A DNA stretch of 64,000 bases from Armatimonadota bacterium. Lineage in GTDB: Bacteria; Armatimonadota; HRBIN16. The stretch's first letter is position 1; each line of letters starts with the position of its first letter. The translations under genes were made by a program, and so were the position numbers. The notes below the pieces were generated by a model. The model ran no database searches. It saw only the letters and a program-made list of their open reading frames with translations, and was not told where the DNA came from. The DNA is taken from assembly GCA_026003175.1 (NCBI GenBank), contig BPGT01000001.1, forward strand, positions 1,216,839 to 1,280,838, in the 5' to 3' direction. This document shows positions 1-64,000 of the stretch, one piece after another.

Positions 1-148
1 GCCGCTGTGCCATCCTCTCGGCAATCTCGGTAGAGGGCGTAATGGGGTATCCTGCGAAGAAGCGACATCCCGCTGCAATGGCTCCCTCCGTACAGGCGTG
101 GTCACCGTGCATGAAGTGTTCACCGGTGAGAACAGCGCGACTTTTCAT
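1..148 (-). CDS. korA: 2-oxoacid:acceptor oxidoreductase subunit alpha, N-terminal fragment (KorA-like)
   Basis: Runs off the left edge of the window; only the first 49 residues are visible. They read MKSRAVLTGEHFMHGD, then CTEGAIAAGCRFFAGYPITPST, the typical N-terminus of the alpha subunit of 2-oxoglutarate/2-oxoacid:ferredoxin oxidoreductases, including the G-Y-P-I-T-P-S-T stretch. The ATG overlaps the TGA of the ferredoxin-like gene upstream (ATGA), so the two are translationally coupled. These enzymes oxidatively decarboxylate 2-oxoacids to acyl-CoA with ferredoxin as electron acceptor. Substrate choice cannot be judged from this fragment; KorA is the usual partner of such a delta subunit. 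Confidence 0.8.
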   Translation of the reverse strand, partial: MKSRAVLTGEHFMHGDHACTEGAIAAGCRFFAGYPITPSTEIAERMAQR

Positions 149-417
149 AGAGAGTCCACCTCCACCGAGAAGATGGCAAATTCGGGGCATATTAACATGC
201 AGAACTGGCAGTTCACACAGGCTTCTTCTTTGCCTGGAGCCACTTCCGGGTAATGGTAGCCTTTGCTGTTGCGCGCAGTGGAGACCCGCAGCACCTCGCG
301 GGGGCAGAAATCAACACACATCCTGCAGCCTTTACAGCGATCAGGAATCAGATACACCTGGCCGCGGGGAACGCGCACCCTGTGTACATCCACGGGTTGC
401 CGTGCGTAGACCTTCAT
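145..417 (-). CDS. korD: 2-oxoacid:ferredoxin oxidoreductase delta subunit, 2x[4Fe-4S] ferredoxin
   Basis: A 90-residue ferredoxin-like protein with two complete 4Fe-4S motifs: CKGCRMCVDFCP and CVNCQFCMLICP. It should carry electrons from the catalytic subunits to ferredoxin in the cytoplasm. A longer reading starts at 456, but ATG at 417 is preferred because GGAGG lies five bases upstream (423-427) and the extra residues look non-conserved. It is followed by korA with an ATGA overlap, the standard korD-A-B-C order. A 14-bp perfect palindrome lies 55 bases upstream of this start and may be the operator. Confidence 0.85.
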   Translation of the reverse strand: MKVYARQPVDVHRVRVPRGQVYLIPDRCKGCRMCVDFCPREVLRVSTARNSKGYHYPEVAPGKEEACVNCQFCMLICPEFAIFSVEVDSL

Positions 418-471
418 ATGCCCCTCCATTGGAGCATCATGCCCGCCTGTGGGCATAGTGATAATCTACCG

Positions 472-485
472 TTGCAACGTTGCAA
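472..485. promoter_or_regulatory. Perfect 14-bp palindrome upstream of the kor operon
   Basis: TTGCAACGTTGCAA is a perfect inverted repeat with a central CG, 55 bases upstream of the preferred korD start. Palindromes with a central CG step are typical operators of LacI-family regulators. The position fits a repressor site for the kor operon, but no regulator gene is adjacent, so the assignment is inference. Confidence 0.4.
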
Positions 486-560
486 ACGCAGTCTGTCCGT
501 TCGCCTGTGGTAATCTTCTGTTGCTTTGTTGCACAGATATAAACAGATATAATGGGAGAT

Positions 561-638
561 TACCTACTTCCTCGCAATGATACCGAATAGTGCATATCAT
601 GTCATTGCGAAGCACGAAGTGCCGAAGCACTCCCCTCC
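561..638. repeat. REP-like inverted repeat, TCATTGCGA family
   Basis: Two facing half-units, CTTCCTCGCAATGATA on the left and TATCATGTCATTGCGAAG on the right, with the following CGAAGTGCCGAAGCACTCCC typical of this dispersed repeat. Related copies lie at 25486-25580 and 31022-31097. All are intergenic. Confidence 0.6.
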
Positions 639-969
639 AATAAGATGTTTGCAACAAAGCCGTCTTTCATTTTATCTCACGGAACCCAGACAGTTACTAT
701 GTCTATTAAGTTTATTGACTTGAATATGTATAGCGATTGTATCTTATTACTTTCTACTATTATTATACCACGCTTTAAATTCACGTCAATAGTACATCGC
801 CGAATTCTTCATATTTTTGTTACTGCGCGGGAGTGTTAAGATAAAGCGGGCATGTGGCTGCAGCTTGCAAATTGCGCTCCCTTCACGGCTCGCAACGGCA
901 CCGCAGGGTAATTGGGGGTGAACAGCAAAATGGGTATCTGTAAAGAGAGCTTTTGTTTTGGAGGAGGCG

Positions 970-2784
970 ATGGAGCCAGCTGTTCACGTCAGCACGATAG
1001 ACTACATCATCATTGTCGCCTATCTGATATTTGCCCTGGTAATAGGTGCGCTGTTGGGTCGGCGTGCGTCCAGAAGTCTGGCGGAGTATTTTGCGGCGGG
1101 GCGCACCCTTCCCTGGTGGCTGGCAGGCACAAGCATGGTTGCCACTACCTTCGCTGCCGATACACCGCTGGCGGTTTCCGGACTGGTACGCACGCAGGGC
1201 GTAGCAGGCAACTGGTTCTGGTGGAACGGTGTGCTTGCTAACATGTTGGGCACGTTTGTGTTTGCTCCCCTCTGGCGACGCAGTAGTGTACTGACCGATC
1301 TCGAGTTCATCCAGCTGCGTTACGACGGGAAGGCAGCGCACTTTCTACGTGGTTTTCGAGTGCTGTACTCCTCTTTGATTTACAATTCCATCGTGATGGG
1401 CTGGGTGATTCTGGGGGCATCCAAGATTGTGCGCGCGACCTTTGGCTGGGATCCGTGGGAGACTCTTGGTGTGCTGATTGTCATCACCTTCGTCTACACG
1501 CTGAGCGCCGGATTATGGGGGGTGGTCATGACCGACCTGCTGCAGTTCATCCTGGCGGTAACGGGGGCGGTATGGCTGGGTATCGCCGCCCTCAATGCGG
1601 TGGGCGGCAGCTCCTCTCTGGTGAGCCAGCTGGCGGAGCGGGGGCTGCTGGAAAGATTGGCTATCGTCCCCACACCTGAAATGCAGGCTCTGTGGGTGGC
1701 TTTCCTGACGTACATGCTGTTGCAGTGGTGGTCGGTAGGGCGCCCTGACGGAGAAGGTTACATCGCCCAGCGCATCCTGTCCACCCGCGACGAAAGGCAC
1801 GCCACACTGGCTTTTCTCTGGTTCGCCTTCGCGCACTATGTGATACGTCCTTGGTGGTGGTTGCTGGTTGGTCTGGCTTCGCTCATCCTCATTCCCGGCG
1901 CCATCTCCAAAGAGCTGGGCGGCGACGAGGGAGCGTATCCGATACTGATGGGCAGGTTATTGCCCGCAGGTGCGCTGGGCATTATGGTCGCCTCACTGCT
2001 GGCAGCGTTTATGAGCACAATGGACACGCAAATGAACTGGGCAGCGAGCTATCTGACCAACGACTTCTATCGTGCCTACATCCGCAAAGACGCTTCCGAT
2101 AGACACTATGTGCTGGTGGGCAGAATCGCCACCGCTTTTATCCTTGCGCTGGGGGTCGGAGTGTCGCTGATTACAGAAGATATCAGTAAGGCGTGGATGT
2201 TGCTGGCGGGGCTGAACGCAGGCGTCGGCACGGTGTCGGTGCTGCGCTGGCTGTGGTGGCGGGTGAGTGCGTGGAGCGAGCTGGGCGCGATGATTACCGC
2301 CCTGCTGGTCAATACCGTGATTTACATACTGGGATGGCAGAAGGTAACGGTACATCTGCTATTTCTGGGCAGCATCGATTTCGCCCATCTTATCGAAACC
2401 GCAGGCTTTCCGTATCGGCTGATGATTATCGTAGGCGTCACTCAGGTAGCGTGGGTAGTCAGCACGTTGCTCACGCAGCCTGTCTCGCGCGAGAAGCTGG
2501 TGGAGTTCTATCGTCGTGTGCGCCCGCCTGGCTGGTGGGGCACTATTCCACAAGAAGCCGGGCTACCGCCATCACGCCTGGGCTGGCGGTGGGTGTATGG
2601 CTGGTTCGGCGGGGTGTTTCTCATCTACGGTGGCTTGTTCGCGCTGGGCGGGCTGCTGCTATGGCAGAAACCCTGGCTGATTGGCGGCAGTGTTGCCTGC
2701 CTGCTGGGCATCGTGGGCGTACGGCTGGGGCTGCGGGCGGTGGCGAGGCAGGAAGTAGAGATGGCAGAAGCTGGGTATTCGTAG
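970..2784 (+). CDS. Sodium:solute symporter family (SSS/SSF) transporter
   Basis: A 604-residue polytopic membrane protein with about 13 hydrophobic segments. It starts with a membrane helix (IDYIIIVAYLIFALVIGALLGRRASRSLAEYFAAGR), followed by the W-W-L-A-G-T-S-M-V-A-T-T-F-A-A-D-T-P stretch that is characteristic of the SSS family (sodium-coupled uptake of sugars, amino acids or other solutes). ATG at 970 is chosen over an upstream TTG at 958 because GGAGGAGG (960-967) directly precedes it. It stands alone, so the substrate cannot be inferred. The family is confident and the substrate unknown. Confidence 0.85.
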   Translation: MEPAVHVSTIDYIIIVAYLIFALVIGALLGRRASRSLAEYFAAGRTLPWWLAGTSMVATTFAADTPLAVSGLVRTQGVAGNWFWWNGVLANMLGTFVFAPLWRRSSVLTDLEFIQLRYDGKAAHFLRGFRVLYSSLIYNSIVMGWVILGASKIVRATFGWDPWETLGVLIVITFVYTLSAGLWGVVMTDLLQFILAVTGAVWLGIAALNAVGGSSSLVSQLAERGLLERLAIVPTPEMQALWVAFLTYMLLQWWSVGRPDGEGYIAQRILSTRDERHATLAFLWFAFAHYVIRPWWWLLVGLASLILIPGAISKELGGDEGAYPILMGRLLPAGALGIMVASLLAAFMSTMDTQMNWAASYLTNDFYRAYIRKDASDRHYVLVGRIATAFILALGVGVSLITEDISKAWMLLAGLNAGVGTVSVLRWLWWRVSAWSELGAMITALLVNTVIYILGWQKVTVHLLFLGSIDFAHLIETAGFPYRLMIIVGVTQVAWVVSTLLTQPVSREKLVEFYRRVRPPGWWGTIPQEAGLPPSRLGWRWVYGWFGGVFLIYGGLFALGGLLLWQKPWLIGGSVACLLGIVGVRLGLRAVARQEVEMAEAGYS

Positions 2785-2793
2785 TCGCACGTC

Positions 2794-3771
2794 CTACCTC
2801 ACCGCCCTGCGCATCTGCTCGAACGCTTCGGGTGGGGCGTCGCCTATCAACACCAGATTCACATCGCCGTCGCGCCATGCCTCTACCCGCGCCGAGAGCG
2901 GAGCCAGCGACTTCAGTAGTGGTGCATCGGCGCGTAGCGGCAGACGTGTCTGAAACAACACAAGAGAGGTCGCTTCATCGGTGTAGTGCAGGCTAACAAG
3001 GGGATATTGCCTCACAATACGCACCCTGACCTCTGCCAGCCTGAACCCTTTGGGCAATACCTGGGGGCGACGGATAGCGAAAGGCACCAGCGGTTGCGCC
3101 TCCTCGATGCTGGCAAACACTCGGGAGGGCGGAAGCACATCCTGCCTCCTGACCTGCGCCGGGAAACGCGGTGTGAATCGTTCTGGGGGTATTACCGCGG
3201 GCAAAGTTAGTCGGACGTATTCCGTGCGCATTCGCACCTCCCCGCGCGGCGCCAGCTCCTCCATGCGTAAGATGACCCCGTACTCGCGGTCAATCCACCA
3301 GCGACGCAACGGTCGCCCCTGTCGAGTTTTCGCCTCTAAAAGCACCGCCTTGCGCCCAGCAATCGGCTCGGCGCCTTTTACCTCCAAAAAAATCTCTCCT
3401 CCCCGCAGGCGCTTCAGCATATCGCGGCGGCGGCGCAACAGGAGTGGCTGGTCGGAAGGCAGCACCTGCACCTTCTTGAGCCGGGGCACGTAGTGGAAGC
3501 GACGCACGCCATCGTCGATGAGCACCTCCCCTCGTCGTATGGGCGGCTGCAGGTACTCCACCCGATAGCGTGTTCCCACTCGCATCACATGCTCCTCCAC
3601 CGGAGGCAGAGGCACCGGCAGGAAGAACTGCGTCACCCGCACGCCTTCCAGTGCAACGGTGCGCTCGGCGCGTTCCACGCGCTCTATCCACTCCAGTGGC
3701 GTCTGCCCCAACGTGGGCAACCAGCAGCCCAGCAGTATCGTGCAAGCTATGGCAAGTAGGACACGCCTCAT
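2794..3771 (-). CDS. RseB/MucB-like sigma-factor regulatory protein
   Basis: A 325-residue exported protein: the N-terminus has a signal peptide (MRRVLLAIACTILLGCWLPTLGQ). Next comes a LolA/RseB-like beta-rich domain (about 25-200) that includes R-Y-R-V-E-Y-L and D-D-G-V-R-R-F-H-Y-V-P motifs, and a C-terminal domain (about 225-325) resembling the second RseB domain. In the RseB family such proteins bind and protect the anti-sigma factor in the periplasm. It is the third gene of the sigma / anti-sigma / RseB operon, and its ATG overlaps the anti-sigma TGA. The cysteine in GCW might be a lipobox, but the context is weak. The role comes mainly from gene order. Confidence 0.65.
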   Translation of the reverse strand: MRRVLLAIACTILLGCWLPTLGQTPLEWIERVERAERTVALEGVRVTQFFLPVPLPPVEEHVMRVGTRYRVEYLQPPIRRGEVLIDDGVRRFHYVPRLKKVQVLPSDQPLLLRRRRDMLKRLRGGEIFLEVKGAEPIAGRKAVLLEAKTRQGRPLRRWWIDREYGVILRMEELAPRGEVRMRTEYVRLTLPAVIPPERFTPRFPAQVRRQDVLPPSRVFASIEEAQPLVPFAIRRPQVLPKGFRLAEVRVRIVRQYPLVSLHYTDEATSLVLFQTRLPLRADAPLLKSLAPLSARVEAWRDGDVNLVLIGDAPPEAFEQMRRAVR

Positions 3772-4256
3772 TGCGACATCGGCTCCAACCGCAGCGTTTT
3801 CATCTGTGCTTCGCGAGCAAGCATCTGCAAGGAGGGATCGCTGAAGCCGTCGTTGGAAGTTGCACCCACGTACTCCTGCACGATAGCTTGAGCGACCGTC
3901 GGTTCCTCAGCAGGCAGCACGGTAACCGCTTCAGGGCGCAAGAGATTCCACCAGAGAGTGATGAGCACTGCGATGGCAGCAGTTGCCGCGAACGATGTCT
4001 GCACGAGCAACCGTGTTAACGAGCGACGGCGCACAGAGGCGCGCGCGTGGTCACGGATGCGGCGTGCGAGATGAGCCGGTGCGTGTTCACGCTCCAGCTG
4101 CGCCACCGCACGCTTCAGCCAGAGCTGCTCTTGCACCGCTTTCGCACAAGCCTCACAGCTGGCGAGATGGCTCTCCAGCTTCTGTGTCATATCAGGCTGG
4201 CAGACACCGTCCACGTACTCCACTATCGTTTGTTCCCATTCCCTGCAGGTTCTCAT
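3768..4256 (-). CDS. Anti-sigma factor with zinc-finger (ZAS-like) N-terminus
   Basis: 162 residues. The N-terminal domain has C-x(n)-H-L-A-S-C-E-A-C (HxxxCxxC at about 29-36), the zinc anti-sigma motif that captures the cognate sigma factor. A single membrane segment follows near residues 85-105 (FAATAAIAVLITLWWNLL) with a short extracytoplasmic tail. It starts three bases after the sigma gene with GGAGAC upstream, and overlaps the RseB-like gene. Expected role: hold the ECF sigma factor inactive at the membrane until an envelope signal releases it. Confidence 0.85.
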   Translation of the reverse strand: MRTCREWEQTIVEYVDGVCQPDMTQKLESHLASCEACAKAVQEQLWLKRAVAQLEREHAPAHLARRIRDHARASVRRRSLTRLLVQTSFAATAAIAVLITLWWNLLRPEAVTVLPAEEPTVAQAIVQEYVGATSNDGFSDPSLQMLAREAQMKTLRLEPMSQ

Positions 4257-4259
4257 CGG

Positions 4260-4856
4260 TCAGTCTCCGTAGATATAGCTTGCCAGCGCGTCCCGAAGCC
4301 GGGCGCGGGCGTGGAACAGGCGCGATTTCACCGTGCCCAGCGGAATACCTAGCGCATGAGCGATTTCCTCGTACGACAACGACTCGATGTCATGTAGCAC
4401 CAGCACCTCACGCATAGCTATCGGCAGGCGGTCGATCGCCTGTTTCAACAAATCGCCCAACTCCTTACGCAGCAGCAGCCGTTCGGGGTCGCTCTGGTGG
4501 TCTGGTATCTCAATCACGCACTCTTCGCCCGAACATTCCTCGCCGTCGGTATGACGCCAGAGGGGAAGCCAGCCCTTTTCGCGCTGGCGCCGACGGTGTA
4601 CATCACGACACAGGTTCGTGGCGATGCGGAACAGCCATGTCTGCAGACTGCTCTCTTCCCGAAAGGTGCGCAATGAATTCAACGCCTTCAGGAACACCTC
4701 TTGCGTGATGTCTTCGGCGTCGGTTTCGTTGTCCACCAGCCGCTTGACGTAGCCGTAGATTTTGTGCTGATAGCGCTCCACGATCTCGTCGAAAGCGGTC
4801 AGGTCGTTTCCTTTACACCGCGCCACCAGCGCGGCATCGGCGTCGCTCAGGCGCAT
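4260..4856 (-). CDS. ECF RNA polymerase sigma factor, RpoE-like
   Basis: 198 residues with sigma-70 region 2 (F-D-E-I-V-E-R-Y then D-A-E-D-I-T-Q-E-V-F-L-K) and region 4 (L-P-I-A-M-R-E-V-L-V-L-H-D-I-E-S-L-S-Y-E-E-I-A, G-T-V-K-S-R-L). It lacks region 3, as ECF sigma factors do. ATG at 4856 has GGAG seven bases upstream; TTG at 4868, behind GGAGGGGG, is a possible alternative. It heads a three-gene operon with its anti-sigma factor and an RseB-like protein. The upstream DNA has an ECF-type promoter (4905-4930), suggesting positive autoregulation. Confidence 0.9.
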   Translation of the reverse strand: MRLSDADAALVARCKGNDLTAFDEIVERYQHKIYGYVKRLVDNETDAEDITQEVFLKALNSLRTFREESSLQTWLFRIATNLCRDVHRRRQREKGWLPLWRHTDGEECSGEECVIEIPDHQSDPERLLLRKELGDLLKQAIDRLPIAMREVLVLHDIESLSYEEIAHALGIPLGTVKSRLFHARARLRDALASYIYGD

Positions 4857-4904
4857 TGCTCGCTCCAATGGAGAAGCCCCCTCCGCTGCTCTCTGTGTAC
4901 ATTA

Positions 4905-4930
4905 TGGACGATTCGCAAGAGGAAAAGTTC
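4905..4930 (-). promoter_or_regulatory. Candidate ECF-type promoter of the sigma operon
   Basis: Read on the minus strand, GAACTT (4925-4930) is separated by 16 bases from TCCA (4905-4908). This matches the RpoE-group pattern GAACTT-N16-TCnnA. It lies about 50 bases upstream of the sigma start, the expected place for autoregulation. Confidence 0.45.
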
Positions 4931-5050
4931 AAAGGTGCGGGCGTTCAGCAGCCGAGCAGGAGATTCACTCTGCGGGTAACTATCTGGTAGGGAAACACTG
5001 CGCCGAAGTCGAAACTGGCTTTAAACATCGAGCGACAGTGAGGGCATCCC

Positions 5051-6112
5051 ATGCAATTGCGAGCGTTTCTCTGCCTGTTGATTCTGGGGAGCGCGGCGAC
5101 GATGGCTCTGCGAGGAGCACAACCGCCTGCTACATCGCCCGGCATCCTGCACGACCCGCGTGAAACGCATCTGGCGAACGTACGGCAGTTAACAGACGGT
5201 GGTGAGAACGCCGAGGCGTACTTCTCGTTTGACGGCAAGAAGATAATCTTCCAGTCCACGCGCCCTCCCTATAAAGCCGACCAGATGTTCACCATGAACG
5301 CCGACGGCTCGGACGTGCGGCTGGTTTCGTCGGGGAAAGGGCGTTGCACCTGCGGTTTCTTCTCGCCCGATGGCAAAAAGATACTGTACAGCAGTACCGA
5401 CTGGTGGTCGGACGAACCGCCGCCGCTACCCGACCGCTCGAAGGGGTATGTGTGGGGATTGTACCCCTATCGCCTGTATGTTGCCAACGCCGACGGTTCC
5501 AACCGCAAAGCGCTTACGGACGGCGAGAGCTACAACGCGGAAGCCTCTTTCTCGCCGGACGGCAAGAAGGTGTTGTTTACCTCCGACCGGGATGGAGATT
5601 TAGACCTCTATGAGATGGACCTGCGTACCGGTAAGGTCAAACGGCTGACAAACGAGCTGGGATACGATGGCGGTGCCTTCTACTCGTGGGATGGGAAGTA
5701 CATCGTGTACCGTGCCTATCACCCGAAAACGCCCGAAGAGATAGCCGATTACAAAGCGTTGCTCAAAGAGCGGGCGATTCGTCCGATGAATCTGGAGGTG
5801 TGGGTAATGCATTCCGACGGCACGGGCAAGCGACAAGTGACCCACCTGGGTGGAGCCAATTTTGCGCCCTTCATGCACCCTGACAACAAGCGCATCATCT
5901 TCTCATCCAACCATCGCGACCCGCGCGGGCGGGAGTTTGACCTGTACATTATCAACGTGGATGGCACAGGGCTGGAGCGAATCACCTACACACCCGAGTT
6001 CGACGGCTTTCCGATGTTCTCGCGCGACGGTAAAAGGCTTATCTTCGCCTCCAATCGTAACAGCAAAACGCGAGGAGAAACCAATATCTTCGTAGCGGAG
6101 TGGAAGGATTGA
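5051..6112 (+). CDS. TolB-like beta-propeller (PD40) exported protein
   Basis: 353 residues. A signal peptide (MQLRAFLCLLILGSAATMALRGAQ) is followed by six propeller repeats of the PD40/TolB type, each with a core such as FSFDGKKIIFQS, FSPDGKKILYSS, FSPDGKKVLFTSDRDG, HPDNKRIIFSSN and FSRDGKRLIFASNRN, and the NADGS or DGTG turns between blades. Such proteins are extracytoplasmic binding or scaffold proteins. It lacks the extra N-terminal domain of canonical TolB, and no Tol-Pal genes are near. GAGG precedes the ATG. The fold is confident; the function is not. Confidence 0.8.
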   Translation: MQLRAFLCLLILGSAATMALRGAQPPATSPGILHDPRETHLANVRQLTDGGENAEAYFSFDGKKIIFQSTRPPYKADQMFTMNADGSDVRLVSSGKGRCTCGFFSPDGKKILYSSTDWWSDEPPPLPDRSKGYVWGLYPYRLYVANADGSNRKALTDGESYNAEASFSPDGKKVLFTSDRDGDLDLYEMDLRTGKVKRLTNELGYDGGAFYSWDGKYIVYRAYHPKTPEEIADYKALLKERAIRPMNLEVWVMHSDGTGKRQVTHLGGANFAPFMHPDNKRIIFSSNHRDPRGREFDLYIINVDGTGLERITYTPEFDGFPMFSRDGKRLIFASNRNSKTRGETNIFVAEWKD

Positions 6113-6139
6113 CCCAGAGCGGTGTGATACGTGGCACCT

Positions 6140-6631
6140 ATGTCTATCACTGTGCGCACGCATAGCGCAGAACAAACGCGCCGACTCGGAGCGACCCTCG
6201 CGCAGGTGTTGCAGCCGGGTGATATTATCTGGCTGCGGGGAGACCTGGGTGCGGGTAAGACCACGCTGGCACAGGGCATCGCGCGCGGGTTGGGCGTAAA
6301 CGAACCGGTGCTCAGCCCTACCTTTACCCTTATCCGTGAGCATCGGGGGCGGTTGCCCTTCTTCCACGCTGACGCCTATCGTCTGGAAGGGGCGGAGCAA
6401 GCAGCAGACCTCGGTCTGCAGGAGTATTTTGAGCGAGGTGGGGTGTTCGCTATCGAGTGGGCGGAACATATTGCCGATGCTCTGCCCGAAGAACGGCTGG
6501 AAGTGCTGCTGGAAGGGGGTGCGGACGAACACCGGCTCATCACGTTGACGGCGTACGGCGAACGCTACAAACAGCGCTGGAAACAGCTGGAGGAGACTCT
6601 TGCGTCTGCTGGCTTTAGAGACAACAGGTGA
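6140..6631 (+). CDS. tsaE: tRNA threonylcarbamoyladenosine biosynthesis ATPase TsaE
   Basis: 163 residues with the Walker A motif GDLGAGKTT at about residues 34-42, the conserved S-P-T-F-T-L-I-R-E segment and H-A-D-A-Y-R-L, then the E-W-A-E motif, all standard for the TsaE (YjeE) family. TsaE works with TsaB and TsaD to make t6A at position 37 of ANN-decoding tRNAs. ATG at 6140 is preferred to GTG at 6131; neither has a strong ribosome-binding site. The next gene, tsaB, overlaps by 32 bases, a common pairing. Confidence 0.92.
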   Translation: MSITVRTHSAEQTRRLGATLAQVLQPGDIIWLRGDLGAGKTTLAQGIARGLGVNEPVLSPTFTLIREHRGRLPFFHADAYRLEGAEQAADLGLQEYFERGGVFAIEWAEHIADALPEERLEVLLEGGADEHRLITLTAYGERYKQRWKQLEETLASAGFRDNR

Positions 6632-7283
6632 CATCTGCAGTATCGCGGCGGTGCAGCACGGCAAACCGTCAGCAGTGCTTACCTTTGCGCATGGGATGCA
6701 GCTTTCCACCCGTCTGATACCGTTTATTGACCATGTGCTGCATACCGCCGGATGGCGGATCGGAGAGGTAGACGCCTTCGCGGTGGGGTTAGGACCGGGC
6801 TCCTTCACCGGCGCACGGGTGGGGGTGATGACCGCCAAGACCTTCGCGCAGGTACACGCCAAGCCAATAGTGGGCGTGTGCAGTTTGGACGTTCTCGCGG
6901 CGGAGTATACTTTCATCCCTCATCAGGTGGTGTGTGCGGTTGTCCCCGCTCGCAAAGGTGAGGTGTATGCCTGTGTGTATGAAGGCGGTTTCGATGTGCC
7001 ACAGCCTCTTTCCGAGCGTGCCGTATACACTCCTCAAAGTCTACACGATATCTTGTTGCCCTTTATCGGTGGGGACATCGTGCTGGTAGGTAGCGTGCCT
7101 GTGGAACTACAGCAGGCTCTGGCGGACTACCCCGTTTGTCTCGCGCCGGTACAGTATCCCCGCGCGGAGACGCTGGGCAGACTGGCTACCGTGCTTCTGG
7201 AACAGGGGCAGCGCGATAACCCGCTGACCCTTGTGCCGATGTACCTGAAGCCGCCTGCCATTACGATGCCCAAGACGACATAG
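6600..7283 (+). CDS. tsaB: tRNA threonylcarbamoyladenosine biosynthesis protein TsaB
   Basis: 227 residues of the ASKHA-fold, non-catalytic partner of TsaD. Visible family signatures are the N-terminal L-A-L-E-T-T-G-D-I-C-S-I-A-A and the later G-L-G-P-G-S-F-T-G-A-R-V-G-V block. It starts with TTG at 6600 behind GGAGGAG, inside the end of tsaE, indicating translational coupling. TsaD and TsaC are not in the window. Product: part of the t6A37 synthesis complex. Confidence 0.92.
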   Translation: MRLLALETTGDICSIAAVQHGKPSAVLTFAHGMQLSTRLIPFIDHVLHTAGWRIGEVDAFAVGLGPGSFTGARVGVMTAKTFAQVHAKPIVGVCSLDVLAAEYTFIPHQVVCAVVPARKGEVYACVYEGGFDVPQPLSERAVYTPQSLHDILLPFIGGDIVLVGSVPVELQQALADYPVCLAPVQYPRAETLGRLATVLLEQGQRDNPLTLVPMYLKPPAITMPKTT

Positions 7284-7312
7284 TTGATTTTTTTGCTCCA
7301 CTCCCATAGAAT
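7284..7312 (+). promoter_or_regulatory. Sigma-70-type promoter of the dockerin-tailed propeller gene
   Basis: TTGATT (7284-7289), a 17-base spacer and TAGAAT (7307-7312), 33 bases upstream of the ATG at 7345, with AAAGGAGG in between. Confidence 0.6.
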
Positions 7313-7344
7313 CGCTGTACAAACACGAAAGGAGGGGCTCAAAT

Positions 7345-9159
7345 ATGCGATGCATGTTCTTGTTCCTCTTCGGTGTTCTGCTTGTGATGGCTTTTCTGCC
7401 TGTGGGTGCCCAATCGCCCGATTGGGTGTGGATAAGACGTTACGTTTACGATTTGCGTTTCGAAAGTGGCGAGCTGGTTGCAACAGATCGTGCAGGTAAC
7501 GTCTACGTGGCTGGCTACACACGCAGCGGTACAGACTGGGGATCGTCCGTACTGCTTCTGAAGTACTCGGCAGAGGGCAATCTGCTCTGGCAGCGTACCT
7601 ACTCTCCAGTCAGTCCACGACCAGTCACGCCGGTGGACATGGAGATTGATGCAGCGGGCAATGTGTATCTGCTGGTAAGGTCACAGTACTTCGGTTCGTT
7701 CCTCCTCCTGAAGTTTGATAGCGATGGGAACCTCCTGTGGAGCCAGAGTTATGCTGGGCCGAGAGGAGACTTTTCCAGTAGAAACGTTCCGTACGTGCTC
7801 GCTCTCGACCATGCGGGTAACGTCTACGCCGCAGGCACCTCAGAGGGCTACTGGTCGGGACCAGACATCACGTTACTCAAATATACCGCCTCTGGACAAC
7901 CGCAGTGGGTACGTCGGTACAGTGCCAATCTGGGAGCCAGTTCGGACTCGGAAGCTGGTACGGCGGTTGCTTGCGACGCGGAGGGTAACATCTACGTGGC
8001 AGGATGGGCACGCCCTACCTACTCGTTGCACGAATGGATTGTGTTGAAGTACAACCCGCGCGGCGACCTGTTGTGGGTGTGGCGAGAACCGTTTGACGTT
8101 ACCTCATCTTACGTTGCGTACGCACCGCTTCAGGTACTGATGGACAACAGCGGTGAACTCTATGTGGCGGGTGATGTACAAGGTGCCTGCGTTGCTCTGA
8201 AGCTGAGTCCAACAGGTAACCGTTTGTGGCGGAGGGAGTTTACCGTGAGTAACGTCACCCTGCAGTTGGGCGGAGCAGAGAGAGATAGCGCAGGCAACTT
8301 GTGGATAGTCGGCTTTGGCAATCGTCTAACGGTGACGCACACCGCAGTACAGGCGGTGTATAAGGTCTCTCCTGGTGGCTTGTTATTGTGGAGTGCACAG
8401 GACGAGGCACCGGCAGTGATGCAAAGTATCGACGGCTCAGTGATGGCACCGTCTGACCAATTGTGGGTGGTGGGCACTCGCAGCCAGAACTACTCCGACA
8501 GGACGATCCTCCTTTGGCAGTGGAACACGCAGGGGCAACTGGTCCGACAAGTCATCCTTCCCTCCTCGCCCCATCTGGCGAACTGGGCAGCTGACATTGC
8601 TGCCGATGAAGAGGGCAACGTGGTCATTGCTGGCTACTCAGACTTGCTGTATTACAGTACATCGGATGGTCCAGGAGCCGATGCCCTAGTAGCCAAGTTC
8701 GGTACCGGCACGGGGGTCACTCTGCAGGGCAGGGTGATACTCAGCGATATCGCCATTCGCTTTCCCGCTCTGCCCGTAGAAGTAGAATTGAGACAAAACG
8801 GCGTTGTCGTTCGGCGTGATGAGGTGTATCTGGATGAAAACGGATACTTCACCCTGTACAACGCGCCCGAGGGCGTGTATGACGTCGCTTTTCGGGGGAT
8901 GCACTGGCTACGCCGTGTGGTGCCACAGGTTACCATTGCGCCGGGTGCGCCTGAAGTGGAAGTGTACCTCATCAACGGCGATATCGACGGCGACAACGAG
9001 GTCACGCTGTTCGACTTCGGGCTGCTGGTGCAGGCTTTCGGGAGCAGCCCGGGTGAGGCTCACTGGAACATCAACGCCGATTTGGACATGGACGCGGAGG
9101 TGACGCTGTTCGATTTCGCAGTCATCGTGTTCCGCTTCGGCGAGATAGGTGACGAGTAA
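7345..9159 (+). CDS. Secreted SBBP-type beta-propeller protein with C-terminal dockerin-like domain
   Basis: 604 residues. The N-terminus is a signal peptide (MRCMFLFLFGVLLVMAFLPVGAQS). Residues of about 35-450 form repeats of D-x-A-G-N-V-Y-V-A-G-Y/W, then L-L-K-Y, then G-x-L-L-W-x-R-x-Y, the SBBP/propeller pattern. About 455-540 is a beta-sandwich region (V-T-L-Q-G-R-V-I-L-S-D). The C-terminus has two calcium-loop repeats, NGDIDGDNEVTLFDFGLLV and NADLDMDAEVTLFDFAVIV, resembling a type I dockerin. AAAGGAGG precedes the start and a good promoter lies upstream. Likely an extracellular or cell-surface protein; no cohesin is visible here to bind it. Confidence 0.75.
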   Translation: MRCMFLFLFGVLLVMAFLPVGAQSPDWVWIRRYVYDLRFESGELVATDRAGNVYVAGYTRSGTDWGSSVLLLKYSAEGNLLWQRTYSPVSPRPVTPVDMEIDAAGNVYLLVRSQYFGSFLLLKFDSDGNLLWSQSYAGPRGDFSSRNVPYVLALDHAGNVYAAGTSEGYWSGPDITLLKYTASGQPQWVRRYSANLGASSDSEAGTAVACDAEGNIYVAGWARPTYSLHEWIVLKYNPRGDLLWVWREPFDVTSSYVAYAPLQVLMDNSGELYVAGDVQGACVALKLSPTGNRLWRREFTVSNVTLQLGGAERDSAGNLWIVGFGNRLTVTHTAVQAVYKVSPGGLLLWSAQDEAPAVMQSIDGSVMAPSDQLWVVGTRSQNYSDRTILLWQWNTQGQLVRQVILPSSPHLANWAADIAADEEGNVVIAGYSDLLYYSTSDGPGADALVAKFGTGTGVTLQGRVILSDIAIRFPALPVEVELRQNGVVVRRDEVYLDENGYFTLYNAPEGVYDVAFRGMHWLRRVVPQVTIAPGAPEVEVYLINGDIDGDNEVTLFDFGLLVQAFGSSPGEAHWNINADLDMDAEVTLFDFAVIVFRFGEIGDE

Positions 9160-9201
9160 CCGGATGCAGGAATAGCACCTGTGCTGTGCGAAAAAAGAGA
9201 C

Positions 9202-9235
9202 GGACGCCGTAACCTTACAGGTTCGTTCGGCGTCC
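9202..9235. terminator. Strong hairpin after the propeller gene
   Basis: GGACGCCG (9202-9209) pairs with CGGCGTCC (9228-9235), with an inner AACC/GGTT stem. On the plus strand it is followed by AAAAG, on the minus strand by TCTCTTTTTT, so it looks most like a terminator reading leftwards or a bidirectional one. It could instead be a leader structure of the next gene. Confidence 0.4.
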
Positions 9236-9322
9236 AAAAGCTGGGTAAGGCAGAGAGGAGACGCTTTTCTCTGCACGCAACCCGCAGCCATCATGAGGGA
9301 GAACAATCGGGAGGGAACGCAA

Positions 9323-10867
9323 ATGCCCAGATATTCTGTGTGGAGAGCTGCGCTGGCAACAGCGGTAGCAGTGCTTGGTGTGACGGCATTCGCGCTGGCT
9401 CAGGGAACACCGTTCAATATCCTGCGTCCGGCTGACGGCGCTATCGTGCGCGAGCGGGTGCGTATCGAAGTGCCCCGTGCCAGCATTCCAGAAGGTGGGT
9501 TTGTCGGCATCTATATTGACGGTCGCTTCCAGACCTCGTTGGCACCTCGGCGCGATGATAAAGAACCGCGCCTGCGCTACATCTGGGACACCAAAGTGCC
9601 GATTGTAGACCCCGCCACGGGTAAGCCGGAGCCAGTCAAAGACGGTGAGCATACCATCGCGGTCGTGCTGTATGACCCCGAGGGCAAAGCGATAGACCGC
9701 GCGGAGGTGCGCGTACAGGTAGCCAACCAGGAAGGAATTAACCTGCCTGCCATTGGGGTGCGCTTGCAGTATCGCTTCCGGCTGGGTGAAAACGTCAACT
9801 ACAAACAGCACGACGAGGTGATTCTGCTGGCAGGGCAAACTGGGGCAGAGATTACCGGCGGCGTTACCGGCGAGCAGGTGGCTTACGAAGCGGATACCTT
9901 CTTCAACCTGTTTGCCTATGACATTCGTGGCGATAACTTCATCATTCGCCAGCGGGCGAACAAGCAACAGGTGCTGGCATACAACCAGCCGGTGTACACG
10001 CTGGGCGAGGAGATGTTCCGCGCGGTGCTGCAGTTTATCACTCCGCTGGGTAGCGTGATATACCAGAACGTGGATACCACCAACGACCCGTACGTGTTCC
10101 GCGTGATGGTACTGCCCGTTCTGCCCGAACTGCGCGTGAAGCCGGGCGACACGTGGACATCATGGGTGCACATCCTGCTGCCGGATATGCCCGTAGAGCG
10201 GGCGCGAAAGGTGCTGGCGCAGAACAAGCTGGAAGGGGTAGAGTGGGAAGGCGGCTATCCCACCGTGAAAATACGTCAGACCTACGAGGGCACGCTGTCG
10301 GGAACGCTGGAGTTCAGCAACTACATGCTTCAGAACCCGAAGGTAAAGCTGGACAGGACGCTGTGGTTCGCCTTCAACGCGGGGCGACTGGTGCGCAGCG
10401 AGACAACAGTGGAGATTGAAGGGCAGGTGCCGACAGGCGCCCAACCTGCGCGCCTCGCCGGTTTGGGCGGGATGCCCGGCGCACCGATGATGGGCGCACC
10501 GATGACGGGACCGATGATGGGAGGTGCACCTTACGGAGCGTACGGGGCGCCTCGCGCAGGTTTCGGCGGTGCAGAAGAAGATCGTCCCGGTGCGAGGCGC
10601 GGGCGGCGTGGCACAGTGGGCGCGCCAGGGGTGCCGGGTGTACCGGGTGGTGCCATAGCCGGACGACGCGGGGCAATGGGGTACGGTGCTCCCCCGGGAG
10701 TGCCTGGTATGCCCGGCGCACCGATGATGGGACCGACCTCCGGCGCGGCTGGGCGCATGGCTCGTGGAGGATATCCGGGGGTGCCTGGCACCGGCGGGAT
10801 GCAGGCGCGCGAGCAAGCGCCGCTGAAGCTGAAAGTAGTGCAGTCGGTGCAGCTGCTCCAGCAGTAG
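9323..10867 (+). CDS. Exported protein of unknown function with Gly/Pro/Ala/Met-rich C-terminal tail
   Basis: 514 residues, not assigned to a family. Signal peptide: MPRYSVWRAALATAVAVLGV, cleaved after about A-L-A-Q. Residues 20-130 resemble an Ig-like domain (F-N-I-L-R-P-A-D-G-A-I-V, then D-G-E-H-T-I-A-V-V-L-Y-D). The middle (about 140-375) is a beta-rich domain of unknown type. From about 385 a low-complexity segment rich in G-x-P and G-A-P-M-M-G repeats (collagen-like spacing in places) runs nearly to the end. ATG at 9323 has GGGAGG upstream; an earlier ATG at 9293 is not preferred. A strong terminator follows. Confidence 0.7.
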   Translation: MPRYSVWRAALATAVAVLGVTAFALAQGTPFNILRPADGAIVRERVRIEVPRASIPEGGFVGIYIDGRFQTSLAPRRDDKEPRLRYIWDTKVPIVDPATGKPEPVKDGEHTIAVVLYDPEGKAIDRAEVRVQVANQEGINLPAIGVRLQYRFRLGENVNYKQHDEVILLAGQTGAEITGGVTGEQVAYEADTFFNLFAYDIRGDNFIIRQRANKQQVLAYNQPVYTLGEEMFRAVLQFITPLGSVIYQNVDTTNDPYVFRVMVLPVLPELRVKPGDTWTSWVHILLPDMPVERARKVLAQNKLEGVEWEGGYPTVKIRQTYEGTLSGTLEFSNYMLQNPKVKLDRTLWFAFNAGRLVRSETTVEIEGQVPTGAQPARLAGLGGMPGAPMMGAPMTGPMMGGAPYGAYGAPRAGFGGAEEDRPGARRGRRGTVGAPGVPGVPGGAIAGRRGAMGYGAPPGVPGMPGAPMMGPTSGAAGRMARGGYPGVPGTGGMQAREQAPLKLKVVQSVQLLQQ

Positions 10868-10888
10868 AGGGGATAGTTCCTTCCGGCG

Positions 10889-10928
10889 GCGGGCGGAGCG
10901 CCTTTATCTGGCTCCGCCCGCTTTGTTG
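10889..10928 (+). terminator. Intrinsic terminator
   Basis: GCGGGCGGAGC (10889-10899) pairs perfectly with GCTCCGCCCGC (10911-10921), followed by TTTGTTG. It ends the transcript of the Gly/Pro-rich protein gene. Confidence 0.8.
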
Positions 10929-10970
10929 TACGAGCGTCGGGCATCGCTACGTGCAGGCGGGCGTGTAAAC

Positions 10971-10979
10971 TGGTATAAT
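10971..10979 (+). promoter_or_regulatory. Extended -10 promoter element of the Uma2 gene
   Basis: TGGTATAAT is a perfect extended -10. It lies only 17 bases from the ATG at 10997, so the leader would be about 10 bases. No clear -35 is seen, which is usual for extended -10 promoters. Confidence 0.5.
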
Positions 10980-10996
10980 ACGAGCGGTGATGAAAG

Positions 10997-11752
10997 ATGG
11001 CAGTACATCCGACAAGCAAACCCAGGATCGTTTACCCAGAAAGCGATGGCAAACCCATGGCGGATAATACCAAGCAGCTGGAAGCGATTGTGTACCTCTA
11101 TGATAACCTCTGCGCGTTATTTGCAGACCGTGAGGAGGTGTTCGTCGCTGCTGACCTGTTCTGGTATCCGGTGGAAGGGCATCCGGAAATCCGCACCGCG
11201 CCCGACGTGATGGTAGTGTTTGGACGTCCCAAGGGGCATCGTCCTTCCTACAAGCAGTGGGAGGAGGGAAACGTAGCTCCGCAGGTGGTCTTTGAGGTAC
11301 TTTCTCCCAGCAACCGCCCCTCCGACCTGATCGAGAAGTACCTGTTCTATCAGCGATACGGGGTGGAGGAGTATTACCTGTATGACCCGGACAGGGGCAT
11401 ACTAGACGGCTGGGTCCGGAAGGATGGTGACTTGAAGCCCGTGGAGCAGATGGAGGGCTGGGTAAGCCCACGCCTGGGGGTGCGCTTCGCTCTAGAGGAG
11501 GATGCGCTCGCCCTGTATCGCCCGGATGGGGAACGCTTCGTCCCTTACGTGGAGTTGCGACAGCGCATGGAGCAGGCGCAGCGTGAGGCAGAGCAGGAGC
11601 GTTTGCGGGCGGAGCAGGCGCAGCGTGAGGCAGAGCAGGAGCGTTTGCGGGCGGAGCAGGCGCAGCGTGAGGCAGAGCAGGAGCGTTTGCGGGCGCAACG
11701 ACTGGCTCAACGGCTGCGCGAACTGGGCATAGACCCTGAACAAATAACGTAG
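10997..11752 (+). CDS. Uma2 family (DUF820) putative nuclease-fold protein with coiled-coil tail
   Basis: 251 residues. The N-terminal domain (about 25-175) has the PD-(D/E)XK-like Uma2 pattern: T-A-P-D-V-M-V-V-F, then P-Q-V-V-F-E-V-L-S-P-S-N, then K-Y-L-F-Y-Q-R-Y-G-V-E-E-Y-Y-L-Y-D-P. Residues 192-233 are three exact copies of the 14-mer EQAQREAEQERLRA, a charged coiled coil, followed by Q-R-L-R-E-L-G-I-D-P. Uma2 proteins are abundant in cyanobacteria and related phyla; their role is not established. No partner gene is apparent, as tatC downstream has its own ribosome-binding site. Confidence 0.8.
   Translation: MAVHPTSKPRIVYPESDGKPMADNTKQLEAIVYLYDNLCALFADREEVFVAADLFWYPVEGHPEIRTAPDVMVVFGRPKGHRPSYKQWEEGNVAPQVVFEVLSPSNRPSDLIEKYLFYQRYGVEEYYLYDPDRGILDGWVRKDGDLKPVEQMEGWVSPRLGVRFALEEDALALYRPDGERFVPYVELRQRMEQAQREAEQERLRAEQAQREAEQERLRAEQAQREAEQERLRAQRLAQRLRELGIDPEQIT
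11570..11695 (+). repeat. Perfect 3 x 42 bp tandem repeat inside the Uma2 gene
   Basis: Units 11570-11611, 11612-11653 and 11654-11695 are identical at every base, including silent positions. The unit is in frame (14 codons). Identity at wobble positions points to recent expansion by slippage or unequal crossover. Confidence 0.9.
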
Positions 11753-11762
11753 TGAGGTAAAG

Positions 11763-12578
11763 ATGAACAAGGGCGCTACCGCTGAAGAAGAACTGGAACA
11801 GCCTGAAAAGGAAGAGAACGAGATAGAAGACCGCCCTGCCGACCTGACCGAGCATCTGGAGGAGCTGCGCACGCGCATCATTCGGTCGTTGTTTGCTATT
11901 TTTATAGGCTGGGTGACGGGCTATATTTTGTTTCCTGTGGTTTACCATCTCATCTCACTACCCTTGAACGAACCACTGCGCAGGGTGCATGGCACAACGG
12001 TGTTCCTGCACTTCGCGGACCCCTTCTTCCTGCGCCTGAAGCTCTCTTTTGTGGTAGGGCTGATTTTCGCTGCGCCTTATGTAACCTACCAGATATGGGC
12101 GTTCGTTGCGCCCGGATTGACCCGCAGCGAGCGGCGTGTGGTAAAGATGTTCATCCCCTTTTCGGGAATACTGTTTGCCATGGGTGTCGTATTGGGGTAC
12201 TTGCTGTTGCCTGCCGCCATAAGCTGGTTTCTTTCGTATCTGCAAGATTATGGCAACGCGACCCTTCTGCAGAACCCTCTTAGCTATGTGCTGTTGTCCG
12301 TAAAGATTTTGCTGGCTTTCGGGCTCTCCTTCCAGCTGCCTATCGTGCTGATTATTCTCGCCAAGCTGGGGTTGGTGACGTCCAGGCGATTGATGACTTA
12401 CTGGCGTCATGCCATCGTCATTATCTCCATCATAGCTGCCGTGATTACGCCTACTAACGACCCTCTGTCGATGACCGTTATGGCACTGCCGATGGTGTTC
12501 CTGTATTTCTTCACCATTGGCGTGGTGAAGCGCATGGAGAACAACTCTGCGAAGCAGCACAAGCAAAACGGACAGTAA
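11763..12578 (+). CDS. tatC: Sec-independent protein translocase subunit TatC
   Basis: 271 residues with six membrane helices. The conserved N-terminal signature D-L-T-E-H-L-E-E-L-R-T-R-I-I-R is at about 26-40, and F-I-P-F-S-G and P-L-S-Y-V-L follow. TatC is the receptor that recognises twin-arginine signal peptides and builds the folded-protein translocase with TatA/B, which are not in the window. An unusually long acidic N-terminal extension (about 25 residues, rich in E) precedes the core. GAGGT lies just upstream of the ATG. Confidence 0.93.
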   Translation: MNKGATAEEELEQPEKEENEIEDRPADLTEHLEELRTRIIRSLFAIFIGWVTGYILFPVVYHLISLPLNEPLRRVHGTTVFLHFADPFFLRLKLSFVVGLIFAAPYVTYQIWAFVAPGLTRSERRVVKMFIPFSGILFAMGVVLGYLLLPAAISWFLSYLQDYGNATLLQNPLSYVLLSVKILLAFGLSFQLPIVLIILAKLGLVTSRRLMTYWRHAIVIISIIAAVITPTNDPLSMTVMALPMVFLYFFTIGVVKRMENNSAKQHKQNGQ

Positions 12579-12625
12579 GCAGGAGCCCTGTGCAGCGAGT
12601 GGAATATAAAGGCCGGTGAGAGCGT

Positions 12626-12631
12626 TATAAT
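12626..12631 (+). promoter_or_regulatory. TATAAT -10 box and strong RBS for the alpha-2-macroglobulin operon
   Basis: A perfect TATAAT (12626-12631) lies 30 bases upstream of the ATG, with AAGGAGG (12641-12647) nine bases before it. No clear -35 box is seen at the right distance. Confidence 0.4.
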
Positions 12632-12655
12632 CCCCACAACAAGGAGGTTTCTGCC

Positions 12656-15600
12656 ATGAGGCGGGTGTGGTTGGTTGTGCTGCTTACGGCAACATGCATT
12701 CCCATCTGGGCGCAGGGATACTGGGATGCCTATGCACCCCAGCGTGTGTTTACCACCGAAGAACAGCCGCTTATCACCGTTTCAGGTGTCGGAAGCCATC
12801 GTTTGCAGATACGAGTGTATCAGGTGGATGAAAGCAAGATAGTGCGGTACCACCTGGACGCAGTCAACCCGCTTGCTCTGAAGGGCAAGCTGGTGGGTAA
12901 ACCTCAGTTTGTTTTGCTTAAACCCCCATCTGCGCAACGTCTGTACTATGCGCGAGAGATACGCTTACCTCGTTTGCCCGCAGGGATGTATGTTGTCGTC
13001 ACTGCCGATATGCGCGGCAATGCCCGGACGATTCTGCTATGGATAACGGATATCGGGCTGGTTGTCAAGTACGCCCCGGCAGGCGACACGGTTGTGCGTG
13101 TAGTGCGCCTGAAAGACGGCAAAGGGGTACCGGGCGCAAAGGTGGCACTGTACTGGAAAGAGACTTCCCCCGTCGGGCAGGCTACTGCTAACGCCGATGG
13201 CGTTGCTACATTGCCTCCCTCTCCAGTAGGGGCAGGAATGGTCTGGGCGTGGTGCGGGGCACATCGCGCGGCGACGTATATCTCCAGGGAAGAGAGTTCT
13301 CGCTATGTAAACTATTTGTTTACCGACCGACCGGTATACCGTCCGGGGCAGAAAGTGTATTTTAAGGGCATTGTGCGTGAGCGGGCAGAAAACGACTATC
13401 GCGTGCCGCAAGTCAACGAGGCAAAGGTCAGTCTTCTGGACCCGGAAAACAAACAGATAGCCGAGCAGACTGTGCCTGTGAGCGAGCATGGCACTTTTGC
13501 AGGGGAGTTTACCCTGCCGGAGGAAGCCTCTCTGGGAGGGTACTCCTTCAAGGTGTCCTACCTGCGCACTGGTCAGATGGAGCCTGTGGAGGTAGTGGAG
13601 TACGCAGGCGGCTTTGAAGTGCAGGAGTATCGCAAGCCGGAGTTTCGAGTGACGCTGGAGCCAGCCCAGCCAGTATACATTCGTGGTGAGATGGTAACCT
13701 TCCGGCTGCACGCAGAGTACTATTTTGGGGCGCCGGTGGCTCAGGCGCGGGTGCGTTACTACCTGTATAAACGTTACCTGTGGGACTGGTGGTGGGAAGA
13801 GGAGGACGAGTATCACGATCTGTATAGCGCGGAAGAAGAGGAAACGTATGGCGGCTACGGCGAGCTATTGACGCAGGGTGAAACCACCACCGACGCAGAG
13901 GGCAACGCCGTGATTCGCATACCTGCACGAGCACATGCGGAACCCTGCAGCTACGCGCTGGAGGCAGAGGTCATTGACCTGAGCTTGCGCACCGAGGAGG
14001 CTTCGGCATCGGCGGACGTGTATCCGGCGGCGGTGCGGCTGGACTGGCGTTCGGAAGCGTGGTGGCTGGAGCCGGGGCAAACGGGGAAGTTTCAGGTTCG
14101 CGCTATTCATCCGCGCACCAGGCAACCGCTCGGTATAGCGGTGAGAGTCGCGGCTTACCGCGTTCGGTGGCTACACCTCAAGGGTACGGAGTGGAAGCGT
14201 GAGGAGATACTGCTGTGGAGCCGTGCCGTGCGCACCGACAACCGGGGAACCGCCAGCGTGGATTTTACGCCTCCGCGCGAGGGCGAATATCTGCTTAGAG
14301 CTTCGGCGACAGATGCACAGGGGCGCAGCACGCGCAGCGAATATACCGTGGGCGCATACACTTCCCTGTATCGCGGCGAGCTATTGGGTGCACGCCAGAC
14401 ACTGGAAATCTCTCTGGACCGCAAGAACTATCTGCCCGGGCAGACGGCAAAGGTGCTCATACGCTCCTCTGTGCCTGATGGGGAAGTATGGTTTACGGTG
14501 GAGGGACGCAAGCTGTTTTCCTGGCGAGTGGTGCGTTTGCGCAACGGCGTAGGGGTGGTGGAATTGCCCGCGGAGTGGCAGCACGCCCCCAACGCCTTCG
14601 TCTCCGCCAATTTGGTCAACCGTAAGACACTTATCCACGTGCAGAAGCTGCTTCGGGTGGCTCCGAAAGGCAAGCTGCTGCGGGTGGAAGTGGTGTCAGA
14701 TAAAGAGCGCTACCTGCCTAACGAGGAAGCGGTGTACACCATCCGCACGCGCGATGACGAGGGCAAGCCTGTGTCGGCAGAGGTTGCGTTAGGTGTGGTG
14801 GATGAAGCCATCTACGCCATACAGCCTGACTACACACCCGATATCCGCAAGGTCTTCTGGGGCGCAACGCCCAACGCGGTGAACACGGCGGTCTCCTTTG
14901 GTAGGGAGTATGCCGCAGGAGCTGCCAAAGAGGTGCTCGCACGCAAAGTAGAGGAGCGGATTCGCCGCCGCTTTGAGGACACTGCCTTCTGGAGTCCCTC
15001 CATCGTGACCGATAGCAATGGCGAGGCGCAGGTGCGTTTCTTCATGCCGGAGAACCTCACCGAGTGGCGGGCGACCGCGCGCGCCGTCACCGCCGATACC
15101 GCAGTGGGCATGGTACGTAGCTATGCCAAAACCTTCAAGCTTTTGCTGGTACGCCTGCAGACCCCGCGCTTCCTGACGCAGGGCGACCGCTCCGTCATTG
15201 CAGGCGTGGTGCACAACTATACAGAAAAGACACAGGACGTGCAGGTTTCGTTACGGGTTGGCGGTTCGGTGCGCCTCGCAGAGGGGCAAAACAGGCAAAT
15301 GACCCTGCTGCCGCAGGGACAAGCCAGCGTAGAGTGGACAGTGGAGGCAGTGGCAACCGGTGACGCGGTTTTCACACTTACTGCCCGCTCGCCGGACGAG
15401 TTCGACGGCATGGAGCTGAAGGTGCCTGTGTACGCACGCGGGATGCCACGACTGTTCGCCTCTGCGTCGGTGGTGGAGAGGACGGTGGAGAAACAGTTCA
15501 GCCTGGCGACCACGCGCGTACCGGGCAGCCTGAAAGCGGTGGTGCGCGTCGCGCCCTCGTGGTTTGGCACGGCAGTCGGCGCACTGGACGAGATTCTGAC

Positions 15601-17158
15601 TTACCCCTACGGCTGTGTGGAGCAGACGGTACACCCGATGCTTAGCGCGTTGCGCGTGCTGGATGTCATGGATGCACTGGGCATTTCGGATGCCGAGCGG
15701 CGCAAGAGGGCACAGGAGGCGGTGCGGCGGGGCATCGCACGGCTCGGTGCATTGCAGTACGGAGAGGGCAGCTGGGGTTACACCGAGCATTCGCCGGATA
15801 ACGCACTGTGGACAGCGCTGGCGCTGGAAGCCCTGCAACGGGCGAAGGAAGCAGGGTTCCCGGTCTCAGATGAGCGCATCAATCGGGGAATAAACGCGCT
15901 GTTCCGTCTCATATCCACGACGCCATCGCAGCCTCCCAACCTGAAAGGGTTGCCTAGGCCGAAGCAGGATATGCTCATGGCAGAATGGATACACCGGCTC
16001 AACGAGAAAGCACACGCACTGGCGACGGCGGCACGCATCTCCCCGCGCTGGGCACAGAAGCCTTTGCTGCGTCTGTACGAGCTGCGTGAGTATCTGGGAA
16101 CGTCCTCGCAGTGTGCGTTGGTGATAGGCTTGCAGCAGGCGAATCTGCCCGCGCAGGCAAGGCGGTTGTACGAGGAGATACTCGCCCGCGCCAAACAAAC
16201 TCCCACCACCGCCTTCTGGCGTGAGGCGACACCGCAGCTGCACCGCCGGGTGGAATGGTTATGGTACGCGCAAGATACATATGCTACTGCATGGGTGGCG
16301 CGTATACTGGCGCGAAACGACCCTCGACACCCCTTGTTGCCCAAGGCACTGCGCTGGCTGGCAGAGAAGAGACAGGGCGAGTACTGGTACTCTACCAACG
16401 ACACCTCTCAGGTCATCCTGGCGCTGGTGGAATATGCACAGAGAATGCCACAGGCAGTGAGGGGTGTGCACCGGGTGCGGGTACTGCTGAACGGCGAGGT
16501 TGTCAGGGAGCTGCAATATAGCGCGGAGGACTGGTTGCGCCCGGAGGATGTGATAGAGGTGCCCGTCGCTACACTGCGTGAGGGCGCGAATACCCTGCGC
16601 ATCGAGCATGAGGGAGAAGGCGTGGTAGTAGCGTCGATGATGGTGCGCTACTTCGAGCCAACAGAACGAGTACGAGCGACCGCACAGCAGCTGCGGGTGG
16701 AACGCACCTACCTGAAGCGCGTGCCACGCAAACTGAGTGCTGAAGAGCGCAAGAGGCTTATACGCCGGTATGGCGACGAATCTGAGTATCTTTGGGAACT
16801 TCAGCCAGCAAAAGGGGTATTCCGCCCAGGCGAGCAGCTGGTGGTGAAGCTGGTTGTCTATTGCGCAACCGACATCTACTATGGCGTTATCGACGACCCC
16901 AAGCCTTCCGGCTTTGAGTTTGTAGAGCGCGCAGCGGATGAGTACGATTGGAGATACTGGTACTCGCGCCGAGAGGTGCGGGATGACCGGGTGGCGTACC
17001 TCTGCACTTTTATCCCGAAAGGCAAGAGCGTTATCACCTACACCCTGAGAGCGGAGCGTCCGGGGCAGGTTCGTGCCCGACCGGTGCAGGCGTTTGGCAT
17101 GTATCTGCCCGAAATCAACGGCAATAGTGGAGAAAACGCGGTACGGGTTGGACGATGA
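12656..17158 (+). CDS. Bacterial alpha-2-macroglobulin family protein (thioester type)
   Basis: 1500 residues, secreted (signal peptide MRRVWLVVLLTATCIPIWAQ). The MG2-like domain (about 220-320) has D-R-P-V-Y-R-P-G-Q-K-V-Y-F-K-G. A later region has L-G-V-V-D-E-A-I-Y-A-I and the A2M-domain stretch F-M-P-E-N-L-T-E-W-R-A-T-A-R-A. The thioester motif C-V-E-Q is at residues 987-990, within PYGCVEQT, so the trap chemistry is intact. The alpha/alpha-toroid follows (E-G-S-W-G-Y) and then a receptor-like C-terminal domain. Family members trap proteases in the periplasm. The usual partner PbpC is not adjacent. Confidence 0.92.
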   Translation: MRRVWLVVLLTATCIPIWAQGYWDAYAPQRVFTTEEQPLITVSGVGSHRLQIRVYQVDESKIVRYHLDAVNPLALKGKLVGKPQFVLLKPPSAQRLYYAREIRLPRLPAGMYVVVTADMRGNARTILLWITDIGLVVKYAPAGDTVVRVVRLKDGKGVPGAKVALYWKETSPVGQATANADGVATLPPSPVGAGMVWAWCGAHRAATYISREESSRYVNYLFTDRPVYRPGQKVYFKGIVRERAENDYRVPQVNEAKVSLLDPENKQIAEQTVPVSEHGTFAGEFTLPEEASLGGYSFKVSYLRTGQMEPVEVVEYAGGFEVQEYRKPEFRVTLEPAQPVYIRGEMVTFRLHAEYYFGAPVAQARVRYYLYKRYLWDWWWEEEDEYHDLYSAEEEETYGGYGELLTQGETTTDAEGNAVIRIPARAHAEPCSYALEAEVIDLSLRTEEASASADVYPAAVRLDWRSEAWWLEPGQTGKFQVRAIHPRTRQPLGIAVRVAAYRVRWLHLKGTEWKREEILLWSRAVRTDNRGTASVDFTPPREGEYLLRASATDAQGRSTRSEYTVGAYTSLYRGELLGARQTLEISLDRKNYLPGQTAKVLIRSSVPDGEVWFTVEGRKLFSWRVVRLRNGVGVVELPAEWQHAPNAFVSANLVNRKTLIHVQKLLRVAPKGKLLRVEVVSDKERYLPNEEAVYTIRTRDDEGKPVSAEVALGVVDEAIYAIQPDYTPDIRKVFWGATPNAVNTAVSFGREYAAGAAKEVLARKVEERIRRRFEDTAFWSPSIVTDSNGEAQVRFFMPENLTEWRATARAVTADTAVGMVRSYAKTFKLLLVRLQTPRFLTQGDRSVIAGVVHNYTEKTQDVQVSLRVGGSVRLAEGQNRQMTLLPQGQASVEWTVEAVATGDAVFTLTARSPDEFDGMELKVPVYARGMPRLFASASVVERTVEKQFSLATTRVPGSLKAVVRVAPSWFGTAVGALDEILTYPYGCVEQTVHPMLSALRVLDVMDALGISDAERRKRAQEAVRRGIARLGALQYGEGSWGYTEHSPDNALWTALALEALQRAKEAGFPVSDERINRGINALFRLISTTPSQPPNLKGLPRPKQDMLMAEWIHRLNEKAHALATAARISPRWAQKPLLRLYELREYLGTSSQCALVIGLQQANLPAQARRLYEEILARAKQTPTTAFWREATPQLHRRVEWLWYAQDTYATAWVARILARNDPRHPLLPKALRWLAEKRQGEYWYSTNDTSQVILALVEYAQRMPQAVRGVHRVRVLLNGEVVRELQYSAEDWLRPEDVIEVPVATLREGANTLRIEHEGEGVVVASMMVRYFEPTERVRATAQQLRVERTYLKRVPRKLSAEERKRLIRRYGDESEYLWELQPAKGVFRPGEQLVVKLVVYCATDIYYGVIDDPKPSGFEFVERAADEYDWRYWYSRREVRDDRVAYLCTFIPKGKSVITYTLRAERPGQVRARPVQAFGMYLPEINGNSGENAVRVGR

Positions 17159-17418
17159 AGCGATTTGGTAAAAGCTATCGTGCCATTGTGGAGCCAGATG
17201 ACCCCAGAGGCTTCATGGCGATATTGCCTGCTGTGCCCGGCTTGATGGCGCATGGGGAAAACGAGGAAGAGGCGATAGCGCTCTTACGCGACCTACTCCA
17301 CAATCACCTCGCTCGGCTCGAGGACACAGGGGAAACCCTGCCTGAGGATGATATCGAGATTGTGTGGGACGAGGAGGACGAAGAGGCGGGTGCTAGGCTG
17401 ATAACCGTCGAGGTGTGA
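17155..17418 (+). CDS. HicB-like protein (RNase H-like fold), orphan
   Basis: 87 residues with the HicB signature: Y-R-A-I-V-E-P-D-D, then F-M-A-I-L-P-A-V-P-G-L-M-A-H-G-E-N-E-E-E-A, and a helix A-I-A-L-L-R-D-L-L. No HicA toxin is next to it, and there is no DNA-binding extension, so it is probably not a functioning toxin-antitoxin pair. Its ATG overlaps the alpha-2-macroglobulin TGA, and its end overlaps the next gene's GTG. The C-terminus is very acidic. Confidence 0.75.
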   Translation: MKRFGKSYRAIVEPDDPRGFMAILPAVPGLMAHGENEEEAIALLRDLLHNHLARLEDTGETLPEDDIEIVWDEEDEEAGARLITVEV

Positions 17419-18197
17419 ACGCAATGGGCGAGGGGATAATGCTGTTCGTGCTGGGCGCGCTGCTGGCGGCTTTCCCTGTGTACCGCTTTGTCGGCTGGTG
17501 GATTGAGGGCAGCATCGCGGGCGGGGAGCTGGCGGTGCTGGTGTGCACGTATATCGGCTTGATGGGGTTGTTACTCGTCAGCGGTAGCGCGTGGCTGGCG
17601 TTGATGGCGGTGATACTGCTGGTGTCGGGGATCGCTATGGTGCCCTGGCTGGGCGAGATGTTCAACCGTCGTGCTCTGCGCAAGATGGATGAAGAGGAGA
17701 TGTACAGGGCGCGAGATGCACTTGCCATCAACCCCGAAAACCATATCGCCCGCGTGGTTCTAGCGGAGAAGCTGTACAAACTGGGCAGGCTGGACGAGGC
17801 GATCGAGCATCTGGAATACGCTGTGGAGAGCTCTCCAGCCATCTCGCGGCTGGAGCGGGGTAAATTAAACGCCTGGAAGCGGGAGCAAGCGTTCGCTCAG
17901 CGCAAGCTGGTGCTGTGCCCGATGTGTGGAACGGAAAACCCCGGCGAAGCAAGGCGGTGTATCCAGTGCGGTAGTCCCATAGAGACCCTCGCCGCGCTCA
18001 AGGAGTGGGCAGCACAGGAGCAGGTGGTGCAGAGGGTGCTCCGGGCATGGCTCACGGTGATGGCGGTGTTGACCGCGCTCAGTTTTGTGTTCCTGCTGTT
18101 GCCTTTGGAGTTGCAGGGACTGGTGACTATCGCTGCGCTGATTGTAGGCGCGTGGTACTTCCTGAACAGAGTGAGGGCGTGGAAGCAGACCATATGA
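17415..18197 (+). CDS. Membrane protein with TPR-like helices and zinc-ribbon
   Basis: 260 residues, no family assigned. There are two or three membrane helices in residues 5-75, then a TPR-like segment (A-L-A-I-N-P-E-N-H-I-A-R, L-G-R-L-D-E-A-I-E-H-L). A zinc ribbon, C-P-M-C-G-T-E-N, then R-R-C-I-Q-C-G-S-P, lies at about 169-187, and two C-terminal helices close the protein. It starts at GTG 17415 (overlapping hicB-like) or ATG 17424, and its TGA overlaps the ABC ATPase ATG. Its place just before an ABC exporter pair suggests a linked role, but this is inference. Confidence 0.65.
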   Translation: MNAMGEGIMLFVLGALLAAFPVYRFVGWWIEGSIAGGELAVLVCTYIGLMGLLLVSGSAWLALMAVILLVSGIAMVPWLGEMFNRRALRKMDEEEMYRARDALAINPENHIARVVLAEKLYKLGRLDEAIEHLEYAVESSPAISRLERGKLNAWKREQAFAQRKLVLCPMCGTENPGEARRCIQCGSPIETLAALKEWAAQEQVVQRVLRAWLTVMAVLTALSFVFLLLPLELQGLVTIAALIVGAWYFLNRVRAWKQTI

Positions 18198-19123
18198 CGC
18201 AATACGCAATAGAGACTTATCAGCTACGTAAAGTGTACCGTTCTTTGCTGCGACGGCAGAGTATAGTAGCGGTAGACTCGCTGGACCTGAAAGTGCCGAC
18301 GGGTTGCGTGTTCGGCTTCCTGGGTCCCAACGGCGCAGGCAAGACCACCACTATCATGATGCTACTGGGCAATGTGTATCCAACGTCGGGGTACTTTCGC
18401 ATCTTTGGGAGTTCCATCGCGGATATGGGCATACGAAAGCGTATCGGCTTCTTGCCAGAGAAGTTCCAGTTGCACGATTTGCTTACCGCGGAGGAGTTGT
18501 TGTGGTTTCACGGCAGGCTGGCAGGGATGGACCGACAGTCGTTAGCTCGGCGCGTACCGGAAGTGCTAGAGCAGGTTGGGTTGTCTGAACGAGCGCGTTC
18601 ACGAGTGCGTGAGTTCTCCAAGGGAATGCAACAGCGTCTGGGCATTGCGCAGGCTATCCTGCACGACCCCGACCTCATCATTCTGGACGAACCCACCTCT
18701 GCACTGGACCCGCTGGGCAGGCGAGATGTGCGTGACCTCATCCTGCATCTGAAGTCACGTGGCAAAACGGTGTTCCTGAATTCGCACCTGCTTTCGGAGG
18801 TAGAGATGGTATGCGACGAGGTGGCGATTCTACGCGCGGGACAGGTGCAGCGACAAGGCGACATGGAGACCCTGCTGCGGGTGCATCCGGTGGTAGATGT
18901 GGAGTTGCGTTCTCCCTCCGCACAGGTCATGCAGGCTGTTCGTTCGGTAGCGACGGTGCTACTGGAGAACGGCACGCGCTTCACGGTAGAGGTGCAACGC
19001 GAAGAGGATATACCTGTGGTGGCTCGCTGTGTTGTGGAAGCAGGGGGTGAACTGATGCGCTTTACACCGCGTCGCGAAAGCCTGGAAGACCTGTTTGTGC
19101 GGGTGGTGGAGGAAGCAAAGTGA
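18194..19123 (+). CDS. ABC transporter ATP-binding protein (ABC-2 exporter type)
   Basis: 309 residues. Walker A is GPNGAGKTTT; the signature is F-S-K-G-M-Q-Q-R-L; Walker B is L-I-I-L-D-E-P-T-S-A-L-D-P; the H-loop is S-H-L-L. A C-terminal regulatory domain follows (about 225-309). This is the CcmA/NatA-like class that drives ABC-2 exporters. ATG at 18194 overlaps the previous stop (ATGA). An upstream reading from 18005 lacks protein-like composition. The permease gene follows with a GTGA overlap. Confidence 0.9.
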   Translation: MTQYAIETYQLRKVYRSLLRRQSIVAVDSLDLKVPTGCVFGFLGPNGAGKTTTIMMLLGNVYPTSGYFRIFGSSIADMGIRKRIGFLPEKFQLHDLLTAEELLWFHGRLAGMDRQSLARRVPEVLEQVGLSERARSRVREFSKGMQQRLGIAQAILHDPDLIILDEPTSALDPLGRRDVRDLILHLKSRGKTVFLNSHLLSEVEMVCDEVAILRAGQVQRQGDMETLLRVHPVVDVELRSPSAQVMQAVRSVATVLLENGTRFTVEVQREEDIPVVARCVVEAGGELMRFTPRRESLEDLFVRVVEEAK

Positions 19124-19947
19124 GAGCCATCTATCTGATAGCTTCCCTGACCCTGAAGGAGACAATGCGCCGACGCCTGTGGGTGGCATCCTTACTGGCG
19201 TCGCTGGCGGTGGTGGGCTTCGTTTTCGTGGCGAAGCTGGGGGCGTCAGTGCGCGCGCATGACCCGCTGGTGCAGAGCGTGGTGCCGCGCATCACGTTGA
19301 TACTGGGGCTGGACGTGGTGAAGTTCTTCGGTTCGGTGATGGCGATGACGTTGGCATCGGGGGCGATTGCGCTAGAGATAGAGCGAGGGATGCTGTACGC
19401 TATCCTGTACAAGCCGGTGCATCGCTATCAGGTGGTGCTGGGCAAGTGGATTGGCGTGCTGACATTTGCTCTGCTGAACACACTGTTCTGGACGGTTCTG
19501 CTGTATGTTTCTGTTCGTGTGATGATGGGCAGGATGTATCTGGAAACATGGCGTGCTCCGCTGGTGGTGTTGCTGTATCCGGTGCTTTTTGGTACGCTCA
19601 CACTGTTTTTCTCTACCTTCGCCTCGATGGGGTTAACGATTGCATTATCTATCATCTCCGCTGGCGTGGCATGGTCGGAGAAGCCGATGCGGGAGTTCGG
19701 CATTGTGTTTGATATCGATACGCTGATGAACATGGCAAACAATGTACGCTGGATTGTGCCGATGAACCATCTGCGTCGCTGGGTACTGGAGGAGATGTCG
19801 GTAGTCGTGCCGGAGCGCATGATGATGAGCCAGCGGTTTCAGGCGTTCGAGACCCCGCCGGGCGTTTGGGAAATCAGCTATGTGTTTGGTTATATTGCGA
19901 TTGTGCTCGCGCTGGCGGCGCTGGTGTTCAGCAAAAGGGATGTGTGA
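19120..19947 (+). CDS. ABC-2 family permease subunit
   Basis: 275 residues with six predicted membrane helices and the start typical of ABC-2 permeases (Y-L-I-A-S-L-T-L-K-E-T-M-R-R-R). Mid-segments include T-L-A-S-G-A-I-A-L-E-I-E-R-G-M-L-Y-A and Y-K-P-V-H-R-Y-Q-V-V-L-G-K-W, the coupling region common to this class. GTG start overlapping the ATPase stop. Together they form an exporter of unknown substrate, last in the operon that starts with the alpha-2-macroglobulin gene. Confidence 0.85.
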   Translation: MRAIYLIASLTLKETMRRRLWVASLLASLAVVGFVFVAKLGASVRAHDPLVQSVVPRITLILGLDVVKFFGSVMAMTLASGAIALEIERGMLYAILYKPVHRYQVVLGKWIGVLTFALLNTLFWTVLLYVSVRVMMGRMYLETWRAPLVVLLYPVLFGTLTLFFSTFASMGLTIALSIISAGVAWSEKPMREFGIVFDIDTLMNMANNVRWIVPMNHLRRWVLEEMSVVVPERMMMSQRFQAFETPPGVWEISYVFGYIAIVLALAALVFSKRDV

Positions 19948-20069
19948 ACGATAAGCCATCTCTCTTCTCGCGAATCTTGCACGGCGGCGCGCAGCTTCTG
20001 GGAGAAACCGCCTACTGCAAGTAACGCATATACAGGTCGTTCAGCTCAGCAACGATAAAGTATACTTTG

Positions 20070-21116
20070 TCAAGAGAGTGAAACTGGCTCTCCACTCTCC
20101 GCTGACTGCAGCGCGGCTTCAATAACGCGAATACCCTCCCGCGCCTCTTCCGGTTTCACTGCCAGGTCTTCGCCCTGTAGTAGCGCCCTGGCAATGTTGC
20201 GGTAATACTCGCGCCAATCGCCGCGCACACTCTCCAGAGTGCGCTCCACTATCTGGTCACCTTCGCGTATCCATAAGCGGGCATAATGCTCTGGCAGCTC
20301 CTGCGCCTGCGTAATATCGCCGGTAACCAGTGCCTTCTCCTGCGGGTCCAAACCGTATTTCACCAGTCCGCCCCTGTCGCCTAGCACGTACCAGCGAGGG
20401 CGTTCAGCAGCACGAAGGTAGTTGACCTCGACGGTGAAAGTGCATCCTTCGCCGTAATCCAACACCGCGCGGATGAAGCTCTCCACGTCGCTTTGCCATA
20501 CGCGGAAATGTCGCCATGCCATAACCTGTTTTGGCAATCCCATCAGCTGGATCGCCTGGTCCACCAGATGTGCGCCCCAGTCGTGGAGCAGAGAGCCCAT
20601 CGTCTCGCGCTGGGCGCGCCAGCGGCTGGAGTGTCCATAGCGACCGACGCAGCTCTCTATCTGCCATACTTCGCCCAGCAAGCCACTCTCAATGGCATGG
20701 CTCACGGTCAGGAAGTCCCAATCCCAGCGACGGTTGTGGAAGACGCTGAGCAAGAGGTTACGCTTCCGCGCTTCGGCGATGAGGTCGTCCGCCTCGGTGG
20801 TGGTGATGGTAAACGGCTTGTCGATTACTACGTGCTTGCCCGCCTGCAAAGCCATTTTGCCGAGCGCGTGGTGCGTGTTGTGGGGAGTAGCAAGCACCGC
20901 CAGCTGCACCTGCTCGTCCGCCAGCAGTTCCTCCGGCTGCGTGTAGACGCGCACGTTCCACCGCTGGTGCGCCTGCTCGCGGCGTTGCGCATCGCGCGAT
21001 GCAATTGCTACCAGGCGCAAGCCCTCCACCTGGGCAATGAGAGGGCAATGGAAGACCCGTCCCGCATAACCATACCCGATGACGCCGACTCCAATCACCG
21101 GAAGAGAACCTCCCAT
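20070..21116 (-). CDS. Gfo/Idh/MocA family NAD(P)-dependent oxidoreductase
   Basis: 348 residues. The Rossmann motif G-V-I-G-Y-G-Y-A-G-R is near the N-terminus. Then come D-K-P-F-T-I-T (the E/D-K-P motif that closes the nucleotide site), H-N-R-R-W-D-W-D-F, and a C-terminal alpha/beta domain with H-D-W-G-A-H-L-V-D. The family oxidises sugars or inositols. Substrate unknown. The start could be ATG 21116, three bases after the previous stop, or GTG 21098 behind GGGAGG. It follows the diguanylate cyclase gene on the same strand. Confidence 0.9.
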   Translation of the reverse strand: MGGSLPVIGVGVIGYGYAGRVFHCPLIAQVEGLRLVAIASRDAQRREQAHQRWNVRVYTQPEELLADEQVQLAVLATPHNTHHALGKMALQAGKHVVIDKPFTITTTEADDLIAEARKRNLLLSVFHNRRWDWDFLTVSHAIESGLLGEVWQIESCVGRYGHSSRWRAQRETMGSLLHDWGAHLVDQAIQLMGLPKQVMAWRHFRVWQSDVESFIRAVLDYGEGCTFTVEVNYLRAAERPRWYVLGDRGGLVKYGLDPQEKALVTGDITQAQELPEHYARLWIREGDQIVERTLESVRGDWREYYRNIARALLQGEDLAVKPEEAREGIRVIEAALQSAESGEPVSLS

Positions 21117-21119
21117 ATG

Positions 21120-22724
21120 TTATGCTGCCCGCTTGCTCTGTTTGGCAAGACACACGCGGTTGCGCCCGCTTCGCTTCGCCTCGTAAAGCGCTTCGTCCGC
21201 TTCGTGGATAAGGGCACTGGAATCTACCCCCGCACGCCAGCTCGCCAGCCCGATACTAATCGTTATCCGGCGGTTGGGAAAGGGGTGATGCTCGACGACT
21301 TCGCGCACACGCTCCGCTACCACGGTTGCAGTCTCGATATCTGTATCCGGCAAGATGACGGCGAATTCCTCTCCACCGTAGCGTGCTACAAAGTCATACG
21401 TGCGGGTGTTTTCGGTGAGGAGGCGTGCAACCTCACGAAGCACCGTGTCGCCCTGTGGATGCCCGTAGGTATCATTATATTGCTTGAAATAGTCGACGTC
21501 GATAAGCATCAGACACAGGGGTTGTTGCTTGCGGGCGCTCAGACTAATCTGGGCGTGTAGATGCTCTTGAAACGCACGGTGATTGCCTACTTGTGTGAGC
21601 GCGTCGGTGACCGAGAGGCGGGCAAGCAGTTCGTTGTGTTTCCGCAGCTCGCTCTGCTGGTGTTTCTGGCGTAAAGCGAACTCCTCCAATTGCGAAGCCA
21701 TCAGGTTGAAGCTTTCGGCAAGCAGGTGGAAATCGTAAGGTGCCCAGCGGGAAACCTTTACCCGATGGGCGAATTGTCCCCCTGCAATAATATGTGCAGC
21801 AGTGGTGAGATGACGGACAAGGTTAACCACAGGGTGCCCCTGCACAATTGCAATAAGCACGGCAAGAAGCAGGGTGGCGGTCATCGCCGAGAGCATCGAG
21901 TGCGCCAGGCTGTACTGCATCAACTGGATGTAGGGATCGTTCTGCCACACAGCCATCACTGCCAGAGGCGTGCCCTTCTCGTCGCGCACAATCATGTAGC
22001 TGATGCGCAACGCCGGCGAGATCACCTCCGTTTGATAATCTTCCTGCACCCCATCGAACTTTTGCTGTGACCAGCGCAAGAGCTGCTCAGGAGGCTTGCG
22101 GGCAAAAAACCATTTGCCTCCCACGCGCAGCGCGACATCAATCCGCGTCATCTGGTGCAGGCGGATAATCCACTCCAGCGAAAGAGGGGAGGCAGCGACG
22201 AGTATACCAGTGCACGAGCCGCTCCGACGAAGGGCAGCTGCTGCCGCGGCGTATACTTCATCCCCAAGGCGCAGATGGGCGGAAGCGCTACCAGTGCTTT
22301 GCGCTGTCTGGAAAAGACGACTATAGCGAAGGTCTTCCACTTGCTTTTGTGTAAACCCGACGCTTGCGACCACCGTTCCGTCCGGTGCAAACGCTGCCAG
22401 CTGCCGAAAGCCTTCCTTTTGCGCAATCGACATCAGAAGATGTTTCAGCTGAATCTTGTCTCGACGAGCAACAGCACGTACGATGGGCAGCTGGCTGGAG
22501 AGGTGACGTATCTGGGTCATCATCTGTAGACGCAGGCACGAGTTATGAAAACTGACCGCCTGCCTCAACCTGCTGCTAACTGCCTCGCTCGCCTGTACAT
22601 CTATGGCTTGAGCAAACTGTCGATATGCGACGACAGTATGCACCGCCAGTACGGTGGTTGCACACAAAAAGATGCCGATAAACAGGCGTCTGCGTAGAGA
22701 GATGTGCTGAAGAATCCTCACCAT
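21120..22724 (-). CDS. Membrane diguanylate cyclase (dCache-like sensor, HAMP, GGDEF)
   Basis: 534 residues. A membrane helix (about 10-32), an extracytoplasmic sensor domain (35-270), a second helix (about 280-300), a HAMP-like linker, then a GGDEF domain (about 365-530) starting at L-S-V-T-D-A-L-T-Q-V-G-N-H-R. The catalytic motif is GGEEF at 450-454, and an I-site RTYD (441-444) lies exactly five residues before it, so product inhibition by cyclic di-GMP is expected. It makes c-di-GMP from two GTP at the inner membrane. No EAL domain. Confidence 0.92.
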   Translation of the reverse strand: MVRILQHISLRRRLFIGIFLCATTVLAVHTVVAYRQFAQAIDVQASEAVSSRLRQAVSFHNSCLRLQMMTQIRHLSSQLPIVRAVARRDKIQLKHLLMSIAQKEGFRQLAAFAPDGTVVASVGFTQKQVEDLRYSRLFQTAQSTGSASAHLRLGDEVYAAAAAALRRSGSCTGILVAASPLSLEWIIRLHQMTRIDVALRVGGKWFFARKPPEQLLRWSQQKFDGVQEDYQTEVISPALRISYMIVRDEKGTPLAVMAVWQNDPYIQLMQYSLAHSMLSAMTATLLLAVLIAIVQGHPVVNLVRHLTTAAHIIAGGQFAHRVKVSRWAPYDFHLLAESFNLMASQLEEFALRQKHQQSELRKHNELLARLSVTDALTQVGNHRAFQEHLHAQISLSARKQQPLCLMLIDVDYFKQYNDTYGHPQGDTVLREVARLLTENTRTYDFVARYGGEEFAVILPDTDIETATVVAERVREVVEHHPFPNRRITISIGLASWRAGVDSSALIHEADEALYEAKRSGRNRVCLAKQSKRAA

Positions 22725-22811
22725 TTCGTCTACCGGGGAGGGCGTTGCCGAGTGCCCTTGTGAGAATCGTCGGCATCGTTGAGGCGATAGTGTGCTGTCA
22801 GAAATACAGGT

Positions 22812-23681
22812 TTAACGCAGCTGTTTCAGCACGTTAGCAATGGCACGGGTGAAATCGGGGGTAGAACCACAGCAAGAGCCGATAATGTTTGCGCCTGCCT
22901 GCACGAACTGTGGTGTGAAGGCTGCCATTTCCTCTGGCTTCTGGGTATACACAGCCTTGCCTTCCACCAGCACGGGCATCCCCGCGTTGGGCTGAGCAAT
23001 AAGGGGAACGGAAACGACGGAGCGCATCCGTGCAATCACCGGCACCATCTCCTGTGCACCGGTGCTGCAGTTGGCGCCGACGACCAGTGCGCCTTCCTCC
23101 ACCAGAGTGGTGGCGGCTTGTTCCGGGGTGACGCCCATCATAGTGCGCTCGCCTGTGCCGAAGCTCATGCTGGCGATGACCTTCATCCTCTGTGCCTTCG
23201 CCGCACGCAGGGCGATAACAATCTCTTCCAGCGCCATGAAGGTTTCCAGGATCACGGTGTCTGCGCTGCCTTCTCGGAGTGCAGCTATCTGCTCGCTGAA
23301 GATTTCAAACGCCTGCTCCTCGCTTAAGTCGCCCAGAGGCTCCAGCAGTGCACCCGTGGGACCAACCGACGCCATGACCGCAGCAGTATCTCCTGCCACC
23401 TCCCGCGCCAGCTCCACCGCCCTGCGGTTAATCTCGGTCAGTTGTCTGTCCAGTCCGTGTGCTGCGAGGCGGATACGGTTGCCTCCGAAGGTGTTGGTAG
23501 TCAACAGGTTTGCGCCTGCCTCTAGATAGCCGCGATGCACCTGCTGCACCTTCTGTGGGTGCGTCAAGTTCCACGATTCGGGGCATTGGCCGGCTTCCAG
23601 TCCTAACGACTGTAGCATGGTGCCCATTGCCCCGTCGGAAACAAGCAGTCTGCCTGTAGAAACCTCGTGTAACCAGTCCAT
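22812..23681 (-). CDS. Homocysteine S-methyltransferase family protein (MetH N-terminal module-like)
   Basis: 289 residues. The start resembles the MetH homocysteine domain: L-L-V-S-D-G-A-M-G-T-M-L-Q. The zinc ligands are present: a cysteine in G-A-N-C-S-T-G and the pair in G-S-C-C-G-S-T-P-D. ATG at 23681 with GAGGAG upstream is preferred to a longer reading that would overlap the CBS gene. It transfers a methyl group to homocysteine (donor not evident: betaine, S-methylmethionine or, in a split MetH, methyl-cobalamin). No B12 module is adjacent. The gene upstream is a CBS protein, 10 bases away. Confidence 0.85.
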   Translation of the reverse strand: MDWLHEVSTGRLLVSDGAMGTMLQSLGLEAGQCPESWNLTHPQKVQQVHRGYLEAGANLLTTNTFGGNRIRLAAHGLDRQLTEINRRAVELAREVAGDTAAVMASVGPTGALLEPLGDLSEEQAFEIFSEQIAALREGSADTVILETFMALEEIVIALRAAKAQRMKVIASMSFGTGERTMMGVTPEQAATTLVEEGALVVGANCSTGAQEMVPVIARMRSVVSVPLIAQPNAGMPVLVEGKAVYTQKPEEMAAFTPQFVQAGANIIGSCCGSTPDFTRAIANVLKQLR

Positions 23682-23691
23682 TCTTTTCTCC

Positions 23692-24135
23692 TCACAAGCG
23701 GTCTTCCAGCACTGCCTGGCAGATATCGATGCGGCTGATGATGCCAACCAATCTGCCGTCGGCGGTCACGGGCAGGCGTTTGACCTTCTTCTGAAGCATG
23801 ATAGCAGCGGCTTCCAGCACGTCGGTGTTCTCGTCAACGGCGATGACGTTACTGGTCATTGCCTGTTTGACCGGCATGCCGCGTACCCGTGCGGCACGGG
23901 TAGGCAGGTCCTGCCACTCAGCGCGATAGCTTTCCTCCGTATGTGCTTCGTCGGGGTGGGGGAGAAGCTCCCGGATGATGTCATGTTCAGTGATGACGCC
24001 CAACAGGTGTCCTTCGTCGTCTACTACGGGCAAACCGCTTACCTGGTAGAGATCCATCTTGTCTACCGCATCGCGCAGAGTGTCCTCCGGCTGTACGGTG
24101 ACCACATGAGTATGCATCAGTTCCAGCACTCGCAT
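23692..24135 (-). CDS. CBS-domain pair protein
   Basis: 147 residues made of two CBS domains: V-L-E-L-M-H-T-H-V-V-T-V-Q-P-E-D-T-L and V-K-Q-A-M-T-S-N-V-I-A-V-D-E-N-T. The Bateman core (G-L-P-V-V-D-D-E-G-H-L-L-G-V-I-T) is clear. Such stand-alone pairs sense adenosine nucleotides or S-adenosylmethionine. The second possibility fits its place just before a methionine-cycle gene, but that is inference. No extra catalytic domain. Confidence 0.88.
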   Translation of the reverse strand: MRVLELMHTHVVTVQPEDTLRDAVDKMDLYQVSGLPVVDDEGHLLGVITEHDIIRELLPHPDEAHTEESYRAEWQDLPTRAARVRGMPVKQAMTSNVIAVDENTDVLEAAAIMLQKKVKRLPVTADGRLVGIISRIDICQAVLEDRL

Positions 24136-24326
24136 AACCGTCTCGCCTCACTCGAGCCTTGTTGGCACAGTATAATTTTCACCACCGGAGACGCTATCCC
24201 TGCTTGGGAGCGAAGGGATTCATCATCGTCTCCTCTAAACTACTGGTTGGAACATGCTCATCCCGAGATTAGGGGGTAGCAGGGTAGTGCCGTCAGCATT
24301 GCTGATACACGGAGGGTAGGTTGTAG

Positions 24327-25301
24327 ATGTCGGAATTGCGATGGCATCCGTATCTGGAACAGTGGGTGATTACTGCCACACATCGCCAGGAGCGCACCTT
24401 CCTGCCTCCTAAGGAGTATTGCCCTCTCTGCCCTACCAGACCGGGCAGCATGGAGACAGAAGTGCCCTATCCTGATTACGAGATTGTGGTTTTCGAGAAC
24501 CGTTTTCCTTCGCTTCAGCGCACCCCACCCGAGCCGGCAGTGGAGGGCACTGCGCTGACTCCTGTTGTGCCGTCACAGGGGGTATGTGAGGTGGTGCTGT
24601 ACACCCCTCAACACGAGGGCGAAATGGCAGACCTCCCGATAGAGCAGATTGCGAAGCTGGTAGAGGTGTGGACTGACCGCTTTGAAGAACTGTCGGCATA
24701 CCCGTTTGTGCAGTATGTGCTGATCTTCGAGAACAAGGGCAAGGAGATTGGGGTCACCATACCCCACCCACACGGGCAGATATACGCTTATCCGTTTTTG
24801 CCCCCGCTTATCGAGAAAGAGGTGTTGTCCGCTCGCAGGCATTACGAACAGCACGGCAAGTGCCTGTTCTGCGCGGTGATGGAGCAGGAAATGCGGGATG
24901 GGCGACGTCTGCTTACCCAAAATGAGCATTTTGTGGCGTTCGTGCCGTTCTTTGCACGGTTTCCGTACGAGGTGCATGTGATGTTATTGCGTCACGCGGG
25001 CACGCTGGCGGAGATGAGAAGGGAGGAACGCTGGGCGCTGGCGGAGATGCTCTCTACGGTGACGCGCACCCTGCGCAATTTGTGGGAGATGTCCATCCCG
25101 TATATTATGTTGCTTCATCAGTCGCCAGCCAGAGAAACGAACAGCCCCAGTTACCACTTCCACGTAGAGTTCTACCCCTTCAACCGCACGCGTGATAAGC
25201 TGAAATACCTTGCCGGTTCGGAGCAGGCTGGAACCTTTATTAACGATACTCTGGCGGAGGAGACGGCGGCAGCTTTAAGAGATGCTCTGGCGAGATTGTG
25301 A
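24327..25301 (+). CDS. galT: Galactose-1-phosphate uridylyltransferase
   Basis: 324 residues of the HIT superfamily. The catalytic motif H-P-H-G-Q is at 147-151 (His149 as nucleophile). The zinc-type C-P-L-C pair is near residue 32, with a second C-L-F-C and an H-V-E-F-Y-P-F histidine cluster near the end. It swaps UMP between UDP-glucose and galactose-1-phosphate in the Leloir pathway. galK and galE are not next to it. ATG at 24327 is preceded by GGAGGG with a slightly long gap of ten bases. A structured RNA candidate follows directly. Confidence 0.9.
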   Translation: MSELRWHPYLEQWVITATHRQERTFLPPKEYCPLCPTRPGSMETEVPYPDYEIVVFENRFPSLQRTPPEPAVEGTALTPVVPSQGVCEVVLYTPQHEGEMADLPIEQIAKLVEVWTDRFEELSAYPFVQYVLIFENKGKEIGVTIPHPHGQIYAYPFLPPLIEKEVLSARRHYEQHGKCLFCAVMEQEMRDGRRLLTQNEHFVAFVPFFARFPYEVHVMLLRHAGTLAEMRREERWALAEMLSTVTRTLRNLWEMSIPYIMLLHQSPARETNSPSYHFHVEFYPFNRTRDKLKYLAGSEQAGTFINDTLAEETAAALRDALARL

Positions 25302-25309
25302 AAAAAGAA

Positions 25310-25455
25310 ACGAAATCCGCAAAAAAAAGCTGTAACCTGAGGGCTTGTGCTGCGTCATTAAAAGTGACGGCAGCTCGATTGAGGGAAAAGCCCTCCCTTT
25401 TGCGGCAACAGATACTGCAGTCCGCAAACCGCCTGGACAGGCGGTTATTTTTTTA
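25310..25455 (+). ncRNA. Structured RNA candidate with mutually exclusive helices and its own terminator
   Basis: No coding potential is seen. CCGCAAAA (25317-25324) can pair with TTTTGCGG (25398-25405), enclosing GAGGGCTT (25339-25346) paired with AAGCCCTC (25388-25395), which itself encloses GCTGCGTCA/TGAC-G-GCAGC (25349-25374). TTGCGG (25400-25405) can instead pair with CCGCAA (25422-25427), and a second GAGGG (25381-25385) competes for the same CCCTC. A strong terminator follows. It may be a stand-alone small RNA, the galT 3' end, or a leader that lost its gene. I do not recognise a known family. Confidence 0.5.
25427..25454 (+). terminator. Intrinsic terminator of the RNA candidate
   Basis: AACCGCCT pairs with AGGCGGTT around a GGAC tetraloop, followed by A and seven T. 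This sets the plus orientation of the RNA candidate. Confidence 0.9.
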
Positions 25456-25485
25456 GGGTGGTGCTCTGTTGCAAGCATCTTTTGG

Positions 25486-25580
25486 GGGAGATGGCTTCAG
25501 CACTGCGTGCTTCGCAGTGACACGATAAACGTTGCCTAGTGTCATTGCGAGGGAGCGCAGCGACCGAATTAATCCCCACC
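25486..25580. repeat. REP-like inverted repeat, TGTCATTGCGAG family
   Basis: A left half-unit ending CTTCGCAGTGACAC faces a right half-unit GTGTCATTGCGAGGGAGCG. Related to the elements at 561-638 and 31022-31097. Confidence 0.65.
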
Positions 25581-25613
25581 GCATCTTTGTAGCAGAGCAA
25601 CACCAAAAATTGA

Positions 25614-25644
25614 AAACCGATCCCCCTCTATAGGGGATCGGTTT
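25614..25644 (-). terminator. Intrinsic terminator of the WYL regulator gene
   Basis: Read on the minus strand, AACCGATCCCC pairs with GGGGATCGGTT around a short loop and is followed by TTCAATTTTTGG. Confidence 0.8.
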
Positions 25645-25671
25645 CTGGTTTCGCCTCTGCGCAGATACCCT

Positions 25672-26703
25672 CTATACTCCTTCGTGTGCCCCAGCGGTTC
25701 CCTGCGGAGCGTACATCGCTGCCATTGCTTGCGTAATCTTGGCAAACTCCTGCCGCAGGTACTCTGGCTCCAGCACCTCGGCATCCGCTCCCCAGGAGAG
25801 GATCCACCACGAAATCTCTTTCGTGCCGTAGGTTTCTGCGATGCAAATCATGCTGCCGTCCGGCTGCATCTCCATCTTGTAGAAGCGTCTGCCGTGTGTG
25901 TCCTTCACGATGTGCGCCACGCGAGGCGAGAACTTAATCTTCACGATGACTTCATCCGTTTTGCCCCATACACCCCACGACCGCTCGAACCAGGTGTCGG
26001 GATCGAAGCGGGTGGGCTTGCGGAACTTCTGGGGCAGCATCTCCGCTTCACGGATACGAGACACGCGGAACAGCCGTACCTCGCCGTGTCGCTCGGAGAA
26101 GGCAAGCAGATACCAGTGGTGCTCACGGAAGGTAAGATGGAGCGGGTGGATGACGATTTCCTCTTCCTGGTTAGTGGATGCTGCCCAGTAGCGGATGCGC
26201 ACCTTGCGCCGCAGGGCAAAGGCGTTCTGCAGTGTGAGCATGATGGTCTGGAAGGCGAAGTAGTTAGCGTAGGTGTCGGTGTCGATGCTCACATGCTGCT
26301 TCAGCCTTTCTACCTCGCGCTGGGTGGCGGCGTCCAGCATCGAGCGGATTTTGTTCATCGCACTCTGCAGGTCCTTAGCGAAGATGCTTCCCTGCATGAT
26401 AGCCGGGTTGGACGATGCAATCTCCAGCGCTAGCGCCTCCTGCGGTGTGAACCGAATTGGTTCCAGCGATGTCTGGGGCTCCAGAACGTACTGCCGTTGC
26501 CTGCGACTGTAGCGTTTTGCCAGCAGGTCGTTGTTCTCCAGCAACCGTAGATAGCGATATACCGTACGTTCAGATACCCCCAGCTTTTCCGCCAGGTGTT
26601 TCGGCGTCAGGTCCTCTTGCTTGTGAATCTCCTTCATGAGCGTCAGCAGACGCTCGGTCTTGGGACGTCTGGCTTGAAAGCCGTACACGTTTGCCTCGGG
26701 CAT
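25672..26703 (-). CDS. WYL-domain transcriptional regulator (HTH + WYL)
   Basis: 343 residues. The N-terminal winged helix (about 10-75) reads K-T-E-R-L-L-T-L-M-K-E-I, H-L-A-E-K-L-G-V-S-E-R-T-V-Y-R-Y-L-R-L-L. The central WYL-type domain (about 130-230) has V-R-I-R-Y-W-A-A and H-P-L-H-L-T-F-R-E-H-H-W-Y-L-L-A-F-S-E-R. A C-terminal extension follows. Such proteins bind nucleic-acid ligands and regulate stress or defence genes, but no defence locus adjoins it. ATG at 26703 has GGAGG seven bases upstream. A good promoter (26782-26809) and a terminator frame it as a single-gene transcript. Confidence 0.88.
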   Translation of the reverse strand: MPEANVYGFQARRPKTERLLTLMKEIHKQEDLTPKHLAEKLGVSERTVYRYLRLLENNDLLAKRYSRRQRQYVLEPQTSLEPIRFTPQEALALEIASSNPAIMQGSIFAKDLQSAMNKIRSMLDAATQREVERLKQHVSIDTDTYANYFAFQTIMLTLQNAFALRRKVRIRYWAASTNQEEEIVIHPLHLTFREHHWYLLAFSERHGEVRLFRVSRIREAEMLPQKFRKPTRFDPDTWFERSWGVWGKTDEVIVKIKFSPRVAHIVKDTHGRRFYKMEMQPDGSMICIAETYGTKEISWWILSWGADAEVLEPEYLRQEFAKITQAMAAMYAPQGTAGAHEGV

Positions 26704-26781
26704 GTCGCAATCCTCCATGTTTGGTTTTGACCGCCATAGGCGCATATATAACGGTTTGACGGTTAACCTTGTCGTTTCTAT

Positions 26782-26809
26782 CTTATAGCATACACTGTGT
26801 AAAAGTCAA
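26782..26809 (-). promoter_or_regulatory. Sigma-70-type promoter of the WYL regulator
   Basis: On the minus strand TTGACT (26804-26809), a 16-base spacer and TATAAG (26782-26787). The following leader (26704-26781) contains the paired blocks GGTTAACC and TTTGACGGTT that could bind a regulator, possibly the WYL protein itself. Confidence 0.65.
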
Positions 26810-26876
26810 GCACTTCATCTAACAAACCGAATCTCTTTCAAAAAGATATTTCCTACAACAAAACGATTCTGCTTGC

Positions 26877-27119
26877 TTATCCCCCGCTCATCGGTGGGAG
26901 CAGGGCTACCTCATCCCCTTCATGCAACAGTGTATCCGGCGAAGCGTACTCCATATTGACGGCGATTCGGGTAACCCCCAACCACTGCGAGAGTTCGGGA
27001 TGACGCTCGCAAAGGATGTTCAACAGGTGCTTAACGGTAGAGGGGCTGGGGAGCACGACCTGTTCCTGTTCCCCTGCCTGATCCTTCAGATGACCGAAGA
27101 ACAACACGTGTATCCTCAT
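26877..27119 (-). CDS. moaD: MoaD/ThiS family ubiquitin-like sulfur carrier
   Basis: 80 residues with the ubiquitin-like fold: M-R-I-H-V-L-F-F-G-H-L-K-D, a middle helix S-T-V-K-H-L-L-N-I-L, and the C-terminal M-S-G-G that becomes thiocarboxylated. It ends in G-D-E-V-A-L-L-P-P-M-S-G-G, closest to MoaD, the small subunit of molybdopterin synthase. MoaE and other cofactor genes are not in the window. Its ATG overlaps the nfo stop. MoaD-like carriers with other roles cannot be excluded. Confidence 0.82.
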   Translation of the reverse strand: MRIHVLFFGHLKDQAGEQEQVVLPSPSTVKHLLNILCERHPELSQWLGVTRIAVNMEYASPDTLLHEGDEVALLPPMSGG

Positions 27120-27976
27120 GAGCCGTTTAGCAGCTCCTTCAACCGACGCAAGTTCTCGGGATGCATCTTTTCTGCGTCCGGTGTTTCTAGAATAACCGGC
27201 ACATGCATCAACCTGGGTTCCTGTAACAAGATACGAAAGGTTTCCCTTCCAAGTTCCCCATCACCAATATGTTCGTGGCGGTCAACGCGGCTCCCCAGGG
27301 GTTTCTTTGCGTCATTGACGTGGATGACTTTTAGCCGGTCAAGACCAATGACCCTGTCGAACTCGTCCAGCGTAGCGGACAGCGCATCTGGGGTGCGGAT
27401 GTCGTACCCCGCCACAAACACGTGACAGGTATCGAAACATACTCCAACGCGCTCTGAGCCTCCTGCCATGTCGATGATGCGGGCAAGGTGTTCGAAGCGA
27501 TAGCCCAGATTGGTTCCTTGTCCGGCAGTGGTTTCCAGCGCGATACCTGCTTTCATGCCCTCGGTTTGCCGTAGCAGGTGACGCACGCTTTCGCCCAGCA
27601 CCACCAATCCTTCTTCCTCGGATGAGTCGAGATAGGCTCCCATGTGTGTCACCACCCACGGGATGCCCAGCGCTTCTGCCCTTTGCAGTTCATCCAGAAA
27701 GGCTTCACGGCTGCGCTGCAGGATATCTTCGTTTGGCGCGGCGAGGTTAATCAGATACGAATCGTGCGAGATGATGGTATGGATACCTGTCTCCTCGCGG
27801 GCTCTGGCAAAAGCGATGATGTCTTCCTCTGAAAGGGGGCGCGTACGCCACTGACGCGGGCTGGCGGTGAACAGCTGAACAGCAGTGCATCCGATTTCAT
27901 GCCCGGACGTGATCGCTTTGTGTAGCCCGCCGGTAGTGGGCATGTGTGCGCCGATCTGTCGTGTGTTGTGTGGCAT
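27116..27976 (-). CDS. nfo: Endonuclease IV (AP endonuclease)
   Basis: 286 residues, TIM-barrel. Motifs visible: I-G-A-H-M-P-T-T-G-G near the start, A-V-Q-L-F-T-A-S-P-R-Q-W, then V-V-T-H-M-G-A-Y, the E-T-T-A-G-Q-G motif, V-C-F-D-T-C-H-V-F-V-A-G-Y, and H-V-N-D-A-K (the last carrying zinc ligands, with R-H-E-H-I-G-D-G-E). It cuts DNA at abasic sites during base-excision repair. Length is normal for the family. It lies between mrp (upstream, eight bases) and moaD (overlap). Confidence 0.95.
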   Translation of the reverse strand: MPHNTRQIGAHMPTTGGLHKAITSGHEIGCTAVQLFTASPRQWRTRPLSEEDIIAFARAREETGIHTIISHDSYLINLAAPNEDILQRSREAFLDELQRAEALGIPWVVTHMGAYLDSSEEEGLVVLGESVRHLLRQTEGMKAGIALETTAGQGTNLGYRFEHLARIIDMAGGSERVGVCFDTCHVFVAGYDIRTPDALSATLDEFDRVIGLDRLKVIHVNDAKKPLGSRVDRHEHIGDGELGRETFRILLQEPRLMHVPVILETPDAEKMHPENLRRLKELLNGS

Positions 27977-27984
27977 CAGTGACC

Positions 27985-29097
27985 CTAACTCCTCCGAATC
28001 AAAGGGATGTGTCTCAGAAGCGTATGGTCGGCCATGCTATGGATACTGCATTGTGCTGCCAGCGCCTGTGCGATGCTGCGGAACGCCTTCGCCTGTGCCG
28101 ACTCCGGGTGCGCCACGATAGCGGGCACGCCTTCATCCCCGCTAAGCGAAATATTCGGGTCAAGAGGGATAGAACCGAGCAGGGGTACTCCCAGCCTCTC
28201 CGCGGCGTGCTCTCCGCCCCTGCCTGCAAACACGGAGGTCACCTCGCCACAGTGCGGGCAGGCAAAACCGGACATGTTCTCGATGATACCCAGTATGGGT
28301 ATCGGTCGCCCTAAGCCTTCTTCCAGCTTGCGGAACATGGCTACCGCCTTGCCTGCGATGGTAAACGCCACATCCTGCGGCGTCATCACGATAACGACGC
28401 CAGTGATAGGTACTGATTGCGACAGGGTCATGGGGGCATCGCCGGTGCCCGGTGGCAGATCCACCACCAGATAGTCTTTTTCACCCCATTCCACATCGGT
28501 AAGCAGTTGCCTGACCGTGCCTGCTACCATTGGACCTCGCCATATCACCGCCTGGTCATCGGGTAGCAGAAAGCCCAGCGACATCATCTGCACGCCATAG
28601 CGTTCGATAGGGATGATTTTATCGTTAATAACGTGCGGCGTTTCGCGCGTGCCCATGAGCAGCGGCACCGAGGGACCGTATATGTCTGCATCCAGCAAGC
28701 CTACTTTCGCGCCCAATTGCGCTAGTGCTACCGCAAGGTTGACCGCCACAGTGCTTTTGCCTACCCCACCTTTGCCACTGGCGACCGCTATCACGTGCTT
28801 TACACCGGGTAGCAGGTCTTCCGCACCGATTTGCCTGGAACGCACGCTTGCGGTCATCTCTACGTTAACCGACTTTACCCCCGGAATCCGCAGCACTGCC
28901 TGTGTGGCTTGTGATTTCATCAGGTCTTTGACGGGGCAGGCAGGAGTGGTTAGTTCTATCTTGAATGCGACATTGCCGTCGCAAATCTTGACGTCTTTTA
29001 CGAAGCCCAGGCTGACGATGTCGCGGCGCAGGTCAGGGTCTACCACCGAACGCAGCGCATCCAGTACCTGCTGCTCAGTGACGGTATGGTCGTTCAT
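27985..29097 (-). CDS. mrp: Mrp/ApbC family Fe-S cluster carrier ATPase
   Basis: 370 residues. An N-terminal MIP18/DUF59 domain (about 5-80: V-D-P-D-L-R-R-D-I-V-S-L-G-F-V) precedes the P-loop NTPase (A-S-G-K-G-G-V-G-K-S-T). The D-A-D-I-Y-G-P-S motif, the D-L-P-P-G-T-G-D switch and the C-P-H-C cluster-binding pair are all present. It delivers Fe-S clusters to target proteins. AAGGAG precedes the ATG, and its promoter region faces the MITE in the divergent intergenic space. First gene of mrp-nfo-moaD. Confidence 0.94.
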   Translation of the reverse strand: MNDHTVTEQQVLDALRSVVDPDLRRDIVSLGFVKDVKICDGNVAFKIELTTPACPVKDLMKSQATQAVLRIPGVKSVNVEMTASVRSRQIGAEDLLPGVKHVIAVASGKGGVGKSTVAVNLAVALAQLGAKVGLLDADIYGPSVPLLMGTRETPHVINDKIIPIERYGVQMMSLGFLLPDDQAVIWRGPMVAGTVRQLLTDVEWGEKDYLVVDLPPGTGDAPMTLSQSVPITGVVIVMTPQDVAFTIAGKAVAMFRKLEEGLGRPIPILGIIENMSGFACPHCGEVTSVFAGRGGEHAAERLGVPLLGSIPLDPNISLSGDEGVPAIVAHPESAQAKAFRSIAQALAAQCSIHSMADHTLLRHIPLIRRS

Positions 29098-29164
29098 TTT
29101 TCTGAACTCCTTGTGTCTTTAAGCACTTTTAACAGCATTGTACCCCGAAGCGTTCGGGAAGGCA

Positions 29165-29173
29165 AGCCTGTTG
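29165..29173 (+). repeat. Target-site duplication, left (MITE copy 1)
   Basis: AGCCTGTTG, repeated at 29360-29368 immediately after the element. Confidence 0.9.
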
Positions 29174-29359
29174 GAGGGTGTTCGAAATTGCTGGTTGAAT
29201 GGATAGATAACCTAACCCCCTTGCCCCCTTCCCTTGCAGGGAAGGGGGAACGCCCCTCTCCTCGTAGGAGAGGGGACGGGGGTGAGGTAAGGCAGGGATA
29301 GCAAGAACGCCTCTCTCCTTGCGCTACAACCAACTTCTCAACAATTCTCGAACACCCTC
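29174..29359 (+). mobile_element. MITE-like element, copy 1 (186 bp)
   Basis: Begins GAGGGTGTTCGAAATTGCTG and ends, read inwards from the other side, GAGGGTGTTCGAGAATTGTTG: about 20-bp imperfect terminal inverted repeats. AGCCTGTTG is duplicated exactly on both flanks (29165-29173 and 29360-29368). Inside lie two GC-rich hairpins, CCCTTCCCTTGCAGGGAAGGGG and CCCCTCTCCTCGTAGGAGAGGGG. No transposase is encoded. Copy 2 at 57561-57746 is the reverse complement with only a handful of differences. Confidence 0.92.
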
Positions 29360-29368
29360 AGCCTGTTG
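29360..29368 (+). repeat. Target-site duplication, right (MITE copy 1)
   Basis: AGCCTGTTG, identical to 29165-29173. Confidence 0.9.
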
Positions 29369-29453
29369 CCTTCTCAAGCAGGAAAACGGTCGGAACGGGC
29401 GAAGCATAATGACGGAGGCGAATAGAACGTTTGTGCAGAGGGAGGGTCACGTC

Positions 29454-30908
29454 ATGGTAAATCTTCCGCCCACAAAACTTGGACTAATTGCTGCAAACCG
29501 GGGCTTCTTCAGCGATGAACTCGCCGCGAAGATGCGCAATGAAACTATCGCCGCCATGCGCGAGGCGGGTATCGAGGTCGTCGTGCCTGACGAAAGCATG
29601 ACCAAACTGGGGTGTGTGGAAACGCTGAAGGAAGCCTATGTTGCAGGTAAACTCTTCCGGGAGCAAGCGGTAGATGGCATCGTGGTCGCTGCGGTGAACT
29701 TCGGCGACGAGCAGGGAGTTGCCGCCGCTGTCAAGACCGCCGACCTGAACGTGCCGATTTACATTTTCGGATGCCAGGAAGAAGAGGTACTCACTCCCAG
29801 CACGCCTCGGCGCGACTCGTTCTGTGGATTGCTTTCCATCGGTGAGGCGTTGCGCCAGCTGGGGGTGGATTACACTGTCGGACGAGTGCCGATCCTGTTT
29901 CCGCGCGAGGAGGCGTTTAAGAAAGACATCCAGCGTTTCGCCGCGGTGTGCCGTGTAGTCAACGGCATTCGCAAAGCGCGCTATGGGCAGATTGGCGCAC
30001 GCCCTGATGCCTTCTGGACGTGTCGCTATGATGAGAAGATGCTTCAGCGACTGGGACCGACAGTGGTGACTTTAGACCTGTCGGAGGCGATTGCAGGAGT
30101 GCAGCGCATTCCGGCAGACAGCGCGGAAGTGCAGCAGAAAATGCAACAGATTGCCCAATACGCCGATGCGAAGGGTGTGCCCGCTGAGGTGCTGAACAAG
30201 ATAGCACGCTTCGAACTGTTCGTCGAACGGTTTGTGGAGGAAAAGGGGTTGGATGCCCTGGCGATACAGTGCTGGACGTCTATCCAGATGAATCTGGGCA
30301 TCTGTACCTGCACCACCATGAGCCGACTGGGCGACCGAGGCATTCCGTGTGCGTGCGAGTCAGACATTATGGGCACGCTGTCTATGCACGCCGCGTTACT
30401 GGCTTCCGGCACGCCTGCTACCCTTGCCGACTGGAACAACCTGCATAACGAAGACCCTGAGCTGGCGAACCTGTGGCACTGCGGTGTCTATCCTGCTACC
30501 TTCGCCAAGACACCGCCGCGCATCGGTGTACAGGAGATTATCGCGACAAGCACGGGACGTGACAATGCTACTGGCGTGATTGAGTTCGAAGTAAAAGAGG
30601 GACCCATCACACTGTGTCGCATCACCCAGAGCGCGGACGGCGAGTGGAAAGCTGCACTGGCGCAGGGTACTATAGAGGAGAATCGGGCGAAAACCTTTGG
30701 CGCGTACGGCTGGTGTCGTATCCCCGGGCTACAGCGGTTCTATCGCGACGTGCTGTGCCGGCACTTCCCGCATCACGTGGCGATGACGCTGGGTTCCGTT
30801 GGCGACGTGCTGTGGGAAGCTTTGGGTAACTACTTTGGCATGGACGTGTACGCGCCCAATGCACATTCCGGCTACTGGACGCCTGAGCCACCGTTCTGGA
30901 ACGACTGA
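29454..30908 (+). CDS. L-fucose/L-arabinose isomerase family protein
   Basis: 484 residues. The chain resembles the FucI/AraA-type ketol isomerase fold: a Rossmann-like N-terminus (L-G-L-I-A-A-N-R-G-F-F), an E-R-F-V-E-E-K-G-L-D-A-L-A-I-Q-C-W core, G-I-P-C-A-C-E-S-D-I-M-G, and C-terminal H-H-V-A-M-T-L-G. These enzymes interconvert aldoses and ketoses with a divalent metal. No fucose kinase or aldolase is adjacent, so the substrate is open. ATG at 29454 has GGAGGG eight bases upstream; ATG at 29409 has none. Confidence 0.8.
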   Translation: MVNLPPTKLGLIAANRGFFSDELAAKMRNETIAAMREAGIEVVVPDESMTKLGCVETLKEAYVAGKLFREQAVDGIVVAAVNFGDEQGVAAAVKTADLNVPIYIFGCQEEEVLTPSTPRRDSFCGLLSIGEALRQLGVDYTVGRVPILFPREEAFKKDIQRFAAVCRVVNGIRKARYGQIGARPDAFWTCRYDEKMLQRLGPTVVTLDLSEAIAGVQRIPADSAEVQQKMQQIAQYADAKGVPAEVLNKIARFELFVERFVEEKGLDALAIQCWTSIQMNLGICTCTTMSRLGDRGIPCACESDIMGTLSMHAALLASGTPATLADWNNLHNEDPELANLWHCGVYPATFAKTPPRIGVQEIIATSTGRDNATGVIEFEVKEGPITLCRITQSADGEWKAALAQGTIEENRAKTFGAYGWCRIPGLQRFYRDVLCRHFPHHVAMTLGSVGDVLWEALGNYFGMDVYAPNAHSGYWTPEPPFWND

Positions 30909-31021
30909 GTTTCACCAAAGGGTTGTGCTTTTGTCGCGTTGTGTGGTCGCAGCGGAGCGGACCCTCTACGGAATGCTCCTCCCTGCGTATAGGGAAGCAG
31001 GGGGGCATAGAGCGAGGGTTT

Positions 31022-31097
31022 TGTCATTGCGAGCCGCGGAGTAGTCCCCTCTGAGAACGAGTGGGGTTGCTTCGGCATGGCGTGCCTCGCAATGACA
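31022..31097. repeat. REP-like element with perfect 12-bp inverted ends
   Basis: TGTCATTGCGAG (31022-31033) faces CTCGCAATGACA (31086-31097). The interior contains GTAGTCCCCT and AGTGGGGTTGCTTCGG, which are partly complementary. It lies between the isomerase-like gene and the next gene. Confidence 0.75.
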
Positions 31098-31146
31098 CAA
31101 CTACTTGCTATGAACAAAGGAGAAGAAAAAGTAAGGTGAAACCGAA

Positions 31147-32070
31147 ATGGAAAGAGCCATGATTGACCTGTCTAAAATCAAAACCTACCCTATCGCCGAA
31201 CGCCACAACCTGGTCAAGCGGTCGGATTTTATCGCCGATACGCAGGATTTTCCCGTCTGGCAGAACCGGCAGTTTCTGCAGCTGGCGAAGCGGGTGATAC
31301 AGGCGGCGAAGGCGAAAAAGCAGATTATCGTCATGATGGGCGGACATGTGGTCAAAAGTGGGTTGTCGCTGCTGATTATCGACCTGGTGAGACGGGGCGT
31401 CATCACCCATCTGGCGATGAACGGCGCGGTTTCTATCCACGACTTCGAGATGGCGTTAATTGGCGAAACCAGCGAGTACGTGCCGAGAAGTATCGAAGAT
31501 GGTTCCTTCGGCATGGCGGAGGAGACCGGACGATTCATGAACGAAGCCATCAACCGCTATGCAGAAGAGGGCATGGGCTACGCGATAGGACGATGGATTG
31601 TGGAGCACGATCTGCCGTATCATCAGTATAGTATCCTGGCTAACGCCTATCGTCTGGGCGTACCGGCGACAGTGCATGTGGCTATCGGCACTGATATTAT
31701 TCACCAGCATCCAACCTGTGATGGTGCAAGAACTGGTATAGCAACTTATACAGATTTTAAGATATTCTGCCATAGCGTTGCACAGATGAAAGAAGGATGT
31801 TACCTCAATTTTGGCTCGGCGGTTATCGGACCCGAGGTATTTCTCAAGGCACTGAGCATTGCTCGTAATCTGGGCTACCAAGTGCACCCGATTACCACCG
31901 CCAATTTCGATATCCGGCGTGGGCTGAACGACTACTTCTATCGCCCGTCCAAAAATATTGTGCAGCGTCCGACGTCGTTAGGAGGAAGAGGGTTCAACCT
32001 GCGGGTAGACCACAAAGTGAGCATTCCCTCCCTGCACCGGCTGATTGTGCAAGCTCTGGAGGCGAAGTAA
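31147..32070 (+). CDS. Conserved protein of unknown function (307 residues)
   Basis: Not recognised with confidence. Visible motifs are K-K-Q-I-I-V-M-M-G-G-H-V-V-K-S-G-L at about 58-74, L-A-M-N-G-A-V-S-I-H-D-F-E-M-A-L near 92-106, E-D-G-S-F-G-M-A-E-E-T-G-R-F, and A-I-G-T-D-I-I-H-Q-H-P. The G-G-H and H-D-F-E stretches look like a ligand- or metal-binding site in a Rossmann-like fold; a distant deoxyhypusine-synthase-type fold is possible but I would not assert it. AAGGTG precedes the ATG. It lies upstream of sbcD with a 1-base gap, so it may be co-transcribed. Confidence 0.7.
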   Translation: MERAMIDLSKIKTYPIAERHNLVKRSDFIADTQDFPVWQNRQFLQLAKRVIQAAKAKKQIIVMMGGHVVKSGLSLLIIDLVRRGVITHLAMNGAVSIHDFEMALIGETSEYVPRSIEDGSFGMAEETGRFMNEAINRYAEEGMGYAIGRWIVEHDLPYHQYSILANAYRLGVPATVHVAIGTDIIHQHPTCDGARTGIATYTDFKIFCHSVAQMKEGCYLNFGSAVIGPEVFLKALSIARNLGYQVHPITTANFDIRRGLNDYFYRPSKNIVQRPTSLGGRGFNLRVDHKVSIPSLHRLIVQALEAK

Positions 32071-32071
32071 T

Positions 32072-33247
32072 ATGGCACAGGTATTGACCATTGCCCATAT
32101 CAGCGATACCCACCTGGGGTATCGTTCGCTCTCTAAAGAAGACCCCAGGACGGGGGTGAACCAGCGCGAGGTGGATGTATACCACGCATTCGCCCACGCG
32201 ATGAAGGCTATTCAGGATGCATCCCCTGACCTCGTGCTGATTACCGGTGACCTCTTTGACAAGAAAGTGCCGAGTATCTGGTCGCTTAGACGGGCGTTCA
32301 GGGTGCTGCGTACAGTGCAGGAAGCGCGCGGCGGCAAACCGCTCATTCTTCTGGGGGGCAATCACGATACCCCTCGCACACGAGAGAGCAGTGCGGTCTT
32401 TCCACTGTTCGAGGAGATACCCGGCATTAAGGCGATATATGGGATGCCGGAACAGGTGCAGCTGCCCGATCTGGATACCTCGGTCATGTGTGTGCCTGCA
32501 GCCAGTGCAGCACGATTGATGGATGAAAATCTTCAACCGAGCCCAGACGAACGTTTTCGATTCAATATCCTCGCTGTACACGGTGTGCTACAGGGCATGT
32601 TCACCCATGAGTACACGCCGTTCTTTCTGCCGATGTCGCGCGTGATAGACGAACGGTGGGACTACATTGCGCTGGGCGACTATCACGATTTTCGTAAGGT
32701 CAGCCACAACGCTGCGTACGCCGGAGCCACCGAGTTCACCACCACCAATATCTGGAGCGAGAATCGCGAGAAGGGATGGGTGTGGGTGGAGGTAGAAAAG
32801 GGCAAGCATCCTGTTATGCGTCACCGAACGGTTCCAACCCGTCGGGTGGTCAGCCTGCCCGATATAGACGCCTCGCAGTGTCATTCGTCCGACGAGGCGA
32901 TAGAGAAAGTGCTGGAGGAGGCGAAACAGCAAGGGGTTTCCGATGCTTTGGTACGCGTGCGTATTCTAAACCTCCCCTATGCGGAGCGTGCCAGAGTATA
33001 TCGCGCTATCGCGGATGGAATGGCAAATGCCTTCCACGTTCAGGTGGATTTTCGCGCTGCTCTCCGCACAACACCCTTCGTAGGTGAACAGCAGGCGGAA
33101 GCAGGTGCGGCGCAACCCATCGAGGAACGGTGGCGACAGTTCGTGCAGGAGCACAAAGAGGAACTGCCTGCGGGAATCAGCTCGCAAGAAGTGATATCCC
33201 GCGGGTTGCAGGCTCTGGGCGCGGTAGGTGAGGTGGCCTCGTCATGA
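32072..33247 (+). CDS. sbcD: Exonuclease SbcD/Mre11 family metallophosphoesterase
   Basis: 391 residues. The five phosphoesterase motifs are present: I-S-D-T-H-L-G, T-G-D-L-F-D, L-G-G-N-H-D-T, V-H-G (in L-A-V-H-G-V), and G-D-Y-H-D. With SbcC it forms a double-strand-break and hairpin nuclease. ATG at 32072, one base after the previous stop, has GGAGG upstream; an earlier in-frame reading starts inside the previous gene. Its end overlaps sbcC (ATGA). Confidence 0.92.
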   Translation: MAQVLTIAHISDTHLGYRSLSKEDPRTGVNQREVDVYHAFAHAMKAIQDASPDLVLITGDLFDKKVPSIWSLRRAFRVLRTVQEARGGKPLILLGGNHDTPRTRESSAVFPLFEEIPGIKAIYGMPEQVQLPDLDTSVMCVPAASAARLMDENLQPSPDERFRFNILAVHGVLQGMFTHEYTPFFLPMSRVIDERWDYIALGDYHDFRKVSHNAAYAGATEFTTTNIWSENREKGWVWVEVEKGKHPVMRHRTVPTRRVVSLPDIDASQCHSSDEAIEKVLEEAKQQGVSDALVRVRILNLPYAERARVYRAIADGMANAFHVQVDFRAALRTTPFVGEQQAEAGAAQPIEERWRQFVQEHKEELPAGISSQEVISRGLQALGAVGEVASS

Positions 33248-36222
33248 AGCTGCACCGTCTGCAATTGGCCAATTTCCGACAGTATACGGATTTAGACCTC
33301 ACCTTTGGAGACGGCATTACCGCCATCATCGGCGCAAACGGTTCGGGCAAAAGCACCCTGCTGGAAGCAATTTGCTGGTCGCTGTACGGCGCGGAGGCGT
33401 TGCGTAGTAAAGTGGAGGAGGTACGTCCACTGTTCCTGAGCGTGCTCGACGGCAGCGCCCAGAGAGGCAGGGGCACGCACCCCAAAGCGGTTCTCACCTT
33501 TTCGCTGGGCGATGTAACCTACGAGATAGAGCGCACGCCACAAGGAGCGCGTCTGTACCGCTTACAATCAGAACGTGAGGCGATTGCGGACGGCACGACC
33601 GCTGTCAATAGTATGGTGCAGCGCCTGCTTGGTGGTATGACCTATCGCCAGTTTCTGACATCCTTCTTCGCACAACAGGGTGAGCTGGAATTTCTACACT
33701 TCGACAAGGCGCGCCGGCGCGAGGAGGTGCTGCGGATGCTTGGCTTGGAGCGCGTCACCCAAAGTGTGAAGTGGATGGACGAGGAGCTGGCGAAAGTACG
33801 TGCCGAGCTGCGCGGCAAACAGTCGTTGCCCCTTAGCCCCGAAGAGGCAAAGGCGCAGCTGGAACGGGCAAAAGAGGAGCTGCGGGACGCGCGCACTGCG
33901 TTGCACGAAGCGGAAGCGACGTTGGAGAAGGCAAAAGCGGACTGGGAGCGCTGGCAGCCTGTAGCCGAGCAGTGGAACACCCGCAAAACGGCGTACGACA
34001 GCCTGCAAACGCAGGTTCAGCTGCTGGAGCAGAACATCCAGACACGCGAGAGCGAGCTGGATCGCCTGCAAACGGAACTGTCTGAGGCGCAGGCTGCGCG
34101 AACCCGCCTTGAGGAATTGCGCCCGCAGGGTGAACGCTACAAACAGGTGCGCGAACAGTTGCGCCATCTGGACGAACTACAGCGATACGAGCAACGCCGC
34201 ACCGAACTGCGCGTGCAAAGCGAAAACCTGACAATACAAATAAAAGAGCGAGAGGCACAGCTGGCTGAAGCGGATGCGGATCTGTCGCGTCTGCAGAATC
34301 AGAAGGATGAAATAGATGCGCAGGAGCAGCGCGTGCGTGAACTGAACGAAAAGGCGAAGCTGGCGGAGGAGTTGCGCCACAGGCTGGAACAGCTGGATAA
34401 TCGCAAACTGGCTGTGCACAGGCAGTTGTCTGCGCTGGATGCACAGATTGACTCGCTAAGCGAGCGGATGGAGCAGGTAAATCGGCAGATTGCGGCTACC
34501 GTGAGCGTCAATGAAGAGGCTCAGCGTATCTCTAGGCTGGTGAGCGAGGCGGATAGCAGGGTGAGAGAACTGGAGAAGGAGCTGGAGCGGCTGGAGCGCC
34601 AGCGAGCCGGCGCTATTGCCAGCGCAGATGCCGAGGCGCGAAGTCTTCGCCAGCAGATGCGGGAAATAGAGGAGCGACGCAAAAACGTGGAGTCACTGGG
34701 ACCTGAGGGGGAGTGTCCTGTGTGTACTCGTCGTCTGGGGGAGGAGTTTTCCAGCGTCGTTAAGCACTTCGATCTTGAACTGCAGGAAGCGGAGAAGCGC
34801 TTGCAAGCGGCACTGAGCCGTAAAGCAGAGGCGGAGCGCGACACCGAAGCCATTGACCAGTGCCGTGCGAATTTGCAGGAGGCGCGCACGGACCTCCAGC
34901 AATACCGTGAGCATCTTGCCCGTCTGCAGGAGCAGATTCGCCAGCGTGAGGGCTGGATTCAGGAGGCGCAAACTCTGCGGCAGCAACTGGATAGTCTGTC
35001 GCGACAACGTGAGCAAGTAGCCTCTACCTATGACGCCGAGGAGCACGAGGGGGTTCGCCTGCAAGTGGAAGAACTACAGCCTGTCGCACAGCAGGCACTG
35101 GCTGAGAGACAGGTCTGGCTGGAGCGCCGCAATCAGTGGCAGCGCGAGATAGCGCGAGTGCAGGATACGATAAGGCAGCTACACACCACGCTGGAACAGT
35201 TACGCAAGGCGTTAGCAACAGCTGAAGCAGAGATACAGCAGCTGCCGACAGGCTACGATGCCACGTTGCACAACCAGCTTCGTGGCGAAATAGCGGAGCT
35301 GCAGCCGATCTGGGATGAGGCATTGCGTCTGCATCCGGTCGCGCAACGCTTACCGGACCTGCAAGCGCGTTTCGAAGAGGCAAACAATGCCCTGCAGTGG
35401 ACGAGGGAACAGCTCCAACAAGCGCACCAGAGGCTGCAGGAGCTGGCTTATAACGAGCAGGATTATCAGAACGTGATGAGCCAGTTCGCCGCTTGCGAAA
35501 GCGCCCTACGAGGCGCGGAAACTCAGGTGCAGGTGTTGCAAGAGCGGGTAAAACAGAGGGAAGGACAAGTAGCTGCCCTCGAAGAGCAGTGGCAGCGTCT
35601 GCAAGAACACCTGCGTGAACTGCGCGAACTGGAACACGCCGTGCGCCGGGATGAAACCGTGCGTAACTGGCTACGCAGCTTCGCCGACCTGTTGAACGGT
35701 GAAGTGGTGCCGGAACTTCAGGAACGAGCAGGTGAACTGCTGAACCTGTTGACCGATGGACGCTACACCCAGCTGCAGATTAGCGAAGAGTTTGAGTTTA
35801 CGCTGGTGGACGAAGACCGGCCCAAGCCCATCATCTCGGGCGGCGAAGAGGATATCGTTCACCTTAGCCTGCGACTGGCGATGGCGGAGATGATTTGTGA
35901 GCGCAGCGGTCAGCCGTTAGGGCTGCTGGTGCTGGATGAGGTGTTTGGTTCGCTGGATACCGACCGGCGCGAAAACACCCTGCAGCTGCTGCGTCGCCTG
36001 CGTGACCGCTTTGACCAGATTATCATTATCTCGCACATCGAGGAGATACAGGCAGGCGCCGACCGCTGTCTGCAGGTAGATTACAGTCCGCGCCAGCACC
36101 GCAGTACCGTGCGAGAGGTAAGTTTACTGGCGGCGGCAGACGTTCTGAGCGAGGAATCTCCTCTGGAAACGGCACACTCCGAAGCGGTGGCGCAAGCATG
36201 GGGAGGACTGTTTGAAAGCTGA
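33244..36222 (+). CDS. sbcC: Exonuclease SbcC/Rad50 family ATPase
   Basis: 992 residues of the SMC-like class. Walker A G-A-N-G-S-G-K-S-T is at about 32-40, then two long coiled-coil arms (about 180-480 and 520-820) around the zinc hook C-P-V-C (491-494), and the C-terminal half-site with the signature I-S-G-G-E-E-D and Walker B L-L-V-L-D-E-V-F-G-S-L-D. It powers SbcD. Length is normal. The overlap with sbcD (ATGA) and with the next gene (TGATG) makes a three-gene translational unit. Confidence 0.93.
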   Translation: MKLHRLQLANFRQYTDLDLTFGDGITAIIGANGSGKSTLLEAICWSLYGAEALRSKVEEVRPLFLSVLDGSAQRGRGTHPKAVLTFSLGDVTYEIERTPQGARLYRLQSEREAIADGTTAVNSMVQRLLGGMTYRQFLTSFFAQQGELEFLHFDKARRREEVLRMLGLERVTQSVKWMDEELAKVRAELRGKQSLPLSPEEAKAQLERAKEELRDARTALHEAEATLEKAKADWERWQPVAEQWNTRKTAYDSLQTQVQLLEQNIQTRESELDRLQTELSEAQAARTRLEELRPQGERYKQVREQLRHLDELQRYEQRRTELRVQSENLTIQIKEREAQLAEADADLSRLQNQKDEIDAQEQRVRELNEKAKLAEELRHRLEQLDNRKLAVHRQLSALDAQIDSLSERMEQVNRQIAATVSVNEEAQRISRLVSEADSRVRELEKELERLERQRAGAIASADAEARSLRQQMREIEERRKNVESLGPEGECPVCTRRLGEEFSSVVKHFDLELQEAEKRLQAALSRKAEAERDTEAIDQCRANLQEARTDLQQYREHLARLQEQIRQREGWIQEAQTLRQQLDSLSRQREQVASTYDAEEHEGVRLQVEELQPVAQQALAERQVWLERRNQWQREIARVQDTIRQLHTTLEQLRKALATAEAEIQQLPTGYDATLHNQLRGEIAELQPIWDEALRLHPVAQRLPDLQARFEEANNALQWTREQLQQAHQRLQELAYNEQDYQNVMSQFAACESALRGAETQVQVLQERVKQREGQVAALEEQWQRLQEHLRELRELEHAVRRDETVRNWLRSFADLLNGEVVPELQERAGELLNLLTDGRYTQLQISEEFEFTLVDEDRPKPIISGGEEDIVHLSLRLAMAEMICERSGQPLGLLVLDEVFGSLDTDRRENTLQLLRRLRDRFDQIIIISHIEEIQAGADRCLQVDYSPRQHRSTVREVSLLAAADVLSEESPLETAHSEAVAQAWGGLFES

Positions 36223-36803
36223 TGGACGAACTCAGCAAGCGACGCAAATGGCGACGCTGGCTGGCGCTGCTTGAAACCGAAGTTCAACGCCTGCAGGAAG
36301 AACACCAGCTTTACACGGCACTGCGAGAACACCTGTCAGGAGAGCCAGAATGGGTTTCGTGGATAGATACCTTATACCTGGTAGGGGTATCTCTATCTAT
36401 CCGCCGATTAACGGACGCCAACCCGCGGCACCGCACGGTCTCATTGGTCAAACTGCTGCAGGAGATGGAGGCTCACGCGGAGTGCCTTTCTCGCCGGAGC
36501 GTACTGCAACGCGCGGACGCATCGCAACGTGCGCAAATCCATCGGCTTTTTGATAATATTGCGGGCGAAGAAGCCATGTACGTCCCGCCGTCCGTGGTTC
36601 GCCAATGGAGGGAAGATTTCGAGCATCTAGCAGCCCCGTTTCGGACATGGGTAGACCGCCGCGTTGCCCACTACGACCTGTCTGTGCACTGTGCCCCGCC
36701 CGAGGGGCAACAGCTGGAGCAAGTGTTGCGGTGGCTGCAGGATACCCTGAAGGTTCTGAATCTGTTGATAAAAAAAACTCCTCGCGGAGGCGAGGAGGTG
36801 TGA
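36222..36803 (+). CDS. Helical protein of unknown function coupled to sbcC
   Basis: 193 residues, mainly helical, no signal peptide. The segment T-L-Y-L-V-G-V-S-L-S-I-R-R-L-T-D followed by V-S-L-V-K-L-L-Q-E-M resembles the HEPN-AbiU2-type all-helical fold (R-x-x-D, then a short linker and a helix), but this is a weak resemblance. The ATG lies inside the sbcC stop (TGATG), so translation is coupled. Its last codons (K-K-T-P-R-G-G-E-E-V) overlap the terminator of the opposing gene. No known SbcCD partner of this type is familiar to me. Confidence 0.65.
   Translation: MDELSKRRKWRRWLALLETEVQRLQEEHQLYTALREHLSGEPEWVSWIDTLYLVGVSLSIRRLTDANPRHRTVSLVKLLQEMEAHAECLSRRSVLQRADASQRAQIHRLFDNIAGEEAMYVPPSVVRQWREDFEHLAAPFRTWVDRRVAHYDLSVHCAPPEGQQLEQVLRWLQDTLKVLNLLIKKTPRGGEEV
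36771..36797 (-). terminator. Intrinsic terminator overlapping the end of the plus-strand gene
   Basis: On the minus strand CTCCTCGC (complement of 36790-36797) pairs with GCGAGGAG (complement of 36778-36785) around a four-base loop, followed by seven T. It terminates the LigB-like gene (36825-37643) within the coding end of the convergent gene. Confidence 0.85.
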
Positions 36804-36824
36804 GGGGGGAGCACAAAAGAATCA

Positions 36825-37643
36825 CTATACGCACCGGACGACTGCGTTGCCTGTACCGATAATGCCCTGGTAACTGAGTACCTGCACCTCACGCGCCTGC
36901 TGGGCGAACCCCGACAATACCGCCAGATGATGCATTCCGCCTACCGGCTGTGCTCGCGCCGAGAGCAGGGGGTCCAGGTTCAGCAGGTCGTTCCATGCTC
37001 TGTTTTGCAGTACGCGCAACACTTGCTCGTCATGCTGTTGCCCCTCGGGCGACACAGCGGTAATCTCGCGGTGGTCCAGCCTGCCAGATAGCCCCCCCAC
37101 TGCCAGCAGCGCAACACGCTTGCCCCAGGTTGCAGCGGTATCGGCAATGACGCGTCCCCACCGGTAGCTATCACGCAGGGAGAGAGGGCAAATACTCAGG
37201 GGTACCACCTGCATATTCGCGTTCAGCCGAAGAGCGTGCAGGGCAACCACGGTGCTGGCATCCAGCTCGCTTCGGTCTGCGACCAGTTGAACCGGCAATG
37301 AGGCATCCGCCCCCCGCTCCACGAGCAGTTGCGCCAGCTGGGGAGCACCGCTATAACTGTAGGGTATGATACCAATAAAGTTTTCCTCACAGACCCCAGC
37401 ATACTGTGCGCAGGCTCCTGCACTGAAAGCATCAGGAGTTACCCACCCAGCCGAAACCACTAGTAGCACCTGGGTCGCGCTCTCTTGCAATTCCTCAGAA
37501 ACACGGCGGAGCGCACTGTGTAGAGACAGGAAGCGGGGAGCCAGCTCCTCGTCCAGAAGCAACGATTGCGCCGGTATCACGTAGCTGCGCAATGCTACTG
37601 GACTATTGGGTAAATGAGGTTCTGTTGTATGAATCTGATACAC
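36825..37643 (-). CDS. LigB/MEMO superfamily (class III extradiol dioxygenase-like) protein
   Basis: 272 residues. The chain has V-L-L-V-V-S-A-G-W-V-T, G-I-I-P-Y-S-Y-S-G-A-P, V-V-P-L-S-I-C-P-L-S and V-A-L-L-A-V-G-G-L-S-G-R-L, the layout of the LigB-type aromatic-ring-cleavage family. The usual first metal-binding H-x-P-H is replaced by V-S-A-G-W, so it may not be an active dioxygenase. GTG at 37643 behind GGAAGG is preferred; ATG at 37673 has no ribosome-binding site. It lies 42 bases after the dnaE stop and probably belongs to its transcript. Confidence 0.6.
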   Translation of the reverse strand: MYQIHTTEPHLPNSPVALRSYVIPAQSLLLDEELAPRFLSLHSALRRVSEELQESATQVLLVVSAGWVTPDAFSAGACAQYAGVCEENFIGIIPYSYSGAPQLAQLLVERGADASLPVQLVADRSELDASTVVALHALRLNANMQVVPLSICPLSLRDSYRWGRVIADTAATWGKRVALLAVGGLSGRLDHREITAVSPEGQQHDEQVLRVLQNRAWNDLLNLDPLLSARAQPVGGMHHLAVLSGFAQQAREVQVLSYQGIIGTGNAVVRCV

Positions 37644-37685
37644 TTTTACACCCCTTCCTTTTACAGATAGCACATGTCGTACACG

Positions 37686-40600
37686 TTATTGCAGCCACAC
37701 ACTATCACGCCCAACGATACGCACCAGGTCCTGTTGCGTGTTATCGCTCACGTCCACGTTCAGGTGTGAAATCACACGGTACCGCTGCTTACCGGAATCT
37801 ACATGCAGTACCAGCCTCGCCTCGCCAGGGCGTCTGGTGAGTATCTCGCGCAATACCCGTAGCGCAGGGCGGTGAGCAGGCGTCAGGCGGATATGTAGCG
37901 TGCGCGTGGTGTGGTTGCCGTTTCCGTTACCGCCGCCGTTTCTGCTCAGCGTGCTGCCGTTGGTCAGAGCGTGCGCCTTTTCGCATACCAGTTCCACCTG
38001 CACCTGTGTTTCGCCGGATTCCGGGTCTTCGGTACGCAGGCGGTCGCGATGCTTCACTCTGCCTTCCAGCACCACCAGGCTGTCCTTCGCGAGCAACTCT
38101 TTGTGCTCCTCGTATACGTTAGGAAATGCGGTAGCAGAAACGGTGCCCGTGAGGTCTTCAATGACCACCGCCGCCATGCGGTCGCCGCGTTTGGTGCGCA
38201 GGTGGCGCACACTGGTAATCACCCCGGCGATGCGCACTTGTGCGCCGTCCGCCATCTCGCGCAAGTGGTTGCATGGCACCACGCCCAGCTGCTTCATACG
38301 CGTTTGCAACGACCGCAATGGGTGGTCGGCAAGGTAGACGCCCAGCAGTTCCTTCTCAAAGGCAAGTATCTGTTCGCGCGAGAGCTCGGGCACGTTGGGC
38401 AGGGGAGGTTCCTCTACTGCTTCCTGCATCTGTCCGCCTGCGAACAGCGATTCCTGTCCGATGCGCCGGTTGTGTACCGCTCGTTGGGCCGCCGCCCACG
38501 TATCCTCCAGAGCAGATAGCAGCTGGTTGCGGTTGGGCACCAGCGAGTGAAAAGCCCCCGCCTGAATCAGCGTTTCTACCGTGCTCTTGCCGAAGTTGCC
38601 CTGTTGCTCCAGCGTGCGCACGCAGAAGTCAAACAGGCTGGTAAAGGGTTTGTCTGCTCTCGCACGCAGGATAACCTCTACCGCTGCTTTCCCGACGTTC
38701 TTAATCGCGCCCAGCCCGAAGCGTATTGCCTCTCCTTCTACGGTGAAGTCCACTCCGCTGCGATTCACATCGGGGGGCAGTATCTGGATGTTGCGCCGGC
38801 GGCACTCCTCGACGTATTGCACCACTTTGTCCTGATTATCGAAGTGCGCCGCCATAAGCGCGGCAAAGTACTCTACCGGATAGTTCGCTTTCAGGTAGGC
38901 AGTCTGGTAGGCTACCATCGCATAGCAGACAGCATGTGCTTTATTAAAGGCATAACCGGCAAAGGGCTCAATCAGTTTAAACAGGTTTTGGGCTTGCTCG
39001 GGGTCGATGCCGTTGCGCACCGCGCCTTCGATGAACTTCGAACGCATCTTCTCCATATCTTCCGCTTTCTTCTTGCCCATAGCGCGGCGCAGAATATCTG
39101 CCTGCCCCAGCGTAAAGCCTGCCAGTGCACGCACGATTTGCAGTACCTGGTCCTGATAGACGATGACACCGTAGGTCTCTTTGAGAATGGGTTCCAGCGA
39201 AGGGTGAGGATACTCGATCGGTTGCAATCCCAGCTTGCATCGAATGTACTGCGGGATATGGTCCATCGGTCCCGGGCGATATAAAGCAACCATCGCTGCC
39301 AGCTCGCGTACGTCGTTCGGCTTCAATTCTGCGATGTTGCGTCGCATGCCCTGCGACTCCAGCTGGAAGACGCCGGTGGTATCGCCCTGCCCAAGCATTT
39401 CATAGGTCTTGCGGTCATCCAGTGGGATGTCGTGCAGATCGATACGCTTGCCGTGTGTTTGCTCGATGTTTTGTAGTGTCTTGGCAAGGATGGTCAGATT
39501 GGTCAACCCGAGGAAGTCCATCTTCAGCAAGCCAATCTTTTCCAGAGAGACCATATCGTACTGGGTGACGGGGGGACCCTCGCCCACCCGTGCTAAAGGA
39601 ACGTGTTCCGAAAGCGGGTCCCGACTGATAACCACCCCTGCTGCATGGGTGCTCATGTGTCGCGCAACGCCTTCCAGACGCCTGGCGATTTCGATAAGCT
39701 CCTGCAAGCGCGGGTCTTTCTCAATCAATTCCTGCAGTTCTGGGCTGTTCTTCAACGCACTGTCTATAGTTACTTTCGGACCGACCGGAATGAGGCGGGC
39801 AATCTGGTCCACGGTCTGAGCGGGAATGCCCAGCGCTTTGCCCACATCGCGCACCGCTTGCTTCGCGCCTAACGTTCCGAAAGTGCCAATTTGCGCCACC
39901 CTGTCTTCGCCGTACTTCTCGGTGACATAGCGGATGACCTCATCGCGGCGGGTGTCTTCAAAGTCCATATCGATATCGGGCATCTGCACGCGTTCGGGGT
40001 TCAGGAACCGCTCGAAGGTCAGTCCATAATAGAGCGGGTCGATGTCGGTAATACCGATACAGTAGGAAACTAGACTTCCTGCCGCCGAACCGCGCACGCC
40101 GAAGAAAATGCCCCGGTCGCGGGCGAACTGGGCGAAATCGCGCACGATGAGAAAGTAAGGGGCGAAGCCGGTCTTATCAATCACGTCCAGTTCGTACGCC
40201 AGTCTTTGCTCGACCTCCGGGGTGACAGGATGGTATTTCTGCTCCATCCCCTCGCGGGCAAGGTGGGTCAGATAGCTGATCGCCGTGTGCCCGGGAGGCA
40301 GGTCTGGCTCGGGCAGATGCACCCGTCCGAAGTCCAGACGCAGGTCTACCATCTCCACGATGCGCAGGGTGTTTTCCAGCGCCTCCGGGTGGTCGGGGAA
40401 CAGCTTTGCCATCTCCTCGGGCGTTTTCAGGTAGAACTGGTTGGAGCCGTAGCGCAAACGGTCCTCGTCATGGATGGTTTTGCCTGTCTGCACGCACAGC
40501 AGCACATCATGCGCCCGGGCGTCGTCGGCGTTCAAGTAGTGTACATCGTTGGTACATATCAACGGCACGCCCAGCTCGCGCGACAGCTTAATCAGCCCTT

Positions 40601-41168
40601 CCCGAATCGCCTTCTGCTCGCTCAGCCCATGGTCTTGCAATTCAATGAAATAGTTCTCCTTGCCGAAGAGGTCCCGATAAAAACCGGCAATGCGCAGCGC
40701 TTTATCATAATCCCGGTTAATCAAAGCCACACACACTTCGCTACTCAAACAACCGCTGGTGGCAATCAGCCCCTCGCTATGTTGTTGCAGCACCTCATGG
40801 TCTACGCGCGGTTTGTAGTAGAAGCCTTCCAACGAGGCGATAGTGCTGAGTCGGATGAGGTTCTTATAGCCGGCGAGGTTCTTTGCCAGTAGAAGCAGAT
40901 GGAAGGCGGATGAGTCCTTGCGCGGGTCGCGGTCAGTGCGCTTTCGCGGGGCAACGTACACTTCGCAGCCGATGATGGGTTTGATGCCTGCCTCTAAACA
41001 TGCCTCATAAAACTCAATCGCACCGCTCAGCACACCGTGGTCGGTAATTGCCAGAGCGGGCATTCCTAAGCTGGCTACTTTCTGCACGAGCGGTCGAATA
41101 CGGTTTGCACCGTCCAGCAGACTGTACTCCGTGTGCGTGTGCAAGTGCACAAATCGCGGTTGTGACAT
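37686..41168 (-). CDS. dnaE: DNA polymerase III subunit alpha
   Basis: 1160 residues, normal for DnaE1. The N-terminal PHP domain begins F-V-H-L-H-T-H-T-E-Y-S-L-L-D-G. The polymerase core contains P-D-I-D-M-D-F-E-D-T-R-R with the catalytic aspartates, G-V-R-G-S-A-A-G-S-L, and R-A-M-G-K-K-K-A-E-D-M. A C-terminal OB-fold region follows (V-R-I-A-G-V-I-T-S-V-R). It is the replicative polymerase. ATG at 41168 is chosen as start (M-S-Q-P-R-F-V-H); a reading from 41246 would add 26 unconserved residues. A perfect NrdR-box-like palindrome lies 108 bases upstream. Confidence 0.95.
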   Translation of the reverse strand: MSQPRFVHLHTHTEYSLLDGANRIRPLVQKVASLGMPALAITDHGVLSGAIEFYEACLEAGIKPIIGCEVYVAPRKRTDRDPRKDSSAFHLLLLAKNLAGYKNLIRLSTIASLEGFYYKPRVDHEVLQQHSEGLIATSGCLSSEVCVALINRDYDKALRIAGFYRDLFGKENYFIELQDHGLSEQKAIREGLIKLSRELGVPLICTNDVHYLNADDARAHDVLLCVQTGKTIHDEDRLRYGSNQFYLKTPEEMAKLFPDHPEALENTLRIVEMVDLRLDFGRVHLPEPDLPPGHTAISYLTHLAREGMEQKYHPVTPEVEQRLAYELDVIDKTGFAPYFLIVRDFAQFARDRGIFFGVRGSAAGSLVSYCIGITDIDPLYYGLTFERFLNPERVQMPDIDMDFEDTRRDEVIRYVTEKYGEDRVAQIGTFGTLGAKQAVRDVGKALGIPAQTVDQIARLIPVGPKVTIDSALKNSPELQELIEKDPRLQELIEIARRLEGVARHMSTHAAGVVISRDPLSEHVPLARVGEGPPVTQYDMVSLEKIGLLKMDFLGLTNLTILAKTLQNIEQTHGKRIDLHDIPLDDRKTYEMLGQGDTTGVFQLESQGMRRNIAELKPNDVRELAAMVALYRPGPMDHIPQYIRCKLGLQPIEYPHPSLEPILKETYGVIVYQDQVLQIVRALAGFTLGQADILRRAMGKKKAEDMEKMRSKFIEGAVRNGIDPEQAQNLFKLIEPFAGYAFNKAHAVCYAMVAYQTAYLKANYPVEYFAALMAAHFDNQDKVVQYVEECRRRNIQILPPDVNRSGVDFTVEGEAIRFGLGAIKNVGKAAVEVILRARADKPFTSLFDFCVRTLEQQGNFGKSTVETLIQAGAFHSLVPNRNQLLSALEDTWAAAQRAVHNRRIGQESLFAGGQMQEAVEEPPLPNVPELSREQILAFEKELLGVYLADHPLRSLQTRMKQLGVVPCNHLREMADGAQVRIAGVITSVRHLRTKRGDRMAAVVIEDLTGTVSATAFPNVYEEHKELLAKDSLVVLEGRVKHRDRLRTEDPESGETQVQVELVCEKAHALTNGSTLSRNGGGNGNGNHTTRTLHIRLTPAHRPALRVLREILTRRPGEARLVLHVDSGKQRYRVISHLNVDVSDNTQQDLVRIVGRDSVWLQ

Positions 41169-41577
41169 CGCTCTTTGACCCCCGGCTCTCGTTCCTGCGA
41201 GGCTCAGCCCGATAGGCTGGGAAAAGGTAGATAAAAGTCGGCACAAACAACATGTAGTAAATTGTATCGCTACTCACACAATATATTGTGTTCTCTGTAC
41301 CGTGCGCTGATATTCTACAAGATTTGGGGCATGGTTGTAAAGGGGTTTCGACGGGCTTTGAAAAAAATTTTCTTTATCCACCCTCTTGTACCACCAGGGC
41401 GAACGGAAGTGCTTCCATCCCCTGCAGATATTATGCCTGCACCTACCCGATTCCTGTCACGGCTTACGTCGTGATCTGTTAAACCCAGTGCTTCATGTAG
41501 CCTGCGCTGGCTTCGTCTGAAAGGAAGCGGCTTCAGCCGTGAACACTTCGGCAGGAGCCTTACCCTCCACGTGGTGG
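41169..41577. other. Intergenic region between dnaE and the CPBP protease gene
   Basis: 409 bases without a convincing gene. It holds the NrdR-like palindrome (41276-41291) and, nearer the CPBP gene, a degenerate repeat segment with the 14-mer GCTGGCTTCGTCTG (41506-41519), which recurs with one mismatch at 52015-52028. Short open frames on the plus strand lack ribosome-binding sites. Confidence 0.55.
41276..41291. promoter_or_regulatory. NrdR-box-like perfect palindrome upstream of dnaE
   Basis: ACACAATATATTGTGT is a perfect 16-bp inverted repeat and fits the NrdR consensus acaCwAtATaTwGtgt at every position. It is the only candidate operator in this stretch; a clear second box at the usual helical spacing is not seen. 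Confidence 0.65.
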
Positions 41578-42138
41578 TCATCGGTGTACCAGTTGTCGTA
41601 TCCACCACAGCGCTATCAGGTCGTATAATGTGTGCGCCACGCAGCAGCCCCACAGATTGCCTGTTAGCGCGTAAAGCCCTCCCAGCAGCAGCCCAAAGGG
41701 CGTATAAAATAGCATCATCTTGATGCCATCGCTATCCCAGCGCAGCACGTGCATGGCCGCGAATAGCAGCGAAGCCAGCCAGATACTGAATAGAGGCTGG
41801 ATGACGCCGCGAAACAGCGCTTCCTCGCCAAAGCCCGCTACCACCGACAGTAGTATCATCTCACGGGGGCGAATCTCGGCGAACAAAGGGGAGAGCTGAA
41901 GCATCCACCGTTTCAAAAAAGCCCATGCCGCCCAGCGTTCTGATGCTGCGGAGCCTGCCATCGCCACCAGTAGCATCACGACGGTCAGCAGTACTCCCAG
42001 CACGGTGTCCTGCCGGGTGGGAATCATCACCTGTTGCCACGTTATGCGTTCAAAATACACCCGCGCGGCGAGCAATCCGAACCCTGCCACCGCCAGAGCG
42101 CTCTCTAGCCAGAACAGTGTAAACACCACGCGACGCAT
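41578..42138 (-). CDS. CPBP family intramembrane metalloprotease
   Basis: 186 residues with about six membrane helices. The CPBP/Abi motifs are all visible: E-E-A-L-F-R-G, F-A-A-M-H, and a C-terminal H in C-V-A-H-T-L-Y-D. These are Rce1-like glutamic/metal proteases of bacterial membranes. ATG at 42138 is preceded by AAGGAG; an upstream start at 42162 is not favoured. Function in the cell unknown. Confidence 0.85.
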   Translation of the reverse strand: MRRVVFTLFWLESALAVAGFGLLAARVYFERITWQQVMIPTRQDTVLGVLLTVVMLLVAMAGSAASERWAAWAFLKRWMLQLSPLFAEIRPREMILLSVVAGFGEEALFRGVIQPLFSIWLASLLFAAMHVLRWDSDGIKMMLFYTPFGLLLGGLYALTGNLWGCCVAHTLYDLIALWWIRQLVHR

Positions 42139-42200
42139 CGATTCGCTCCTTGTTTCGCACACGCAGTATAGCCCAAAGACATCCTGCAGGTCAAATCACG

Positions 42201-42230
42201 TTGATTTTTGCACCTGATTCCCCGTATACT
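42201..42230 (+). promoter_or_regulatory. Sigma-70-type promoter of the TPR-yggT-divIVA operon
   Basis: TTGATT (42201-42206), an 18-base spacer and TATACT (42225-42230), 67 bases upstream of the ATG at 42298. Confidence 0.55.
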
Positions 42231-42297
42231 ACTACAGGACGGTGCGGTTGCCGACAATAGAAGTAAACGCTCTACAGAGGGAAAGGACGTATCACCA

Positions 42298-42915
42298 ATG
42301 AAATGGCTCTGGATAACCGGTCTGGTATGCGCGTTGTTTGCATCGGTGCAGGCGCAGCCGCAGCCTCTGCCGGCGGAGGTGCAGAAGCGGATAGACGCCA
42401 TCTTCGACGGGATGGTAGACCGCTGCATTGTGCAGATGGACAAATGGTGGCATGACGGGCAGCATGAACATCTGATTAACATGACCTATTTTGTCATCGC
42501 CTTCGACCCGCACAACCTCAGCCTGTACGAGAACGCGGGGTGGCTGTTGTGGAGTTCCAACCGCGACGATGAGGCGGTGGCGCTCTATCAGCGCGGTTTG
42601 CGTAACAATCCCAACACCTACGACATGTACTATGAGCTGGGGCAATACTACTATATTCGCAAGAAGGACTATGCCAAAGCCAGAGAGTATCTGGAGCAGG
42701 CGATAAAGTTTCCCTGCGAATGGTTCGTGTGGAACACACTGGGGCACGTATACGCCCGGCTTGGCGAACGGCAGAAAGCCGTAGAAACGTGGCAGGAGCT
42801 GCTGCGTCGCTTCCCGATGATGCCGATAGACCAGATGGAAGCGGTGCGCAAGAACATCCGCGATACAATGACCCGTGACACCACGCCTGCTTTCGAGGAG
42901 AGCAAGCAGCGATGA
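42298..42915 (+). CDS. Exported TPR-repeat protein
   Basis: 205 residues. A signal peptide (MKWLWITGLVCALFASVQAQ) precedes a set of TPR-like helices: N-M-T-Y-F-V-I-A-F-D-P-H-N, A-V-A-L-Y-Q-R-G-L-R-N-N-P-N-T-Y, Y-A-K-A-R-E-Y-L-E-Q-A-I and T-L-G-H-V-Y-A-R-L-G-E-R-Q-K-A-V. Such proteins mediate protein contacts outside the membrane. An upstream reading from 42208 is rejected; AAAGGA precedes ATG 42298. It opens an operon with yggT and divIVA, which may link it to growth or division. Confidence 0.8.
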   Translation: MKWLWITGLVCALFASVQAQPQPLPAEVQKRIDAIFDGMVDRCIVQMDKWWHDGQHEHLINMTYFVIAFDPHNLSLYENAGWLLWSSNRDDEAVALYQRGLRNNPNTYDMYYELGQYYYIRKKDYAKAREYLEQAIKFPCEWFVWNTLGHVYARLGERQKAVETWQELLRRFPMMPIDQMEAVRKNIRDTMTRDTTPAFEESKQR

Positions 42916-43172
42916 TCGGTCTTCTGGACCTGCTCCTGCAGTTGCTGACGTGGGCGATACTGGCGGACGTGATTCTGTCGTGGCTGATGTACGCCAATGT
43001 GGTGAAGTGGAGCCCCTGGCATCCGGTGCCACGTACGCTGAACCGTATCACTTCACCGATACTGGACCCGATTCGTAAAATGATGCCGCCGTGGCGATAT
43101 GGGCTGGACTTCAGTCCCTTCGTCGCGCTGGTTATCATCCAAATTGTGCGTCAGGTATTGTGGCGGTTGTAG
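42912..43172 (+). CDS. yggT: YggT family integral membrane protein
   Basis: 86 residues with two hydrophobic helices and the YggT core: A-I-L-A-D-V-I-L-S-W-L, then N-R-I-T-S-P-I-L-D-P-I-R-K-M-M-P-P. It is widely found beside divIVA and cell-division genes, where it may help resist osmotic stress; its exact role is not settled. ATGA overlap with the TPR gene and only a few bases before divIVA. Confidence 0.9.
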   Translation: MIGLLDLLLQLLTWAILADVILSWLMYANVVKWSPWHPVPRTLNRITSPILDPIRKMMPPWRYGLDFSPFVALVIIQIVRQVLWRL

Positions 43173-43174
43173 CG

Positions 43175-43705
43175 ATGAGTACACCGGTAAGACTGACACC
43201 AATAGACATCACCAACAAGCGGTTTCGGCGCGCGCTGCGCGGCTATCGCAGCAGCGAGGTGGACGAGTTCCTTGCGGAGGTTGGGGCGGATTACGAGGCG
43301 GTGGTAGTAGAAAACGCTCGTCTGAAGGAGCAAGTCGCGCAGATGCAGCAGGAGCTAGAGCGTTACCGCGCCATAGAGGAGTCGATGAAGGAGGCGCTGG
43401 TACTGGCACAGCGCACCGCAGACGAGCTGCGCGCTACCGCACACCGCGAAGCAGAGGTTATTCGTGCTCAGGCGGAACTGCAGGTGCGCCAGCAATTCGA
43501 ACAGCACCGCAAGGCGATTGAGGACCTGCGGACAGCACGCCAACGATTTGCCGTCGAATTGCGTTCAACCCTTCAGGGTATGCTGGAGTTTGTGGAGCGG
43601 TATCTGTTCGCCCCGCCTCCCGAAGTAACGTTGGAGAACGAGCCCGTGCGAGGCGATACGGAGCAACCCGAGCCGGAGAGTTCGCATGTGGAACAACCCG
43701 TCTGA
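43175..43705 (+). CDS. divIVA: DivIVA family polar/septal coiled-coil protein
   Basis: 176 residues. The N-terminal membrane-binding motif (R-L-T-P-I-D-I-T-N-K-R-F-R-R-A-L-R-G-Y) is clear and is followed by S-S-E-V-D-E-F-L-A-E-V. A long coiled coil (about 30-120) has heptad-like L, A and V spacing, and the tail is acidic. DivIVA proteins sense curved membrane and organise growth or division. ATG at 43175 follows the yggT stop by two bases. The next gene overlaps its end by 20 bases. Confidence 0.88.
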   Translation: MSTPVRLTPIDITNKRFRRALRGYRSSEVDEFLAEVGADYEAVVVENARLKEQVAQMQQELERYRAIEESMKEALVLAQRTADELRATAHREAEVIRAQAELQVRQQFEQHRKAIEDLRTARQRFAVELRSTLQGMLEFVERYLFAPPPEVTLENEPVRGDTEQPEPESSHVEQPV

Positions 43706-45131
43706 TGCTGAAGCGGAGCATCCGCATGGAGGAGGGTATGCTCTTTGGGTGGCGTTGCTGCTCTTCCTGCTTATTGTGCTGTCGAACCTGCTGATGCTGC
43801 GCCCCCGCTTGACCGACCGCATCGATATGTGGAGCACCCGGGTCGTGCAAGTCGAGTTTACCGCCCGGATGTTGTATGGGGAGGTATTGCCCTTCAAGGC
43901 GGTGCAGGGGACAGATTGGGAGGAACCGCTGAAACTGCTAACCGGAAAAGATGCACCGCTTGGTGCGCTGGTGCGGGCGGTTGTCCTGTTGGAGGAGCGG
44001 GCAAGTGCTACAGGGCAGGAACCCACTCGGGAGCGAATTAACCAGCTGCTGCGACGGATGCCCCATGCCCCTACGCGCTTTTCCCCCCAGCAAAAGCAAG
44101 CCATCCTGCTCTGGTGCCAGTCGGTATATGGCAATCGCCGCCGCCTGTCTGCTGTGGAGAAAGAGCAGTTCCGTCGCACGATTGAGGAGACAAACCTCGG
44201 CTGGACACGTTTGCTCGCTCTGAAGCATCTGGAGTTGCTGGCAGGGGATACCGAAGCCGCCCGCAGGTGGGACGTACAGGCGCGTCAGCAGGCGGATCGC
44301 TTACAGTGGGGGCTCATCGCCGTGTTTGCGGTGATAGTCTTGCTGATGTTGGGTGGGGTGACCGCGTGGCTGGCTTACGCTCTGTGGAAAAGCACCTTAC
44401 GCGCTATCCAGCCGGTCGTGCCCGTGATGCCGCCTCGCCACGCCGATGCGGTGATGTGGGGGCTGGTGGCTTATTTTACCGCAACGTATCTTGGCGGGTG
44501 GATTGCCGGGTTGTTTGTCCGTATGTTGCCGCCATCTACGCCGCTACTGGTGGTGCTGGTGTTGCTGGTGCAAGTGGCAACAGGATGTGCTGCTTTATGG
44601 GTACTGTATCTGCAGATGAGACGGAGCGGAGCCAGCTGGCGCGAGATTGGCTGGACGTGGAAACCTTTGTCTGCGCACCTTGCATGGGGGACAGCAGCCT
44701 ATGTGGCGATGATACCTGTGCTGTTGATTACCGTGGTCTTCGTACAGGTGCTGTTGCCATCGATACCCAGCCCGGCTCATCCTATCGCAGGTGTGGCATC
44801 ATCGGAGAACTCTCCTTGGGTGATGGTGCTGCTGTTTCTAGTGGCGGCGGTGTTTGCGCCGCTGTTTGAGGAGATCTTCTTCCGGGGAGTCCTGCTGAAC
44901 GCGCTATGGGCGTATACGGGTAACCGGTGGGTGGGCATCGTGGGTTCCGCGCTGGTCTTTTCGGTGCTGCACCCGCAAATGTATCTGGGCTGGATAGCGG
45001 TTTTTGTGATAGGCTTGATGCTGGGTGGGCTTTTTGTAGAGCGGCGGAGCCTTGTGCCCTGCCTCTGGATGCACGCGCTGAACAACACCGTCGCGCTGGT
45101 CGCGGCGCAGCTGCTGAGGATGGCAGGATGA
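43686..45131 (+). CDS. CPBP family intramembrane metalloprotease, long form
   Basis: 481 residues. An N-terminal helix (about 18-38) precedes a long soluble region (about 40-200) of unknown kind, then about eight membrane helices. The CPBP motifs are E-E-I-F-F-R-G, F-S-V-L-H and W-M-H-A-L-N-N. This is a second, larger CPBP protein, distinct from 41578-42138. Start ATG 43686 has GGAG upstream and lies inside the end of divIVA. It ends by overlapping the DUF167 gene (ATGA). Role unknown. Confidence 0.82.
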   Translation: MWNNPSDAEAEHPHGGGYALWVALLLFLLIVLSNLLMLRPRLTDRIDMWSTRVVQVEFTARMLYGEVLPFKAVQGTDWEEPLKLLTGKDAPLGALVRAVVLLEERASATGQEPTRERINQLLRRMPHAPTRFSPQQKQAILLWCQSVYGNRRRLSAVEKEQFRRTIEETNLGWTRLLALKHLELLAGDTEAARRWDVQARQQADRLQWGLIAVFAVIVLLMLGGVTAWLAYALWKSTLRAIQPVVPVMPPRHADAVMWGLVAYFTATYLGGWIAGLFVRMLPPSTPLLVVLVLLVQVATGCAALWVLYLQMRRSGASWREIGWTWKPLSAHLAWGTAAYVAMIPVLLITVVFVQVLLPSIPSPAHPIAGVASSENSPWVMVLLFLVAAVFAPLFEEIFFRGVLLNALWAYTGNRWVGIVGSALVFSVLHPQMYLGWIAVFVIGLMLGGLFVERRSLVPCLWMHALNNTVALVAAQLLRMAG

Positions 45132-45394
45132 GCGGGTGGCTGTTAAAGGTGCGCGTCACCCCTCGTTCATCGCGCAACGAGGTGGAGGGTTGGGATGGCC
45201 AAACCCTGCGTGTGCGGGTCACCGCTCCCCCTGTAGAGGGACAGGCAAACGAGGCGTGTCGCGATCTGCTGGCAAGGGCGCTGGGCATCCCCAAAAGCAA
45301 GGTGATGCTGGTACAGGGTATACACAGCCGTGACAAGGTCTTCCGTATCGAACAGGGCGAGCCGAGCGCACTGGACAAGTTTAGCAAGCAGTAG
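45128..45394 (+). CDS. DUF167/YggU family small protein
   Basis: 88 residues. The YggU fold shows as L-K-V-R-V-T-P-R-S-S-R-N-E-V, then V-T-A-P-P-V-E-G-Q-A-N-E-A and G-I-P-K-S-K-V-M-L-V-Q-G-I-H-S-R-D-K. The family is widespread and often sits next to yggT; no biochemical role is fixed. ATG at 45128 overlaps the previous stop. It closes the operon that began at 42298. Confidence 0.9.
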   Translation: MSGWLLKVRVTPRSSRNEVEGWDGQTLRVRVTAPPVEGQANEACRDLLARALGIPKSKVMLVQGIHSRDKVFRIEQGEPSALDKFSKQ

Positions 45395-45421
45395 ACGTTT
45401 TTTGCCCCAATCTGCTATAAT
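45392..45421 (+). promoter_or_regulatory. Promoter of the trp operon
   Basis: TAGACG (45392-45397), an 18-base spacer and a perfect TATAAT (45416-45421). The -35 overlaps the end of the DUF167 gene. The leader to trpE is only about 35 bases, so no trp leader peptide or attenuator can fit. Confidence 0.75.
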
Positions 45422-45461
45422 AACGCTACCATCCATCAAAGGTGTCGGAGGAGAAACGCGG

Positions 45462-46943
45462 ATGTTCTCTCCCTCGCGAGAGGAGTTCCATCGTCTGGCT
45501 CAACAGAGCAATCTGATACCTGTCTACCGCGAGATGCTGGCGGATATGGAGACGCCTGTGTCGGCGTTTCGCAAAATCGCGCGGGGGAGATACTCGTTTT
45601 TGCTTGAGAGTGTGGCTGGTGGCGAGCGTATCGCGCGTTACTCGTTTTTGGGTACCGAGCCCGCTCTGGTGTTCCGCAGCAAGGGGCACAAGATACGCCT
45701 CATCCGCGATGGGGAGGTAACTACTGAGACGCTTCCACAAGGACAGGACCCTCTGCACCGTCTCAAGAGTCTACTGAGCCCTTATCGTATCGCGCTACCC
45801 GCAGAACTACCTCGTTTCGTTGGCGGGCTGGTAGGCTATATCGCCTACGATATGGTGCGCTTCTTCGAGCGACTGCCTGAGGAGACGGTGGACGACCTGC
45901 AGGTGGATGATAGCTGCTTCTTGCTGGCGGATTCGCTGCTCATTTTCGACCATGTGCGCCATCGCATCATCGGTTTGAGCAATGCGCACGTGCAGGGGGA
46001 TGTGGACAAGGCGTATGACGAAGCGTGTGCCCGCGTGGACGAGATGATAGAGCGCCTGCGCGCCCCGTTACCTCCATCTCCCAAGACGCCGGCAAGGCAA
46101 ACGCCTGTAGTGTTCACACCGAACCAGAGCCCGGAGCAATATCAGCAGGCGGTGGCTCGTACAAAGGAGTATATCGCGGCAGGCGACGGCACGCAGATGG
46201 TCATCTCGCAGCGGTGGCAAGCTTCCATTCAGGCACACCCCTTTGACGTGTATCGCGCCCTGCGCTCGCTGAACCCCTCGCCCTACATGTTCTATCTGGA
46301 ACTGGACGATGTGGTGCTGGCAGGAGCTTCACCGGAGATTCTGGTCACGGTGGAAAAGCGCATCGCTACGACACGTCCTATTGCGGGCACGCGCCCGCGT
46401 GGCAAGACACCTGAAGAGGACAAACGCCTTGCACAGGAACTGCTGGCAGACGAGAAGGAGCGCGCTGAACATGTGATGCTGGTAGACCTTGGACGCAATG
46501 ACTTGGGGCGGGTGTGCGCCTACGGAACCGTGCGCGTGGACGAGTTGATGACTATCGAGCAGTACTCGCACGTGATTCACATCGTGTCCGACGTGAAAGG
46601 CAGGCTCGCGCCAGACAAGGACGCCTTCGATGCGCTGCGTGCCTGTTTCCCGGCTGGCACGGTGTCGGGTGCACCCAAGGTGCGCGCGATGGAGATTATC
46701 GAGGAATTGGAGCCTACGCGGCGGGGCATCTACGCAGGAGCGGTTGGCTACTTCAGCTTCAGCGGCGACATGGATACCTGCATCGCTATCCGCACTATTG
46801 TCATGAAAGACGGCATTGCCTACATTCAGGCGGGGGCAGGCATTGTGGCGGATTCGGTGCCAGAGCGCGAACACCAGGAGTGCTTGAATAAAGCGCGTGC
46901 GCTGATGCGGGCGGTCGAAATGGCAGAAGCAGGCTTGGAGTGA
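45462..46943 (+). CDS. trpE: Anthranilate synthase component I
   Basis: 493 residues, normal for TrpE. The tryptophan-feedback motif near the start is [16 protein letters not shown]. The chorismate-binding domain contains [19 protein letters not shown] and [10 protein letters not shown]. Converts chorismate plus glutamine to anthranilate with TrpG. ATG at 45462 with GGAGGAG is chosen over a reading from 45330. It heads trpE-G-(M24)-D-C. Confidence 0.95.
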
Positions 46944-46951
46944 GGTTGACG

Positions 46952-47524
46952 ATGCTATTGATTATCGACAACTACGATAGCTTCACTTATAATCTGGTAC
47001 AGTATTTCGGTGAACTGGGGGCGGACCTGCGGGTGTACCGCAACGATGCCATCACGCTGGAGGAGATAGAACAAATGCAGCCGGAGCGTATCGTCATCTC
47101 GCCAGGTCCGTGCACGCCCAAAGAGGCAGGCATCTCCGTGCCGCTCATCCAGCGATGCGCGGGCAAAGTGCCTATACTCGGTGTGTGTTTGGGGCATCAG
47201 TGTATTGGCGCGGCGTTCGGGGGGGAAATCGTGCGGGCGAGACAGCTGATGCACGGCAAGACATCTGCCATTTACCACGATGGGCGCGGCGTGTTTCGCT
47301 CATTGCCCAACCCCTTTGAAGCCACCCGGTATCACTCACTGGTGATTGCCCGCGAGAGCCTGCCGGATTGTCTGGAAATCTCGGCGGAAACATATGACGG
47401 AGAGATTATGGGTATACGACACCGTGAATTCCCCATTGAAGGGGTGCAGTTTCATCCGGAGTCTATCTTAACGCAACCGGGCAAAGACCTGCTGCGCAAC
47501 TTCCTGAATATGCGCTCAGGGTAG
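46952..47524 (+). CDS. trpG: Anthranilate synthase glutamine amidotransferase component (TrpG/PabA)
   Basis: 190 residues of the class I amidotransferase family. [12 protein letters not shown] opens it; the nucleophile is in G-V-C-L-G-H-Q, and the H-P-E-S pair completes the triad near the end. It supplies ammonia to TrpE and may also serve PabB. ATG at 46952 has GAGG upstream; GTG at 46940 is less likely. Confidence 0.95.
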
Positions 47525-47568
47525 TGGTTTCTTGTGGCGTCTTTGAAACGAGGACAGGGGGGATAACG

Positions 47569-48684
47569 ATGAATACAGATGTTCTTCAGCGTCGCCTGAC
47601 GATCATCCAGCAGGCGATGCTTCATGAAGGGGTGGACTGCTTCGTTGCCGCGCCGTCAGTGAACATGCAGTATCTCACGGGTTTTGTAGAGCCTGCTCAC
47701 GAGCGTTTCATGGCGCTGCTGGTTCCGGCGGAAGGAGAACCTGTTCTCATTGTTCCCGTGCTCAGTGCGGAGAGCGCACGACAGGAAGCGTTTGGAGTGG
47801 GCGAAATCCGGGTGTGGGAGGACCATGAAGGGGTGGAGCCGGTGTTGCGTGAGGTAGCGCAGCAGATGGACCTTGCCGCGGCGATTATCGCCATCGACGA
47901 GGACCTGCCCGCGCTCTTTCTGCTGAAGCTGCAGCAGATTCTGCCCACCGCACTATACCGCCCCGGCACCGCAATCTGGGCAGCGGCGCGCATCCGCAAA
48001 GATGAAGACGAACTGTGGCACATCGCTCAGGCGTCACGTTATGCCGACAACGCCCTTGCAGCAGGGTTGGCGCTGTGCGCAGCAGGCAACACCGAACGCG
48101 AGGTCGCCTGCGCAATTCAGGCCGAGATTGAGGCGCAGGGCGCAGAGATGGCTTTTGGACTGCCCATCGTAGCGGCTGGCAAACACAGCGCACAGCCACA
48201 CTATCGCACTACTAACACGGTTTTGCATTCGGGCGATGTGGTGGTGCTGGACTACGGCGCGCGCCTCAACGGGTATAACTCCGATATGACGCGCACGGTG
48301 TGTGTAGGTGAATCCACCCCGGAGGTGCAAAAGATATACAAAATTGTGTACGATGCGCACTATGCCGCGCGTGCAGCAGTCAAACCCGGCGTCACTGCCG
48401 AGTCGGTAGATGCTGCTGCTCGCGCCGTGATAGAGAAAGCTGGTTACGGCGAGTTCTTTGTACATCGCACCGGACACGGCATCGGTCTGTCGGTACACGA
48501 GCCGCCGTACATTGTGCAGGGCAACAAGCAGATTCTGGAGGAGGGAATGTGCTTCAGTATTGAACCGGGCATCTATCTGCCCGGGCGGTTCGGTGTGCGC
48601 ATCGAAAACGTCGTTGTGGTAACTGCCGATGGCTGCCAATCGTTAAATGCGGAGCCACCACCGCATATTCGTGAAGTAGGGTAG
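47569..48684 (+). CDS. M24 family (Xaa-Pro aminopeptidase-like) metallopeptidase
   Basis: 371 residues. An N-terminal creatinase-like domain (about 1-130) is followed by the pita-bread catalytic domain with the metal ligands: L-D-Y-G-A-R, S-D-M-T-R-T, G-H-G-I-G-L-S-V-H-E, S-I-E-P-G-I-Y and V-R-I-E-N. The family cleaves X-Pro bonds. ATG at 47569 has AGGGGG upstream; an earlier GTG is not preferred. It sits inside the trp operon, with gaps of 44 and 11 bases, an arrangement that has no obvious metabolic reason. Confidence 0.88.
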   Translation: MNTDVLQRRLTIIQQAMLHEGVDCFVAAPSVNMQYLTGFVEPAHERFMALLVPAEGEPVLIVPVLSAESARQEAFGVGEIRVWEDHEGVEPVLREVAQQMDLAAAIIAIDEDLPALFLLKLQQILPTALYRPGTAIWAAARIRKDEDELWHIAQASRYADNALAAGLALCAAGNTEREVACAIQAEIEAQGAEMAFGLPIVAAGKHSAQPHYRTTNTVLHSGDVVVLDYGARLNGYNSDMTRTVCVGESTPEVQKIYKIVYDAHYAARAAVKPGVTAESVDAAARAVIEKAGYGEFFVHRTGHGIGLSVHEPPYIVQGNKQILEEGMCFSIEPGIYLPGRFGVRIENVVVVTADGCQSLNAEPPPHIREVG

Positions 48685-48695
48685 AGGGGTATAGT

Positions 48696-49724
48696 ATGAC
48701 CGTTCAACAGGCAATTGCTAAGCTGGTAGATAGACAGAACTTGACGCGTGCTGAAGCCGCCGCGTTGATGGAATCCACCATGAGCGGACAGGCAACACCC
48801 GCGCAAACTGCCGGATGGCTGATCGCCCTGCGCATGAAGGGTGAGACCGCCGAAGAGATTGCCGGTTGCGCTGAAACCATGCGCCGTCATGCGGTAGCAG
48901 TGCATCCCCAGCGCAAAGCGGAGCTGATAGATACCTGCGGCACAGGTGCGGATAGAATAAAGACGTTCAATGTATCTACAGCGGTGGCGTTTATCGCCGC
49001 GGCGGCAGGTATCCCCGTTGCCAAACACGGCAACCGTGCTGTTACCAGCAAGTGCGGCAGTGCGGATGTGCTGGAAGCGTTAGGGTGTCGGCTAGATCTG
49101 TCTCCTGAGAAGGTGACGCAAGCGATCGATGACATCGGCATTGGTTTCCTGTTCGCGCGGGCACACCATCCGGCGATGAAATACGCTGCCCCTATTCGAC
49201 AGGAGCTGGGTGTGCGCACCGTGTTCAACGTGCTGGGACCGTTGACCAATCCTGCGGGAGCAACCCGCCAGCTGCTGGGGGTCTTTGCGCCAGGGTTGAC
49301 CCGTCTGATAGCCGACGTGCTGCGCGAACTAGGCACAGAGCGCGCCATGGTGGTACATGGCGAGCCGGGACTGGATGAGATTTCCACTTTAGGTGAGACG
49401 ATCGTCGTGCACGTGCAGGACGGACAGATTTACGAAGAGCGCATCACCCCCGAACAGTTCGGCTTCCGGCGTGCCTTGCCGGAAGAGGTCACCGCGCCCG
49501 ACTCTCCCCAAGCCTGCGCCGAGATGATGCGTCGCTTGCTGGCTGGTGAAAAAGGCTCTGCACGCGACCTGCTTTTGCTGAACGCAGGCGCAGCGCTGGT
49601 AGTAGGCGGTAAGGCGCAGACCATTGCCGAGGGCATCCGCCTGGCTGAAGAAATGATTGATTCCGGCAAGGCGTTGCAGGTGCTGGAACGCTATATCCAG
49701 TTCACGCAGGAGGCAGGCGCGTGA
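48696..49724 (+). CDS. trpD: Anthranilate phosphoribosyltransferase
   Basis: 342 residues. The signature D-T-C-G-T-G-A-D is at about 72-79, with the later K-H-G-N-R-A-V-T-S-K-C-G-S-A-D block and G-P-L-T-N-P-A. Transfers phosphoribosyl from PRPP to anthranilate, the second step of tryptophan synthesis. Its end overlaps the trpC GTG. Confidence 0.96.
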   Translation: MTVQQAIAKLVDRQNLTRAEAAALMESTMSGQATPAQTAGWLIALRMKGETAEEIAGCAETMRRHAVAVHPQRKAELIDTCGTGADRIKTFNVSTAVAFIAAAAGIPVAKHGNRAVTSKCGSADVLEALGCRLDLSPEKVTQAIDDIGIGFLFARAHHPAMKYAAPIRQELGVRTVFNVLGPLTNPAGATRQLLGVFAPGLTRLIADVLRELGTERAMVVHGEPGLDEISTLGETIVVHVQDGQIYEERITPEQFGFRRALPEEVTAPDSPQACAEMMRRLLAGEKGSARDLLLLNAGAALVVGGKAQTIAEGIRLAEEMIDSGKALQVLERYIQFTQEAGA

Positions 49725-50512
49725 ATATTCTGGATACTATCCTCGCCCACAAGCGCAAGGAGGTCGCCGAAGCCGAGTCACGCATCCCTTTCTCTGTGCT
49801 GGAGAGACAACTGCTTAACGCCCCGTCAACACGCTCGCTCCGCGATGCCCTGAACCGAGCCGATGGACGTGTGGCGGTCATCGCTGAGGTCAAGAAGGCA
49901 TCACCCTCTAAAGGCATTCTCCGTGAAGAGTTTGACCCGCTCGATATTGCCCAAACGTACGCCCGACACGGTGCCAGCGCCATCAGTGTACTCACCGATG
50001 AACGCTTCTTTCAGGGACGACTGAACTACCTGCAGACAATAAGGCGGCGTGTGCCGGTTCCCGTATTGCGCAAAGACTTCCTTATCAGCCGCTATCAGGT
50101 GCTTGAAGCACGGGTAGCGGGGGCAGACGCCGTGCTGCTGATTGTCGCCGCACTTTCAGACGAGAGGCTACGAGAACTGCTCACGTACACGCACGAGCTG
50201 GGCATGGACGCGCTGGTGGAGGTACATACCGAGGAGGAACTGCATCGTGCGCTGGATGCTGGTGCAGCCATCATCGGCGTTAACAATCGCGACCTGACCA
50301 CCTTCCACACCACCTTAGAAGTCACCGAATGCCTTGCCCCGTTGATACCCCCTGGGTGTATCCTGGTGAGCGAGAGCGGGATTGAAAACGCAGAGGATGT
50401 ACGTCGTGTGGCGCGTGCAGGTGCTCACGCTGTGCTGGTCGGCGAATCGCTCGTGCGGACGAAGGACATTGGAGCGAAGCTGAAGGAGCTGGCAGGGGTA
50501 GAGCGTTCGTAG
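49721..50512 (+). CDS. trpC: Indole-3-glycerol-phosphate synthase
   Basis: 263 residues, a TIM barrel. Key stretches: V-A-V-I-A-E-V-K-K-A-S-P-S-K-G (the substrate-binding lysine region), V-L-R-K-D-F-L-I, E-V-H-T-E-E-E-L, G-V-N-N-R-D-L and L-V-S-E-S-G-I. GTG start overlapping trpD. The trp genes trpF, trpB and trpA are not in this cluster. Confidence 0.96.
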   Translation: MNILDTILAHKRKEVAEAESRIPFSVLERQLLNAPSTRSLRDALNRADGRVAVIAEVKKASPSKGILREEFDPLDIAQTYARHGASAISVLTDERFFQGRLNYLQTIRRRVPVPVLRKDFLISRYQVLEARVAGADAVLLIVAALSDERLRELLTYTHELGMDALVEVHTEEELHRALDAGAAIIGVNNRDLTTFHTTLEVTECLAPLIPPGCILVSESGIENAEDVRRVARAGAHAVLVGESLVRTKDIGAKLKELAGVERS

Positions 50513-50551
50513 TGCAGGATGAATCTGCGAGAGAGTTGCACTGATGAGCAT

Positions 50552-51481
50552 TTACAGCCCGGCAATACGTGCTTGAAACGCCTTCTCCAAACGCTTCATG
50601 GCTTCTATCATCCTGTCTTGAACCTGTTCCCATCTTTCAGTGTTTTGGAGACCACCTCCCTCTATCACATATCTGATACGACATGCGCGCTTCCCTTCCA
50701 GCCGCTGCCAGTCTAGATTGTTTCCGAATTCCTGTTCAATCATCTCCTTTTGGGCATACAGGGCATCAAAAATGCGCTTGTTTGCCGCCTCCTCGCCTGT
50801 ATCGATGTACACCTCCACTTGGGCATCCTCCATCCTGATAACGAATGCGTACCCGATACCACTTTTGCCTGCACCAGCGCTAATCCAGTTCTGTATGCTG
50901 GGCGATATTCTTTCAAAAAGAGATAGCTTACTCTTTTTAGCGCGCTCCAGCAACTGTTCCCAAAATGTTCGGCGGAGTCTATGACGTTCTGCCATTTCCT
51001 TCTTAACTTTGCCCATGCTCCGCTGCTCGCTGTTTGGTCCTGCAATCAGAGTAAACAAAGGAGCGGGGGGAGAATCACCGATGCGCACCGCTTCTATCCT
51101 CAGCAAAAATATAGCGGTATCAGCAGGAGAGATTTCGTTTAGCCAGTTCACCGCCTTTTCATGCTCCAGACGTGGTGTGTTTGCAATCCAGATAGCGGTT
51201 TTCACATCGAGGTTGCTCATGTAGGTCAGCAGTTTGCCCAGATGTTCGTGGTCGGTGGGTTCGAGTTGATTTTCGATGACAACGAGATTGCTCTCGTCAT
51301 CCTCAGCCAGGATGTCGGCAAAGAAGGAGCCAACCTTTTTCTCCCTTTCCAATAACGAGAGGCGTAGACCTGTAACTTCCTCGATCAGGTCTAGGTTACT
51401 CGACAGCCACTTAGTGAAGCCTGATGATTCGCGTCCCCAAATCTCTCGCAGAGGTACCCTTTTCAACCTGCCAACCTCCAT
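50552..51481 (-). CDS. DUF4268-domain protein with nuclease-like N-terminus
   Basis: 309 residues. The N-terminal part (about 20-150) has D-I-L-A-E-D-D-E-S-N-L-V-V-I-E-N-Q-L-E-P-T-D-H-E-H-L-G-K-L-L-T-Y-M, a PD-(D/E)XK-like arrangement seen in restriction-type proteins. The C-terminal half (about 165-305) looks like DUF4268 (E-V-Y-I-D-T-G). Some proteins with this domain are linked to restriction systems, but here it stands alone. ATG at 51481 has GGAGG upstream; an earlier start at 51508 is less likely. Function inferred only. Confidence 0.7.
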   Translation of the reverse strand: MEVGRLKRVPLREIWGRESSGFTKWLSSNLDLIEEVTGLRLSLLEREKKVGSFFADILAEDDESNLVVIENQLEPTDHEHLGKLLTYMSNLDVKTAIWIANTPRLEHEKAVNWLNEISPADTAIFLLRIEAVRIGDSPPAPLFTLIAGPNSEQRSMGKVKKEMAERHRLRRTFWEQLLERAKKSKLSLFERISPSIQNWISAGAGKSGIGYAFVIRMEDAQVEVYIDTGEEAANKRIFDALYAQKEMIEQEFGNNLDWQRLEGKRACRIRYVIEGGGLQNTERWEQVQDRMIEAMKRLEKAFQARIAGL

Positions 51482-52061
51482 CGCTTGCCTCCCCCGAACC
51501 TTACTCATACTCTCGCTCGATTCTCATCTCCAGTGATTACCGATGCATGGTCCAAACCCTTTGCCATCATGTCCCGCTGTGCGATGATAACAGTACGCCT
51601 TGTCCTGCCTGCAGGATGCTGATATTGCAAAACATCTCGCCTGCCATGTGTCAGCAAAAGACGTTTCTATGTGCGTAGCGCACGATATAGCGACGAGCGA
51701 GATGCAGATAAAGGCATCTGCACCATCTCCCCTTTATTTCCGCGTCGCTTTGTCCTCTAGACGCTCTTAGGGAGAACAGGGTTACCTATCCTGTGTTCTC
51801 AACCCGTACGGGCGCGACGCAACGCCTCGATGTACCTTCTGGCAGTTTCGGCGGCGTTTCGGAGTATATCCATACGTATCCATCCGCCACTTTCAGCCTT
51901 CATCGTCCGGTGTGCCTTTGCGAACAGGGCAGGGTCGCGAAAACCGCAGGAGATCGCATGCCCGTCCACGAGGCGCGTTCTGCCGGTAGCGCAGGACTTA
52001 CTCAGCCAGCGGAGGCTGACTTCGTCTGCAGGGGAATGCGCTCACCGCATCCCCCTCTATG
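51482..52061. other. Intergenic region between the DUF4268 gene and the aminotransferase gene
   Basis: About 580 bases. On the minus strand, about 51803-52030 reads without stop (R-L-V-D-G-H-A-I-S-C-G-F-R-D-P-A-L-F, later A-R-R-Y-I-E-A-L-R-R-A-R-T-G) and ends just before an imperfect hairpin (51771-51800), but there is no start codon with a ribosome-binding site. The part near 52015-52028 shares a 14-mer with 41506-41519. I treat it as a gene remnant or repeat, not a gene. The rest shows nothing clear. Confidence 0.4.
51803..52030 (-). pseudogene. Possible gene remnant
   Basis: An open minus-strand reading of about 75 codons with protein-like composition toward its end, ending at a TGA next to a hairpin. 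Only internal ATG codons are present and none has a ribosome-binding site. Could be the decayed 3' end of a gene or chance; identity unknown. Confidence 0.25.
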
Positions 52062-53255
52062 CTATCCCAATGCCTGCACCGCGTCGGCGATGCGGGCGAG
52101 ACCGTTGCGGATAGTATCCAGCGAACAGGCGTAAGAGAGCCGGACATTCCCATCCGCACCGAATCCGCTGCCCGGCACCACCGCCACCCGTGCCACCTCC
52201 AGCAGGTACTCCGCAAAAGCATCTGAGTTATTGATTACCCGATCGCCCCAGCGCTTGCCATACAACGCGGAGACATTGGGGAAGGCATAAAATGCCCCGC
52301 CCGGTTCGGCACAGCGGAAGCCCGGGATACTGTTTAAACCATCCACAATTACCCGTCTGCGCTCGGCGAACGCCGCCACCATCTGCTTCACCGTGTCATC
52401 CGGCGCCTGCAACGCCGCCAGCGCAGCTCGCTGCGCGATAGAGGTAGGGTTAGAGGTAGACTGGTCCTGGATGCGCGTCATGGCGGCGACCAAATCGCGC
52501 TCCGCCGCAGCATAGCCGATACGCCAGCCGGTCATCGAGTACGCCTTGGACATCCCGTTGACCACAATGGTGCGCTTTTTCACCTCCTCGCCCAGGCTGG
52601 CGATGCTGAAGTGCTCGTGTCCGTCGTACACCATCTTCTCGTAAATCTCGTCGGAGATGATGTACAGGTCGTGCTTCAGTGCAAGAGCAGCGATCTCCTT
52701 CAGCGTCTGACGAGGGAACACCGCACCCGTCGGGTTACAGGGACTATTCACCACAATAGCGCGCGTGCGGGCAGTAATCTTCTCGCGAATGGCATCGATG
52801 GTGGGCACAAAACCGGTGCTTTCATCCGCGTACACAAACACCGGCACGCCGTCGGCGAGTTTGACCATCTCAGGATAGCTGACCCAGTACGGCGCGGGGA
52901 TAATCACCTCATCGCCGGGGTCGCAGATGACCTGAAAGGTATTGTACAGAGCGTGTTTGCCCCCGCAGGTAACGATAATCTGGTTCGGTTCGTATTTCAG
53001 TCCGTTATCGCGCCAGAGCTTTTCGCAAATCGCCTTGCGCAGGGGTTCGATGCCTGCGGTGGGTGTATACTTGGTGAAACCCTCTCGCAGGGCAGCGATG
53101 GCAGCATCTTTAACGAACTCAGGGGTATCGAAATCAGGTTCTCCAGCCCCAAACGAAAGCACATCGATACCCTCCTCGCGCATCTTGCGGGCTTTGGCAG
53201 TGATAGCGAGGGTAGGGGATGGACTGGTGCGTTGCGCACGTTGGGAAATGAACAT
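52062..53255 (-). CDS. aspC: Class I/II pyridoxal-phosphate aminotransferase, aspartate aminotransferase type
   Basis: 397 residues. The family order is clear: F-G-A-G-E-P-D-F-D-T-P near the start, Y-T-P-T-A-G-I-E-P-L-R, P-A-P-Y-W-V-S-Y-P-E, N-S-P-C-N-P-T-G, D-E-I-Y-E, and the PLP-lysine block G-M-S-K-A-Y-S-M-T-G-W-R-I-G-Y. A C-terminal R-L-S-Y arginine binds the substrate carboxylate. Most likely aspartate-2-oxoglutarate aminotransferase. AAGGAGG precedes the ATG. The substrate assignment rests on similarity. Confidence 0.88.
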   Translation of the reverse strand: MFISQRAQRTSPSPTLAITAKARKMREEGIDVLSFGAGEPDFDTPEFVKDAAIAALREGFTKYTPTAGIEPLRKAICEKLWRDNGLKYEPNQIIVTCGGKHALYNTFQVICDPGDEVIIPAPYWVSYPEMVKLADGVPVFVYADESTGFVPTIDAIREKITARTRAIVVNSPCNPTGAVFPRQTLKEIAALALKHDLYIISDEIYEKMVYDGHEHFSIASLGEEVKKRTIVVNGMSKAYSMTGWRIGYAAAERDLVAAMTRIQDQSTSNPTSIAQRAALAALQAPDDTVKQMVAAFAERRRVIVDGLNSIPGFRCAEPGGAFYAFPNVSALYGKRWGDRVINNSDAFAEYLLEVARVAVVPGSGFGADGNVRLSYACSLDTIRNGLARIADAVQALG

Positions 53256-53266
53256 GCTGAACCTCC

Positions 53267-53863
53267 TTATGGCGAAAAATGGTTGCTGGTATCGTTCTCG
53301 GACATGGGTTGCACGCGGGCGAACTGTTTGTAAATCTCACGCAACGGCACACCCGGGCGGAACCGTTGCTGATACTGCGCGAGCGCATAGCGGAAGACCT
53401 GCTCTATCAACAGGTCCCAGAGGTGATAAACCTCCTGCACATCTTCCGGTGGTATCAGGAGCACGCCGTGCGACTCGCTGGTGTCGGGGATGGGAGCGAA
53501 ATGTGCCACCTCTCCCACAAACACAGGGGCATACCACCGGCTGCCGTCCGGCTCCTGCAGGATATAAACGCCAAGAGGGTGCATTCTGTCCAGAACAATG
53601 CCTGCCTCTTCCTGAGCCTCTCGACGTATTGCCTGTTCCGGGCTCTCGCCTGGCCGGATATGACCGCTGGGCACGCTCCAGCCGCGCTCCTCGATGTCGC
53701 AGAGCACCACACGCTCTCCGAAGAACGCAAACAGCAATACCGCCCGCAGCGGCTGGATACCCTGCCAGCGACGACGTGGACGGAACGTTACCAGCTTTTC
53801 GCCCCAGCGCACGGTGGGGAACTTCGCGGATGTCCGGTGCACCTCTTCGCTCTTCCTGATCAT
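53267..53863 (-). CDS. Nudix hydrolase
   Basis: 198 residues. The Nudix box is complete: G-H-I-R-P-G-E-S, then R-R-E-A-Q-E-E-A-G, starting at about residue 67. N- and C-terminal extensions of about 40 and 90 residues are not typical of MutT, so the substrate is open. It lies 11 bases upstream of the aminotransferase and downstream of the M28 peptidase, with a 14-base gap. Confidence 0.88.
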   Translation of the reverse strand: MIRKSEEVHRTSAKFPTVRWGEKLVTFRPRRRWQGIQPLRAVLLFAFFGERVVLCDIEERGWSVPSGHIRPGESPEQAIRREAQEEAGIVLDRMHPLGVYILQEPDGSRWYAPVFVGEVAHFAPIPDTSESHGVLLIPPEDVQEVYHLWDLLIEQVFRYALAQYQQRFRPGVPLREIYKQFARVQPMSENDTSNHFSP

Positions 53864-53877
53864 CTTCGCCTCTGCAA

Positions 53878-55710
53878 TCAGCTTCCTTCCGAGCGTGCTT
53901 CCAGGGTCAGGGTCAGCTCTACCTCTTTACCGTCACGCAGCACAACGACCTTCACCGTATCGCCCGGCTTGTAGCGATTCAAGGCGTCCATGTAGTCGTA
54001 GATATTTTCCACCTTCTGGTCACCGAAGCGAATAATCACGTCACCGCTGCGCAAGCCCGCCTTCTGTGCCGGGCTGCCCTCGCGCACTCCCGAAAGGCGA
54101 AGCCCCTTCACATCCTCGCTGTAGTCGGGTATTGTGCCCACGTATGTGCGGATACCACGCTCCGGTCCGCCGGCGCGTCGCGGGGTGGCTTGTGGCTCGC
54201 TGAACGCGATGCGCTCCTGGCTATTAGCGATGCGTTCGGTGACGCTGGCAACAAAGCGCACCACGCGAGCCGCCCCTGCGGCGTTAATGGTCTCTGGCTT
54301 ATCGGCAGGAGTATGATATTCGCGGTGCATTCCCGTGAAGAAGAAGAGCACCGGTATCCTTCTGGCAAGGAACGAAGCGTGGTCGCTGCCTCCGCCAATG
54401 GCGCCGCCGCCTGTTGACAGGTTGAAACCGGCTTCCGCGTTGAGTTCCTCCAGCAGGGGGCGCCACGCGGGTGAAGAATCTGCGCCGATAACGCTCAGCT
54501 GGTCATCGCGCAGTCGCCCAATCATGTCCATATTGAGCATAGCAACCGTTTTCTCCAGCGGGATGATGGGATTGCGTGTATAATGGGCGGAACCCAGCAG
54601 TCCCAGCTCCTCACCGGAGAACGCCATAAAGATGAGCGAACGTTTGGGGGGATTCGCCGCAAAGTATTGCGCCAGCTCCAGTAAACCCGCGGTGCCGGAA
54701 GCGTTGTCGTCCGCGCCGTAGTGGATGGCGGGCAGTTTGCCGCTGTACAGAGAACCGCCCTGGTAGCCCCAGCCCAGATGGTCCATGTGCGCTCCGATGA
54801 CAATGTATTCGTCCTTCAGCTTCGGGTCAGTACCCTCTACCACGCCGACGATGTTCGCTGTGGCACCGTATTTTTGAATCACCTCTGTCTGTACCGTCAC
54901 TATGGCATTACCCAACGGACGCCCTTGGGGGTTCTGCCACAGTTCATCCAGCGTAACTCCGCACGCGGCGAGCAACTTCTCCGCCGCCTTCCGACGCAGG
55001 GTCACAACGGGAATGCCCGAATCCGCGCCCCGTCCCGCGATGACTGCAGGCAGGGGGGAATCTTCTTTCTGTATCAGCATTAGAGCGACCGCGCCCTGTT
55101 CTTTGGCAGTGCGCGCTTTTGCCCGCGCAGATTGATAGGCGCGAAGCAGGTTTGGTCCCTGCGTGACGGGAGGCGTTCCTTCCAGTGCGATAACCACCTT
55201 ACCTTTCACATCCAGTCCGGCATAATCCTCATGACCGGCGAGGCTGGAGTGGATACCATAACCGACGAACACCATTTCGCCCTTTGCGGTACTGGTGCTG
55301 GCAACCGATTCGGGCATAAAGTCCTCGCGAAGTTTGAAGGAGAGCCGTTTGCCGTTTACCTCTGCCTCCAGCCGGTTCGCCTTGCCCGCTTCTGCGCCCA
55401 CGTACACACGGAACGGCTGGAAGTAACCGCTGCCGTCCATCGGGGCTTGCAGGTCGTGATAGCGCGAGGTGCCTACTGGTTTCAAACCGTACTCGGCGAA
55501 ACGTTCAGCGATGTAGTAGGCAGCTAACTCGTTACCCTTTGTGCCTGAGCCACGTCCTTCAAACTCCTCCGACGCGAGGGTGAAGATATGCGACCAGATG
55601 CGCCAGGAATGGATGCCGGTGGAGCCTTTGCGCACATCCGCGTGTACGCTCAGCGTCATGAGCAATCCCAGCGCCAGTGCGAACCATAAACGATGTCGAC
55701 GAAAAAGCAT
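53878..55710 (-). CDS. Secreted M28 family metallopeptidase with PA and PDZ domains
   Basis: 610 residues. A signal peptide (RLWFALALGLLMTLSVHA) is followed by a PA-type insert (about 140-250) and the M28 catalytic domain, whose zinc ligands sit in G-A-H-M-D-H-L-G, A-D-D-N-A-S-G, F-S-G-E-E-L-G-L, N-M-D-M-I-G-R and S-D-H-A-S-F. A C-terminal PDZ domain (about 520-600) reads L-S-G-V-R-E-G-S-P-A-Q-K-A-G-L. Cleaves N-terminal residues of peptides in the periplasm or outside. Gap of 43 bases to surE upstream. Confidence 0.9.
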   Translation of the reverse strand: MLFRRHRLWFALALGLLMTLSVHADVRKGSTGIHSWRIWSHIFTLASEEFEGRGSGTKGNELAAYYIAERFAEYGLKPVGTSRYHDLQAPMDGSGYFQPFRVYVGAEAGKANRLEAEVNGKRLSFKLREDFMPESVASTSTAKGEMVFVGYGIHSSLAGHEDYAGLDVKGKVVIALEGTPPVTQGPNLLRAYQSARAKARTAKEQGAVALMLIQKEDSPLPAVIAGRGADSGIPVVTLRRKAAEKLLAACGVTLDELWQNPQGRPLGNAIVTVQTEVIQKYGATANIVGVVEGTDPKLKDEYIVIGAHMDHLGWGYQGGSLYSGKLPAIHYGADDNASGTAGLLELAQYFAANPPKRSLIFMAFSGEELGLLGSAHYTRNPIIPLEKTVAMLNMDMIGRLRDDQLSVIGADSSPAWRPLLEELNAEAGFNLSTGGGAIGGGSDHASFLARRIPVLFFFTGMHREYHTPADKPETINAAGAARVVRFVASVTERIANSQERIAFSEPQATPRRAGGPERGIRTYVGTIPDYSEDVKGLRLSGVREGSPAQKAGLRSGDVIIRFGDQKVENIYDYMDALNRYKPGDTVKVVVLRDGKEVELTLTLEARSEGS

Positions 55711-55753
55711 CCCGATAATCCTCCCCGTGAGCCAATGTGTCTTATAGTTTACC

Positions 55754-56515
55754 TTACTCTAGAGGCCATTCTCTCAGTTCCTGCAACAGCGCTTCGGCAG
55801 TGAGGTCCAGGTGTATCGGCGTGACCGAGATCTTCCCCGCACGGATGGCGGCGACGTCGCTGTCGGGGGGAACCTCCTCGTTGGCAAGGCTACCGGTCAG
55901 CCAGTAGTACTTGCGTCCCCAGGGGTCCACCCGCGCCTCCACACGATCCACGTACTGGCGCGTTCCCTGCCTGGTCACCGCAACGCCCTTCACCTGTTCC
56001 ATGACGCAGTTGGGCACGTTGACGTTCAGCAGCGTGTGCGGAGGCAGACGACGTTCGTGCAACACCTTTGCCAGCTTGCGGGCGAAATGGAAGGCGGCGT
56101 CGTACTCCGGCGGCTCATCATCGCCACAGCACACCGAGATGGCTACCGAGGGGATGTTAAAAATCGCTCCCTCCATCGCCGCCGACACCGTACCCGAATA
56201 GGTCACATCCCACCCCAGATTGGCGCCCTGATTGATGCCCGAGAACACCAGGTCACATCGTCCGTTCATGACCACCGTGACGCCCAAAGTCACGCAATCG
56301 GAAGGCGTGCCGTTGGTGGAATAGCCCAGCGAACCGTCGCCCATGCGTACAGTGTGCAGCCGAAGTGGCTTGTGCAGGGTAATAGAGTGTCCGGAACCGC
56401 TACGCGGGCGTTCGGGGGCGACCACAAACACCTCACCCAGCGGTTCCAAAGCGCGCTTGAGCATTAGCAAGCCTTCCGCTAAGATACCGTCGTCGTTGGT
56501 TACCAGTATGCGCAT
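55754..56515 (-). CDS. surE: 5'-nucleotidase SurE
   Basis: 253 residues. The family start M-R-I-L-V-T-N-D-D-G-I is intact (metal-binding aspartates), as are H-S-I-T-L, S-G-I-N-Q-G-A-N-L-G and T-Y-S-G-T-V-S-A-A-M-E-G. It removes phosphate from nucleoside 5'-monophosphates and is linked to stationary-phase survival. ATG at 56515 is chosen because it gives the canonical N-terminus; ATG at 56524 is also possible. Neither has a clear ribosome-binding site. Confidence 0.94.
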   Translation of the reverse strand: MRILVTNDDGILAEGLLMLKRALEPLGEVFVVAPERPRSGSGHSITLHKPLRLHTVRMGDGSLGYSTNGTPSDCVTLGVTVVMNGRCDLVFSGINQGANLGWDVTYSGTVSAAMEGAIFNIPSVAISVCCGDDEPPEYDAAFHFARKLAKVLHERRLPPHTLLNVNVPNCVMEQVKGVAVTRQGTRQYVDRVEARVDPWGRKYYWLTGSLANEEVPPDSDVAAIRAGKISVTPIHLDLTAEALLQELREWPLE

Positions 56516-56557
56516 AGCGGTCATATCTTAGCACAAAGCGCGAGGGCTTGCAAAGGG

Positions 56558-57379
56558 CTAGCTCTCCTCGGTAGGAATGACCTGTGCGCTCAACCAGGCG
56601 TACGCCTTGATGGTTCCACCGGTGTGCGGTGTGCCTTCGATGTCCTCTTCCAGAGCGACCACATCCACACTGCCTCCGTAGGTGTCCACCAGCATCGCCA
56701 GAAAGTTCTTGCCGGTGTGAGGATTTTGTAGCCGGTGCAGTTCCACAATGCGGCCGGTCAGCAAGGCATAGTTCCCCGCCACGTTGTCGCTGGCGCCCTC
56801 GTTGATAGGCAACATCGCCTGCGGCGCGAGTCGCAGGGTGACCAGTTCGCCCGTCTCTTCGTCCTCGGTCTCCGTGAGGATGCTGTGGTCGGACTGCAGG
56901 TAGCTCTGCTCGTCGTCAAAGCACCATGCTTCCTGCGCAAAGGCGGCGATCTGCAGGGTGACCATGCGCGGCAATATCTTCCATGCGTGCAGGTGGGTGG
57001 AGAAGTCGCGCAGGTCTACACTGAAAGGATAATAGCCCGTCTCGGGGTCTTCCACGCTCAGAGGACTGCTCCAGCCGTACAACGCACCGGTGAGTTGTTC
57101 CTCGTCGTAGGGCACCATCTCCACCACCGCCGCCTGCATACGCCCTGCGCCGTTGTAGTGGGGTTCCAGGTCTACCACCTCTAGCGGGGCGGTTTGCGAG
57201 CCGGGTTCGGCTTTTCCGCCTTTCATCGCCAGCCATATCTGCGCTCCGTTAGGCGACTGCCACACGAAGTAAGCGCCATTCTCCACCTCATAGCCTTCGC
57301 TCTCCGTGAGGATGGTGTGGAGGGCGTTCACCAGAGATTGCGCCTCGTCGTAACCGAGGCATCGTGCGTGGGTTATCAT
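56558..57379 (-). CDS. Conserved protein of unknown function (273 residues)
   Basis: Not recognised. The chain is acidic and soluble, no signal peptide. It has Y-F-V-W-Q-S-P-N-G-A-Q-I-W-L-A, a central W-S-S-P-L-S-V-E-D-P-E-T-G-Y-Y-P-F, and near the end N-Y-A-L-L-T-G-R-I-V-E-L-H-R-L-Q-N-P-H-T-G-K-N-F and T-Y-G-G-S-V-D-V-V-A-L. The last block resembles an OB-fold-like strand pattern, but I would not assign it. GGAG precedes the ATG. Gap of 33 bases to surE downstream, on the same strand. Confidence 0.65.
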   Translation of the reverse strand: MITHARCLGYDEAQSLVNALHTILTESEGYEVENGAYFVWQSPNGAQIWLAMKGGKAEPGSQTAPLEVVDLEPHYNGAGRMQAAVVEMVPYDEEQLTGALYGWSSPLSVEDPETGYYPFSVDLRDFSTHLHAWKILPRMVTLQIAAFAQEAWCFDDEQSYLQSDHSILTETEDEETGELVTLRLAPQAMLPINEGASDNVAGNYALLTGRIVELHRLQNPHTGKNFLAMLVDTYGGSVDVVALEEDIEGTPHTGGTIKAYAWLSAQVIPTEES

Positions 57380-57551
57380 GATGTATCAGGCTCCTTTCAC
57401 CCGCCGGGCATCTGTCACATCCTATGCAAGGAGGGCGAGACGCACTGGGGGATTTTCTTTTGTGCATATGACAGAAGTTCATTCGTAGCGAGCCCGTTCG
57501 ATTCCTGCACGCAGGGACGCGGCAGGATGATTTTTGGCACGGAGAAAGCAG

Positions 57552-57560
57552 GGAAAACCT
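57552..57560 (+). repeat. Target-site duplication, left (MITE copy 2)
   Basis: GGAAAACCT, repeated at 57747-57755. Confidence 0.9.
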
Positions 57561-57746
57561 GAGGGTGTTCGAGAATTGTTGAAAAGTTGGTTGTAGCGCA
57601 AGGAGAGAGGCGTTCTTGCTATCCCTGCCTTACCTCACCCCCGTCCCCTCTCCTGCGAGGAGAGGGGCGTTCCCTCTTCCCTTGCAGGGAAGGGGGCAAG
57701 GGGGTTAGGTTATCTATCCATTCAACCAGCAATTTCGAACACCCTC
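57561..57746 (-). mobile_element. MITE-like element, copy 2 (186 bp)
   Basis: The reverse complement of copy 1 (29174-29359) at the same length, with only a handful of substitutions clustered in the GC-rich hairpins. Terminal inverted repeats are GAGGGTGTTCGAGAATTGTT and GAGGGTGTTCGAAATTGCTG (read inward from the other end). Flanked by the perfect 9-bp duplication GGAAAACCT. It encodes no transposase. Its right-hand duplication touches the -35 box of the next gene's promoter. Confidence 0.92.
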
Positions 57747-57755
57747 GGAAAACCT
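57747..57755 (+). repeat. Target-site duplication, right (MITE copy 2)
   Basis: GGAAAACCT, identical to 57552-57560. Its last base is the first T of the -35 box TTGACT. Confidence 0.9.
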
Positions 57756-57782
57756 TGACTTTTTTTTTCGATGGGGTAGAAT
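57755..57782 (+). promoter_or_regulatory. Sigma-70-type promoter directly beside the MITE
   Basis: TTGACT (57755-57760), a 16-base spacer and TAGAAT (57777-57782), 35 bases upstream of the ATG at 57817. Confidence 0.75.
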
Positions 57783-57816
57783 GTAGGTGCAATCTAGCCT
57801 AAGGAGGGTTACAATC

Positions 57817-58290
57817 ATGGTAAGAACAGTGTTTTGGCTTGTGGTATCACTAGTTTTGCTGTTTTTTACGGAAGCCCGCGCGCAGTACCAGGGCTATCTT
57901 CCCGTTCAGACTGGAGGATGTGAGCAGACACCAGTCACTTTCCGAAGCAATACATGGGGAGAGTACATAATATGGCAACGCGACATGGACACATGGTTGG
58001 TAGGTTACCCGCCGTATCAGCGTGAAATGCAAGTAGTGGACACTACATGCTATCTGGGGTATCGGTTGCGCGAGTCAAGGCCGTACTGGTGGGTAAACCG
58101 CTACGAGATCACTCTTGCCGCGTTAAACAATGATGGTACGTACCGATGGCGGTTCGATGGCAGAGCGAGGTCGGTGAATGCGCGCAGTCGGTATGAAGAC
58201 CATTTCTTCCTGGTGAACCAGCGAGATAGCCTTGACATCTATAGGGACCCTGATCTGGGCGTCACGCAAGTGGTTGATGTCGATCCATAA
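57817..58290 (+). CDS. Small exported protein of unknown function
   Basis: 157 residues, no family recognised. A signal peptide (MVRTVFWLVVSLVLLFFTEARAQ) precedes a domain with two cysteines (G-G-C-E-Q and T-T-C-Y-L-G) that may form a disulfide, rich in W and Y (W-G-E-Y-I-I-W-Q-R-D, Y-W-W-V-N-R-Y-E-I). ATG at 57817 has AAGGAGG upstream. It shares a transcript with the next secreted protein, 22 bases downstream. Confidence 0.7.
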   Translation: MVRTVFWLVVSLVLLFFTEARAQYQGYLPVQTGGCEQTPVTFRSNTWGEYIIWQRDMDTWLVGYPPYQREMQVVDTTCYLGYRLRESRPYWWVNRYEITLAALNNDGTYRWRFDGRARSVNARSRYEDHFFLVNQRDSLDIYRDPDLGVTQVVDVDP

Positions 58291-58312
58291 GGTGGAACAG
58301 GAGGGAGGCACG

Positions 58313-59335
58313 ATGTTTTCCGTCTTTTGCAAGCTATTGACAGCAGTTGCCATCATGTTGGCAACGGTTGCGAACGGGTGGGCACAAAACCGGGATGCGT
58401 CCTCAGATGATTCTTGGCAATCGCCTCCCCGTTTCACAGAGGCTCTCGACAAAATTGCCAGACAGCAGCGATTGAACGTGATCGCTCAGTATTTTACTCT
58501 CGTCGATACAGAGATCAGTTCACGGCGCACAGCCCTGCGAATGGTGCAAACCGTCGACGAGGTCGCAAGGATGTACGGATGCAATTTGTCCAGGGTGGGT
58601 AGTATTCTCGTCTTGTATACCCCTGTGGACCTCTATCCCGACCGGTATTTCGAGGAGACGCGGGTGTTAAACGTCTTTGGCGATCTCGCCTGGAAAGACG
58701 GGGTTCTTGAGTTCAGAACCAAGAAGGGCGAAGATGGCACCGTGAAGCTAACGATCTCGGCATCTGACATTCCTTTAAAACGTTTGTGCCAGCAATTCGA
58801 AGCGCAGACCGGCTGGAAAGTGGTTCTGGGCACCGAAGTGCAAGACACCCGCATCTTTGCACGGCTGCAGTCGGTTTCACCGGGCGAACTTGTAGAGGCA
58901 ATCTCGGTATTACTGGGCGCGCAGGTCGAGGTCAAAATGACCTTAAGCGAAGAAGCGAGAGACAAACACAGGCGCATGATAGAACAGTCCGCACAAAGCG
59001 ACTTGTTCGCTAGGGATAAAAAGTCAGATGAGCTTCTGCCGGAGTTGCTGGCGTTGCTCACGCCAGAGGAGATGGAGCGGTTCAAACGAGGAGAGATGGT
59101 GGATATTCCCTTATCCCGCTTACCTACAGAGGTACAGGACAAGGCACTACACTATGTGAACTTCGTTATCGATAGGTCCTCCCTCACACCAGAAGAGTCG
59201 CTTTTCCGCTATCGCGATAGGTTGCGCGAGTTGGAGGTTATCTTACATCTCCCGAGTGTCATCGAAGGTAGATGGTTCGCTCCGAATATCGGTATTACTG
59301 TGAGAGACCCAGAAGGGGTTTTGAATCACTTCTAA
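58313..59335 (+). CDS. Exported protein with STN/secretin-N-like domains
   Basis: 340 residues. A signal peptide ([16 protein letters not shown] to W-A-Q) is followed by a segment like the STN/secretin short domain: [39 protein letters not shown] second similar segment follows ([23 protein letters not shown]), and a helical C-terminal part. Similar domains occur in secretins and TonB receptors, but the barrel and other parts are missing here. GGAGGGAGG precedes the ATG. The end overlaps the mpg gene on the opposite strand by four bases. Confidence 0.65.
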
Positions 59336-59949
59336 GGTGGACGGTGGTGCGTTGCGCCCTTTCTGGACACGAACCGATTGCCCGTCACGTAAAACCGCCA
59401 CGGCTTCTCTGCCCACAGGCGGATGCCGATGCGCGTGGTCTGAGTCACCTGTTCAGGAGGAACCGCCTCGCCCTGTACAACGAGTAGCCTGCCCTCATAA
59501 AGCGGGCAAAAGTTTTGTGCCAGCGCGATGCCCATTGCCTGAGTCAGCCTGCCCGGTCCGGAGGTGAGCAGGCGAGTGTCGGCGACACCACGCCGCTGTC
59601 GCATCAGATCGATACCCTCCACCGGCTCTACCGCCCGGATGAGCACCGCTTCGCCGACACCTTCCGGCGCGGTGACCGCGTTGAGACAGTAGTGAGTATG
59701 TACCTGATAGACGTAAGCGATGCCCGGCGGTCCGAACATGGCAGCGTTGCGCAGGGTCTTGCCACGCGAGGCGTGGTTCGCGGGGTCGCCTGTCAGATAC
59801 GCCTCCGTCTCCACAATGACGCCTGCGGTGACGCCCTCGTCCGTTTCGTGTATCAGAATGTGTCCCAGCAAAGCGCGGGCGACCTCCAGCGTGGGCTGAA
59901 GGTAGAACTCTGGCGGTAGCGGTGCGTGGTCTCCGAAGTGTGCTCCCAT
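59332..59949 (-). CDS. mpg: 3-methyladenine DNA glycosylase (MPG/AAG family)
   Basis: 205 residues. The family motifs [16 protein letters not shown] (catalytic glutamate), [26 protein letters not shown] and [12 protein letters not shown] are present. It excises alkylated purines in base-excision repair. ATG at 59949 is chosen over TTG at 59979. It follows glgP on the same strand. Confidence 0.9.
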
Positions 59950-59986
59950 CGTTCCACAGAAGCCCAGCCGCTCTTGCAAGCAAACG

Positions 59987-62452
59987 CTACTTCCGCTTTA
60001 CCGGCTGGATGTTCCAGATATCTCTGGCATACTCCTGCACGGTGCGGTCGCTGGAGAACTTTCCGATACGGGCGACGTTTAGGATCGCCTTGCGTGTCCA
60101 TACTTTCGGCTGGCGATACTCCTGTGCAGCGCGTTCGTGCGTCTCGATGTACGAGGGCAGGTCGGCGAGATGGAAATAGTAATCGCCGTGATGTACCAGA
60201 CTATCGAAAATCCAGCGAAACAGCCCCGGTTCATGTGGACAGAACATGTTGGTGAGGAAGGTATCCATCACGCGCTTGACCGTTGGGTTTGATTCGTATA
60301 GCACACGCGGGTCATAACTGCCTTCCCGACGCATCTCGCGCAATTGTTCGGCGGTATGACCGAAGATATAAATATTGTCCTCACCCACTTCCTTGCGGAT
60401 TTCGATGTTTGCACCGTCCAGCGTACCGATGGTGAGTGCGCCGTTCATCGCAAACTTCATGCAGCTGGTTCCCGACGCCTCCATGCCTGCGGTAGAGATT
60501 TGCTCGCTCAGGTCGGCGGCGGGGATAATCACTTCCGCCAGCGACACGCGATAGTCAGGCAAAAACACCACATGCAGATAGTCTCTTGCGCGATGGTCAT
60601 GGTTGATGACCGAGGCTACGTTGTTGATAAGCTTGATAATCTGTTTAGCTGCCCAATAGCCGGGCGCGGCTTTACCTGCGAAGATAACGGTGCGAGGCAC
60701 GGTAGGATACACTCTGTCCTCGGTCAGCCGCAGATACTCATAGATGATATGCAGTACGTTAAGCAGCTGACGCTTGTACTCGTGAATACGCTTAACCTGC
60801 ACGTCAAACAGGCTCTCAGGTGGAACGGATAAACCTGTGGTCTCGCGGATAACATGCGCCAGACGCAGTTTGTTCAGGTCTTTCACGTGGCGGAACTGCT
60901 GCTGGAACGATTCATCCTGCGCATACGGCTCCAGCTTGCGCAGCTGGCTCAGGTCGGTGACCCACTTCTCCCCGATGGTGCTGTCGATAAGAAGGCTTAA
61001 TCGCGGGTTTGCCTGCTTTAGCCAGCGACGCGGGGTAACACCGTTGGTCTTGTTATTGAATTTGTGCGGGAACAACTCGTAGAAATCGGGCACGAGCGAT
61101 GTCTTGATCAGCTGGCTGTGCAGTTCCGATACCCCATTGACCGAATGGCTACCGACAATGGCGAGGTGTGCCATCCGTACCTGTTTATGCTCACCCTCTT
61201 CGATAAGGGATACCCTGCGAACCTTTTCCACATCGCCCGGGTAGAGCCACATCACGTGTTCCAGAAAGCGACGGTTGATTTCGTAAATTATTTGCAGATG
61301 ACGGGGCAGCAGGCGCTCCATCAGTTCCACAGGCCACTTTTCCAGCGCTTCGGGCATGAGGGTATGGTTGGTGTACCCAAAGGTCTGCTCGGTAATCTGC
61401 CATGCGTGCTCCCAGGGCAGATGGTTTTCGTCCACCAGAATGCGCATCAGCTCCACAACGGCTAAAGCGGGATGGGTATCGTTCAGCTGCACCGCCGCTT
61501 TTTGCGGGAACTGTTCAAAGGTGTCGTGGTGCCTGGTATATCGGCGCACGATGTCGCGCAGAGCGCAGGCAACCAGAAAGTACTCTTGCGTTAAGCGCAG
61601 CTCCTTCCCTGCCGCCACCGAGTCGGAGGGATAAAGCACTTTGGAGATGGTCTCCGAGGCAATCTTCTGCTCCACTGCGCTGATGTAGTCGCCGCTGTTG
61701 AATATCTGCATGTCGAACTCATGATAGGAACGCGCTGAGAACAGGCGCAACACATTCACCGTCTTTCCCCCATAGCCAACAATCGGCATATCGTAAGGTA
61801 CACCCACAATCAGCTTCCAGTCCACCCAGCGAGGTTGGTAGTGCCCGTTGCTGTCTACGGTGTGTTCGATGCGCCCGTAGATAGGGATAAAACATCGTTC
61901 ATCGTAGCGCTCGATAAGCCAGGGGGACATTCCCTTCAGCCATTTATCGGGCTTTTCGTGTTGATAACCGTGATGGATTTCCTGTTTAAAGATTCCGTAC
62001 TCGTAATTAATACCGTATCCCCATGCAGGCATCCCCAGCGTAGCGAGCGAGTCCAGAAAACAAGCGGCAAGTCTTCCCAGCCCCCCGTTACCCAGCGCAG
62101 CGTCGCTCTCATACTCCTCCAGCTCCTCCAGGTCTATTCCCTGTTGCAGTAACGCTTCACGAAAGAGGTCGTACAGTCCGAGATTTATCAGGTTATTGGT
62201 GAGAGAACGTCCAATAAGGTACTCCAGGGACAGATAGTACAGTCGCTTGGCGTCTTGTTGCTGGTACCGTCTTTCGGTCTCGATCATCAGGTCGACAATA
62301 CGGTTGCGCAGGGTTAGCGCTACCGCGGTAAACGCATCGTGTTTGCACAGGTCGTCGCCGGACTTTCCCAGAGAATAGCGAATGTGCCAGCACAACGATT
62401 TTTGAACATCCCCGGCCCCTTCGAAGGTCTGCACCAGATCATCACACCTCAT
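59987..62452 (-). CDS. glgP: Glycogen/alpha-glucan phosphorylase
   Basis: 821 residues, of the long MalP/GlgP class. [11 protein letters not shown] and [18 protein letters not shown] are near the N-terminus, and the PLP site is in [14 protein letters not shown]. It releases glucose-1-phosphate from glycogen or maltodextrin. Preceded by the inositol monophosphatase-like gene with a 10-base gap on the same strand. No glgA/B/C is in the window. Confidence 0.96.
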
Positions 62453-62462
62453 ATTCTGTTCC

Positions 62463-63230
62463 TCACTTTGTTGATGTACGATGCAACAAACGCAATATTG
62501 CTCGCATGGTCAGGGGCGGAGCGGTCAGAACCGGTTCGCGCAGCGCCGCTCCGCTTAACAGATGCTGAGGATGCCATTCTGCCCCCGACAGGTAACGTGT
62601 CTCGCAGCCCGCCTCGTGACAGATGAGCAGTCCCGCCGCCAGGTCGTACAGCCTGCCTAGCGACAGAGAACCGCGTACACGCCCGGCGGCTGTCCACGCC
62701 AGCTTCACCACCGCGCTGCCAAAGCAGCGAGGTCTACCCGGCATCATGCTGAGCAACTCGGCGGTCACGGCGTCGCTGGCGTAACAGATAACGTCTTCGG
62801 AGGTGAACTCCTCGCTATCCACCGCCATGACGCGCCTGCCGTTCAAATACGCCCCCTCATCTACCTCTGCCCAGTACAGCTCGTTGAGTACAGGCAGGGA
62901 AATGACACCCAGACGGATACGCTCGTTCTCCACCAGTGCAACCGACACCCCCCATAACGGGATGCCGAACACGTAGTTGCTGGTGCCGTCGATGGGGTCA
63001 ATCGCCCATAGCAGGCGGGCGTGCCGGTTGGTAAAACCCTCTTCTTCGCCGAAGAATCCCGCCTCGGGTAAGAGACGGGCAAGATGCTCGCGCAAATAGC
63101 TTTCCACCGCACGGTCGGCGTTGGTGACGAAGGAATGGTCACTTTTGGTTTCCAGGGTGAAGCCATCTGCCAGCTGCTGTGCCAGCTTGCCTGCTTCTAC
63201 CACTAGGTTTTTGACTTCTTCTATCAGCAT
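62463..63230 (-). CDS. Inositol monophosphatase family phosphatase
   Basis: 255 residues. The metal-binding motifs are G-E-E-E-G, W-A-I-D-P-I-D-G-T-S-N-Y, and a C-terminal L-Y-D-L-A-A-G. The reaction could be inositol-1-phosphate, fructose-1,6-bisphosphate or histidinol-phosphate hydrolysis; this cannot be fixed by motif. It probably shares a transcript with glgP. A signal peptide is absent. Confidence 0.9.
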   Translation of the reverse strand: MLIEEVKNLVVEAGKLAQQLADGFTLETKSDHSFVTNADRAVESYLREHLARLLPEAGFFGEEEGFTNRHARLLWAIDPIDGTSNYVFGIPLWGVSVALVENERIRLGVISLPVLNELYWAEVDEGAYLNGRRVMAVDSEEFTSEDVICYASDAVTAELLSMMPGRPRCFGSAVVKLAWTAAGRVRGSLSLGRLYDLAAGLLICHEAGCETRYLSGAEWHPQHLLSGAALREPVLTAPPLTMRAILRLLHRTSTK

Positions 63231-63368
63231 CCGTATAGCTCGCTCTGCAATCCTCCCTGAAGATTATCGGCGCGAAGTGTCGCCGTTTGTATTCTACTGT
63301 TGCTGCGAATACCTGTTACGTTTGCACAAAGTATGCGAATCGAAGGCAACAGGCGCAACAAAACTGAT

Positions 63369-63392
63369 CCCCCTCTCCTCGCAGGAGAGGGG
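63369..63392. repeat. GC-rich hairpin shared with the MITE interior
   Basis: CCCCTCTCCT and AGGAGAGGGG form a perfect hairpin, identical to the internal hairpin of MITE copy 2, in an intergenic stretch without the MITE ends. It may be a terminator of the LDH gene (minus strand) or a relic of the repeat. Confidence 0.5.
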
Positions 63393-63435
63393 TAGGGAGG
63401 GGGTGCATTCACGGTGTTGCGCCCCCATGGGGTTG

Positions 63436-64000
63436 CTATCCAGTCACCTGTGCCTGTATCTCCTTCAGTACCTGTGCCGAGCGGCGCAACGCCTGCAGTT
63501 CCTCGTCCGCCAGCTTCATCTCGATCTGTTTCTCCACACCCTTGCGCCCAACGATGGTGGGCACGCTCAGACATACATCTTCGATACCGTACAGCCCTGT
63601 CTGCAAGCTGGACACAGGCAGTATCTGCTGCCTGTCGAGCAGGATGGCGTGTACCACCTCACGGATTGCCAATCCAACCGCGTAACCTGCGCCGCCTTTC
63701 AGCCGAATGACCTCCGCCCCGCTCTTTTTGGTGAACTCGAAAATCTCCTGCATCTTGGCGGGGTCGTAGCCGGGCAGGCTTTGCAGTGGCACGCCGTTGG
63801 CAGTAGCAGTAGACCATATCGGCACCATGCTATCACCGTGTTCGCCCAGGATCAACGCCTTGACATCGGTGGCAGCCACCCCGAAATACTCCGCCAGCAG
63901 CGAGCGGAAGCGTGTGGTGTCCAGCACCGTGCCCAAGCCCATCACCCGCTGGGGTGGCAGGGTGAACTCTTTGACCGCCAAATAGGTCAGGATGTCCACT
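63436..64000 (-). CDS. ldh: L-lactate dehydrogenase, C-terminal part
   Basis: Runs off the right edge; the last 188 residues are visible. They include G-E-H-G-D-S-M-V-P-I-W-S with the catalytic histidine, P-V-S-S-L-Q-T-G-L-Y-G-I-E-D-V-C-L-S-V-P-T-I-V-G and V-L-D-T-T-R-F-R. This matches the L-lactate dehydrogenase branch rather than malate dehydrogenase, but the substrate-loop residue that decides it lies outside the window. Reduces pyruvate to lactate with NADH in the cytoplasm. Confidence 0.85.
   Translation of the reverse strand, partial: VDILTYLAVKEFTLPPQRVMGLGTVLDTTRFRSLLAEYFGVAATDVKALILGEHGDSMVPIWSTATANGVPLQSLPGYDPAKMQEIFEFTKKSGAEVIRLKGGAGYAVGLAIREVVHAILLDRQQILPVSSLQTGLYGIEDVCLSVPTIVGRKGVEKQIEMKLADEELQALRRSAQVLKEIQAQVTG

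Follow-up and report, generated by a model that had tools for sequence, protein, structure and literature searches.

Two nearly identical repeats of 186 bp lie in opposite orientation in the window, the whole 64,000-nt stretch of DNA that was analyzed, and they raise the questions of what moved them and how their insertion sites were chosen.

Two copies of a MITE in the window

The sequence-only reading had described near-identical copies with inverted ends, each bordered by a perfect 9-bp duplication, and the exact coordinates agree with that description. The copies differ from each other at 6 of 186 positions. Both start with GAGGGTGTTCGA and end with TCGAACACCCTC, and their terminal inverted repeats (TIRs) are identical over 12 bp and imperfect beyond. 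The duplication is AGCCTGTTG on both sides of copy 1 and GGAAAACCT on both sides of copy 2.

29174..29359, plus strand: MITE copy 1 (186 bp), from alignment to the genomic copies
29174..29185, plus strand: left TIR GAGGGTGTTCGA; the same 12 bp form one end of the autonomous IS
29348..29359, minus strand: right TIR of copy 1
29165..29173, no strand: target duplication AGCCTGTTG, promoter-side copy; single at the empty site in genome G009
29360..29368, no strand: target duplication AGCCTGTTG, far copy
57561..57746, minus strand: MITE copy 2 (186 bp), from alignment to the genomic copies
57552..57560, no strand: target duplication GGAAAACCT, far copy
57747..57755, no strand: target duplication GGAAAACCT, promoter-side copy; empty site in genome G002

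With a length of 186 bp, no coding capacity and a perfect 12-bp TIR, the repeat has the features of a MITE. Its computed folding energy is -96 kcal/mol (z -7.6), and an Rfam search of the window found no RNA families. Copy 2 carries three substitutions relative to the genomic consensus, and the sole difference of copy 1 is a hairpin loop in inverted form (TTGCA/TGCAA) at element positions 62-64 (window 29235-29237; CCCTTGCAGGG against CCCTGCAAGGG), which suggests that the loop was flipped by recombination or templated repair.

The core of the MITE (element positions 36-115, window 29209-29288) is an 80-bp double-hairpin repeat. Other species of the genus carry this repeat as a free-standing sequence, frequently in tandem copies, and parts of it extend to further families of the phylum; a general intergenic repeat seems to have been captured between IS ends to give the MITE. 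A long ORF at 29319-30908, a fucose-isomerase-like gene, starts within copy 1, and the true start of this gene probably lies downstream of the MITE.

Genomic copies and the autonomous partner

When the 4.1-Mb genome (7 contigs) was scanned, the 12-mer end occurred 213 times and its reversed control once, which shows that the repeat is not due to chance. About 105 MITE copies were collected with their flanks and aligned. Perfect duplications of 9 bp were found at 61 of the aligned copies, of 10 bp at 11 and of 11-12 bp at 5; a duplication with one mismatch was present at 6, and none was detected by a simple test at 22, several of which sit in arrays, composites or rearranged copies. Copies with duplications, which the sequence-only reading had proposed to look for across the genome, are thus the majority. 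Its suggestion of recent activity also held, since 50 of the 93 full-length copies were identical to the consensus and 28 more had one base changed.

The same reading had placed the autonomous element outside the window, and an IS with matching ends and intact transposase genes was indeed found in the same genome. Tracing the ends that occur outside the 186-bp copies revealed a longer element of 1012 bp that contains one ORF of 323 aa and terminates in GAGGGTGTTCAAAAAATCGG and GAGGGTGTTCGAAAAATCGCA. Four copies are intact (C2:990699, C2:1115564, C3:98548 and C3:231276), five copies of 989 bp have lost 23 bp and the reading frame, and further derivatives measure 564, 292 and 117 bp. Target sites are also occupied by IS copies with frameshifts or deletions, some of them bordered by clear duplications, as is expected for movement in trans. 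Because the ends match and intact transposase genes are present in the same genome, the 186-bp MITE is most likely moved in trans by this IS.

The 323-aa transposase matched DDE_Tnp_1 with 30.9 bits (cut-off 23, E=2.8e-7) and the IS5_2 NCBIfam model with 39.1 bits, far below the cut-off of 140. Reading by eye located an R(3)E(6)K signature (R256, E260 and K267), with the tyrosine of Y(2)R(3)E(6)K not in place. The protein is predicted to be a DDE-type transposase that is distantly IS5-like. A PDB sequence search with the transposase profile gave no convincing match, and a structure prediction for a transposase homologue from two sequences (pLDDT 35) was too poor to inform. Among 291 genomes of the phylum, the transposase occurs in two families only; homologues were present in the MAGs Fimbriimonadales bacterium KatS3mg016, Fimbriimonadales SKYB70 and Armatimonadetes bacterium JP3_11, which points to Armatimonadota as the phylum of the genome.

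Empty sites in related genomes

Orthologous loci in relatives carry a single copy of the duplication at both window sites, so that the empty sites anticipated by the sequence-only reading exist and neither locus is one where the element is ancestral. At the copy 1 locus in G009, the two matches overlap by exactly 9 bp, which corresponds to a single target copy, and the element is also absent from this locus in other relatives of the genus. CTTGCCT and TACAAT are kept there in the relatives (one has TTGTCT), and the upstream DNA diverges. At the copy 2 locus, G002 has an empty site, the alignment shows the same for G003 and G009, and G004 carries the element.

The copy 2 locus (window 57161-58146) is 97% identical to G004 C2:787465-788450 (L214), element included, whereas identity to G004 falls to about 80% at the copy 1 locus. 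This difference may reflect recent gene flow between the two species.

Position of insertions relative to promoters

Both window copies lie beside promoter-like sequences, with the following features.

29160..29165, minus strand: -35 box TTGCCT of the copy 1 target promoter, conserved in relatives with the empty site
29137..29142, minus strand: -10 box TACAAT of the copy 1 promoter, spacer 17 bp, conserved in relatives
27985..29097, minus strand: gene of the copy 1 promoter, Mrp/ApbC-type iron-sulfur P-loop NTPase (Pfam PF10609, E=1.2e-98, and PF01883)
57755..57760, plus strand: -35 box TTGACT of the copy 2 target promoter, conserved in G002 and G003
57777..57782, plus strand: -10 box TAGAAT of the copy 2 promoter, spacer 16 bp, from sequence and the alignment of relatives
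57817..58290, plus strand: gene of the copy 2 promoter, 157 aa; no Pfam match for a slightly longer ORF

We scored 96 insertion units for the five positions TGACA directly after the duplication. All five matched in 54 units and four in 29; in these 83 of 96 units, the last base of the duplication is the first base of a TTGAC[A/T]-like motif. About 12 units would be expected to match by chance, as a rough estimate given the placements allowed, and about 13 units lack a good TTGAC match. At the 68 sites in the 9-bp register, the base frequencies were T 0.88, T 0.93, G 1.0, A 0.94, C 1.0 and A/T 0.97, values that are somewhat inflated because the sites were registered on the motif itself. TTGAC was ruled out as a part of the element, since the motif is already present at empty sites.

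The target logo is asymmetric: it has no signal across the cut on the far side and a second peak 17-18 bp further along, which corresponds to a -10 box. A symmetric target was rejected, as the logo is one-sided and no palindrome was found. A -10 box with a score above 4 bits was present at 72 of 82 unique sites (88%), with a spacer of 17 bp at 39 sites and 18 bp at 31 (17 or 18 at 70 of 72). The MITE and the IS are thus inserted approximately 8 bp upstream of the -35 box of predicted sigma-70 promoters, which are left intact. These promoters, whose activity we infer from sequence and conservation, include eight that precede tRNA genes, the tRNA starting 48-58 bp beyond the element; a sense ORF lies within 300 nt at 79 of the 82 sites, a count that has no control for comparison.

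Promoter recognition or hexamer recognition

As a control, we used a 464-kb sample that consisted of the window plus 20 segments of 20 kb each, distributed over the contigs, in which intergenic DNA was defined by a simple ORF rule and TTGACH occurred 478 times outside element flanks. A -10 box followed 68 of 76 occupied TTGACH sites (89%) but only 21 of 55 unoccupied intergenic sites (38%; Fisher 7e-10) and 26 of 423 unoccupied sites within ORFs. This enrichment implies that more than the hexamer matters, or that selection is finer than modelled. Selection against insertions within genes does contribute to the pattern, and the intergenic control corrects for it as far as the ORF rule allows. 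By sequence criteria, the insertions sit at a fixed distance from putative promoters beyond what the hexamer would lead us to expect.

These data bear on the possibility that the transposase sees only TTGACW and that the link to promoters is a by-product of where harmless TTGACW sites occur. Strong conservation within the target is confined to the motif, and approximately 10% of the TTGAC sites have no -10 box, which indicates that a full promoter is not strictly required. The promoter-side cut also falls within the -35 box itself, and sigma bound at that box should be an obstacle to cutting. Nevertheless, hexamer recognition does not account for the difference between 38% and 89%, and several sites with the imperfect hexamers TTGCCT, GTGACA, ATGACA and GTGACT keep good -10 boxes at 17-18 bp. 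We therefore regard recognition of the hexamer by itself as rather unlikely. The transposase very likely reads TTGACW directly, and promoter context is likely to contribute further to target choice.

Selection could also act after the event, if insertion were random and copies upstream of promoters were retained, perhaps as hairpin insulators against upstream transcription. The strong fold of the MITE (-96 kcal/mol, z -7.6) could provide such insulation; however, a position exact to the base pair (in most units the 9-bp duplication ends on the first T of TTGAC) is hardly selectable, the same duplication around successive different elements is hardly explained, and the coding IS has the same aim as the MITE. 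We consider retention by selection after random insertion very improbable.

Site re-use, composites and exchanges

Some promoters have been entered more than once. In arrays such as AGTCA-ACGGACACG-E-ACGGACACG-E-ACGGACACG, one duplication is present three times. At C2:1115367, the 11-bp duplication CTTGAATCTCT borders and separates a MITE and an intact IS and is likewise present three times; because the elements differ and the duplication is shared, two insertions must have occurred into one promoter, the second of them promoter-proximal.

The 9-bp spacers serve as barcodes of element pairs. The pair with the spacer ACGGACACG (C1:864899) recurs inside C1:241404 with the new outer duplication AGGTTTACC, and the composite M-TCGAGCTCT-IS at C4:148700 has the new outer duplication TTTCCCTCT, and its spacer is identical to the duplication that flanks a solo copy at C3:468321. 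A swap of flanks between copies explains some atypical units: C1:810321 and C3:231038, both without a duplication, carry each other's flanks, a configuration that we read as reciprocal recombination between MITE copies and thus as a large chromosome rearrangement.

Replication slippage or unequal crossing-over, rather than repeated insertion, could in principle have produced the tandem arrays. A four-copy array (L063; G000 C1:796291-797033), which repeats about every 185 bp and in which left ends are damaged, fits this explanation and probably grew by unequal crossing-over, and slippage may account for arrays of identical units. The mixed array of MITE and IS at C2:1115367, however, cannot be produced by duplicating one unit, and as a general origin of the arrays we find slippage or crossing-over improbable.

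Related elements in other genomes

A 17-bp end pattern detected elements in 12 of 16 related genomes, and the reversed pattern was found in none. Among 106 ends in other genomes with enough flank, TTGAC was present at offset 6-11 in 36 (control offset, 1), a count in which at least one site appears twice; about half of the ends is the maximum expected, since only one end per insertion faces the promoter. A -10 box was present at 28 of these 36 ends. Related elements of about ten other genomes, in two families, show the same promoter aim in their flanks.

In addition, one orthologous promoter was entered independently in this genome (C4:58218) and in G004 (L156), where the duplications differ and the sequences are 93% identical from the -35 box on; a second independent pair was found in G201 and G196. 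The aim was weak or absent in G195, whose transposase is 44% identical. The loci L254-L273 of G195 hold its own short elements, which have the same ends and little promoter aim and would be useful for mapping the determinants of the target.

Proposed mechanism

We consider it highly probable that an IS and an IS-derived MITE are inserted by the IS transposase upstream of sigma-70 promoters, which serve as safe sites. The 186-bp MITE would be a non-autonomous derivative of the 1012-bp IS, and the DDE transposase encoded by the IS would bind the GAGGGTGTTCRA ends common to both and make a staggered cut of 9 bp (9-11), with the promoter-side break after the first T of a TTGACA-like -35 box. The element would come to rest approximately 8 bp upstream of an intact promoter; genes would remain uncut, the -35 box, spacer and -10 box would be kept, and only the DNA upstream of about -44 would be displaced. 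Because the promoter beside the new duplication is unchanged, it could be hit again, and repeated hits would yield E-TSD-E arrays with the newest element promoter-proximal, from which pairs of elements could then move as one composite.

Promoter recognition beyond the hexamer may operate through RNA polymerase and sigma or through open or bent promoter DNA. Sigma region 4 binds the -35 box, where the promoter-side cut falls, so the transposase would either read a naked -35 box, helped by open or bent DNA, or act with or just after the polymerase. We propose only tentatively, and with more doubt than confidence, that the transposase is steered to promoters by the transcription machinery, in the form of RNA polymerase-sigma that occupies the -35 and -10 boxes or is departing from them, with upstream insertion as a general safe site; such a system would be a bacterial counterpart of the tRNA-gene-targeting elements of yeast and Dictyostelium.

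An IS/MITE family that reads the -35 and -10 boxes and lands 8 bp upstream would be a natural promoter finder, with which active promoters could be located in phyla that have received little study. By a rough estimate, roughly one in four TTGACH promoters that can be recognised in the genome already has the element beside it. These findings show a route by which a selfish element can multiply to approximately 100 copies in a genome of 4 Mb while genes stay unbroken, and they make guidance of a transposase by RNA polymerase a testable question in bacteria.

Comparison with known systems

The element resembles other bacterial MITEs that are moved by an IS in that it is short and non-coding, has the TIRs of a resident IS and duplications, and is present in many near-identical copies; it differs from them in its very high specificity for the upstream edge of promoters and in the frequent re-use of sites. 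IS5 family and IS4-like DDE transposases produce 9-bp duplications, as in IS903. The partner IS is similar to these in its DDE_Tnp_1 domain, weak IS5_2 match, R(3)E(6)K spacing, ORF of approximately 320 codons and 9-bp duplication, but it scores 39 bits against the IS5_2 cut-off of 140, the Y of Y(2)R(3)E(6)K is not in place, and its target is TTGACW beside a -10 box.

No description of an IS or MITE that sits at a set distance ahead of a -35 box came up in a literature search with little coverage of subscription journals, which is therefore weak as evidence. Most bacterial ISs insert loosely. Choosy ISs are known to aim at repeats, at the ends of tRNA genes or glmS, or at short motifs (in part PMC1525189), and those known to target REP/PU sequences include IS1397, ISKpn1, IS621 and others (PMC1525189). 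Like the present element, the latter choose a repeated, harmless extragenic signal; however, their target is a palindromic repeat, whereas the element described here targets a single asymmetric promoter element. The Neisseria CREE is a MITE whose TA-containing duplications resemble the -10 hexamer (PMC9330008). CREE can create fusion promoters, whereas the present element keeps the whole promoter and sits upstream of the -35 box.

Ty1 and Ty3 and the Dictyostelium TRE5 are retroelements that insert upstream of Pol III genes and are guided by eukaryotic transcription factors. They share with the present element a harmless placement close to genes, tRNA genes included, at a short and constant distance on the upstream side.
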